Shown: positions 1-34,801 of the stretch, one piece after another | How positions within the stretch are numbered: position 1 is the first letter of the stretch | Layout: each line of letters begins with the position of its first letter | Assembly: GCF_001418575.1 (NCBI RefSeq) | Contig: NZ_LIQR01000019.1 | Coordinates: 1-34,801, forward strand | Length of the DNA: 34,801 nucleotides | Source: Peterkaempfera griseoplana | Lineage (GTDB): Bacteria > Actinomycetota > Actinomycetes > Streptomycetales > Streptomycetaceae | Direction: 5' to 3' | Translations under genes and position numbers: made by a program | The notes under the pieces: model-generated | Database searches by the model: none | What the model saw: only the letters and a program-made list of their open reading frames with translations | Told to the model about the DNA's origin: nothing

Positions 1-108
1 CCGGGGGGTGGTGGAGGCGGTGGCCGTTCCCTGCAGGCCGGTCAGTGAGGCCGCGGCCGCGCTCATCCCCAGGCCCATGGCCTTGGTGAAGGTACGCCTG
101 TCGATCAC
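1..108 (-). CDS. Tat-secreted protein, N-terminal part only (runs off the left edge)
   Basis: Only the first 36 codons are in the window. The GTG start at 108-106 follows a strong ribosome binding site, GGAGGAA, with a 5-nt gap. The peptide begins VIDRRTFTKAMG and continues with an Ala-rich hydrophobic stretch ending near TATAS. The D-R-R-T-F-T-K core with a short hydrophobic segment and small residues before the expected cut is a twin-arginine signal, so the folded protein is probably exported. No lipobox cysteine is visible. The mature enzyme lies outside the window and its function cannot be told. A palindrome lies about 110 bp upstream (218-240) and could control this gene. Confidence 0.8.
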   Translation of the reverse strand, partial: MIDRRTFTKAMGLGMSAAAASLTGLQGTATASTTPR

Positions 109-217
109 GTGGATTCCTCCGTGGTGGGTTGTTGGGGCCGGTCGGGCGTGGACGTCCCGTGGGGTGAGTGCTTGTGCGTCGCCGCGGTGCGGGTCTGTAC
201 GACCGTCCCATGAGAGC

Positions 218-240
218 CGTCACCTGTCAAACAGGTGACG
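218..240. promoter_or_regulatory. Perfect palindrome, 10-bp arms, 3-nt centre
   Basis: The left arm is CGTCACCTGT, the centre CAA and the right arm ACAGGTGACG. Read on the minus strand it contains an exact TTGACA, a possible -35 element for the Tat gene at 1-108. Size and symmetry suit a TetR- or MarR-type operator. A related site lies at 7267-7289. No TetR gene is in the window, so the regulator would be elsewhere. Confidence 0.55.
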
Positions 241-769
241 AAAGTCTGGGATCGGTCCGGCTGCGGTCCTGGTCCATGGAACAGATCCGTCGTGGCGGCG
301 GCCCACCCGAATCCGTGCAGGTCACGGCCAGCCGGCACGGGCTCGGGGTGGACTCCAGCCGCCGGGCGAGCGGCGCGGTCGGCAGTTCGATCAGTGCCGC
401 CGGGTCGCCGGTGCCGAGCTGCAGCCGGGCGGTCGCCCGCTTGTGGTCGCGCGAGGGCGGGACCTGGGCGACTGATAACAGGCCCCTGCACCCTGTCCGA
501 TTTGCCACACGATGTGCGGGCCGCCCCGGCAAGGAACGTCGCGCCCTCGATCGGGGGCGCGTCCGGGTCCAGCCGGAACTTCCCCGGACGTTCTACCGCG
601 CCGATACGCTCAGCAGGCGGCGGATGTCCATCACCAGCGGGCGGGGCCAGGCGGTGTGGCCCCGGCGGGCCCGTGCGCCCGGTTTGTCGGTGCTCGTGCC
701 GGGCGACGTCCTGGATCGGCGGAAGCCGCTCTGCGGCGCGCGCTCGATGGCGTCGCCGTGCTGGGGCGG
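241..769. other. Gene-poor stretch without a recognisable gene
   Basis: Long open frames exist on both strands but their translations are Arg/Pro/Gly-rich, as expected from GC-rich shadow frames, and no start with a good ribosome binding site or known domain is visible. It may hold decayed coding DNA, since the neighbouring stretch 770-1331 does. Confidence 0.5.
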
Positions 770-1331
770 TCACGGCAGTACGGCTGTCGTCGCCCTGCCG
801 ATGCCGAGCACACTACGTGCCTGCCCCAGTGGCGAAGGCGGGCCTGGCCGGCAGGGGGCGAGGGTGCCGCCCGCGATTCCGGCGACGGCATGGGCGCGGC
901 TGGTGGTGATGGGAGCCGAGGTGGCGGTCGGGGCAGCGGTCTGGTCGGTGACCAGGGCGATGTGAACGGCTGCCGTGGCCGTGAGCAGGGTGGCGGTCGG
1001 ACGGCCGCCGGGCCGGGGAAGGGACAGGCGGAGCGCGGCGAGGGGGTAGGGCGACCGTACGACCCGGCCGGCGCCGAAGGGGTCCACCAGCCCGGCCCCG
1101 AGTGGGGCTGTCGTGGCTGTCGCGAGCCCGAAGAGCCCCAGGAGTCCGGAGGCCGCCGCCGACAGGCCGTACGCAGGGCCGGTGAGGAGCAGGGGCGGCG
1201 AGGGCCACAGGGCGCTCCAGGCGCCGAACATCCCCGCCTGCCGGGGCAGGCACGCCAGAGGCCGGGGGAGTCGCGCAGGGTGGCGGGACAGTGAGCCCAG
1301 CCCGTCGAACAGCGGGCCGGTGCGGGGGTGC
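770..1331 (-). pseudogene. Decayed MFS transporter fragment
   Basis: The minus-strand translation contains, in order, a loop resembling the mid-protein loop of DHA1-type major facilitator transporters, then MFGAWSALWPSPPLLLTGPA, then YGLSAAASGLLGLFGLA and an APLGAGLVDPFGAGRVV segment. This is how helices 7-8 of actinobacterial MFS exporters read (FGAFSALWT, LLLTGPPYGLS, GLFGL, AGRLADR). A later stretch, ALVTDQT, corresponds to the usual LVLNQTR loop. There is no start codon with a ribosome binding site, the N-terminal half is missing, and the charged loop residues and C-terminal helices are eroded. I read it as a dead relic. Boundaries are approximate. Confidence 0.6.
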
Positions 1332-1595
1332 CGCTCGGCCGGGAGGCGCAGGGTGGCCGGGAGGCCGACGAGCCGACCCGGTGCGCGGGCACGCCGAACC
1401 GCCCGCAGCCGACGTACCTGGCTCCCGGACGGCGACAACGCACCTGATGGGCCGTCATCGCTTCCACAGCGCGCGGGCGCGGCTGGCACGCGACCCGTAT
1501 CCCCGGGCCTGAGGGCAGAGGGTCCGGAGCCGTGCGTCGAGCTGGAACGCAGCGCCAAGGGTGTGGGTCGTCAGGCCCTGAGGCAGCCCACACCG
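1332..1595. other. Intergenic, no gene seen
   Basis: Nothing with a start, ribosome binding site or recognisable domain is visible between the MFS relic and the terminator of the next minus-strand gene. Confidence 0.4.
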
Positions 1596-1631
1596 ACACA
1601 TGTGGGGTCGCACCGGGAGGGCCACACGTGT
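1596..1631 (-). terminator. Putative terminator of the winged-helix gene
   Basis: Arms ACACATGTGG (1596-1605) and CCACACGTGT (1622-1631) pair with one mismatch, which becomes a G-U pair in the minus-strand transcript. The loop is 16 nt. The hairpin lies just downstream of the stop codon at 1654. Confidence 0.45.
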
Positions 1632-1653
1632 GAGGGGGAGGCCGGCGAGCGAG

Positions 1654-2205
1654 CTACACGAGGCTGTACATCACGGACCGCCGCTGCTTGTGGCGCTGAA
1701 CCCGCCCCTTGGCGACCAGTGACTCAAGGGTGTTCCGTACGACCTGCGGTGTCGGTGTCCGCTCCGGGTGCTTCTCCACCAGCTCGCCCCGCAACTCCTT
1801 TGCGAGGCACGGCTCGTCATGGGTGCCGAGCAGTTCCACCAGGACGTCCGCGAGCAGCGGCCGGCGTGGCTTCGCCTTGGTGCCGCCCTTCGCCGCGGCC
1901 CGCTTCGATGCGGGCTTCTCCGATGCGGCACGTCGTGCTGTCGCTACGGCGGCGGGCGGGGCCTCCGTGACGTCCTCCGCCTGGACGGCGGGTTCGTCCT
2001 GCGCCTGCTCGGGCAGGCGGGAGGGGGCGCTGGAGCCCTCGTACCGCTCGGTGAGGCTCAGAATGTCCGCCAGGAGGGCCTCCTCCTGCTTCAACACGGC
2101 GAGCTTCTCGGCCAGTTCCTGCTGTTGGCGGCGGTTCTCCTCCAAGTCCGACGCGGCCTGCTGCAGATATCGTGTTCGGAGCGTGTCGGCTGACTGGCTG
2201 TTCAC
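1654..2205 (-). CDS. Coiled-coil plus winged-helix regulatory protein
   Basis: The protein has 183 residues. The GTG start at 2205 has AAGGGAG upstream with a 9-nt gap; an in-frame extension further upstream lacks a ribosome binding site. Residues 8-52 form a charged, Glu/Gln/Leu-rich helix that looks like a coiled coil (LEENRRQQQELAEKL). Residues 55-115 are a disordered Ala/Pro/Lys linker with a basic stretch (SKRAAAKGGTKAKPRR). Residues 116-183 look like a winged helix, with LADVLVELL, a recognition-like helix TPQVVRNTLESLVAKG and a basic wing RVQRHKQRRSVMY. The architecture suggests a dimeric DNA-binding protein conserved in streptomycetes. Its target is unknown. I recognise the type but not a named gene. 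Confidence 0.8.
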   Translation of the reverse strand: MNSQSADTLRTRYLQQAASDLEENRRQQQELAEKLAVLKQEEALLADILSLTERYEGSSAPSRLPEQAQDEPAVQAEDVTEAPPAAVATARRAASEKPASKRAAAKGGTKAKPRRPLLADVLVELLGTHDEPCLAKELRGELVEKHPERTPTPQVVRNTLESLVAKGRVQRHKQRRSVMYSLV

Positions 2206-2547
2206 AACGGTGCACTCCCTTGTGAGAATTGTGCTGGGGATGATACTCACCCCCGGGCCCGGCAGATGCGATACGGACGATGCCGGGTGGTCCCTCGGGT
2301 ATGTCCGCTCTCCACGGTAGGTGCTGATGTGCGCCGGTGTACCTGTGTCCACAGGAGATGCGGGGGGTGTCTACGTTCCTCGCCGGTCGACTCTGCTGCC
2401 GGCGGTCTCGCCGACGGCCGGTGAGCCGGGAACCGACGGGTTCCATGTACCCGGCCTCGGGACCGGGGAGGTCGCATGTCGAGGTGTTGCATGGTGTCCC
2501 GTGGTCGCCGAGTTGGTCACCGTGAGTCGTCGGCGTGGGTCTGCCGA
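2206..2547. other. Intergenic region upstream of the winged-helix gene
   Basis: This 342-bp stretch separates two minus-strand genes. A TATCAT-like hexamer near 2236-2245 on the minus strand may be the -10 element of the gene at 1654-2205. No other gene is seen. Confidence 0.35.
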
Positions 2548-3408
2548 TCATGCTGTGCCATCGTGACCGGGAGCGTAGGGCGGGATCGTCCAACGCATCA
2601 TTGTCTGGCCTTCAGGGCCAGGCTGAAGAGTCACGGGATAGACCTGTCCGAAGCGGCGTTCGCCTCGGTGTCTCATCGAGTGGTCGCCGCCGTCCCAGTT
2701 GATCCCCAGGACTGGGCATCCGGCGACCTCGATGGCGCCGATCTGAAGCGGGTGGGTCCAACTTGCGCGGTTGAATCGGTGGAAGTCGGTGTGCTCATCG
2801 ATCGCAACCATGACGCCCTGGCCCTGCTCGTCGCCTTCCCAGTCGTTGAGGGCGTCGACAAGCATCTCGGCGTCGTGGAGCGGCAGGTCGAGCCACCCTC
2901 GCAGTTGGCTGCCGTGTTGCAGGATCAGTTCTCCGCCGAACTGATGGTGTGCGGCCTCCGCACAGCCTCCCCAGTAGGTGACGTCGGCAAGACCGTCGGT
3001 TGACGGGTGGCCGTCTCCGGTCCAGGAGTCCAGGGCAAGCGCGTCACCGAGCACCATGCCGCAGCGGTCGACTGGTAGATCGCCAAGGATGATCGGCTTG
3101 TCTCCAGCAGGGCCGGCCCACGGCAGGCCGAGATCGATCTCCAGGACCGCGATCGTCGGTCCTCCGTCGAAGGGCGACGCCGTGGTGCCGGCCCGCACCG
3201 TCAACGGTGTGTCACCGGCGGCGGGAACCGCGACCATCTCACACATCCAGTCGCGTACGTGTCCGCCGCCGATCGACGCTGCGGCACCTGCGCGTTCCGA
3301 CAGCGGTCGGCCCAGCTGCGTCCAGTGGTCGATCCACGACGCCATCCCCAACACGAGGACTCCGGACGGCGCCGGCACGGCTCCCAGGTCGATGTCCGTC
3401 TCAGCCAC
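2548..3408 (-). CDS. Hypothetical protein of unknown family
   Basis: The 286-residue protein has good codon bias and many aromatic and acidic residues. I place the start at GTG 3408 (VAETDIDLG), downstream of GGAGGAAGG with a rather long 12-nt gap; the frame stays open to 3744, but that upstream part encodes a recombinase relic. An internal ATG (MASWIDHW) is a weaker alternative. Conserved-looking segments are TYWGGCAEAAHHQFGGE, a short SQLRGWLDLPLHDAEMLVDAL stretch split around the Trp, and GINWDGGDHSM near the C-terminus. No signal peptide or membrane segment is visible. I do not recognise the family and assign no function. Confidence 0.65.
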   Translation of the reverse strand: MAETDIDLGAVPAPSGVLVLGMASWIDHWTQLGRPLSERAGAAASIGGGHVRDWMCEMVAVPAAGDTPLTVRAGTTASPFDGGPTIAVLEIDLGLPWAGPAGDKPIILGDLPVDRCGMVLGDALALDSWTGDGHPSTDGLADVTYWGGCAEAAHHQFGGELILQHGSQLRGWLDLPLHDAEMLVDALNDWEGDEQGQGVMVAIDEHTDFHRFNRASWTHPLQIGAIEVAGCPVLGINWDGGDHSMRHRGERRFGQVYPVTLQPGPEGQTMMRWTIPPYAPGHDGTA

Positions 3409-3459
3409 CCGGCGATTGAACCTTCCTCCGGCTCTCAGGATCAAGGTTCGGTCGAGTCG

Positions 3460-3760
3460 GTGACTGTGGTCACCGGGGGCATAGCGGCTCCAGATTCTGC
3501 CGGCCTCGGTGACCAGGCGCGTGGTGGTCTCGTCGTGACAGCCGAGAGCGCGGGCGACTACGGGTGCGGGCGTGCTGGTCGAGCAGGCTCGTCGGGTCCA
3601 TCGGATGCCCGGGCTTTCGGCCGGGGAACAGCCAGGCACCGCTTCGGCTACCGGCCTGGGCGAGACCCGGCTGTTGACGCTGCTGGGCGAGTCGTCGGGC
3701 GGCTGCGGGGTCGGCGAGATGACGATCGTGCGGGACGGCACCATCGTCCACGGTTCTCAC
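3460..3760 (-). pseudogene. Frameshifted C-terminal relic of a tyrosine recombinase/integrase
   Basis: Two minus-strand frames carry consecutive pieces of one protein. The first (about 3715-3575) reads ADPAAARRLAQQR, then WLFPGRKPGHPMDPTSLLDQ, the typical WLFPGR-x-PGxPM segment of actinomycete phage-like integrases. The second (about 3570-3460) reads APVVARALGCHDETTTRL and GRIWSRYAPGDHS, the usual C-terminal end of the same proteins. The frame changes near 3572. The catalytic N-terminal part is absent. The relic is fused in frame to the upstream side of the hypothetical gene at 2548-3408, which is why the true start of that gene lies inside a longer open frame. Confidence 0.65.
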
Positions 3761-4124
3761 TACTGATGATCTTCGCGTGATGTCGCACCGCAGTTGCCCT
3801 TCGCTGCAGGTCAGGGCACCCGCTCCATCGACATCACGCGGCGAAACTCAGTACCTCCCGGCACCCTGGAGGCGTATCGGTCCGACGTCCCCGGCCGGGG
3901 CCATCTTTGATCGAGGCGTCTCCGCTGTTCAGAGGCGTGGAACGGGTACCGTCATCCGTCACATCGGAAGGGGCGGTGACGGCTTCGCGTACCCCCTGCG
4001 CTCCCGGTAGGCGGCCTGGCGGCACGTGATCTCTCGGAGCGAAGGCTGAGCATCGTCCCCGAAGGTTGGTGACCGCCAGGTTTTCTCACCGAACATTGAG
4101 TGGCTGCTGGGGTCTGGCTGTCTG
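3761..4124. other. Intergenic, no gene seen
   Basis: There is no convincing start, ribosome binding site or domain on either strand. It may be the outer, fully decayed part of the recombinase relic. Confidence 0.4.
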
Positions 4125-4138
4125 CCCGGACGGCCGGG
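4125..4138 (-). terminator. Short GC hairpin behind the Lrp gene
   Basis: CCCGG-ACGG-CCGGG lies 2 nt past the stop codon of the Lrp/AsnC gene. The stem is only 5 bp, so this is a weak call. Confidence 0.35.
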
Positions 4139-4140
4139 TT

Positions 4141-4581
4141 TCAGGCTCCCGTCGACACCGGTCTCTCGAAGAACGTCTCCAGGGCCACGGTCGCCTGGGT
4201 GCCGCTGACACCCTCGATCTCGTACAACCGACGGAGTACGTCCTGGAGTTGCTCGGTCGTCCCGGTCCTGACCTTGACCAGGACCGATGCGCTGCCCGCG
4301 ATGATATGGGCCTCCTGCAGCTCGGGGATCGCGGCGAAGCGCTCACCGGAGTCGCCCATCCAGGCCGACGAGTCGACCATGACGAAGGCCAGCACCCCGC
4401 TGCCGACCGCGGCGGGGTCCACCTCGACTGTCGTGCGGCGGATCACCTCCGACTCGCGCAGCTTGCGCACCCGCTCATGGGCCGCGCCCGCGGAGAGCCC
4501 GACCGCCTTGCCCAGGACGGCGTACGCCTGCGTGGCGTCCTCCTGCAGCAGGTTCAGCAACTTCCGGTCCACATCATCCAC
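4141..4581 (-). CDS. Lrp/AsnC family transcriptional regulator
   Basis: The protein has 146 residues, normal for the family. GTG 4581 is preceded by GGAGGAGGG. The N-terminal helix-turn-helix reads VDDVDRKLLNLLQEDA, then AVLGKAVGLSAGAAHERVRKL, which is the AsnC-type DNA-binding domain. The C-terminal part (residues about 65-140) is the RAM ligand/oligomer domain, with IAGSASVLVKVRTGTTEQL as its glycine-rich core. It is transcribed away from the SMP-30/aldo-keto reductase unit, and 122 bp of shared upstream DNA carries two inverted repeats, so it probably regulates itself and its neighbours in response to a small ligand. The ligand cannot be read from the sequence. Confidence 0.9.
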   Translation of the reverse strand: MDDVDRKLLNLLQEDATQAYAVLGKAVGLSAGAAHERVRKLRESEVIRRTTVEVDPAAVGSGVLAFVMVDSSAWMGDSGERFAAIPELQEAHIIAGSASVLVKVRTGTTEQLQDVLRRLYEIEGVSGTQATVALETFFERPVSTGA

Positions 4582-4633
4582 GACGCCCTCCTCCAAACTA
4601 CTTCCAATCAATACCCTGGACTGACCATACGGC

Positions 4634-4661
4634 ATCCTGTAATGCGCACTGCAGACAGGAT
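4634..4661. promoter_or_regulatory. Inverted repeat in the Lrp / SMP-30 intergenic region
   Basis: ATCCTGT (4634-4640) and ACAGGAT (4655-4661) are perfect 7-bp arms separated by 14 bp. The position between two divergent starts suits an operator for the adjacent Lrp/AsnC regulator. Confidence 0.5.
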
Positions 4662-4662
4662 A

Positions 4663-4675
4663 CCGTTCAGAACGG
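4663..4675. promoter_or_regulatory. Second palindrome in the Lrp / SMP-30 intergenic region
   Basis: CCGTT-CAG-AACGG lies 29 bp upstream of the ATG at 4704 and 2 bp from the previous inverted repeat. It may be a second half of the same regulatory region. Confidence 0.35.
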
Positions 4676-4703
4676 CATCTCAGGACGACTGAGGGGAACG
4701 GAC

Positions 4704-5553
4704 ATGGCCACCGGCCGTCCCGCGCTGTACGAAGTACTCGACGACAGGTTCCGTACGGAGAAGTGCGCCGCGGGTGATCTGCAACTGGAGACGCTCCACG
4801 TGGGCCTCCGCTGGGCGGAGGGGCCGCTGTACATACCGGCCTGGCGCCAGCTGATCTGGAGCGACATCCCAAACGACCGGATGCTGCGCTGGGACGAGTC
4901 GACCGGCGCGGTCAGCGTCTTCCGCTCGCCCGCGGGCCACTCCAACGGCAACACCCTGGTGACCGTGCTCGCCGACCGCTACCGGGGCAAACGGCTCAAC
5001 AGCCCTAACGACGCGGCCGTGAAGTCCGACGGCTCGATCTGGTTTTCGGACCCGGACTTCGGGATCACCAGCGACTATGAGGGCCACCGCGCCGAGAGCG
5101 AGATCGGCACCAACAACATCTACCGGATCGACCCGGACACCCGCGAGGTGCGGCTCGCGACCGACGGCTTCGGCGCCCCCAACGGCCTGGTCTTCTCGCT
5201 CGACGAGAGCGAGATGTACGTCTCCGACACCCGGGCCGGCCAGATCCGAGCCTTCGAGGTACGCGCGGACGGCACCCTCTCCGACGGCAAGGTCTTCGCC
5301 GAGACCAACGGCGCGGGCGGCGGCCGCTTCGACAACATCCGCTTCGACGACCGGGGCCACCTCTGGACCGCGGCCATGGGCCACGGGGTGCACTGCTACG
5401 CCCCGGACGGCACTCCTCGGCCGCATCCTGGTGCCCAACACGGTCTCCAACATCCGCTTCGGCGTCCCGAGGCGGAACCGCCTCTTCATCACGGCGAACG
5501 ACATGCTCTACTCGCTGGTCATGGGGGTCAAGGCGGCGCCGATGGCGGTTTGA
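4704..5553 (+). pseudogene. SMP-30/gluconolactonase family gene with frameshift and internal deletion
   Basis: The ATG at 4704 follows GAGGGG. The product resembles SMP-30/gluconolaconase-type six-bladed propeller lactonases, which hydrolyse sugar lactones using a bound metal. Expected metal or active-site residues are present: Glu39 in AEGP, Asn102 in SPND, Asn160 in APNGL and Asp175 in YVSDT. Two defects are visible. First, about 20 residues normally found between NGNT and the TVLADRY segment are missing in frame near 4960. Second, the frame breaks near 5412-5416: after APDGT the correct continuation LLGRILVPNTVSNIRFG lies in another frame and ends at 5553. If the frameshift is a sequencing error the gene would still lack the deleted blade segment. 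It is followed 34 nt later by an aldo/keto reductase, suggesting a sugar-oxidation operon. Confidence 0.8.
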
Positions 5554-5587
5554 TCCCCACTCCGCCCCTTCCCGAAAGGATCACCAT

Positions 5588-6571
5588 ATGGAGCAGCGCG
5601 TATTGGGCAGGACGGGCCGCAAGGTGTCCGTTGTCGGACTTGGGACCTGGCAGCTGGGAGAGGGGTGGGGTGATGTGCACGAGGAGGATGCCTTCGCCGT
5701 GCTGGACGCGTCGGTCGCGGCGGGCGTGACATTCTTCGACACGGCAGATGAGTACGGCGACGGTCGCAGCGAGCAGCTGATCGGCGGCTACCTGCGGGCA
5801 CGCCCGGATGCTGGAGTGTTCGTGGCGACGAAGATGGGGCGCCGGGTCGAGCAGCTGCCGGCCAACTACACACTGGAGAACTTCCGTGCCTGGACGGACC
5901 GTTCGAGGGCCAACCTGGGCGTGGACACACTGGACTTGATGCAGCTGCACTGCCCGCCGACGCCGGTGTACTCCTGCGACGAGGTGTACGACGGCCTTGA
6001 CACGCTGGTCGCGGAGAAGCGGATCGCGGCGTACGCAGTGAGCGTGCGGACCTGCGACGAGGCGCTGACGGCGATCGCCCGGCCGGGCACGGCGAGCGTG
6101 CAGATCGTCCTCAACCCCTTCCGGCTCAAGCCGCTGGAGGAGGTGCTTCCGGCCGCCGCCGAGGCGGGAGTGGGCATCATCGCGCGGGTGCCGCTGGCAT
6201 CGGGGCTGCTGTCCGGCAAGTACACCAAGAACACGGTGTTCCAGCAGGATGACCACCGTACCTACAACCGGCACGGCGAAGCCTTCGACCGGGGCGAGAC
6301 ATTCTCGGGCGTCGACTTCGAGTCCGGCGTCGAGGCGGCAGCGGAGTTCGCGGAACTGACGCCCCCCGGCACCTCCTCGGCGCAGACCGCGCTGCGGTGG
6401 ATCATCCAGCAACCCGGCGTCACCACAGTGATCCCGGGCGCCCGCTCCCCGGAGCAGGCCCGCGCGAATGCGGCGGCCGCAGCGATGCCGCCGCTGCCGG
6501 GAGCGACGCTTCAGGCCGTGCGCGACCTGTACGACCGGCGCATCCGAGGACAGGTCCACCACCACTGGTAG
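5588..6571 (+). CDS. Aldo/keto reductase
   Basis: The 327-residue protein is full length for the family, an NADPH-dependent carbonyl/sugar reductase with a TIM-barrel fold. The ATG at 5588 has AAAGGA upstream. The catalytic tetrad is intact: Asp51 and Tyr56 in FFDTADEYGDG, Lys82 in VATKMG and His121 in LMQLHCPP. The C-terminal cofactor-binding region is also present (TTVIPGARSPEQARAN). It lies 34 nt behind the SMP-30-like pseudogene and probably shares its transcript. A lactonase plus an aldo/keto reductase would fit oxidation of an aldose to a lactone and then to an acid, but the substrate is not evident. If the lactonase is dead, the reductase may serve another role. Confidence 0.92.
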   Translation: MEQRVLGRTGRKVSVVGLGTWQLGEGWGDVHEEDAFAVLDASVAAGVTFFDTADEYGDGRSEQLIGGYLRARPDAGVFVATKMGRRVEQLPANYTLENFRAWTDRSRANLGVDTLDLMQLHCPPTPVYSCDEVYDGLDTLVAEKRIAAYAVSVRTCDEALTAIARPGTASVQIVLNPFRLKPLEEVLPAAAEAGVGIIARVPLASGLLSGKYTKNTVFQQDDHRTYNRHGEAFDRGETFSGVDFESGVEAAAEFAELTPPGTSSAQTALRWIIQQPGVTTVIPGARSPEQARANAAAAAMPPLPGATLQAVRDLYDRRIRGQVHHHW

Positions 6572-6700
6572 CCGACGCCGGCCGGCGCCACCGGTGATCC
6601 GCCTGACTTCGGGCCGCTGCGGCAGTTCACCGTCGCCAACTCCAACCACCGCAACCACACCGTGCAGACCCGGGCCCTGCACGCCTATCTGCGCTGGTGA
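6572..6700 (+). pseudogene. Possible transposase C-terminal scrap
   Basis: The frame directly after the aldo/keto reductase stop reads PDFGPLRQFTVANSNHR and NHTVQTRALHAYLRW before a stop at 6698-6700. To my memory this resembles the C-terminal part of some actinobacterial transposases (a HTVQARALHAYLRWRN-like segment). There is no start and no terminal inverted repeat that I can see. The identification is tentative. Confidence 0.3.
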
Positions 6701-6930
6701 TGATGTTCACGGGCCTGCTGATGTGGTTCTGGGGATGGCTGCCCTTCGTCTCCCGCACCAGCGCGATCTTCGTGCATGACTGCCTCGCCTGGGCGGTCGC
6801 TGTCGTCCTGGCCGGGCACATGCGCAAGGCGTACAGGGACCCGGAGGCCAGGCTGGGCATGCGCACCGGGTATGTCAGCCGGTCCTGGGCGGAGCGTTCC
6901 CACTCGCGGTGGCTGCGCGACGAGGAGTGA
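6697..6930 (+). pseudogene. C-terminal fragment of formate dehydrogenase gamma subunit (cytochrome b)
   Basis: The 77-residue reading begins VMMFTGLLMWFWGWLPFV, followed by SRTSAIFVHDCLAWAVAVVL and AGHMRKAYRDPEARLGMR, ending HSRWLRDEE. This matches the last two membrane helices and cytoplasmic tail of the di-haem cytochrome b subunit that passes electrons from formate dehydrogenase to quinone. The His in VHD and the His in AGHMRK sit where such proteins carry haem or conserved histidines. The N-terminal two thirds, including the first helices, are absent, and the sequence just upstream belongs to a different frame. GTG 6697 has no good ribosome binding site. It is best read as a truncated relic; there is no catalytic subunit gene nearby. 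Confidence 0.7.
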
Positions 6931-7710
6931 GGGCCGGGGGTGGCGTGCAGACCGTCCGGTGACCGGCTGGAGAGGGACGTTCCCGGCGTCGCGCACCGCG
7001 CGCTCCAAGGGACCGGCGGCGTGCCGGGCCGGGCCGGCGACCTGACGGTCGCGGCTCGGTCGAAAGGCGGTTTCCCGGCGGTGGGCGCAGGGCCCGGATC
7101 GGCGCCCGCGCAGTGACCGTCAGCTGGCTGATGTGCCGCCGGAAGGTGTGAAGCCAGGACGAAACGTATCGACCCCGTCGGACGGCCGGACGGAGTCGCG
7201 CATGGGGAGCCTGCGGCCAAGGGGTGTCACACCGGAGGACCATGTGCGGATGTGGCCAACCCGCTCAATCACCTGTTGAATCGGTGATAGGTTTGTTCGG
7301 GTCGCTCCCATGAGCCGCATGGGCCGGGCAGTGACCAATGTGGAGGGAAGTGTCCTCAGTCGCGGATTCGTCGTTGGGAGCGGCCCGGGGGCATACCCGG
7401 GCGGTCGTCCTCGGTGCAACGTTCGGCCGGTCGACCTGCTCATTCGTCGTGCACATGTGTCGCCGGGCGCACATCTGGTACTCGGACGGTGCCCAGGCCG
7501 AGGCGTCCGGCTTCCGGCGCGTCCCTGCCGGGCGGCACTGACCCACGGGCGCGGGCGTGGACGCCGGCGGTCGTCAGAATGTCACTCGTTCCCTTTTCAG
7601 GCAAGCTCAGCGAGCGCAGCCCGTACGGAGGGCTTCGCGTCGGCGTCGCGGTGGGAGCGGTGCCGCCGGGGCAGCGCGCTGAACGTCGTCCGTCCCGCTT
7701 GGAGGAGACC
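6931..7710. other. Gene-poor stretch before the SnoaL-like gene
   Basis: No gene with a credible start or domain is visible in these 780 bp. The only notable element is the palindrome at 7267-7289. Several open frames run through, but their translations are Arg/Pro-rich shadows. Confidence 0.5.
7267..7289. promoter_or_regulatory. Palindrome related to the one at 218-240
   Basis: ATCACC (7268-7273) and GGTGAT (7283-7288) are perfect arms separated by 9 bp. Laid against the minus-strand reading of the 218-240 palindrome, TCACCTGTT and GGTGA coincide at the same spacing, about 15 of 23 positions. It is 420 bp upstream of the SnoaL-like gene, so which gene it serves is unclear. Confidence 0.45.
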
Positions 7711-8184
7711 ATGTCTGCATCCACCCCCGTGTCCGCCGATTCGATGTCGAGTCACCGGGCCGTCGAGAACCTGATCGCACGCTATGCCGAGCTCGTGGAC
7801 GACGGTGACTTCGCAGGACTCGGCGTCCTTCTCGCCGACGCCACCTTCATCGGCAGTGGCGAGCCGGTGAGCGGCCGCGACGCGATTGAGAAGATGTTCA
7901 GGGACACCGTGATCGTGTACGCCGACGGCACACCCCGAACCCAGCATGTCACCACCAATGTGGCCGTCGAGGTGGACGAACAGACGGGTACGGCGGTCTC
8001 GCGTTCGTATGTCACCGTTCTGCAGGCGCTGCCCGACCTACCGCTGCAGCCCATCGCCGGCGGTCGGTACCGTGACCGCTTCGAGCGCCGTGACGGGCGG
8101 TGGCGCTTCGTGGAGCGACAGGTTCGGATCACCCTGGTCGGCGATGTGAGTCGTCATCTGCGCCAGGCCGCCGGACAGCAGTAG
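7711..8184 (+). CDS. SnoaL/NTF2-like domain protein
   Basis: The 157-residue protein starts at ATG 7711, behind GGAGGAG with a 3-nt gap. Residues about 12-145 form one NTF2-like cone fold: the opening helices read HRAVENLIARYAELVDDGDF, followed by LLADATFIG, the GRDAIEKMFRD helix, and strands TQHVTTNVAVEVD, RSYVTVLQAL and WRFVERQVRI. Members of this superfamily act as polyketide cyclases, hydroxylases or isomerases, or are accessory ligand-binding proteins. The D-F-x-G-L and TQHVTTN motifs are typical of the SnoaL_4-type group related to ring-hydroxylating dioxygenase beta subunits. No partner enzyme is adjacent, so the reaction cannot be named. Cytoplasmic. Confidence 0.85.
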   Translation: MSASTPVSADSMSSHRAVENLIARYAELVDDGDFAGLGVLLADATFIGSGEPVSGRDAIEKMFRDTVIVYADGTPRTQHVTTNVAVEVDEQTGTAVSRSYVTVLQALPDLPLQPIAGGRYRDRFERRDGRWRFVERQVRITLVGDVSRHLRQAAGQQ

Positions 8185-8411
8185 CGATCCCCGGTCTGTC
8201 TTCGGGAAGGCAGATCGGCAGCGCCACACACGGAAGCCGGAAGCCGGAGGCCGGAGAGCTGCGGCTGGAGTCGCCCACACCTCGTCACCTGGACAGCGCC
8301 CTGCGGTCGCGATGTGCGGGAATGCGGGTGAGGCTGAGACGGTCAGGGCGACCCGGTCGGCCCCGCCGTGGTGCGCGGCGGTGCCCGGCCTGCCCGGAAA
8401 GGGGAGTGCTC

Positions 8412-8843
8412 ATGGCTGCGCCACCCGATGGGACGCAGCAGCGTCCGGCGTCACCCGACGACGGCTGGGTGACAGGCCCCTACCTCTTCGGCGGCCTGGC
8501 GCTGGAGCTGAGTGGCACGCTGAGCATCCTCATGGGTGCCGCCGGAATCGCCCAGAGCACCATCTTCGCCAACTCCCGGTATCCCTACGGGTTCAATCTC
8601 ACGGCCTGGGGCTGGATCCATGTGGTGATCGGGATCGGACTCCTGGCCGCGGGTCTGGGGGTCCTGGCGGGCAGGAGCTGGGGCAGGGGCGCCGGTATCG
8701 CGCTGGGTGCGGTGAGTCTGGTCACCCAGTTCATGTTCGTTCCGTACTACCCGCTCTGGTCGATCAGTCTGATGGTGCTCGATCTCGTCGCCGTCTGGAC
8801 GTTGAGCAGGTTCAGCCAATCGACCTCGTCCGGCATCCGCTGA
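8412..8843 (+). CDS. Four-helix integral membrane protein (DUF7144-like)
   Basis: The 143-residue protein starts at ATG 8412, with AAAGGGGAG upstream. After a polar N-terminus (about 25 residues) four hydrophobic segments follow: YLFGGLALELSGTLSILMG, then AWGWIHVVIGIGLLAAGLGV, then AGIALGAVSLVTQFMFV, and WSISLMVLDLVAVWTLS. The pattern, including the W-G-W-I-H-V-V-I-G second helix and the PYYPLWSI turn, is that of a small membrane protein family common in Streptomyces, which I believe is annotated DUF7144. Function is unknown. It is monocistronic and converges with the RibD-like gene. Confidence 0.85.
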   Translation: MAAPPDGTQQRPASPDDGWVTGPYLFGGLALELSGTLSILMGAAGIAQSTIFANSRYPYGFNLTAWGWIHVVIGIGLLAAGLGVLAGRSWGRGAGIALGAVSLVTQFMFVPYYPLWSISLMVLDLVAVWTLSRFSQSTSSGIR

Positions 8844-8872
8844 CCCCCGCCTCGTCTCCTCCGTCCAAGGGG

Positions 8873-8890
8873 CGGTCACTGCCGCCCTGC
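8873..8890. terminator. Weak hairpin between convergent genes
   Basis: GGGCGG and CCGCCC pair around a 6-nt loop between the convergent membrane-protein and RibD-like genes. The stem is short, so confidence is low. Confidence 0.3.
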
Positions 8891-8946
8891 CGGTTCGGGT
8901 GTGTGCACCGTGGGTGCTCGCGCCGCCGGGGTGGAGTGGTGGCGGG

Positions 8947-9612
8947 CTACCGCGGGTGCACGGCGTAGGTCAGGTGAGTCACCCGTGACCCCGCCTCCGA
9001 ACGCAGCGGCTCCAGCGCGATCCTGGACGCGTCCACCCTGTCGAAGAGGCGGATGCCGGAGCCGAACAGCACGGGTGACAGCGTGATGGAGAACTCGTCG
9101 ACCAGGCCGGCGTTCAGGTGCTCCAGGATCGTCTCGCCGCCGCCGGCGATGCGGACGTCCCGGTCGCCGGCGGCCTCGCGGGCCTGCGCGACGGCGTGCT
9201 CGACGCCGTCGTTGACGAAGTGGAACGTGGTGCCGCCGGGCCGCTCCCAGGGGTCGCGCCTGGTGTGCGTCACGACGTAGACCGGGGTGTGGAAGGGTGC
9301 CTCCTCCGGCCATGCCCGCTCGCCGAAGTCGAACATGCGCTTGCCCATGACGCTCGCGCCGGTGCGCTCGAACGTCTCCCGCGCGATGTCGTTGTCGCGG
9401 CCCTCCTCGCCGCCCTCGCCGAGCTTCAGGTTCTCCCGGAAGAAGCGCAGCGGGAAGACCCACTGCTGGAGTTCCGACCACTGCGCCATCCAGCGCTGCA
9501 CCTGCGGGTCGTCCTGCTTCCCGGGCGCGAAGAAGTCGTCGACCGGCGCGGGCTCGGGTGCGATGTACCCGTCCAGTGACATCGACACGCTGAAGAACAC
9601 CTTGCCTGCCAT
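8947..9612 (-). CDS. Dihydrofolate reductase family (RibD C-terminal domain) protein
   Basis: The 221-residue protein begins MAGKVFFSVSMSLDGYIA, the classic start of the RibD C-terminal/YyaP-like reductase group. Further family marks are SVMGKRMFDFGE, PVYVVTHTRR and the NADPH-binding RIAGGGETILEHL, followed by LVDEFSITLSPVLFGSG. Such proteins bind NAD(P)H; true folate activity is not implied. Its ATG overlaps the stop of the SRPBCC gene by one base (TGATG), so the two are translationally coupled. It is the last gene of a three-gene operon with an ArsR regulator. The insertion at residues 28-75 (PVDDFFAPGKQDD onward) is typical of the longer actinobacterial members. Confidence 0.9.
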   Translation of the reverse strand: MAGKVFFSVSMSLDGYIAPEPAPVDDFFAPGKQDDPQVQRWMAQWSELQQWVFPLRFFRENLKLGEGGEEGRDNDIARETFERTGASVMGKRMFDFGERAWPEEAPFHTPVYVVTHTRRDPWERPGGTTFHFVNDGVEHAVAQAREAAGDRDVRIAGGGETILEHLNAGLVDEFSITLSPVLFGSGIRLFDRVDASRIALEPLRSEAGSRVTHLTYAVHPR

Positions 9613-10118
9613 CAGCCCTCAGCTCCCTTGCGAGCGGTTCCGGTGACATAGGCGGCCAGGTTGCTCAGCGTCTGCCGGCCGCCCTCGATCGCGTGGTACT
9701 TCTCGACCGCCTCGTCGCGCAGTTCCTTGGTGGGGAACACCGTGTGCATCGCGACCCGGGTCGCCGCGCCGTCCGGCGCGAAGGTCACGACCGACTCGAA
9801 GGCGTTGGGGTCGTCGCGCGACTCACCGTGCAGCAGCTCGATCCGCTCCGGCGGGGTGATCCGCAGCCAGCGGATCCACTCGGAGTAGTCGGTGCCGTCC
9901 GGTCCGTGCATGACGAAGATCCACTCCGCGCCCTCGCGGAACTCGAAGGACCGCGTGGTCGTGGTGAACCCCTGCGGACCCCACCATTGGGACAGGTGCC
10001 GGACCTCGGTGAAAGCCTCGAACACCAGCTCCCGTGGGGCGTCGATGACCCGGGAGATCACGATCTCCCGGTCGGCCGTCGCCGGATCCGTTTGCGTTTC
10101 CTTCCTTGCTCCTGCCAT
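9612..10118 (-). CDS. SRPBCC (AHSA1/CalC-like) protein
   Basis: The 168-residue START-fold protein has an opening strand and motif, IVISRVIDAPRELVFEAFTE, then LSQWWGPQGF and the C-terminal helix RQTLSNLAAYV, typical of the AHSA1/CalC group. These proteins bind hydrophobic ligands; many are encoded beside an ArsR-type repressor, exactly as here. The ATG lies 3 nt behind the stop of the ArsR gene and the stop overlaps the start of the RibD-like gene, so the three genes form one operon. The ligand is unknown. Start choice is supported by operon spacing. Confidence 0.92.
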   Translation of the reverse strand: MAGARKETQTDPATADREIVISRVIDAPRELVFEAFTEVRHLSQWWGPQGFTTTTRSFEFREGAEWIFVMHGPDGTDYSEWIRWLRITPPERIELLHGESRDDPNAFESVVTFAPDGAATRVAMHTVFPTKELRDEAVEKYHAIEGGRQTLSNLAAYVTGTARKGAEG

Positions 10119-10121
10119 CGG

Positions 10122-10463
10122 TCAGTCCTCCTGCCGTGTCTGCTTGAGCTCCTGCACGTACGCGTCCAGGCGGTCGAAGCTCTCGTTCCAGAACCGCTCG
10201 AATCCGCCGGTCCACTCGTGGACCGGCCGCAATCCGCGGGCGTCCAGCCCGTAGAGGCGCTGCTTGCCGGCCTTGCGGTCCCGTACCAGCCCGACCTCCC
10301 GGAGCACCCGCAGATGCTTGGACGCCCGCGGCTGGGTCATCCCCAGCTCCTGGGCCAGGTCGGTCACCGGTCGTTCACCTGCCCGCAGCAGCGCCAGGAT
10401 GTCCCGGCGCTGCGGCTCGGCGATCGCGTTGAAGACGTCCGATGTCGTCGCTGCTCGTGCCAT
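10122..10463 (-). CDS. ArsR-family winged-helix repressor
   Basis: The 113-residue protein starts at ATG 10463. The HTH reads VFNAIAEPQRRDILALL, then PVTDLAQELGMTQPRASKHL and RVLREVGLVRDRK, a clean ArsR/SmtB-type domain. The metal-binding CxC motif of SmtB/ArsR is missing, so it likely senses something other than metals. The C-terminal helix (HEWTGGFERFWNESFDRLDAYV) is typical of the ArsR proteins paired with SRPBCC partners. The transcript looks leaderless: a near-consensus promoter ends 7 nt before the ATG, and an inverted repeat within that promoter probably mediates autorepression of this three-gene operon. Confidence 0.93.
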   Translation of the reverse strand: MARAATTSDVFNAIAEPQRRDILALLRAGERPVTDLAQELGMTQPRASKHLRVLREVGLVRDRKAGKQRLYGLDARGLRPVHEWTGGFERFWNESFDRLDAYVQELKQTRQED

Positions 10464-10470
10464 GGCAGCG

Positions 10471-10498
10471 ATCATATGCCCATATCGGCATGCGTCAA
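10471..10498 (-). promoter_or_regulatory. Leaderless promoter with built-in operator for the ArsR operon
   Basis: On the minus strand TTGACG (10498-10493), a 16-bp spacer and TATGAT (10476-10471) are followed by 7 nt and the ATG at 10463, so transcription probably begins at or next to the start codon. The spacer contains ATGCC-GATATG-GGCAT, an inverted repeat where a repressor would block polymerase. Confidence 0.7.
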
Positions 10499-10841
10499 GC
10501 CGGGGGAATCCCGCGGTTCCGCCGAACGGGAATCGCAGGCTCGGGCGCCGGTGCAGACCAGGGCCACGGGGTGCGACTCCTCGCGGTCGCGGGTGACTCC
10601 GCGGCGGCCTCGGGGAACTCCGCGCGCAGTTCTCGGGGAACGCTTCGAACACCGCGGGCGCCCCGAGCGCCCGGTCGGCGTGAGTCGGCGGCCCCGAGCT
10701 GCCGGACGATCCCGTCGGTCAGGACGCCGGCGCGGCGTTGCCGTCTCTGTTCACGACCCCCCTCACGGGTGCGGCCTACCGAGCCCGCACTGCAACGTGG
10801 GTCTCTGCTGGAGGCCCGCGAGTACCGCGCCCACCGCCGAC
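10499..10841. other. Intergenic, no gene seen
   Basis: The 343 bp between two minus-strand genes hold the distal upstream region of the ArsR operon. No gene, strong palindrome or terminator was recognised. Confidence 0.4.
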
Positions 10842-11492
10842 CTACCTACGACGACGACTCGCCGGGGCGGGGGAAAGCTCACCGACCGGCGCCAGCATGT
10901 GCCCGCCGTCGCCCGCGCACCACCACACGGCCGCGCCGTCCCGCTGCGAGCCGTGCACGCCGAGGTCATGCCGGGGGCACACCGGCCAGACCTGCCAGGT
11001 CCGTTCGAGCAGGCTCTCCTGGATCATGATCGCCAGACTGGTCAGTGCCACGGCCGGGTCGTCGCACATGCCCGGGAGGACGGGGCCGCCCCAGTTGAGC
11101 AGTTCGCCGTCGGCAAGACGGACACCGGCTCCCACCGGGAAGCAGTCCTGCAGAACCTCGATCTCCGGTTCGCCCTCGATCCCGCGCGTGGCCAGGTCGC
11201 GGGCCACGATCCCGAGCGCTGCTCGCAGCGTCTCCAGGCGCTCGGGGGCGAGGGCGAAGCCGGGGTCGAAGTCCATGTCGTCCAGAATGCGCCGGGCCAG
11301 GACCGTCATCTCCGCCGGTGACACCTCGGCTGGGTTGCGCTCGACGACCTCCACGAGGGCGTCGGTGCAGTGGAACCAGTCGAGCAGTTCGCAGGCGAGG
11401 GCGACGACGTCCTGCGGGTCGAGGTCGTCCTCGCGCAGACCGCGGTAGACCGCTCGCGCCAACCGGTCGGTGTCGGCCTCGTGCTCGGCCAT
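10842..11492 (-). CDS. Hypothetical acidic protein with Cys/His-containing C-terminus
   Basis: The 216-residue protein is preceded by a GGTGGGGAA-type ribosome binding site for ATG 11492 (MAEHEADTDRLARAVY). The N-terminal two thirds are helical and acidic, including DPQDVVALACELLDWFH and RLETLRAALGIVARDLA. The C-terminal part is distinctive: TWQVWPVCPRHDLGVHG, then VWWCAGDGGHMLAPVGEL, a C-P-x-H ... C-x5-H arrangement that could bind zinc. I have the impression of a widespread streptomycete family of this kind but do not know a name or function. No signal peptide or membrane helix. Confidence 0.75.
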   Translation of the reverse strand: MAEHEADTDRLARAVYRGLREDDLDPQDVVALACELLDWFHCTDALVEVVERNPAEVSPAEMTVLARRILDDMDFDPGFALAPERLETLRAALGIVARDLATRGIEGEPEIEVLQDCFPVGAGVRLADGELLNWGGPVLPGMCDDPAVALTSLAIMIQESLLERTWQVWPVCPRHDLGVHGSQRDGAAVWWCAGDGGHMLAPVGELSPAPASRRRR

Positions 11493-11648
11493 GGTGTTCC
11501 CCACCGGCCCAGTATCGCGACTCGGCACTGCTTGGCGCCGCACCTTTACCTGCGGGCGGGCCTGTGCGGCCGGAGCGAGGGAAACCGGCCCGCTGGGGCC
11601 GGCTGTGACAGTGGGTCGTCTGTCAGACCTGACTGGGATGCTCCGAGC

Positions 11649-12104
11649 ATGGAGATGACACTGCAGCTGACGATCGACTGCTCAGATCCGCAGAGAATGG
11701 TGACGTTCTGGGCCGAGGCCCTGGGCTACGTGCCTGAGCCTCCGCCGGGCGGGCACGCCACGTGGCGTGCCTACTGGGCGGCGGCGGGGGTGCCCGAGGC
11801 GGAGTTGCCGGCCGGTGCCGGAGATCTTCCGGAGTCGATCGTCGATCCCGCAGGGCGTGGACCGCGGGTGTGGTTCCAGCAGGTTCCGGAGCCGAAGGGC
11901 GCCAAGAACCGGTGGCACTTCGACCTGAAGGTCGGCGGGGGCCGTGACGTCCCCCTGGACGTCCGCGCACAGCGGGTCAAGGCTGTGGTGGAACGGCTGG
12001 TCGAAGCTGGTGCCACCGTGCTGCGGATCAAGGATGAGCCGGACACGGGGTTCTACGGCGTCGCCATGCAGGACCCCGAGGGAAACGAATTCGACGTCGT
12101 CTGA
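11649..12104 (+). CDS. VOC-family (glyoxalase-like) protein
   Basis: The 151-residue protein starts at ATG 11649 (MEMTLQLTIDCSDPQRMVTF); only a weak GGGATG precedes it. The two paired beta-alpha-beta-beta-beta units of the vicinal-oxygen-chelate fold are visible: TIDCSDPQRMVTFWAEALGY at the start and KNRWHFDLKVGGG, RVKAVVERLVEAGATVLRI and YGVAMQDPEGNEFDVV in the second half. The H in WHFDL and the E in GNEFDVV occupy typical metal-ligand positions. VOC proteins include dioxygenases, isomerases and antibiotic-binding resistance proteins; this glyoxalase-like group is usually uncharacterised. It is divergent from the gene at 10842-11492. Confidence 0.9.
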   Translation: MEMTLQLTIDCSDPQRMVTFWAEALGYVPEPPPGGHATWRAYWAAAGVPEAELPAGAGDLPESIVDPAGRGPRVWFQQVPEPKGAKNRWHFDLKVGGGRDVPLDVRAQRVKAVVERLVEAGATVLRIKDEPDTGFYGVAMQDPEGNEFDVV

Positions 12105-12191
12105 GCGCCGCCACGGGGCACCGGTCCCGGGCCGCCACCGTGTGTCGTCCATCAACTGCCGCCGCGTCCACTCCTGCGGCCGACCGGGCAG

Positions 12192-12404
12192 GTGGAGGTC
12201 TACCGCGACGGCCGTCTGCAGTGGGCCGACGCCTCCCACGAGACGCCCACCATCGGCCTGGGTGAGGTCCCCTTCCCGCCGGTGGAGGAGATCGACGCAC
12301 TGGAGGAATTCACCGCCTGTCCGATCACCGCGGAGACCTTCGAGGCGGCATGGACGGCGGCCCGGGCCGGTCTGTCCGCACCCGGCCCGGGCACGGATGC
12401 CTGA
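12192..12404 (+). pseudogene. Truncated DUF6881-like fragment
   Basis: The 70-residue reading from GTG 12192 begins VEVYRDGRLQWADASHETP, then IGLGEVPFPPVEEIDALEEF and PITAETFEAAWTAAR. This looks like the C-terminal two thirds of the small DUF6881 proteins (KVEVYRDGR, GLSEVPxPP, EFxxxPI, F-E-x-x-W). The usual N-terminal piece with HDFPDEPV-like residues is absent upstream, replaced by unrelated sequence, and no ribosome binding site precedes the GTG. I call it a remnant; a short expressed protein is possible but less likely. Confidence 0.5.
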
Positions 12405-12581
12405 GCCCGACCTGGCTTCCCCGGCATCGCCGCACCCCCACCGTCCTCGTGTCCTGACGAGGAAACCCTGTGTCGTAGGACCGGAGACGGAGTGAGTCCA
12501 GGTCCGCAGCCAGAGGCCGCAGGCGGAGTGGGCCGCATAGCGTCGGGGTGGTGGGATCACCGGGGAGGAAGGACACCTGTC

Positions 12582-13571
12582 ATGCGTGCGATCGTGCTGC
12601 GACAGTACGGCGGCCCGGAAGAGCTGCGGCTGGAGGAGGTACCCGAGCCGGTGGCCGGTCCCGGCGAGGTGGTGGTGGGCGTCGATGCGGCGGGGATCCA
12701 GTTCGTCGAGACACAGATCCGCAGCGGGAGCATGCAGGGGGCGTCGCCGGTCGCGCCCACGATGCTGCCGTGGACCCCCGGGCGCGAGGTCGCCGGGGTC
12801 GTCGAGTCGGTCGGGGCGGGGGTCGACCGGCAGCTGGTCGGGCGACGGGTGGCCGGTCAGACCGCCACCGGTGGCGGGTACGCCGAGCGGGCGGTGCTCG
12901 CGGTCGACGGCCTGCACCTGCTGCCGGAGACGCTGGGAAGCGCCGAGGCGGTGTCCCTGCTGGGTACGGGCCGGACGGCGGTCGCACTGGTGGAGACCGC
13001 CGGAATCGGCGAGGGCGACATCGTGCTGGTGGAGTCCGCCGCCGGAGCAGTGGGCACCCTGGTGCTGCAGCTCGCCCGCGCGGCGGGTGCCGGGATGCTG
13101 ATCGCGCTGGCGGGCGGGGAGGCGAAACTGGGGCTGGCCAGGGAGTTCGGCGCGGATGCGGCCATCGACTACACGGAGCCCGACTGGCCGGAGCAGGTGC
13201 GGCGGGTGGCGCCGGACGGTGTGACGGTGGTCCTGGATGCGGTCGGCGGGCCGACCGGGCTGAGCGCCTTCGAGTTGCTGGCTCCGGGCGGACGGTTCGT
13301 CATCTACGGAGCGTCCAGCGGGAGCGTCACCCGGCTGGACCCCGCCGCGGCCGCCGAGCGCGGAGTCACCGTGTCCTCCTACGTAGGCCCGCCGACCGGA
13401 CATCGCGCACCCGCAGTACAGCTGCGCCAGACCCGTGAGGCGCTCGTCGCGGCGGCGGAGGGACGTCTTCGACCGGTCGTCGGGCAGCGTTTCCCGCTGG
13501 CGGAGGCATCCGCCGCGCATGCGGCGATCACCTCTCGGGCCACCGTGGGGAAGACCGTCCTCCTGCCCTGA
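12582..13571 (+). CDS. Zinc-independent quinone oxidoreductase (MDR superfamily)
   Basis: The 329-residue protein is full length. ATG 12582 has an excellent GGGGAGGAAGG site. The N-terminal GroES-like domain (MRAIVLRQYGGPEELRLEEV, then VVGVDAAGIQFVETQIRSG) lacks the zinc-ligand cysteines, as in QOR-type enzymes. The Rossmann part has the nucleotide motif A153-A-G-A-V-G158 in VESAAGAVGTLVLQLARAAG, then FGADAAIDYTEPDW and LDAVGGPTGLSAFELLAPGG. The C-terminus (FPLAEASAAHAAITSRATVG-K) is typical. It probably reduces quinones or enones with NADPH in the cytoplasm. It appears monocistronic. Confidence 0.93.
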   Translation: MRAIVLRQYGGPEELRLEEVPEPVAGPGEVVVGVDAAGIQFVETQIRSGSMQGASPVAPTMLPWTPGREVAGVVESVGAGVDRQLVGRRVAGQTATGGGYAERAVLAVDGLHLLPETLGSAEAVSLLGTGRTAVALVETAGIGEGDIVLVESAAGAVGTLVLQLARAAGAGMLIALAGGEAKLGLAREFGADAAIDYTEPDWPEQVRRVAPDGVTVVLDAVGGPTGLSAFELLAPGGRFVIYGASSGSVTRLDPAAAAERGVTVSSYVGPPTGHRAPAVQLRQTREALVAAAEGRLRPVVGQRFPLAEASAAHAAITSRATVGKTVLLP

Positions 13572-13948
13572 GCGGTCGACTGCCGTCGGCTTCCGTACAG
13601 GCTCACGGTCGGCACGGCATCCGCGGACACGCCTGCCGACGAGGACGAGTCCGGGCGTATGGCCGAACTCGTCCGGAAGCCGGGGGGTCCTGTCGTGCAT
13701 GAGCGGGGGACGATGCCTTCGCGGCCCGCACGCCCGACAGGGCAGGGCGATCGCGGCGAGCGGAAGGGCAGGGCGGCCTTCAACGGAGGCAAGACGTCGA
13801 CGGGAGTCGTGGGTGGGCCTCCGGCCTGACCGCCCGGCTGCCCAGGGCCCTCAGGACGGCCGTGGCCTTATCGGTCCGGAGCGCGCTCCGGGGGACGGCT
13901 TGTTGGGTGCGGCGGAGCGGCACTTGAGGTCGTCCGGCTGGCGCGGCG
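13572..13948. other. Intergenic, no gene seen
   Basis: 377 bp between convergent genes. No convincing gene or strong hairpin was found. Confidence 0.4.
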
Positions 13949-14701
13949 TCACATCCGGGCTCTCAGCACGTCGACCTCGCAGCCTGGCTGGAAGGGGTCG
14001 AAGCCGTGTTCCGCCAACCAGCGGACCGCCAGCAGGCTCCGCAACGACCACCAGGCGCGGATCACGTCGAGATCGACGTCGGCGCCGTAGCCGGCGAGGA
14101 CGTCGTCGAGGCGCTCCGGGTGTCCGAGCGTCAGGGTGGCGAGGTCGAACAGGGCATCGCCCGGGCCGCCCTCGGACCAGTCGATGACGCCGGTGACGTC
14201 GTCACCGTCGACGAACACGTGGGTGATCTGGAGGTCGCCGTGTGTGAAGACCGGTGTCCACGGCCGGAGCGCAGCCTCGGCTACCCGGCGGTTGCGGGTG
14301 ACCAGGTCGGAGGGAAGGATGCCCTGGGTGACGAGCCGCTCGCATTCGCGGTCGAGGTCGGAGGCGATCCCGTCGAGGCTCCGCCCGGGCCATGGCGGTG
14401 GTGGGGTGTCGTGCAGTGTCCGTATGGCGGCACCTGCCGCGGCCCACGCCGCCGACGATGCGGTCGAGGGCTCGCCGAGGCGGCCGAGGGCCGTCCCGGG
14501 GAGGGCGGTGATGGCGAGCACGGGCGGCTTGTGCCAGAGGACCGCGGGCGTGGGGATGGGAGCCATGGCCATCGCCGCGACCTCGGAGTCGATGCGGGTC
14601 GGGTGGGCGTCGATCTTCAGGAACACGTCGCCGACGCGCAGGGTCGTGCGCTCGCGATGGGCTACGACGACCTCGACCTCGACCTCGTCCACGACGGCCA
14701 T
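13949..14701 (-). CDS. Aminoglycoside phosphotransferase (APH)-fold kinase
   Basis: The 250-residue protein starts at ATG 14701 (MAVVDEVEVEVVVAHRERTT); GGAGG lies 13 nt upstream, rather far, and a longer form from 14740 is possible. Lys29 in VFLKID is the ATP-binding lysine. The catalytic loop reads FTHGDLQITHVFVD (His154, Asp156; the usual loop Asn is His161), followed by the metal-binding Asp174 in GVIDWSE and GDALFDLATLTLG. The N-to-H change in the loop is, as far as I recall, shared by this Streptomyces subfamily, so it need not mean inactivity. Such proteins phosphorylate aminoglycosides, choline, homoserine or unknown alcohols; the substrate here is unknown. Confidence 0.88.
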   Translation of the reverse strand: MAVVDEVEVEVVVAHRERTTLRVGDVFLKIDAHPTRIDSEVAAMAMAPIPTPAVLWHKPPVLAITALPGTALGRLGEPSTASSAAWAAAGAAIRTLHDTPPPPWPGRSLDGIASDLDRECERLVTQGILPSDLVTRNRRVAEAALRPWTPVFTHGDLQITHVFVDGDDVTGVIDWSEGGPGDALFDLATLTLGHPERLDDVLAGYGADVDLDVIRAWWSLRSLLAVRWLAEHGFDPFQPGCEVDVLRARM

Positions 14702-14889
14702 TATCGAGGGGCCGCCTCCCGGTGTCGCCGGGTTTTTCACCTGCGGCTGTGCGGCTGACTGTTCGCCCGGTCCGGCCGCCCTGGCGTGGCAACCCCGTGG
14801 ATGCGGGCCCGGCGACCGTGCGGCGATCCCCTGCCTCGCGGCAGTGGCAACCGGTACCGTGGGCCTGCAGCGTCGTGAAGGAGAGCCCC

Positions 14890-15171
14890 ATGAGCGCGCA
14901 GCCCGCCGCGCAGCCCGCCGACCCGAGAGTCCGCCCGTTCCCTCGCACGATCGAGGCCGTACGTGCGGCCCTGCCGGACGACCAGCAGCGCAGGCAGTTC
15001 CTGGAGGAGGTGCTGGCCACCCCGGCCGAGGACCTCGAGGACGTGGTGTCCGCCAGGTGGTACGCGCTCATGCTCGACAAGGTGCCCGGCGGTGACCAGC
15101 GGCTGGCCGACGCCCGGCTGGGCGTGAACCAGGTGCCGCTGCCCGACCTGCTGCTCGTCGACGGGGAGTGA
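14890..15171 (+). CDS. Small protein, first of a coupled pair (antitoxin-like position, DUF6247-like)
   Basis: The 93-residue protein starts at ATG 14890 behind GAAGGAGAG. After an Ala/Pro-rich N-terminus it has an amphipathic helical region: PRTIEAVRAALPDDQQRRQF, LEEVLATPAEDLEDVVSARW and YALMLDKVPGGDQ. This resembles the short helical DUF6247-type proteins that often stand first in two-gene toxin-antitoxin-like cassettes, but similarity is only by eye. Its TGA overlaps the GTG of the next gene (GTGA), a sign of coupled translation. A TACCGT hexamer about 30 bp upstream could be the -10 element. Acidic overall, cytoplasmic. Confidence 0.7.
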   Translation: MSAQPAAQPADPRVRPFPRTIEAVRAALPDDQQRRQFLEEVLATPAEDLEDVVSARWYALMLDKVPGGDQRLADARLGVNQVPLPDLLLVDGE

Positions 15172-15467
15172 CCGGCGCCTTGCCACAGAGATGGGCTGTG
15201 AGCCTGGACATCCGTGCTGCGCAGACTCTCACCGACATGCACAAGGCAGGCGAGGAGCGGCTCCACGACGCCATCGTGCTGTTCGTCCGCGCCCTGGCCC
15301 TCGAAGTGGCCGCTGCGGCCGCCGCCGGCAAGCCGCTCGCCGGTACCAGGCTTGCGGACGGCCGCCACGCGGTGGACGTCTACGGCGAGCCGGTGCTCCT
15401 GTACTTCCTGCCGGACTCGGACGCGGGAGTGCTGCGGGTGACCGACCTGATCTGGCTCGCAGTCTGA
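15168..15467 (+). CDS. Small protein, second of a coupled pair (toxin-like position)
   Basis: Up to 99 residues from GTG 15168, overlapping the previous stop by 3 bp; GTG 15198 (VSLDIRAAQTLTDMHKAG) with AGAGATGGG upstream is an alternative start. The protein has a helical first half (RLHDAIVLFVRALALEVAAAA is the hydrophobic helix region) and a beta-rich end, HAVDVYGEPVLLYFLPD followed by VLRVTDLIWLAV. The small size, the order helix-helix-strands and the overlap with a small acidic partner recall ParE/RelE-type toxins, but I cannot identify the catalytic residues, so the role remains a hypothesis. Confidence 0.65.
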   Translation: MTGALPQRWAVSLDIRAAQTLTDMHKAGEERLHDAIVLFVRALALEVAAAAAAGKPLAGTRLADGRHAVDVYGEPVLLYFLPDSDAGVLRVTDLIWLAV

Positions 15468-15868
15468 GTCGGTGCCTTCGCGTCGCACGGCGTCGGCGCA
15501 GCACTGGAAGTCGTCGAACTGCCCGCGGTTGATGACCACGAGGTCGTGGACAGCGGTGGGATCGACTGAAGGGCGTCGCCCCGTAGGCAGTTGGGGACTC
15601 TGCCGTGATGACTGAGGCGGAGGGAACGGCGGCCCCAGACCGGCCGACGACCACGGGGCCAGCGGGACGCGTCGGCGGCGAGGGCGACGGTGCGAACGAG
15701 GTCCTCACTCTCTCGTCGGCCCGCCGATCCCACGGTGACTGTAGATGACCGTAGGTGACTCAACGTCAGGGGACTGGCGTGTGCTGCTGCAGTAGAGGCC
15801 CGATGTCACCGAACCCGCTCGCTCTGAGCCGGCGTGCGGCCAGGCCGTGCGATGCCACCGGAATCTCC
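15468..15868. other. Gene-poor stretch before the Mrr-like nuclease
   Basis: No complete gene is seen. A minus-strand stretch around 15540-15470 reads DPTAVHDLVVINRGQFDDF, which looks protein-like with good codon bias but has no start or known family; it may be the tail of a lost gene. Confidence 0.4.
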
Positions 15869-15899
15869 AGTTCCGAATATTTGGGAACTGTGATAGTTC
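15869..15899. promoter_or_regulatory. Three AGTTC(C) half-sites abutting the Mrr-like start codon
   Basis: AGTTCC (15869-15874), its inverted copy GGAACT (15884-15889) and a third AGTTC (15895-15899) lie in the last 31 bp before the ATG. The first two form a 6-9-6 inverted repeat; the second and third a 5-5-5 one. No ribosome binding site is present, so the message may be leaderless and this may be an operator overlapping the promoter. Confidence 0.55.
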
Positions 15900-16895
15900 A
15901 TGCCCGTGACCAGCGAGAACAGCGTGACCGCCATACCGGCCGCCCCGCCACCCCGGCGCCAGATCCAGACCTGGCAGGACGCGGAACACAACGCCGCCGC
16001 ATGGATGCGCCACTGGGGTCACCGCGACGCCCAGGCGAAGCCGGGCGGTGCCGACGGCGGGATCGACGTCCGCTCCCGCAGCGCCCTGGGACAGGTCAAG
16101 TACCAGGCCGCGGCGGTCGGCCGTCCCGAACTCCAGAACCTCTTCGGCGCCCGCGGCCACGACATGCGCAAGCAGCTGTTCTTCTTCACCGGCAGCAGCT
16201 ACGCAGCCACCGCGGTGGAGTACGCCGACCGGAACGACATCGCCCTGTTCGTCTACGCCCTCGACGGACGGATGCGCCCGGTCAACGGGACGGCACGTCG
16301 TGTCGGCCGACCTCCAGCTCCCGCGCGCCCGGCGGCAGCGGCCCCTCCCCGTACGCCCCAGGTCCCCACGGACCCGGTTCCGGTGAACGCTCCCGGCGGC
16401 GGCACGCCGACGGTCGGTACCGCCTCGGACCGGTCATCCGTGGCCCGGCGTCAGCGTTGGGCCATCGCCGCGTTCCTCACCGTGGTGGTGGTCGGCGGAG
16501 GCATCGTCCCCGCGGTGCAGAAGCATTTCCTCCGCTCCGGCAGGCCGGCAGGCGGCCTGAACCAGGACGTCACCAGCCGGCCGGACGAAAGGCCCAGTGA
16601 TCCGGCGGCGCTCCTGAAGGACTTCAAGGCCTTCACCGCGAGCCGTGGAACGGCACAGGACCAGGCCGTCGTCGAGCACGTCGTCGCGATCACAGAGTCG
16701 GCCTCGCCCGCCTTCGTCAGTACCGAGATCGAGACCGACTACCCGGCGATGAGCACCGAGACCGCAGAAGGCGAACGCGTCTCCTCGTTGTTCACCGACT
16801 TCCGGAAGACCCAGGGCGGCGCCGGGAGAACCGTGATGAGGACCGTCTCCGTGTACAGCGCCACGCACACCGTCCTCTTCTACACCGCCTACTGA
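15900..16895 (+). CDS. Membrane-anchored Mrr-type restriction endonuclease-like protein
   Basis: The 331-residue protein has three parts. Residues 22-125 form an Mrr-like PD-(D/E)xK nuclease domain: Glu29 in WQDAEHNAAAWMRHWG, then GGADGGIDVRSR with Asp56, and the Q65-V-K67 motif in LGQVKYQAA, followed by a helix-rich tail and FFFTGSSYAATAVEYA. Residues 130-185 are a Pro/Ala-rich linker. Residues 187-206 (WAIAAFLTVVVVGGGIVPAV) are a transmembrane helix, after Arg-rich VARRQR, so the nuclease faces the cytoplasm and the last 120 residues are outside. That outer region has no known fold to me. Mrr-like enzymes cut modified or foreign DNA or act in repair. The ATG has no ribosome binding site. 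No partner methylase is nearby. Confidence 0.82.
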   Translation: MPVTSENSVTAIPAAPPPRRQIQTWQDAEHNAAAWMRHWGHRDAQAKPGGADGGIDVRSRSALGQVKYQAAAVGRPELQNLFGARGHDMRKQLFFFTGSSYAATAVEYADRNDIALFVYALDGRMRPVNGTARRVGRPPAPARPAAAAPPRTPQVPTDPVPVNAPGGGTPTVGTASDRSSVARRQRWAIAAFLTVVVVGGGIVPAVQKHFLRSGRPAGGLNQDVTSRPDERPSDPAALLKDFKAFTASRGTAQDQAVVEHVVAITESASPAFVSTEIETDYPAMSTETAEGERVSSLFTDFRKTQGGAGRTVMRTVSVYSATHTVLFYTAY

Positions 16896-17234
16896 GCCGG
16901 GCCCCGTCGCGATGCGGTGGGCGGGCCGTGGGAATGCCCGTCACCGGACGACGGGTCGTTGCCCACCAGGGCGGCCGACCGCCGAGGTGGAGGCGGCCCG
17001 CAGGCAGGGGCGCGGACTGAACGGCCCCCGTGGGCCGCCTGACAGTTCCGGACAACCTTGGGAGCCGCCGGTCCCACCGCCTCCGATCGACTGCCGCGCC
17101 TTGGCGGTGGTCGACCCTGACGGGGAGACCGGCGACTCCGAGGCTCTGGTCGAGGCGGCGGGCCGTGTGATGGCGGCTGCGGAGGGCGCACCTCATCCGC
17201 CGTGGGGAAGTGCCGTGCGGGCCCGCCTGCCGCC
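16896..17234. other. Intergenic between convergent genes
   Basis: No gene was recognised in 339 bp. A plus-strand frame around 17095-17190 reads ALAVVDPDGETGDSEALVE, perhaps a decayed coding scrap, without start or known family. Confidence 0.35.
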
Positions 17235-17663
17235 TCAGATCCGCCCGCCGGTCAGCCTGGTGATCGGACCGAGCGAGCGGCGCCCGGCGCGGCGCCCTGC
17301 CAGGTACGACGTGGCGCCCAACGCCGACAGCCCCGTGCCCACACCCGCCGCGACCAGCTTCCGGTGGGCGATCGCCGTCCACGTGGTCTTGGCGACTGCC
17401 GCGACCTGTCCCGAGGCGGCGACGACGGCCTGGCGGCCGACTTGGACGCGCTCGGCCGCACTGTGCATGACCGCGGCGCCCGCCCCGGCTGCACGCTCGA
17501 CCGTGTCACTGGCTGCTGACGTCACGTCACTCGACTTGTCGGCTGTCTTGCTCGCCGCCCGGGCCGCGGGAGCAGTCGCCTTCGCCGTGGTCTGCCGGGC
17601 TTTGGCAGCCGTACTCCGCTTGGATACCGCATCCGAATTCGTGTCACTGTTCGCTTGGCTCAT
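17235..17663 (-). CDS. Ala/Thr/Lys-rich protein with C-terminal membrane helix
   Basis: The 142-residue protein starts at ATG 17663 (MSQANSDTNSDAVSKR); GAGGGG lies 13 nt upstream, and a GTG 36 nt further up is possible. Residues 15-60 are a low-complexity Ala/Thr/Lys region (STAAKARQTTAKATAPAAR) like a histone H1-type tail or phasin-like stalk. Residues 60-100 form a long Ala-rich helix (VMHSAAERVQVGRQAVVAAS). Near the end, KLVAAGVGTGLSALGATSYL is a glycine-zipper-like hydrophobic helix followed by basic AGRRAGRRS. The layout suggests a membrane-tail-anchored, DNA- or surface-binding small protein. No function is known to me. Confidence 0.7.
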   Translation of the reverse strand: MSQANSDTNSDAVSKRSTAAKARQTTAKATAPAARAASKTADKSSDVTSAASDTVERAAGAGAAVMHSAAERVQVGRQAVVAASGQVAAVAKTTWTAIAHRKLVAAGVGTGLSALGATSYLAGRRAGRRSLGPITRLTGGRI

Positions 17664-17937
17664 GTACTGCGCGTTACCCCTCGCGTCAACGGCAAACACA
17701 CTCCGTCAGGAGGTCGGAGCCCGCCTCACTTCCGGAGCTGACACGCCTCCCCGGGCTTGCGACGTAAGGGGACGAGATCGAGCAGTGCTGCAGGGCCTCT
17801 CGGAAGGGACGTCGGCCGCAGGCGACACGGGCGACCGACGTGAAGCCCTGCCAGCGGGACGCGATCCTGCGGTGAGACCTGTCCCGGCAGGGGCTTCACG
17901 CTGTCCATGGACGGGCGCGTCAGGCGGCGAGGACGGC

Positions 17938-18333
17938 TCAGAGCGCGATGAGACCCGCGGTCGTCGGCTTGAACCCGCAGGCGTCGAAGTAGAACGACCG
18001 CAGATCGTCCTCGAAGTCGACATGCAGCCAGGCGCAGCCGGCCTCCCGAGCGCGCCGGCCGGCCTCCGCGATGAGCTCGGCTCCGATCCCCGAGCGGCGA
18101 CGGCTCTGTGCGACCACAGTGTCCAGGATGAACGCGTGGACGCCCCCGTCCCACACGACGTTGACGAAGCCGACGAGGTCACCGTCATGCCGTGCACAGA
18201 CCCAGCCGAGGCTGTGGCGCTGCACCCGGGTCAGCCAGTCGACCTCCAGGGCCTGATGGTTGAACCCCGCCGCATGCAGCGCGTTGACGGCTGCGTTGTC
18301 GAAGTCTCCCCGCCACTCATATGTGATCGCCAT
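17938..18333 (-). CDS. GNAT-family N-acetyltransferase
   Basis: The 131-residue protein is a single GNAT domain. ATG 18333 (MAITYEWRGDFDNAAVNAL) has no ribosome binding site; TACGCT six nt upstream suggests a leaderless message. The acetyl-CoA loop is in HAFILDTVVAQSRRRSGIGA, with R-R-x-G-I-G, followed by the helix ELIAEAGRRAREAG and the C-terminal SFYFDACGFKP. Substrate unknown. It stands alone. Confidence 0.9.
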   Translation of the reverse strand: MAITYEWRGDFDNAAVNALHAAGFNHQALEVDWLTRVQRHSLGWVCARHDGDLVGFVNVVWDGGVHAFILDTVVAQSRRRSGIGAELIAEAGRRAREAGCAWLHVDFEDDLRSFYFDACGFKPTTAGLIAL

Positions 18334-18339
18334 GGCGCG

Positions 18340-18345
18340 AGCGTA
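18340..18345 (-). promoter_or_regulatory. Leaderless -10 element of the GNAT gene
   Basis: On the minus strand TACGCT is followed by six nt and the ATG at 18333, the TAnnnT-N6-ATG layout of actinobacterial leaderless genes. No good -35 was identified. Confidence 0.45.
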
Positions 18346-18669
18346 GACCGCCGCCCTCCCAGCTCCCGGGCACATGGCCTCGATGCGTAGCCGCCGAGCC
18401 GTGACATGACGAGATCGACCTCAACGGTGTCGCTCGGCAGCGGCCGATCAGGCCGCCATACGGGGCGGCGGCCGTACAGCAGGGGCATCGGGGCGGTACT
18501 GGGAGGAACGCAAGGCGGCTTCCCTCATGCGTCCCGCCGGGGGTCGGACGGGACGGGTGGTGTCCGCAACCTCAGGTTCTGCTCAACCCGCACATGGTCG
18601 GGCACGGGACCGGGCAAGCTGTGGTTCCAACGGCCCGCAGGGCCGCGAAGGCAGGACTGAGGAGCCCCG

Positions 18670-18852
18670 GTGAGAAGTGTCGGTGCGGCTGTCGCCGCAT
18701 TCTTCCGCAAGGTCTCGACCCGGCGCAGGCGCCGCGGTGAGTGGCACGATCCCGCGGCGGGCGAGCGGCATGCGCGGAGCCGCTACCTGCCCCTGGCCGA
18801 CCACTACCGTCCCACCCCGGGCTCCCTGCCTCCCCCCGGAGGCCTGGGCTGA
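18670..18852 (+). CDS. Small basic hypothetical protein
   Basis: The 60-residue reading starts at GTG 18670, with GAGGAG five nt upstream. It begins VRSVGAAVAAFFRKVSTRRR, then RRGEWHDPAAGERHARSRYL and PLADHYRPTPGSLPPPGGLG. Third codon positions are almost all G or C, as in the real genes around it. The mix of a short amphipathic start, an Arg cluster and a Pro-rich end suggests a small nucleic-acid or membrane-interacting protein, but there is no family match that I know. It could be a chance frame. Confidence 0.45.
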   Translation: MRSVGAAVAAFFRKVSTRRRRRGEWHDPAAGERHARSRYLPLADHYRPTPGSLPPPGGLG

Positions 18853-19112
18853 CCCACCCGGTGGGTACCGTTCCCCGCGAGACTCAGCAGACGGCCGGGC
18901 CCGCTCACTTGCAGATGTTGCGGCCTGCCGCACGCCCGCGTGGAACCGGTGGGATGCCGGTCCGGCGGTCGCGAGGCGGGTGCGCGCCCAAGGGTGCACG
19001 GGAGATGCCCGACCGGGCAGGGCGGGAGCAGACCGGGCGGGTCCGGCCTGCGTCACGGATTGCCCAACGGGCCTGGTCCGTAACGGCCACGGCTCCTGCC
19101 AGGATCGTCGCC

Positions 19113-19574
19113 ATGGGCATACAGATCGTGCCGGCCAGGACGGCCGACTTCCACCAGGTCCTGTCCGAGCACTCCCGCTACTGGGGCGAGCGCGACCTCC
19201 GGTCACTGCACCTTCTGGCACTGGTGCAGGAGTTCGGTTCGACCTGCCTGGTCGCCCGGGCCGAGGACGGGATCCATGGATACATCTTCGGGTTCGTCAC
19301 GCCGACCGGCACCGGGTACGTGCATCTGGTCGCCACGCGGGACGACGCCCGCGGCAGCGGTCTGGGGCGTCGTCTGTACGCGGCGTTCGCTGAGGCAGCG
19401 GAACGTCAAGGTGCACGGCAGTTGAAGGCGATCACGTCGGTCGGGAACACCGGATCGATCGCCTTCCATCGCAGCCTCGGTTTCGACGCGAGGATCGTCG
19501 ACGACTACAACGGCCCCGGCCGAGCCATGGCCGTCTTCCGCCGAGCTCTGCCGCTCACCGCCTTGACGCCCTGA
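19113..19574 (+). CDS. GNAT-family N-acetyltransferase
   Basis: The 153-residue protein is a single GNAT domain. ATG 19113 (MGIQIVPARTADFHQVL) has no ribosome binding site, and CAGGAT seven nt upstream may be a leaderless -10; a longer open frame upstream is low-complexity and rejected. The acetyl-CoA loop is TRDDARGSGLGRRLYAAF (R-G-S-G-L-G), preceded by TGYVHLVA. The end carries ITSVGNTGSIAFHRSLGFD, the usual N-x-x-S-I-x-F-H segment with the GF turn. Substrate unknown. Confidence 0.88.
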   Translation: MGIQIVPARTADFHQVLSEHSRYWGERDLRSLHLLALVQEFGSTCLVARAEDGIHGYIFGFVTPTGTGYVHLVATRDDARGSGLGRRLYAAFAEAAERQGARQLKAITSVGNTGSIAFHRSLGFDARIVDDYNGPGRAMAVFRRALPLTALTP

Positions 19575-19811
19575 CCGACCAGCCGTCACCGGCAAGCATC
19601 CCGCCGGAGCACAAAGCCACCTGCGGTCTCCGCGACTTCGGGCTGATCGTCTCCTCGGGCACGGAGCAAGAGCCGAGTGCTCGGCATGGACGCGGGGCGG
19701 CGAAGCGGCGGTGAGTAACGGCAAGCCGCCGGCACATCTGCCGACGCCACCGGCCGCACGTACGCGGACAGGCTGAGGGACTCCCCGGCTTCATCGGTCG
19801 AGAGACCATCA
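19575..19811. other. Intergenic, no gene seen
   Basis: No gene, clear hairpin or promoter was recognised between the GNAT gene and the regulatory region of the flavoprotein operon. Confidence 0.35.
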
Positions 19812-19827
19812 TGTGACCCATGTCACA
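19812..19827. promoter_or_regulatory. TGTGA-N6-TCACA palindrome containing TGTCACA
   Basis: TGTGA (19812-19816) and TCACA (19823-19827) form the exact Crp-type palindrome, 73 bp before the flavoprotein ATG. The same bases include TGTCACA (19821-19827), which I recall as the -35 motif of ECF41 sigma factors. No clear CGTC -10 is found 16-17 bp downstream; AATCC and CCGAG are there instead. Which of the two readings is right is open. Confidence 0.55.
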
Positions 19828-19900
19828 CGGAGTTCCTGTCAGCAATCCGAGTGCTGTCCCGCTCAATCACCGAAGGCAGGCGAACCGACAGGAGCTACTC

Positions 19901-21118
19901 ATGAAGCACCGCATCGTCGTTCTCGGCGCCGGCTATGCCGGGGCCTACGTGGCCGGGAACCTGGCCCGCCGGCTGTCCCCGGTGGACACCGAGATCACCG
20001 TGGTCAACGCCGAGCCGGACTTCGTCCAGCGGTTGCGGCTGCACCAGCTCGCGGCGGGCCGGCAGATCGAGGCCCCGCAGCTCGCCGACGTCTTCGCGGG
20101 CACAGGGATACGGCTGCGCCTGGCCCGTGTCACCGCCGTCGACGCAGGGCGACAGGTCGTCGCCGTGGCCGACGCCGAGGGCGGCGGTGAACTCGGCTAC
20201 GACACACTGCTCTATGCGCTCGGCAGCCACGGGGACGAAGGCGGCGTTCCAGGCGTGGCCGAGTACGCCTTCGACGTCGCCGCCCGGCCCTCGGCGCTGC
20301 GCCTGCGCGAGCGTCTGGACAGCCTGGGCGGGCGGGGCGAAGGCGGCAGCGTACTGGTCGTCGGCGACGGGCTGACCGGCATCGAGACCGCCACCGAGAT
20401 CGCCGAATCGCGGCCCGGACTGTCGGTGACCCTCATCGCCCGCGGCGAGCTGGGCGCCCGGCTCTCCGCCGGAGCCCGCGACCACCTGCGCCAGGCCTGC
20501 GACCGGCTGGGCGTCACGGTCCTGGAGCACACCGTCGTCGAGACCGTCGAAGCGACGCGGGTGCTGTGCGCCGGCGGCACCGCCGTGGCGTCCGACGCGA
20601 CCGTGTGGACGGCCGGGTTCGCGGTCAGCCCCATCGCCGCCGCCGGCGGGCTGGAGGTCACCGAGAGCGGCCGGATCGTCGTCGATCGGACCATGCGGTC
20701 GGTGTCGCACCCGAACGTCTACGCCGTCGGCGACAGCGCCTACGCCGTCGGTGACAACGGCCGGCCGCTGCCGATGTCCTGCGCCTCGGCCGGCTACACG
20801 GGCATGCAGGCGATCGCCGCGATCGTGGGACGTCTGACCGGCCGCAAGGTCTCCCACGCCAAGCTGGAGTACATCGGCAATCACATCAGCCTCGGGCGAC
20901 GGGACGGGATCCTGCAGATGGTCGGTGACGATGCGCAGGCGAAGCCGAACTACATGGGTGGCCGGAAGGCCGCGCGGTTCAAGGCGGGCATCCTCAGGAT
21001 GTCGCTGTGGACCACCTCTCACCCGACCTTCTGCCTGCCCAGGCGCAAGCACCGCCTGGCCGCCAATGGCCCCATTCCCACAGCGCCGGATGTGTCCGCC
21101 GAGAAGGTGGTCGCGTAG
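19901..21118 (+). CDS. NDH-2-like FAD/NAD(P)-dependent oxidoreductase
   Basis: The 405-residue protein starts at ATG 19901 behind AGGAG. It has the two-dinucleotide-domain fold of pyridine nucleotide-disulphide oxidoreductases of the type II NADH dehydrogenase group: FAD motif KHRIVVLGAGYAGAYVAGNL (G9-x-G11-x-x-G14), NAD(P) motif VLVVGDGLTGIETATEIAE (about residues 151-169) and the second FAD contact HPNVYAVGDSAYAVGDNG (about 275-295). The C-terminal region (FKAGILRMSLWTTSHPTFCL) is amphipathic, so it may sit on the membrane and pass electrons from NADH to quinone. There is no CxxC redox motif. A 17-nt gap leads to the ECF41-like sigma gene, so the two form an operon. Confidence 0.92.
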   Translation: MKHRIVVLGAGYAGAYVAGNLARRLSPVDTEITVVNAEPDFVQRLRLHQLAAGRQIEAPQLADVFAGTGIRLRLARVTAVDAGRQVVAVADAEGGGELGYDTLLYALGSHGDEGGVPGVAEYAFDVAARPSALRLRERLDSLGGRGEGGSVLVVGDGLTGIETATEIAESRPGLSVTLIARGELGARLSAGARDHLRQACDRLGVTVLEHTVVETVEATRVLCAGGTAVASDATVWTAGFAVSPIAAAGGLEVTESGRIVVDRTMRSVSHPNVYAVGDSAYAVGDNGRPLPMSCASAGYTGMQAIAAIVGRLTGRKVSHAKLEYIGNHISLGRRDGILQMVGDDAQAKPNYMGGRKAARFKAGILRMSLWTTSHPTFCLPRRKHRLAANGPIPTAPDVSAEKVVA

Positions 21119-21135
21119 CCGCAAGGGTGGCCCGC

Positions 21136-22095
21136 GTGGACAGCACCGTCACTGATCGCTTCGACACCGGCCGGTTCGAGGCCGGCCGGAGCCGGCTGGC
21201 CTCGCTGGCGTACCGGCTACTGGGCTCCGCCACCGATGCCGAGGACGCCGTGCAGGACGCGTTCCTGCACTGGCAGGCCGCCGACCGGCAGCGCATCAGG
21301 GTGCCGGAAGCATGGCTGACCAAGGTCGTCACCAACCTGTGCCTGGACCGGCTTCGCTCGGCACAAGCCCGCCGCGAGCACACGGTCGGCGCCTGGCTGC
21401 CCGAACCACTTCTCGACGGCGACCCGATGCTCGGCCCGGCCGAGACGTTCGAGCAACGCGAATCGGTCTCCCTGGCCGTGCTGACCCTCATGGAGCGCCT
21501 GTCCCCCCTCGAGCGGGCCGTCTACGTGCTGCGCGAAGTGTTCTCCTACAGCCACGCCGAGATCGCCGAGATCCTGGACATCACGGAGTCCGCCAGCCAA
21601 CAGCACCTCCACCGGGCCCGGCGCCGCGTCATAGCCGCACGCCGCAGCGGCGCCGAAGTCGACCCCGCGTCCGCCCGCAGGGTGGTCGAGGAATTCCTTG
21701 CCGCCGCCTCCTCGGGCCGCACCGAACGGCTGGTGGCGCTGCTCACCGACGACGCGACCGCGGTCTCCGACTCCAATGTCGCCGGTCTGGCCGAGAAGCT
21801 GCTGCGGTACGACACTCCACAGCGCATCGCCGCCGTCGTACGGGCCGGTTTCAAGCCCACGGCCGCGAAACGGCGATTCGCCGGTGGCGCACCCGCCGTC
21901 CACTACGCGCTCGTCAACGGCGGCCCCGCCGTCCTCTTCGTGCTCGGCGACCAGGTCGTCGGCTCCGTGACGTTCGACATCGCCAAGGGCAGGATCGCGA
22001 CCCTGCGCGGCATCGCCGCCCCCATCCGCCTTACCCGCCTCACCGAAGCCTGGCGGCAGCACGGACAGGGCACGCCGCTCACCACGCCGTGGTGA
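21136..22095 (+). CDS. ECF41-like RNA polymerase sigma factor with C-terminal SnoaL-like domain
   Basis: The 319-residue protein starts at GTG 21136, with AAGGG 8 nt upstream; GTG 21127 is possible. Residues 15-75 are sigma region 2 (SRLASLAYRLLGSATDAEDA, then VQDAFLHWQ). The linker has TVGAWLPEPL (87-92), the conserved WLPEP motif of ECF41 factors. Region 4 is residues 118-168 (RLSPLERAVYVLREVFSYSH, AEIAEILDITESASQQHLHR). Residues 178-305 are the fused NTF2/SnoaL-like domain that in ECF41 proteins replaces an anti-sigma factor. Two motifs known there are altered: DGGG is SDSN (211-214) and NPDKL is APIRL (295-299). ECF41 genes usually sit next to an oxidoreductase, decarboxylase or epimerase gene; here it is the flavoprotein upstream. 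Confidence 0.93.
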   Translation: MDSTVTDRFDTGRFEAGRSRLASLAYRLLGSATDAEDAVQDAFLHWQAADRQRIRVPEAWLTKVVTNLCLDRLRSAQARREHTVGAWLPEPLLDGDPMLGPAETFEQRESVSLAVLTLMERLSPLERAVYVLREVFSYSHAEIAEILDITESASQQHLHRARRRVIAARRSGAEVDPASARRVVEEFLAAASSGRTERLVALLTDDATAVSDSNVAGLAEKLLRYDTPQRIAAVVRAGFKPTAAKRRFAGGAPAVHYALVNGGPAVLFVLGDQVVGSVTFDIAKGRIATLRGIAAPIRLTRLTEAWRQHGQGTPLTTPW

Positions 22096-22176
22096 CACCC
22101 CCGCGTGTCCGGGGTGGCCGCCCGCGAAACCCGCCCGGTTCCGTCTCGTGCCCCCACTCGCCAAGGTGCTGAACGT

Positions 22177-22209
22177 GCCGACCCCGGCCGTACGGAAGCC
22201 GGGGTCGGC
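22177..22209. terminator. Strong terminator after the sigma factor gene
   Basis: GCCGACCCCGGC (22177-22188) and GCCGGGGTCGGC (22198-22209) form a perfect 12-bp stem with a 9-nt loop, 82 nt behind the stop of the sigma gene. It should end the flavoprotein-sigma operon. Confidence 0.75.
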
Positions 22210-22259
22210 GTGGTCCGAACCGCCCCGGCCGGTGAGCCCCGGCACCGAGACCGTCAGGG

Positions 22260-22289
22260 ACGTCCGTCTCGGGCACGTCCGTCTCGGGT
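22260..22289. repeat. Tandem 15-bp duplication
   Basis: ACGTCCGTCTCGGGC is followed directly by a copy with one change in the last base. It lies in non-coding DNA upstream of the glycosylase-like gene; probably replication slippage. Confidence 0.7.
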
Positions 22290-22424
22290 ATGCCGATGCA
22301 CACACCTGGGCACACCGCACGGCCGTACGCCTGCGGGGTGACGCGGCGGCCGCCCCTGGCCTGCGGCGCGTAGCATGTCCAACCTGGAGCCGTCGTCGGG
22401 CGGCGGTCTCCTTGCACAGAGGGC

Positions 22425-23099
22425 GTGGTGGAGCAGGTGGCGGCCGTGGACACCCGGGGTTTCTGGGAGCTGCTGCGGGCGATTCCGGTGCCGGACGATG
22501 CGGAGTACCTGTACGGCCCCGAGCCGGACGGGCGACGTCGTGAGCACAACCTGCGGCGCTACCACGAGTTGATGGCCGCCTCGATGGCCGTCGGCGGGCC
22601 GCGGGTGATGCTGGTGGGCGAGGCGCCCGGCTATCGGGGACACACGGTGTCGGGGGTGCCCTTCACGAGCATGCGGCAGCTGACGGCCAGGCCCGGTCTC
22701 ATCACCGGCGCTCCGCAGGGTGACGGGTTCGCCCTGCCGGAGCATCCTGCCGCGGACTGGGAGCAGTCCGCCGGGATCGTCTGGCGGGCACTGGCCGCGT
22801 GGCGTGGACCGCTCCCGCTCATGTGGGCGATCTACCCCAACCACCCGCACGAGCCTGGCCGTCCGGGGACCAACCGGGCGCCCCGGGCGACCGAGGTGGC
22901 CGCCGGTGCTCCGATCGCGCTGGCCCTGGCGGAGGCGTTCGGCATCACGGCGTTCCTCGCGGTGGGCCGCAAGGCGCAGGGCGCTCTGGCCCGCGCCGGT
23001 GTCGACGCCACGCCCGTCCGCCACCCGGCGCAGGGCGGTGCCCGCGCGTTCACCGAGCAGCTTGCCGCATACAACGCAGCGTCGTACGAGGGGCCCTGA
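22425..23099 (+). CDS. Uracil-DNA glycosylase-superfamily protein
   Basis: The protein has 224 residues from GTG 22425; GTG codons at 22428, 22437 and 22446 are alternative starts because no spacing is ideal. Motif 1 of the superfamily reads RVMLVGEAPGYRGHTVSGVP, then FTSMRQL, with the G-E-A-P-G and G-x-P-F signatures of family 4/5-like glycosylases. The C-terminal motif is VRHPAQGGARAF, with His in the usual HPS position. A region DWEQSAGIVWRALAAWRG and MWAIYPNHPHEPG lies between. The iron-sulphur cysteines of true family 4 enzymes are absent, so this is a divergent member, probably removing uracil or another damaged base, or a related enzyme with other activity. Confidence 0.85.
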   Translation: MVEQVAAVDTRGFWELLRAIPVPDDAEYLYGPEPDGRRREHNLRRYHELMAASMAVGGPRVMLVGEAPGYRGHTVSGVPFTSMRQLTARPGLITGAPQGDGFALPEHPAADWEQSAGIVWRALAAWRGPLPLMWAIYPNHPHEPGRPGTNRAPRATEVAAGAPIALALAEAFGITAFLAVGRKAQGALARAGVDATPVRHPAQGGARAFTEQLAAYNAASYEGP

Positions 23100-23257
23100 C
23101 CTTCGCGGGCCGGTCCAGTCGGGCCCGGCCCCGAGGTCCACGCCGAGGCCGACTGCTCACAGCCTCACGCGGCGGGCCAAGGCGGGGGATGCCCGCGACG
23201 GACGCGTCCCCGGCCCGGTGCCTGGAAACTGGGTCGCCGGTGAGGGACGGGCAGCCG

Positions 23258-23263
23258 TAGCGT
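23258..23263 (+). promoter_or_regulatory. Leaderless -10 element of the methyltransferase gene
   Basis: TAGCGT is followed by six nt and the ATG at 23270, the TAnnnT-N6-ATG layout. No Shine-Dalgarno sequence precedes that ATG. Confidence 0.5.
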
Positions 23264-23269
23264 CCGTCC

Positions 23270-23959
23270 ATGGACTGGAGCGTATGGCACGATCGATACG
23301 ACCTGGCCGACTCGTGGATGGCACGCCGGTTGCAGGCGGTTCAAGCCCAGATCGGGGCTGCTCTGTCCGGCGCCCCGGACGGTGACGTGAGGGTGATCAG
23401 CCTCTGCGCCGGGGACGGCCGCGATCTTCTGGACGTTCTGGCCGGGCACCCCCGCCGCGACGACGTCCGGGCGAAGCTCGTCGAGCTGGATCCGCGCAAC
23501 ACGTCGGCCGCAGCGGAGCGGGCCAGGCGGGCCGGCCTGCGGCAGGTGGAGGTGGTGACCGGGGACGCCGGCCTCATCGACCAGTACGAGGACGCGGCCC
23601 CCGCGGATCTCGTCCTTGTGTGCGGCGTCTTCGGCAACATCACCGACGCCGACATCGAGCACACCGTCGCTGCCTGCAGTCAGCTGTGCAAGGCCGGCGG
23701 AACCGTCATCTGGACCCGCCACCGCTCCGCACCCGACCGAGTGCCGCAGATCTGCGAGTGGTTCGAGGCGCAGGGCTTCGAACTGCAGTGGCTGTCGGCG
23801 GCGGACGCCGGCTTCGGGGTCGGTGTGCACCGTTTCGCCGGAACACCCGCCCCGCTGCGCCACGGCGACCGCCTGTTCGAGTTCATCGGCTACGACGTGC
23901 TCCGCCAGGGAGCCGCAGCCGAACCCACCGCCGGGGACCGACTGAGCGCCACGGAATGA
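23270..23959 (+). CDS. Class I SAM-dependent methyltransferase
   Basis: The 229-residue protein starts at ATG 23270 (MDWSVWHDRYDLADSWMARR), which has no ribosome binding site and a leaderless -10. The Rossmann motif I is VRVISLCAGDGRDLLDVLAG (about 41-59), motif II-like KLVELDPRNTSAAAERARRA, and the motif IV region DLVLVCGVFGNITDADIEHT. A CEWFEAQGFELQWLSA stretch follows near the end, typical of small-molecule methyltransferases. The Y-D-x-x-D-S-W start resembles a streptomycete family of unknown substrate. Cytoplasmic, monocistronic. Confidence 0.9.
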   Translation: MDWSVWHDRYDLADSWMARRLQAVQAQIGAALSGAPDGDVRVISLCAGDGRDLLDVLAGHPRRDDVRAKLVELDPRNTSAAAERARRAGLRQVEVVTGDAGLIDQYEDAAPADLVLVCGVFGNITDADIEHTVAACSQLCKAGGTVIWTRHRSAPDRVPQICEWFEAQGFELQWLSAADAGFGVGVHRFAGTPAPLRHGDRLFEFIGYDVLRQGAAAEPTAGDRLSATE

Positions 23960-24102
23960 CCTGGGGGAGTCTCGTGTCTGACCGGTCGTCATACACTCAG
24001 GCGGGACGACAGCCGGTCACCGTGGGGTGGTGCTTCGGGTAGGGCTACGATGCGGCGATCCCGCGCTCCGTTCCGGGGCGCGCGTCGGTGGGGAGGGCCG
24101 CC

Positions 24103-25206
24103 GTGGAGGTCGTGCTCGGTTATGTGCTGGGTGTCGCCAGCGTCCTGCTCATCCTGCTCGTCGTCCGGACGCGGCGGACCGCGTCGCCGCCGCAGTTGTC
24201 AGCCGTCGTCCGGGACGGGCGCGAGAGCGAGCGGGACCGCACGCTCGCGGAACTCGTCGAGGTGGTCACCGAGCTGGGCGAGGAGATCGCCCAGCTCACC
24301 TTTGATCCGGCCGCGCCGGATGTACGGCCGGAGTCACTGGCCGACTATCGGCGGGCGCTGGATTCCTACGGCAAGGCCGGCGACGCGCTCGACGGCCGCG
24401 ACCTCGATCGGGTGCGACAGCAACTGGCCTGCGCCAGGAACGCCCTGGTCCGGCTCGATGCCCGCGCCCACGGGCTGCCGGTGCCCATAGACGTCTCACG
24501 CGCCGCGCGCGACCGCGGCAGACCGATCCCGTACCCGTTCCAGACGAAGCGGTTCTCCTACTCGGGGAGCAACGAGCGGTCCTACCTGATCCCGATCGAC
24601 TGGCCGGAGCCGGGCCGGGCAGCGATCACGGAGGTGACCAGGAACGGTACCGGCCTCACCGACTTCAACTCCGTGCTTGTTCCAGCGGAGGAGGCCAAGC
24701 CGAACACCGTCGGCTTCCACCAGCTGCAGGGCAACGGGCGCGCCCGCTTCCACCTCGCCACGGTCCCGGACAGTCACCACGCTCCCACGCACCTGCAGAT
24801 CGTTCCGTCCGGCCTGCAGCCGGACACCGGGTCGTGGACGGTCCGTCTGCATCCGCTCAGCGAGGCGGTGGAGCTGCTGCGCGAGTACCAGGGAACCGGC
24901 TCGGAGGTGCTCGTCCACCGGTCGAACGCGCCGGCCGTTCTCGGCATCCACATCGACACCTCGCGTTCGTGGGAGGTCGAATACCGCTGTCTCAGGAAGC
25001 ACCGTCGCGGGGAGCGGTGCATGTTCAGCAGACTCGGGACCCTGATCTACGGCTCTTCGGACGCGAGCCTTCGAAGTGCCCGGTTCTGTGGACACGGACT
25101 GATCACCGTCACGGCCGCCCAGCCCGCTCGGTGGTCGTTGACCGTCACGCCCGAGCGACCCACGGGCAGTGCGCTGTCCGGCCTGCGCCAACGGCTCGGG
25201 ATCTGA
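24103..25206 (+). CDS. Membrane-anchored hypothetical protein
   Basis: The 367-residue protein starts at GTG 24103 behind GGGGAGG. An N-terminal hydrophobic helix (VVLGYVLGVASVLLILLVV, residues 3-21) is followed by basic RTRRT, so the bulk faces the cytoplasm. Residues 45-115 are acidic and helical, with a coiled-coil look (TLAELVEVVTELGEEIAQL). Residues about 150-355 are beta-rich and read FSYSGSNERSYLIPIDWPEP, then FHLATVPDSHHAPTHLQIVP and WTVRLHPLSEAVELL, ending in short strands with HGLITVTAAQPARWSLTVTP. The repeated strand pattern WTVRL / WSLTV suggests a beta-sandwich. I do not recognise a family. A TACGAT at 24046-24051 may be the promoter. Confidence 0.75.
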   Translation: MEVVLGYVLGVASVLLILLVVRTRRTASPPQLSAVVRDGRESERDRTLAELVEVVTELGEEIAQLTFDPAAPDVRPESLADYRRALDSYGKAGDALDGRDLDRVRQQLACARNALVRLDARAHGLPVPIDVSRAARDRGRPIPYPFQTKRFSYSGSNERSYLIPIDWPEPGRAAITEVTRNGTGLTDFNSVLVPAEEAKPNTVGFHQLQGNGRARFHLATVPDSHHAPTHLQIVPSGLQPDTGSWTVRLHPLSEAVELLREYQGTGSEVLVHRSNAPAVLGIHIDTSRSWEVEYRCLRKHRRGERCMFSRLGTLIYGSSDASLRSARFCGHGLITVTAAQPARWSLTVTPERPTGSALSGLRQRLGI

Positions 25207-25384
25207 ACGGCGCGCCAGTGAGGTCCGCCGGCACGAGGCCGCCTTGCGCATGAGCACCGGCACCGCCCCTCGGGGCATGGCCGGCCTGCGCAACCTCGCC
25301 GCCGGAACCCGCCACCCGGCAGGACACGGCAGTGCCGCCGTCACCGGGGTGATGCCGCGCTTCCCCGGCGGGCGACGGTGTCAC

Positions 25385-26815
25385 CTAGGAGACGTCGGGC
25401 CGTGTCATCAGCGGTGACGTCATGTGCAGGACCAGATCCGGGCTGGTCAGGGGTACGACGTTCCATGTCGCCGTCGCCGTTCCCGTGTCGGTGTCGACCG
25501 ACAGCCGAACCCGGTGCGGGCTGGTGATGACGTAGAGGTCGGCGACGAACGTGTTGCCCTGCCAGGCGCCGGCCGCGAGGACGGGACGGCCGAGCGGCGA
25601 ACTCTCGCGCCATCGGCCGTGGCCGACCTCGACGTCGAGGGACGGTTCGAGTCGAAGGCGCCATCCGTCGTCCACGGGCTCGACGGTCACCGTGGTTCCG
25701 TCGGGCAGGGCCGAATCCTCGGCGGAGGCGTCGACTCTCGCCTTGGCGGAACGCTCCGGGGGGGCCGAACCCGGCACCGGTGCCAAGGACAACTGCCGCA
25801 GCCGATCGGCGAGAATATCGTCGTCCCGGGTGTTTCCCGCCTGGTCCAGGCCGGGCAGCAGGCACTCCCACAAGGGGTCGAGCACTGCCTCCCCCTGCGT
25901 CACGGCAGCGGTCACGGCGACCACGAGATCGTACGACGGGACGACCAGGCACAGCTGGCCGAAGGCACCGTCACCGCGGTAACCGTGACGCGACATCCAG
26001 AACTGGTACCCGTAGCCGCACAGCGCGTCGTGATTCTCCGACCAGCCGTCGATCTGCGTGGTGTCGATGTGCCGTCCGGTCGCGAGTTCCACCCATGCAC
26101 GCGGGACGAGCTGCCGGTCGCCCCAGAGGCCTCCGCGCAGCAGCAGCTCACCGAAGGCGGCGACGTCCTCGGTCGTGAGATGCAGTCCGTGGAACCCGAA
26201 GACGGCACCGCTCGCCACACGGTCCCATTCGGCGTGGTCGATGCCCATCGGGCGGAAGAGACGCTCGTCGAGCAGTTCCGGGAGGCTGCGGCCCGTGACC
26301 CGTTCCACCATCCGGGCCAGAATGTAGGTGGTCGGATTGTCGTAGGCGTGCCGCGTGCCCTCGGCATCGGGGAACGGTACCCGCAGGAAGCCCTTCACCA
26401 GGTCGTCCGGTTCCCGTTGCCAGGCCTCGGCGAGGCTGTCGGCGCGGTGTCCGGTTGTCATGGAGAGCAGGTGGTGGACGGTGAGGCGGCGTCCCTGCTC
26501 CGGGATGTCGTCCGGCACGTGGTCGGGCAGCACGTCCACCACGCGGTCGTCCAGTGAGAGCTTCCCGTCGGCGATCGCGAGCCCCACGGCGACCGAGGTG
26601 AACGACTTGGTCAGTGAGTAGAGAAGGTGCGGGCGTTCGGCCGAGTAGGGCGCCCACCAGCCTTCGGCGACGACGTGACCGTGGCGTACGACCATGAGGG
26701 AGTGACACTCGACGGATCGTGCTTCGAGCTGATCGAGCAGCGCGATGATCGAACGGGAGGACATCCCCGAGGCGGCCGGTGTCGAGCGCGGAAGCAAGGA
26801 GTGCTGAGAGGCCAT
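25385..26815 (-). CDS. Serine hydrolase, beta-lactamase class C family
   Basis: The 476-residue protein begins MASQHSLLPRSTPAASGMSS with no signal peptide, so it is likely cytoplasmic. The class C motifs are present: Ser67-x-x-Lys70 in LLYSLTKSF, Tyr158-x-Asn160 in HAYDNPTTY, and a glycine-rich HGYRGDGAFGQ (about 277-287) in place of the KTG triad. A C-terminal domain of about 140 residues (TVTVEPVDDGWRLRLEPSLD and further) looks beta-rich. Members of this family are esterases, D-aminopeptidases or amidases rather than antibiotic lactamases. ATG 26815 lacks a ribosome binding site and follows TACGGT by six nt, so it may be leaderless; an upstream GTG at 26860 is less likely. Confidence 0.88.
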   Translation of the reverse strand: MASQHSLLPRSTPAASGMSSRSIIALLDQLEARSVECHSLMVVRHGHVVAEGWWAPYSAERPHLLYSLTKSFTSVAVGLAIADGKLSLDDRVVDVLPDHVPDDIPEQGRRLTVHHLLSMTTGHRADSLAEAWQREPDDLVKGFLRVPFPDAEGTRHAYDNPTTYILARMVERVTGRSLPELLDERLFRPMGIDHAEWDRVASGAVFGFHGLHLTTEDVAAFGELLLRGGLWGDRQLVPRAWVELATGRHIDTTQIDGWSENHDALCGYGYQFWMSRHGYRGDGAFGQLCLVVPSYDLVVAVTAAVTQGEAVLDPLWECLLPGLDQAGNTRDDDILADRLRQLSLAPVPGSAPPERSAKARVDASAEDSALPDGTTVTVEPVDDGWRLRLEPSLDVEVGHGRWRESSPLGRPVLAAGAWQGNTFVADLYVITSPHRVRLSVDTDTGTATATWNVVPLTSPDLVLHMTSPLMTRPDVS

Positions 26816-26821
26816 CGGCGT

Positions 26822-26827
26822 ACCGTA
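26822..26827 (-). promoter_or_regulatory. Leaderless -10 element of the serine hydrolase gene
   Basis: On the minus strand TACGGT is followed by six nt and the ATG at 26815. No Shine-Dalgarno sequence is visible. Confidence 0.45.
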
Positions 26828-26939
26828 TCCGTAGACGCCGACGGGGCTCCAGCGATTCACTGATCGTTTCAGGCTCGGGTTCAGCCCATGACCTCGCAGC
26901 CGGCGATCCCGGTCGGTGGGCTGTGCGGCGGGTGTGTGT

Positions 26940-27017
26940 GGTGACTGTGTTCCGGACGAGCTGTGGGAACGTGTGGCTCCGTTGCTGCCGCCCGTCCCTG
27001 ACAGCGCAAGGGGGTGA
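26940..27017 (+). pseudogene. N-terminal scrap of an IS5-like transposase
   Basis: The plus-strand frame reads CVPDELWERVAPLLPPVPD and then a stop at 27015-27017. DELWERVAPLLPP is the usual opening of IS5-group transposases in streptomycetes. Only about 20 codons remain, ending in the leader of the DUF4288 gene. No terminal inverted repeat was found. Confidence 0.55.
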
Positions 27018-27026
27018 CAGACCGCG

Positions 27027-27359
27027 ATGGAGCAGGAGCCTGAGGCCTGGTACGGCGCCAGGACCTTCCACAGATGGCTGACCTGGGAAGGCCGTCCCTA
27101 TGAGGAGCGTGTCGTGCTGTTCCGGGCACGGTCCCTCGACGAGGCCGTCGAACTGGCTGAGCGGGAGTCGGCCGAGTACGCGGGGGAGAACGGCTTCGAA
27201 GCCCTCGGCATGGTGCAGGTCTACCGGATCTCCGTTGGTGACCAGCAGGTGGGCGCGGGTACGGAGGTGTTCTCCCAACTGCATGCGCTCGACCTTCCGG
27301 CGAACGAGTTTCTCGACCGCTACGACTCGGGGCCGGCACATACCCAGGTCAGTGAGTGA
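27027..27359 (+). CDS. DUF4288 domain protein
   Basis: The 110-residue protein starts at ATG 27027, with AAGGGGGTGA upstream. It reads EAWYGARTFHRWLTWEGRPY, EERVVLFRARSLDEAVELAE and RESAEYAG, then VQVYRISVGDQQVGAGTEVF, matching the DUF4288 layout (WY-x-V-R, YEERV, SxDEAI, GTEVFS). These are small cytoplasmic proteins of unknown role, probably a single alpha-beta sandwich. The IS5 scrap just upstream suggests an insertion once lay next to its promoter. Confidence 0.85.
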   Translation: MEQEPEAWYGARTFHRWLTWEGRPYEERVVLFRARSLDEAVELAERESAEYAGENGFEALGMVQVYRISVGDQQVGAGTEVFSQLHALDLPANEFLDRYDSGPAHTQVSE

Positions 27360-27635
27360 TGTCGTTCCCGGCGCTCGGCTCGGCAGCAGGACATGTCCCT
27401 GTGCTTCGGGCCTCAGCCGGATCCGCAGGGGCTTGGCCGAAGGATATGGGCCGGGCGGCGCGATGGGGCTGGGCCACGTCCTCCGGCGATTGTTCCTGCG
27501 GGCACCGACGGCCGGGGCGTCCGCGACAGCCGTCCCGACCGGTGGCGTGTCGGATCGCTGAGGTTCCGGGGACAGATGCCCGATGTGCCCGTGACGCTGC
27601 CTCACCAGGGAGTTCAGTCGCCGGCCGCCGCTGCC

Positions 27636-28040
27636 CTAGCGGGTGCGCTCGGTGCGGTCGTCGTACTGCTCGCGGGCGGTGATGACTTCCTCGATGTGCC
27701 GCACCGACCACTCCGTGAGCGCCTTCAGCGGTTCCCGCAGCGTCTGGCCGAGCGCGGTCAGCTCGTACTCCACGTGCGGCGGCACCTCCGGGTAGACGGT
27801 CCGGCTGACCAGTCCGTCGCGTTCCAGGGTGCGGAGCGTCTGGGTGAGCATCTTCTCGCTCACGCCCGCGAGCGCCTGCCGGAGCCGGCTGAACCGGCAC
27901 GACCCGTTCCGGCCGAGCTCGCCCAGCACGAGGACGGCCCACTTGCTGCCGATCTGGTCGAGCAGGTCCCGCGACGGGCAGCCGCGCTCGTACGGATCGA
28001 ATGACGGTAGGGGTCCGGTCGCGTTCTTGGCTGCCGCCAT
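27636..28040 (-). CDS. HxlR-family winged-helix regulator
   Basis: The 134-residue protein starts at ATG 28040 with AGGTGAG upstream. The HxlR fold is clear: Cys21 in ERGCPSRDLLDQIGSKWAVL, the helix-turn-helix FSRLRQALAGVSEKMLTQTL and RTLERDGLVSRTVYPEVPPH, and the C-terminal LTEWSVRHIEEV. Cys21 is the conserved residue that senses quinones, aldehydes or hypochlorite in redox-sensing HxlR proteins such as YodB, HypR and QorR. It is divergent from an NmrA/QorB-like quinone reductase, the same pairing as ytfH-ytfG in E. coli. It probably represses both genes and responds to electrophiles. Confidence 0.92.
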   Translation of the reverse strand: MAAAKNATGPLPSFDPYERGCPSRDLLDQIGSKWAVLVLGELGRNGSCRFSRLRQALAGVSEKMLTQTLRTLERDGLVSRTVYPEVPPHVEYELTALGQTLREPLKALTEWSVRHIEEVITAREQYDDRTERTR

Positions 28041-28066
28041 TACAGCTCACCTCGATGCTTTCGCTT

Positions 28067-28097
28067 GGGTAAGTACCCTACCAAAAAGTGGCTACTT
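28067..28097. promoter_or_regulatory. Operator-like repeats between HxlR and QorB-like genes
   Basis: GGGTA-AG-TACCC (28067-28078) is a perfect palindrome, and AAGTGGCTACTT (28086-28097) an imperfect one whose ends are AAGT and ACTT. HxlR proteins bind short AGTA/TACT-type palindromes between divergent genes, so these are the likely sites. Confidence 0.55.
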
Positions 28098-28212
28098 CCC
28101 AATGGAGAGTGTACAGGTCATCCTGATTCTCATCCCGCCGCGGACGAATCGCTACAGGCGGGGGAGGTGCGCGAGCCATGCGAGGCACGCGCGGAAGAAA
28201 GGAAGGACCATC

Positions 28213-29073
28213 ATGTCGATCGTCGTCACAGGAGCCACCGGCCAGCTGGGCAGGCTCACCGTCGAGGCGCTGCTGCGGCGCGGTGTCCCGGCCACCGACA
28301 TCGTCGCGACCGGCCGGCAGATCGCCGGGATCAAGGACCTGGCCGACCGAGGCGTCACGACACGCCGCGCCGACTTCGCGGACCCCGACAGCCTGGCCGA
28401 GGCCTTCGCGGGGGCGGACAGGCTGCTGCTGATCTCGGCGTCGGTCCCCGTGGGCGAGCGGGTCGCCAACCACCGCCGCGTGATCGACGCCGCGGCGGCT
28501 GCGGGCGTCTCTCTGCTCGCGTACACCAGCACGACGCACGCGGACACGGCCACCACCGTCATCGGCGCCACGCACGGCGAGACCGAGAAGTACCTGCGGG
28601 ATCGCGGAATCCCCAGCGTGGTGCTGCGCAACGGCTGGTACCTGGAGAACTACACCAGCCAACTGCCGCAGATCCTGCAGCACGGCGCGGTCGTCGGCGC
28701 TGCGGGCGAGGGGCGGATCAGCGCCGCGTCCCGCGCCGACTGCGCCGAGGCCGCGGCTGTCGTCCTCACCACCGAGGGCCACACCGGGGCTTTGTACGAG
28801 CTCGGCGGCGACGAAGCCTTCACGCTGACCGAGCTCGCCGCCGCGATCTCCGCCGCGGCCGGGAAGCAGGTGTCCTACACAGACCTCCCGGTGGCCGGCT
28901 TCGCCCAGGTACTGGCCGCTGCCGGGCTGCCCGCCGAGCTGGCGGAGGTCCTCGCCGACGCCGACCTCGGCATGGGCCGCGGCGAGATGTACACCGATTC
29001 CGGCGACCTGCGCCGCCTGATCGGCCGTCCGCCGGTGACCCTGGCCGAGGCACTCGCGGTCGCGCTGCGCTGA
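28213..29073 (+). CDS. NmrA-like SDR, QorB-type NAD(P)H:quinone oxidoreductase
   Basis: The 286-residue protein starts at ATG 28213 with AAAGGAAGGA upstream. The N-terminal motif SIVVTGATGQLGRLTVEALL (TGATGxLG) binds NADP, and further family marks are ATGRQ after the second strand, DRLLLISASVPVGERVANHR, and the ISAASRADCAEAAAVVLTTE segment. These match the atypical SDR group of QOR2/QorB, a quinone reductase. It is divergent from the HxlR regulator at 27636-28040, so it is probably induced by quinones or related electrophiles and detoxifies them with NADPH in the cytoplasm. Confidence 0.9.
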   Translation: MSIVVTGATGQLGRLTVEALLRRGVPATDIVATGRQIAGIKDLADRGVTTRRADFADPDSLAEAFAGADRLLLISASVPVGERVANHRRVIDAAAAAGVSLLAYTSTTHADTATTVIGATHGETEKYLRDRGIPSVVLRNGWYLENYTSQLPQILQHGAVVGAAGEGRISAASRADCAEAAAVVLTTEGHTGALYELGGDEAFTLTELAAAISAAAGKQVSYTDLPVAGFAQVLAAAGLPAELAEVLADADLGMGRGEMYTDSGDLRRLIGRPPVTLAEALAVALR

Positions 29074-29078
29074 CCCGG

Positions 29079-29100
29079 CGCCAGGGCGAGGGACCTGGCG
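29079..29100 (+). terminator. Terminator of the QorB-like gene
   Basis: CGCCAGG and CCTGGCG pair around an 8-nt loop, six nt behind the stop codon. Confidence 0.5.
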
Positions 29101-29216
29101 AGGTCATGGGTCATGCCTGCGGGAAGGGCGGAATTGTCGTGGTTCGGTCCCAGAGGTGTCCCGGATGCTGTGACGCGGGACGTGCAACCGGCGGTGCCGA
29201 GGGGGCCGTCTGGGAA

Positions 29217-29233
29217 GGTGTTCAACGAACACC
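29217..29233. promoter_or_regulatory. Palindrome in the leader of the lipoprotein gene
   Basis: GGTGTTC-AAC-GAACACC is perfect (7-3-7) and is flanked by AAGGTG (29215-29220) and CACCTT (29235-29240), which extend the symmetry. It ends 9 nt before the GGGGGG ribosome binding site. It may be an operator or an RNA hairpin affecting translation. Confidence 0.55.
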
Positions 29234-29255
29234 GCACCTTTTGGGGGGAATATTC

Positions 29256-30026
29256 ATGTCTGTCCGTCGTCTGCACCCGCTGCTCGTGCCGGCCGCCCTC
29301 GCCGTCGGCGCCGTCTGTGCGCTGACTGCTTGTCAGTCGGGCTCCGCCTCCGTGTCGAGCGGCGCGCCGGCCGCGCCGCAGGTCTCCGCGTCCGGCGCAG
29401 CGGCCTCCGCGCCGTCCGATCCCGCGCCGTCCGGCTCCACTTCGTCGTCCGGTTCCACGTCCTCCGGACCTGCGTCGTCCGGGGTGGGGACGCGCGGCAG
29501 CGGCACACGTGGGAGCGCTCCCATCAAGGCGGGAGACACCGGCGACTCCGGGGCCGCCGCCAATTACGCCGCCACACACCCCTGTGACATGGCGAAGCTG
29601 TCGGTCCACGTCACCACGAGGCCCGGCGCGCCCGGCCAGCGGGTGATCGAGGTGCGCAACGCCGGGGCGAAGGCATGCGGCCTGAGCCGCTACCCGCAGG
29701 TGGACCTCGGTGACTCGCAGTCCCAGGACCAGAGCCGTAATGTCAGGCCGATGGTTCCCGGGGGGAGTGCGGCCGTCCACCCGGTCCCGGCCGGAAGCAC
29801 TGTCTACGCGGTGATCGATCTCGACCCCAGCGGGGCAAGCAGCGGCACCGTGTCCGGGGTCGACGAGATGAACGTGCTGGCCGACGGGGACCACATGCCC
29901 AACGCCGACACGCTCAACTTCCCGCTCGGCTCCGGCACGCCCGTCCTCAAGCCGAAGCTGGGTCTGTACGCCGGTACCGTCGCCGACGCGGTGAACTCCA
30001 TGTCCGGTGCGGACACGCAGCTCTGA
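29256..30026 (+). CDS. Secreted lipoprotein with DUF4232 domain
   Basis: The 256-residue protein starts at ATG 29256 behind GGGGGGAA. The signal peptide ends in a lipobox, CALTAC, with Cys26 as the lipidated residue. Residues 27-88 are a Ser/Ala/Gly/Pro-rich spacer typical of streptomycete surface lipoproteins. Residues about 100-250 form the DUF4232 domain, with PCDMAKLSVHVTTRPGAPGQ at its start, followed by VIEVRNAGAKACGLSRYPQV, and VHPVPAGSTVYAVIDLDPSG. The two cysteines in HPCDM and KACGLS probably form a disulphide. Function of the domain is unknown; it is likely an extracytoplasmic binding protein. The leader palindrome suggests regulation, and a strong terminator follows. Confidence 0.9.
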   Translation: MSVRRLHPLLVPAALAVGAVCALTACQSGSASVSSGAPAAPQVSASGAAASAPSDPAPSGSTSSSGSTSSGPASSGVGTRGSGTRGSAPIKAGDTGDSGAAANYAATHPCDMAKLSVHVTTRPGAPGQRVIEVRNAGAKACGLSRYPQVDLGDSQSQDQSRNVRPMVPGGSAAVHPVPAGSTVYAVIDLDPSGASSGTVSGVDEMNVLADGDHMPNADTLNFPLGSGTPVLKPKLGLYAGTVADAVNSMSGADTQL

Positions 30027-30044
30027 CCCCTTCCGCGGCGTTCC

Positions 30045-30090
30045 GCCGTCCGCCGTGCGCACCACTCGACAGGTGCGCACGGCGGACGGC
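30045..30090. terminator. Very strong terminator between convergent genes
   Basis: A perfect 19-bp stem runs from 30045-30063 to 30072-30090 (core CGTCCGCCGTGCGCACC on the left) with an 8-nt loop. It follows the lipoprotein stop by 18 nt and would also serve the convergent gene from the other side. Confidence 0.85.
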
Positions 30091-30237
30091 CGCGGGTCGG
30101 GCCGCAGCGACAGAGTCGTGAGGACCGGGAACGGGCGCTGGAGAACACCCTCTGCACCCTGGAGCGCACAGCCCGCGCGGTACGGGAATGCAGTCCGCCG
30201 GGCGGGAGGGCGGACGCGACGACCCGGGCTCCTGCTG

Positions 30238-30948
30238 TCAGAGGAAGTCCGGGCACTCCTCGGCGAAGCCCTGCGAGACGGGCTGCCACGCATCGCGGTC
30301 CCGGCGCCCGCTCAGCCGGTCCGCCTGCTCGGCGGTCCGCATCAGCTGCGCGGTGGTCAACGGGGCGGCAGCCGTGAAGACCCGACCCACGTGGCGGCAG
30401 AGCAGCATCGGGCGGAGCTCCTCCGCGTACGGCTCAGCGGCGATCGCGAACATGTCGGGCAGGGTCCAGCCCAACGGCCCGGCCATCGCGCAGAGTTGCT
30501 GCCGCCGGTGCGGACCGGGTTCCCAGCGCATCGCCATTCCGTACAGCGTGCTGAGGGACAGTCCCATGAAGGGCAGCTCGCGGATGCCGGAGCCCCGGTT
30601 GCGGAGCAAGCCGTTGAGTACGGCGGCGAAGCCGGTCCCGGCGGGAGGGTGGTGCCGTGAGACCGGCTGGACGAACGGTCCTGGAGCGGCGACGCGTGGC
30701 AGTGAGCGGGCGAAGTCCTCCAGCGCGGCCAGTTGCAGGTGGTCGCAGTGACTGACGCGGTGGGCGAACTGCTTCATGACCGCGAGGTCGCGCTCCGGCG
30801 GGAGGAGATCCGCCGGCACCGGGTGCCGCGCGACGACGAGAAGGTCGGCGAGGGGAAGGTCGAGTTCGGCGGCGAGTGCGGTGAGACGCGGCAGGGCGGT
30901 CTCGCCTGCGCCCGAGGCGAGGCGGCCCAGGATGGTGGCCCGTTCCAT
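30238..30948 (-). CDS. Putative HTH-like regulatory protein
   Basis: The 236-residue protein starts at ATG 30948 (MERATILGRLASGAGETALP). There is no ribosome binding site; TACCCT seven nt upstream suggests a leaderless message. The first 80 residues read LTALAAELDLPLADLLVVAR and HPVPADLLPPERDLAVM. A second half has LNGLLRNRGSGIRELPFMGL, SLSTLYGMAMRWEP and QQLCAMAGPLGWTLPDMFAI, two repeated XRE-like layouts (residues 1-45 and about 135-185). I know of similar streptomycete proteins, usually annotated as hypothetical or XRE-like. It is probably a DNA- or signal-binding protein, target unknown. Confidence 0.7.
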   Translation of the reverse strand: MERATILGRLASGAGETALPRLTALAAELDLPLADLLVVARHPVPADLLPPERDLAVMKQFAHRVSHCDHLQLAALEDFARSLPRVAAPGPFVQPVSRHHPPAGTGFAAVLNGLLRNRGSGIRELPFMGLSLSTLYGMAMRWEPGPHRRQQLCAMAGPLGWTLPDMFAIAAEPYAEELRPMLLCRHVGRVFTAAAPLTTAQLMRTAEQADRLSGRRDRDAWQPVSQGFAEECPDFL

Positions 30949-30955
30949 GTGGGGG

Positions 30956-30961
30956 AGGGTA
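30956..30961 (-). promoter_or_regulatory. Leaderless -10 element of the HTH-like gene
   Basis: On the minus strand TACCCT is followed by seven nt and the ATG at 30948. Confidence 0.4.
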
Positions 30962-31173
30962 GCGGGTGAGTGGTCGGCGCAGCCGGGGCCGCGTGTGGCC
31001 GCCGCCGTCCTGGCCGCGAGGGGACTCGCGTCGGGACAAGCGTGGAGCGCGGCCGGCGCCGCCGACCGGGCTCGGGAGCGCCGCGGCGTCAACGGGGTCC
31101 TTGCGGCCGGGAAAAGGCGTTGCCGTTCCTGAGGACGGGTACTCACACTCGTCATGGCAGGAGGGGGGCCCGC

Positions 31174-31725
31174 ATGTCGGTGACCGGAGCACCTGATGGC
31201 GTCCTGGTGGACGCACTGGTGGACGCCCTGGGCAGTGAGCCGCGGCGACCGGCGGCCTTCCGCGAACTGCTGCGGCAGGGCCCGGACGCCGTGCCGGCCA
31301 TTCGCCGGGGCCTGGCTCATCCTCACCCCATGGTGCGCGAACAGTGCTGCCGGCTGCTGGACCAGCTGCTCGTCGAGGAGGCTGTGGACGAGCTGATCGC
31401 GATGCTCGACGATCCCGAAGCCCGGGTGCGGGTGGCCGCCCTGCACGCCCTGTCCTGCGAACGGTGCAAGAGCGACGGCTGCCGCCCGGATCGCGCGGTG
31501 CTGCTGCCACGGGCGATCCGGCTGCTGGACCACGACCCCGACCCCCACGTCCGGGCGATGTCCGTCGAACTCGTCGGGCTCTGGGTGCACACCCACCAGG
31601 ACGCTCTCACCGCGCTGACCCGCGCCCATGACGGGGATCCGTCTCCCGCCGTCCGCAAGAAGGCCGGCTGGTACACCCCCGGGGGCCCGATTCACCGCCG
31701 TGGCGCTCCGCGGTCGGTGCGCTGA
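31174..31725 (+). CDS. HEAT-repeat protein
   Basis: The 183-residue protein starts at ATG 31174 with GGAGGGGGG upstream. It is almost all alpha-helical with HEAT/PBS-lyase-type repeats: AFRELLRQGPDAVPAIRRGL, HPHPMVREQCCRLLDQLLVE, AVDELIAMLDDPEARVRVAA and DPDPHVRAMSVELVGLWVHT. Each has the D-P-x-x-x-V-R motif. Cys residues in SCERCKSDGC could bind a metal or disulphide. HEAT proteins are scaffolds or protein-binding subunits; no partner is evident. The C-terminal tail (PGGPIHRRGAPRSVR) is basic and disordered. Confidence 0.88.
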   Translation: MSVTGAPDGVLVDALVDALGSEPRRPAAFRELLRQGPDAVPAIRRGLAHPHPMVREQCCRLLDQLLVEEAVDELIAMLDDPEARVRVAALHALSCERCKSDGCRPDRAVLLPRAIRLLDHDPDPHVRAMSVELVGLWVHTHQDALTALTRAHDGDPSPAVRKKAGWYTPGGPIHRRGAPRSVR

Positions 31726-31947
31726 TCCGCGGTGCCCGGACGGCCGCGTCCGGGTGCCACGATCCGCCGTACCGCCGGGAGGTCCACCGGCGGTACCGCG
31801 GCGCGGGACGTACCGAGCGGGGTCGCCCGGCAGGCGGCGGACGACCCGGCCTCAGCCGGGCTGCGGGTTCCCCGGAGGGCACCCGCGGCCCGGGCGCCGG
31901 CTGTGTCGCCCGCTCGGCCGGGAGCGGTCGGTCTGTCGGCCGGGGTG

Positions 31948-33195
31948 TCAGGACGGCAGTGTCCAGCTCTGGTTGGCGGCTCCGGTGCAGGACCAGATCT
32001 GCAGCCGGGTGCCGTTGGCGGAGCTGGGGCCGGTGGCGTCGAGGCACTTGCCGGACTGCGGGTTCACCAGGGAACCCGAGGTGCCGGGCTGCCACTTCTG
32101 GGCGCCGCTGCCGTTGCAGTCGTAGAGCTGGACCTGGCTGCCGTTGGTGGTGCCTGCGGCGGTGACGTCCATGCACTTGCCGAGGGCCCGCAGGGTGCCG
32201 TCGGAGGCCACCGTCCAGTTCTGCGCGCCGGTGCCGTTGCAGTCGTAGAGCTGCACCGCGGTGCCGTTGGCGCTGTTGGCGCCCGCGACGTCCACACACT
32301 TGCCGCCGTAGCCGTGGATCGCACCGGTGGGTTGGGCGGGCGGCGGGGTGACGGGGCCGGACTGCCCGCCGAGCCAGCGCAGGCCCTGGATGAGCAGCTG
32401 GTTCTGCTGGGCGCTGCCGAAGGTGGAGGAGAGGGTGGTGTTGGTGTCGTAGTCCATGGCGTTGTGGCCGAAGTTGGCGTAGATCATCTTGTAGTCACGG
32501 TTGGACCAGACGATCGGGTAGTAGCCGCTGTACCAGGACTGGTTGGGGTCCGTGCCCACCGGGAAGGTGGAGGGGTCCATCGACGCGAGGATGTCGATCG
32601 CCGGGTTCTGCCGCAGGTCGTACTGCCAGCTGTACCACTCGCTGACCGAGGAGGTGATGGTGGCCGGCAGGCCCGCCGTCGCGGGGTGGGAGGGGTCGTC
32701 GATCCTGAGGGTCTCGGCGGTCGGCCCCCAGGTGTTGGTCTGGAAGGTGCCGGTTCCCAGGAAGGTGTTGTGGTACCAGGGCCAGTCGCTGCTGTCGGTG
32801 TTGAAGGCCGAGACGTGGAAGCCGAGGAAGCCGCCGCCGTTGTTCATGTAGGTCTGGAACGCGGACTGCTGGGCGGCGGTGTGCGGGTAGTCGTCGAGGA
32901 ACATCACCACCTGGTAGCCGGCCAGGTTGGCGGAGTTGAGCTGGTTCCAGTCGGTGGTCGAGGTGTACGAGAAGCCGTACTGCGCCGCCGCCTGGGGGAA
33001 CCAGGAGTTGGCCTCGTGGACGAAGCTGATGTGCGCCGCGTCGTAGGTTCCGTCGTAGAAGGCGATCACCTTGAAGGCGGGCGCCGCCTGCGCGGAGTTC
33101 GCTGGGCCTGCGACAACGCCGAGCAGCACGGCAAGGAGTGCGAGCAGCCGTGACAGGGTTCGAAGGCGGATGCGGGCAGCAAGGGGTCTGAACAT
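31948..33195 (-). CDS. Secreted ThuA-domain protein with C-terminal ricin-B lectin
   Basis: The 415-residue protein starts at ATG 33195 behind GGAGGG. A signal peptide of about 37 residues (Arg-rich start, hydrophobic LLALLAVLLGVV, cut after AQA) precedes a ThuA-like domain (about 40-290) that begins FKVIAFYDGTYDAAHISFVH, continues with VVMFLDDYPHTAAQQSAFQT, GGFLGFHVSAFNTDSSDWPW and ends YANFGHNAMDYDTNTTL. ThuA folds are glutamine-amidotransferase-like domains found in carbohydrate-active proteins. A Pro-rich linker (PVTPPPAQP) leads to a ricin-B/CBM13 lectin (about 305-415) with three repeats ending AQNW, AQKW and NQSW, each preceded by VQLYDCNG- or QIWSC-type strands. It probably binds and acts on a polysaccharide outside the cell. 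A DasR-type operator lies upstream. Confidence 0.93.
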   Translation of the reverse strand: MFRPLAARIRLRTLSRLLALLAVLLGVVAGPANSAQAAPAFKVIAFYDGTYDAAHISFVHEANSWFPQAAAQYGFSYTSTTDWNQLNSANLAGYQVVMFLDDYPHTAAQQSAFQTYMNNGGGFLGFHVSAFNTDSSDWPWYHNTFLGTGTFQTNTWGPTAETLRIDDPSHPATAGLPATITSSVSEWYSWQYDLRQNPAIDILASMDPSTFPVGTDPNQSWYSGYYPIVWSNRDYKMIYANFGHNAMDYDTNTTLSSTFGSAQQNQLLIQGLRWLGGQSGPVTPPPAQPTGAIHGYGGKCVDVAGANSANGTAVQLYDCNGTGAQNWTVASDGTLRALGKCMDVTAAGTTNGSQVQLYDCNGSGAQKWQPGTSGSLVNPQSGKCLDATGPSSANGTRLQIWSCTGAANQSWTLPS

Positions 33196-33245
33196 GCCGG
33201 TCCCTCCTCGTCCGCGGCGCATGACACATGCGCCGGTCACACTGC

Positions 33246-33274
33246 ATTCAAGGCGCGAATTATGTCCATGTCAA
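33246..33274 (-). promoter_or_regulatory. Promoter of the ThuA-lectin gene
   Basis: On the minus strand TTGACA (33274-33269) and TTGAAT (33251-33246) are separated by 17 bp, a near-ideal -35 and an acceptable -10. The predicted start of transcription leaves a leader of about 40 nt. Confidence 0.65.
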
Positions 33275-33286
33275 TGGTCCAGACCA
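33275..33286. promoter_or_regulatory. DasR-responsive element (dre)-like palindrome
   Basis: TGGTC-CA-GACCA is a perfect 12-bp palindrome directly next to the -35 hexamer. It differs by one base from the DasR core TGGTCTAGACCA and matches the TGGTCCAGACC repeats known from streptomycete chitinase promoters. DasR represses chitin and N-acetylglucosamine genes. Confidence 0.72.
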
Positions 33287-33523
33287 CGTGGGTTGGGGGA
33301 CGTTCGTGCGCGAGGGCTGAGCAGGGGCCGGCCCGCCCGGGGCGGCGACCGGTCGCGTCCTCGCATCCGGTGGCTGTGGTACCCCGGTCGCACCGGAGGG
33401 CGACCCGGTGGCGAGCCACGGTTGTGCCGGTGCCACCGTGGTGCGCTTGGATCGCGAAGACGCCCGACGCGCGACCCCGCGCCCGGTGGCCGGAAGCCTC
33501 ACGGGAGCGGCCCGGAAAAGGAG
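33287..33523. other. Intergenic, no gene seen
   Basis: This is the distal region between two divergent transcription units. Open frames here have no start with a good ribosome binding site or recognised domain. Confidence 0.35.
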
Positions 33524-33552
33524 TTGGGCGGCAAGTCGCCGCTTGGTAGCCT
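33524..33552 (+). promoter_or_regulatory. Putative promoter of the leader peptide / tandem GNAT unit
   Basis: TTGGGC (33524-33529), a 17-bp spacer and TAGCCT (33547-33552) match a housekeeping promoter moderately well, 36 bp before the short ORF at 33589. Confidence 0.45.
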
Positions 33553-33588
33553 GTGGGCACCGTGACAGGACGCGAGGAGGTGGGACCC

Positions 33589-33642
33589 ATGAACGCAGTT
33601 GTGAGGTGGGTGCTCCGCCATTCCGTCACGGTGTGCGACTGA
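33589..33642 (+). CDS. Possible 17-codon leader peptide
   Basis: ATG 33589 follows a good GGAGGTGGG site and encodes MNAVVRWVLRHSVTVCD before a TGA. It ends 52 nt before the tandem GNAT gene. Between them lies a small imperfect hairpin (GGAG...CTCC, about 33656-33681). The layout is that of a translated leader or attenuator, but the peptide does not show a run of one amino acid. It may instead be a chance short frame. Confidence 0.4.
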   Translation: MNAVVRWVLRHSVTVCD

Positions 33643-33694
33643 CCAAGGTGTCGTCGGGAGCGCCTCAACAAGGCACTCCTGAAGGGCGACAACT

Positions 33695-34453
33695 ATGAAC
33701 TCCATGCAGATCACCCGGGTCGCCGAGACGCAGTGGCGGGCGGTGGACGCCGACGATCGGATCGTCGGCCACGGCGACGTCTCGTACCGGCCCGACGGGC
33801 GGCTCTTCGTCAGTATCGATGTGTGGCGGGACGGGGTCTTCGACCTGCTCGCCGATGCGATGCTGGCGGACCTGCCGAACCCGCTCCACACCCTGGTCGG
33901 CGAGACCGACCTCGACCTGAAATCGTGTTGGGAGCAGGTCGGCTTCACTCTCGGACGCCGTGAGCGGGAGTACGTCCTGCCCACGGACCCTCGCGACACC
34001 GGGCTCGGCACCCCGCTCCCGCCGGCGGGGGTGACGATCCTGCCTGCTGGTGCGGCGAACGAGGGCCTGCTGAGCGCGCTGGACCGTTCGATCCGCGAGG
34101 AGGTCGACGCCGCCGTCGGCTGGCGGACCATGCCGGCCGAGGTGCTGCCGCGTCCGATGCTGCTGGACCCCTCGAAGTTCGTGGTGGCGGCCCGGGACGG
34201 GCGGTACGTGGGACTGCTCAGGGTCGCGCGGGTCCGCAGCCGGGCGCGCATCGGGCTGATCGCCGTGCGGGCCGACCAGCAGCGCCACGGCATCGGACGG
34301 GCGCTGCTGGCCCATGCGCTGGGCTCGCTGCACCGCGACGGCGTCCAGTCGGCCTGGGCCGAAGTGGACGAGTCCAACGCCGCAGCCATCGCGTTGTTCG
34401 AGGGCTCCGGCGCCCGGCGCACCGGTGGCTGCCTGGAACTGGTGCGCCGCTGA
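33695..34453 (+). CDS. Tandem GNAT-family acetyltransferase
   Basis: The 252-residue protein starts at ATG 33695 behind GAAGGG. The N-terminal half (about 1-95) is a degenerate GNAT-like unit lacking the CoA loop (it ends [18 protein letters not shown]). The C-terminal half (about 105-250) is complete, with [20 protein letters not shown], the acetyl-CoA loop [20 protein letters not shown], and [20 protein letters not shown]. Two-domain GNAT proteins of this type are common in actinobacteria, some acetylating antibiotics or mycothiol precursors; the substrate here is unknown. Downstream, 52 nt away, is an IF-1-like gene. Confidence 0.9.
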
Positions 34454-34505
34454 GCGCCGCACACAGTTCCTGCCCGACCCAACGAATCGAGTGGTGAGAG
34501 AAACA

Positions 34506-34730
34506 TTGGCTAGAACACCGAAGGGCCTGGAGATCGAGGGCACCGTCACCGAGTGCCTGCGCAACGCCACCTTCAAGGTGGAGCTGCAGAACGGGCATCA
34601 TGTGCTCGCGCACATCAGCGGAAAGATCCGGAAGAACTACATCAAGATCCTTCCGTTCGACCGGGTGCTGGTGGAGCTCAGTCCGTATGACCTGACCCGC
34701 GGCCGGATCCTCTACCGGTACCGCACCTGA
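34506..34730 (+). CDS. infA: Translation initiation factor IF-1 paralogue
   Basis: The 74-residue protein reads [60 protein letters not shown] and [14 protein letters not shown], a complete OB-fold IF-1 that binds the 30S A-site. I place the start at TTG 34506 with GAGAG upstream, because residue 1 then matches the family; GTG 34494 ([11 protein letters not shown]) is the alternative. It differs from the housekeeping IF-1 of streptomycetes (AKKQGAIEIEG, KMRMHYIRILPDD) at [12 protein letters not shown] and resembles the second IF-1 copy found in many of them, used perhaps under stress. No ribosomal protein genes are adjacent, which also argues for the extra copy. Confidence 0.92.
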
Positions 34731-34742
34731 GCACCGCGGACG

Positions 34743-34801
34743 ACGAGCGCCGGCCCGCTGGGAGGGCGGCGGGACCACCTTGACAGCGGGCGGGCGCTCG
34801 T
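34743..34801. repeat. Long inverted repeat reaching the window edge
   Basis: An 18-bp arm at 34743-34760 (containing GCCGGCCCGCTG) pairs with 34784-34801, with one mismatch and a 23-nt loop. It lies 13 nt behind the IF-1 stop and could be its terminator, or part of a larger repeat continuing beyond the window. TTGACA at 34780-34785 overlaps its right arm and may be a -35 for the next gene. Confidence 0.5.

What the first reader, a model, noticed from the sequence alone, without database searches (positions are those of the whole stretch)
19812..22095. Flavoprotein and ECF41-like sigma operon with a dual-reading control site
An NDH-2-like oxidoreductase and an ECF41-like sigma factor are 17 nt apart. 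The region in front holds TGTGA-N6-TCACA, an exact Crp-type palindrome, whose right half contains TGTCACA, which I recall as the ECF41 -35 motif. If the second reading is right, the sigma factor activates its own operon; if the first, a Crp protein gates it. A -10 of CGTC type is not clear. No anti-sigma gene is present, as expected for the fused SnoaL-like domain.
Basis: partly seen in the sequence, partly recalled or inferred. Interest (0 to 1): 0.65.

Follow-up and report, generated by a model that had tools for sequence, protein, structure and literature searches.

The report
Crp-type site on ECF sigma promoter
A flavoenzyme gene and its own sigma-factor gene in an actinobacterium share one promoter that carries, always at the same distance, a sigma-factor recognition sequence and a Crp-type regulator site, which suggests that transcription needs both an alternative sigma factor and a global metabolic regulator.

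Summary
In detail: an NDH-2-like flavoprotein gene (19901-21118) and an ECF41-like sigma gene (21136-22095) lie 17 nt apart behind an exact TGTGA-N6-TCACA palindrome (19812-19827). The "dual reading" of that site does not hold. In 78 upstream regions of this operon from several actinobacterial genera, the TGTCACA inside the palindrome is kept in only 3. A different element is almost invariant: TGTCAG (76/78), with CG(C/T)TC 16 nt after its seventh base (75/78). In the window these are TGTCAGC (19837-19843) and CGCT (19860-19863): an ECF41-type promoter with an altered -35, just downstream of the palindrome. The palindrome is conserved separately, starting exactly 25 nt before TGTCAG in 73/78, and in 18-19 of 20 loci picked by protein alone, including a paralogous flavoprotein clade. 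Canonical TGTCACA-N16-CGTC promoters mostly lack the palindrome. The genome encodes one clear Crp, whose recognition segment equals that of M. tuberculosis CRP. Best reading: sigma autoregulation plus a Crp-family activator at fixed spacing (an AND gate). Crp binding and the sign of its effect are inferred. The sigma is ECF41-like but lacks two motifs that most paralogues keep.

The parts
19812..19827 (.).
   Evidence: At least 8/10 matches exactly 25 nt before TGTCAG in 73/78 upstream regions; shuffled control mean 0.01, maximum 1. 10 exact copies in the genome against 0 in the control. Fits GTG(N)6GNCAC, quoted for Streptomyces Crp in PMC10033298.
19837..19843 (+). probable -35 element of the ECF41-type promoter, TGTCAGC
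   Evidence: TGTCAG invariant in 76/78 upstream regions; 18 of 20 loci chosen by protein only also have TGTCAG here.
19844..19859 (+). 16-nt spacer ending GCTGTCC
   Evidence: The 16-nt spacing equals the published ECF41 spacing (PMC3426412); several canonical ECF41-type sites in related genomes end their spacer in GCTGTCT before CGTC.
19860..19865 (+). probable -10 element, CGCT within CGCTCA
   Evidence: CG(C/T)TC in 75/78; GGTTCA in the paralogous flavoprotein clade.
19890..19894 (+). probable ribosome-binding site AGGAG
   Evidence: Sequence; GACAGGAGC is common to nearly all orthologues.
19901..21118 (+). NDH-2-like FAD/NAD(P)H oxidoreductase, 405 aa
   Evidence: Pyr_redox_2; nearest solved relatives YjlD (9pxk, E 2.5e-33) and NDH-2 (4nwz, E 9e-25).
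21136..22095 (+). ECF41-like sigma factor with C-terminal extension, 319 aa, GTG start
   Evidence: Sigma70_r2 and r4_2; SigX4/SigJ models below their cut-offs; SigJ structure 5xe7 E 2.2e-40.
21586..21624 (+). sigma region 4.2 recognition segment ESASQQHLHRARR
   Evidence: A(S)QQ in this clade and in the C563 paralogue, both with a TGTCAG promoter; A-x-RQ in the paralogues whose promoter is TGTCAC.

Best explanation
The operon is transcribed from an ECF41-type promoter (TGTCAGC 19837-19843, N16, CGCT 19860-19863; start expected near 19870, inferred) by RNA polymerase carrying the sigma factor that the operon itself encodes, giving positive autoregulation. Centred 17 bp before that -35, at about -50 from the expected start, is a binding site for a Crp-family protein, most likely the genome's single clear Crp. 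Its constant distance from the -35 suggests that the bound protein touches the ECF holoenzyme and helps it, so that full expression needs both an active sigma and Crp: an AND gate that ties an NADH-oxidising flavoprotein to a global metabolic signal. Shown here: the genes, both DNA elements, their conservation and fixed spacing, and the presence of Crp. Inferred: the transcription start, recognition by this sigma, binding by Crp, and activation rather than repression.
For: 78 upstream regions: TGTCAG 76/78, CG(C/T)TC at the right place 75/78, palindrome of at least 8/10 exactly 25 nt before TGTCAG in 73/78 with almost none at other offsets; DNA upstream of the palindrome is near random. 20 loci chosen by protein only: 18 have the palindrome at exactly that offset, 19 counting G031. 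A paralogous pair in the same genome (C563, flavoprotein 55% and sigma 57% identical) has its own exact palindrome with different inner bases, and TGTCAGG, at the same spacing. GTGA-N6-TCACA-N9-TGTCA occurs in 106 of 198 genomes of the order, while the reversed control has 2 hits in all; 20 of 30 loci inspected lie before this kind of flavoprotein, two directly before ECF41-like sigma genes and at least one before a CMD gene. Recognition segment ASQQ goes with TGTCAG and A-x-RQ with TGTCAC among paralogues. Gene order flavoprotein-sigma with the promoter before the first gene is the commonest COE arrangement of ECF41 (97 of 107 such loci, PMC3426412). One protein over the HTH_Crp_2 cut-off in the genome; it matches M. 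tuberculosis CRP over its full length (E 1e-85) with an identical ASRETVNKALADFA segment.
Against: No transcription start, binding or mutant data. The position near -50 is neither the classic class I nor class II Crp position. Another protein of the Crp/FNR family or an unrelated one could own the palindrome. One half-site is relaxed in each clade. Canonical ECF41 promoters do without the palindrome (at least 8/10 at -25 in 2 of 67), so it is not needed by ECF41 holoenzymes in general. The sigma lacks two motifs that most of its paralogues keep, so its regulation may differ.
Confidence: 0.55

Rival explanations
1. Same promoter and sigma autoregulation, but the palindrome is an operator at which Crp (or another factor) represses the ECF promoter.
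For: The palindrome ends 9 bp before the -35, close enough to hinder polymerase. Streptomyces Crp has hundreds of targets (393 by ChIP-chip, cited in PMC10033298).
Against: A simple occluding repressor needs no exact spacing, yet the offset is the same in 73/78 loci and in a paralogous clade. Most canonical ECF41 promoters have no such operator.
Confidence: 0.2
2. The palindrome is bound by a protein other than Crp, for instance another Crp/FNR-family or redox regulator.
For: The inner bases are conserved within clades (CCCA(C/T)G in one, GTGCT in the other), more than generic Crp sites require. The operon encodes a redox enzyme.
Against: Only one protein passes the HTH_Crp_2 cut-off in this genome, and its recognition segment equals that of M. 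tuberculosis CRP. The site fits both the E. coli-type consensus and the Streptomyces consensus.
Confidence: 0.2
3. One reading: TGTCACA at 19821-19827 is the ECF41 -35, overlapping the Crp half-site.
For: TGTCACA is the published ECF41 -35 (PMC3426412) and is present letter for letter.
Against: Kept in 3 of 78 upstream regions, and the matching -10 position reads AATC, not CGTC; a better and near-invariant promoter lies 16 bp downstream.
Confidence: 0.03
4. Conservation reflects only recent common descent, and neither element is functional.
For: All sequences compared are related actinobacterial loci.
Against: DNA just upstream of the palindrome is close to random in the same loci (0.1-0.4 bits per column against well over 1 in the elements), and a paralogous clade keeps the elements with different inner bases.
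Confidence: 0.02

Closest known systems
ECF41 sigma factors with COE target operons (Wecke et al. 2012, PMC3426412)
   Same: Sigma with C-terminal extension and WLPEP linker, no anti-sigma gene, neighbouring oxidoreductase transcribed first in the same operon, promoter before it with a TGTCA-type -35 and a 16-bp spacer.
   Different: The -35 is TGTCAG(C/G) instead of TGTCACA and the -10 CGCT instead of CGTC; a Crp-type palindrome sits at fixed distance before it; the sigma lacks DGGG(K/R) and NP(D/E)KL, which most paralogues in the same genome have. The words Crp, palindrome and activator do not occur in that paper.
SigJ of M. tuberculosis (5xe7)
   Same: Full-length relative: phmmer E 2.2e-40 over residues 10-216; also a top hit of the low-confidence model.
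   Different: C-terminal part too diverged to align by sequence beyond residue 216 in that search.
Actinobacterial Crp / GlxR sites (TGTGA-N6-TCACA; GTG(N)6GNCAC in Streptomyces)
   Same: The palindrome fits both patterns; the genome has a Crp with the same recognition segment as M. tuberculosis CRP.
   Different: Here the site is tied to an ECF-type promoter at a constant 9-bp gap from the -35. I found no report of that combination in the papers searched.

Membership tests
ECF41 | sigma regions 2 and 4 only, plus a C-terminal extension of about 100 aa or more | tested here: met
   Pfam regions 2 (16-77) and 4 (113-164), then about 155 further residues
ECF41 | WLPEP motif between regions 2 and 4 | tested here: met
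   GAWLPEPLL in the window and nearly all orthologues
ECF41 | COE gene (here Pyr_redox_2) next to the sigma, no anti-sigma gene | tested here: met
ECF41 | -35 TGTCACA | tested here: not met
ECF41 | 16 +/- 1 bp spacer | tested here: met
   16 bp between TGTCAGC and CGCT
ECF41 | -10 CGTC | tested here: not met
   CGCT, CGTT or GGTT instead
ECF41 | DGGG(K/R) and NP(D/E)KL motifs of the extension (motif names from memory; checked against paralogues) | tested here: not met
   DGAGL and GIAAPxRL in 81 orthologues; nine of 14 own paralogues keep each motif
SigJ / SigX4 models of NCBIfam | score above the curated cut-off | tested here: not met
   TIGR02957 274.6 of 323; NF007214 256.5 of 271
SnoaL-like extension | SnoaL fold of the extension | tested here: inconclusive
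   No Pfam hit; model with pLDDT 59; Foldseek ranks SigG1 and SigJ first, over the whole chain, but TM-scores are about 0.2
Crp site | match to TGTGA-N6-TCACA and GTG(N)6GNCAC | tested here: met
Crp site | a Crp protein with the matching recognition helix in the genome | tested here: met
Crp site | bound by Crp | not testable with these tools
   needs EMSA or ChIP

The most novel reading that the evidence does not exclude
A family of actinobacterial promoters in which Crp activates an ECF41-type holoenzyme from a rigid position 9 bp before the -35, so that a self-encoded sigma with an on-board regulatory domain and a global cyclic-nucleotide regulator are both needed; with a sigma clade that has altered its -35 specificity and lost two hallmark motifs of the extension.
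Probability: 0.45. Interest if true: 0.7.

Novelty: new variant of a known kind. Interest (0 to 1): 0.55.

Why it matters
ECF41 sigma factors are widespread and have no anti-sigma factor; what switches them on is unknown. A conserved activator site at fixed distance from their promoter would offer one missing input, link an NADH-oxidising flavoprotein to carbon or cyclic-nucleotide signalling, and give a simple, testable case of an activator working with an ECF holoenzyme.

Tried and rejected
(1) TGTCACA at 19821 as the -35: rejected by conservation. (2) That all ECF41 promoters of the class carry the Crp-type site: tested on 67 TGTCACA-N16-CGTC sites in 40 genomes (not filtered for true ECF41 promoters, so chance matches are included); only 2 have at least 8/10 at -25, against 0-1 at other offsets, so at most a minority do. 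(3) Spacing distribution across the class with a variable gap: outside the window's family the peak at 9 is weak and the list was cut, so I do not rely on it. (4) Structure of the extension: model too poor. (6) The 92-residue query begins with 30 residues of the C563 flavoprotein, and the rest was typed approximately, not copied; it matched the C563 protein at 84%. It served only to pick loci without regard to DNA motifs. (7) In one search the G031 site lay outside the stretch my script scored; its match is listed.

Full report
What is there. The window holds a two-gene operon: an NDH-2-like flavoprotein (19901-21118) and, 17 nt on, an ECF41-like sigma factor (21136-22095). The flavoprotein's nearest solved relatives are YjlD and a type II NADH dehydrogenase. 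The sigma has regions 2 and 4, the WLPEP linker motif of ECF41 and a C-terminal extension of about 155 residues. Upstream is an exact TGTGA-N6-TCACA palindrome at 19812-19827.

Comparison with relatives. A scan of genome contigs gave 80 relatives of the sigma; 77 have the flavoprotein upstream on the same strand, in most cases directly next to the sigma gene. Aligned upstream DNA of these 77 and the window shows two separate conserved elements. The first is the palindrome, with at least 8 of 10 specified bases exactly 25 nt before the second element in 73 of 78; shuffling gives 0.01 on average. The second is CCTGTCAG(G/C), then 16 nt after its seventh TGTCAG-base a CG(C/T)TCA: TGTCAG in 76/78, CG(C/T)TC in 75/78. 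DNA upstream of the palindrome is nearly random in the same set, so the two elements are under selection.

Which -35. The published ECF41 promoter is TGTCACA-N16-CGTC with a 16 +/- 1 spacer (PMC3426412). TGTCAGC-N16-CGCT at 19837-19863 has the same layout; several canonical sites end their spacer in GCTGTCTCGTC, much as the window has GCTGTCCCGCTC. The promoter is therefore downstream of the palindrome. Its full pattern, with this spacing, occurs once in the genome (the second match there has a longer gap and a different context).

Independent support. The same genome has a paralogous pair on contig C563 (flavoprotein 55%, sigma 57% identical), whose flavoprotein gene is preceded by TGTGAGGTGCTTCACA, 9 bp, and CCTGTCAGG, that is, the same layout with different inner bases. 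A third pair on C793 keeps a half-site at the same distance from TGTCACG. Twenty flavoprotein loci chosen by protein only show the palindrome at the exact offset in 18, 19 with G031. GTGA-N6-TCACA-N9-TGTCA is found in 106 of 198 genomes of the order, against 2 control hits. Of 30 such loci inspected, 20 precede this kind of flavoprotein; two lie directly before ECF41-like sigma genes and at least one before a carboxymuconolactone decarboxylase gene.

Limits of the pattern. Among 67 TGTCACA-N16-CGTC sites from 40 genomes of the class, only 2 have a good palindrome at -25. The Crp-type site is thus a mark of the flavoprotein subset, not of ECF41 promoters at large.

Who binds. The genome has one protein above the HTH_Crp_2 cut-off. 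It aligns with M. tuberculosis CRP over its whole length (E 1e-85) and has the same ASRETVNKALADFA segment. The site fits GTG(N)6GNCAC, quoted for Streptomyces Crp (PMC10033298). One of the ten exact palindromes of the genome lies 88 nt before an ORF that looks like nuoA (named by eye from its sequence). That Crp binds here is likely but not shown.

Who transcribes. In the operon's own sigma and in the C563 paralogue the recognition helix of region 4.2 reads ASQQ, and both have TGTCAG promoters; the paralogues with TGTCAC promoters read A-x-RQ. This is what one expects if each sigma reads its own promoter, though it may be a single evolutionary event.

Membership. The sigma is ECF41-like by architecture, context and spacing, but the -35 and -10 letters differ, two extension motifs kept by most paralogues are missing in 81 orthologues, and the SigX4 and SigJ models stay below their cut-offs. 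I call it a divergent ECF41-like clade, not a strict member.

Mechanism. The best reading is positive autoregulation by the sigma together with activation by Crp from a rigid site about 50 bp before the expected start. The fixed spacing favours contact with polymerase over simple occlusion. The start site, the binding protein and the sign of regulation remain to be shown.

Noticed in passing
G000:C563 (L082): Paralogous sigma (57%) and flavoprotein (55%) pair in the order sigma-flavoprotein, with an exact palindrome and TGTCAGG promoter between the genes; this sigma keeps DGGGK and NPDKL.
   Followed up: yes
L085 1240-1330 (G000:C668): Two divergent TGTCACA-N16-CGTC promoters share one palindrome-like site (8/10) placed 9 bp from each -35. 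The sigma frame there contains one TGA.
   Followed up: partly
L102 (G000:C205:573-588): Exact TGTGA-N6-TCACA palindrome 88 nt before an ORF that looks like nuoA, suggesting that the same regulator also acts on NADH dehydrogenase I.
   Followed up: no
L053 and similar loci, upstream of the flavoprotein: In one clade the -10 region and the ribosome-binding region form an inverted repeat (GTCTCGTTC ... GAACGAGAC); the C563-type clade has GGTTC ... GAACC. Could be an operator over the start site.
   Followed up: no
L012, L021, L039 and others: An extra ORF of about 350 aa with a hydrophobic N-terminal stretch lies between flavoprotein and sigma in some Streptomyces.
   Followed up: no
window 21766-21793 (sigma residues about 211-219): The window's sigma reads SDSNVAGL where nearly all orthologues read SDGAGL: a two-residue insertion private to this genome in the sample.
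   Followed up: partly
G000:C412:51498-51527: GTGACATAGGTCACA-N10-TGTCA near another ECF41-like sigma gene on the other strand; the gap is 10, not 9.
   Followed up: no
L119, L121, L124: Palindrome-N9-TGTCACA followed by an ORF of about 462 aa resembling an MFS transporter in another family of the order; the -10 is not of ECF41 type.
   Followed up: no
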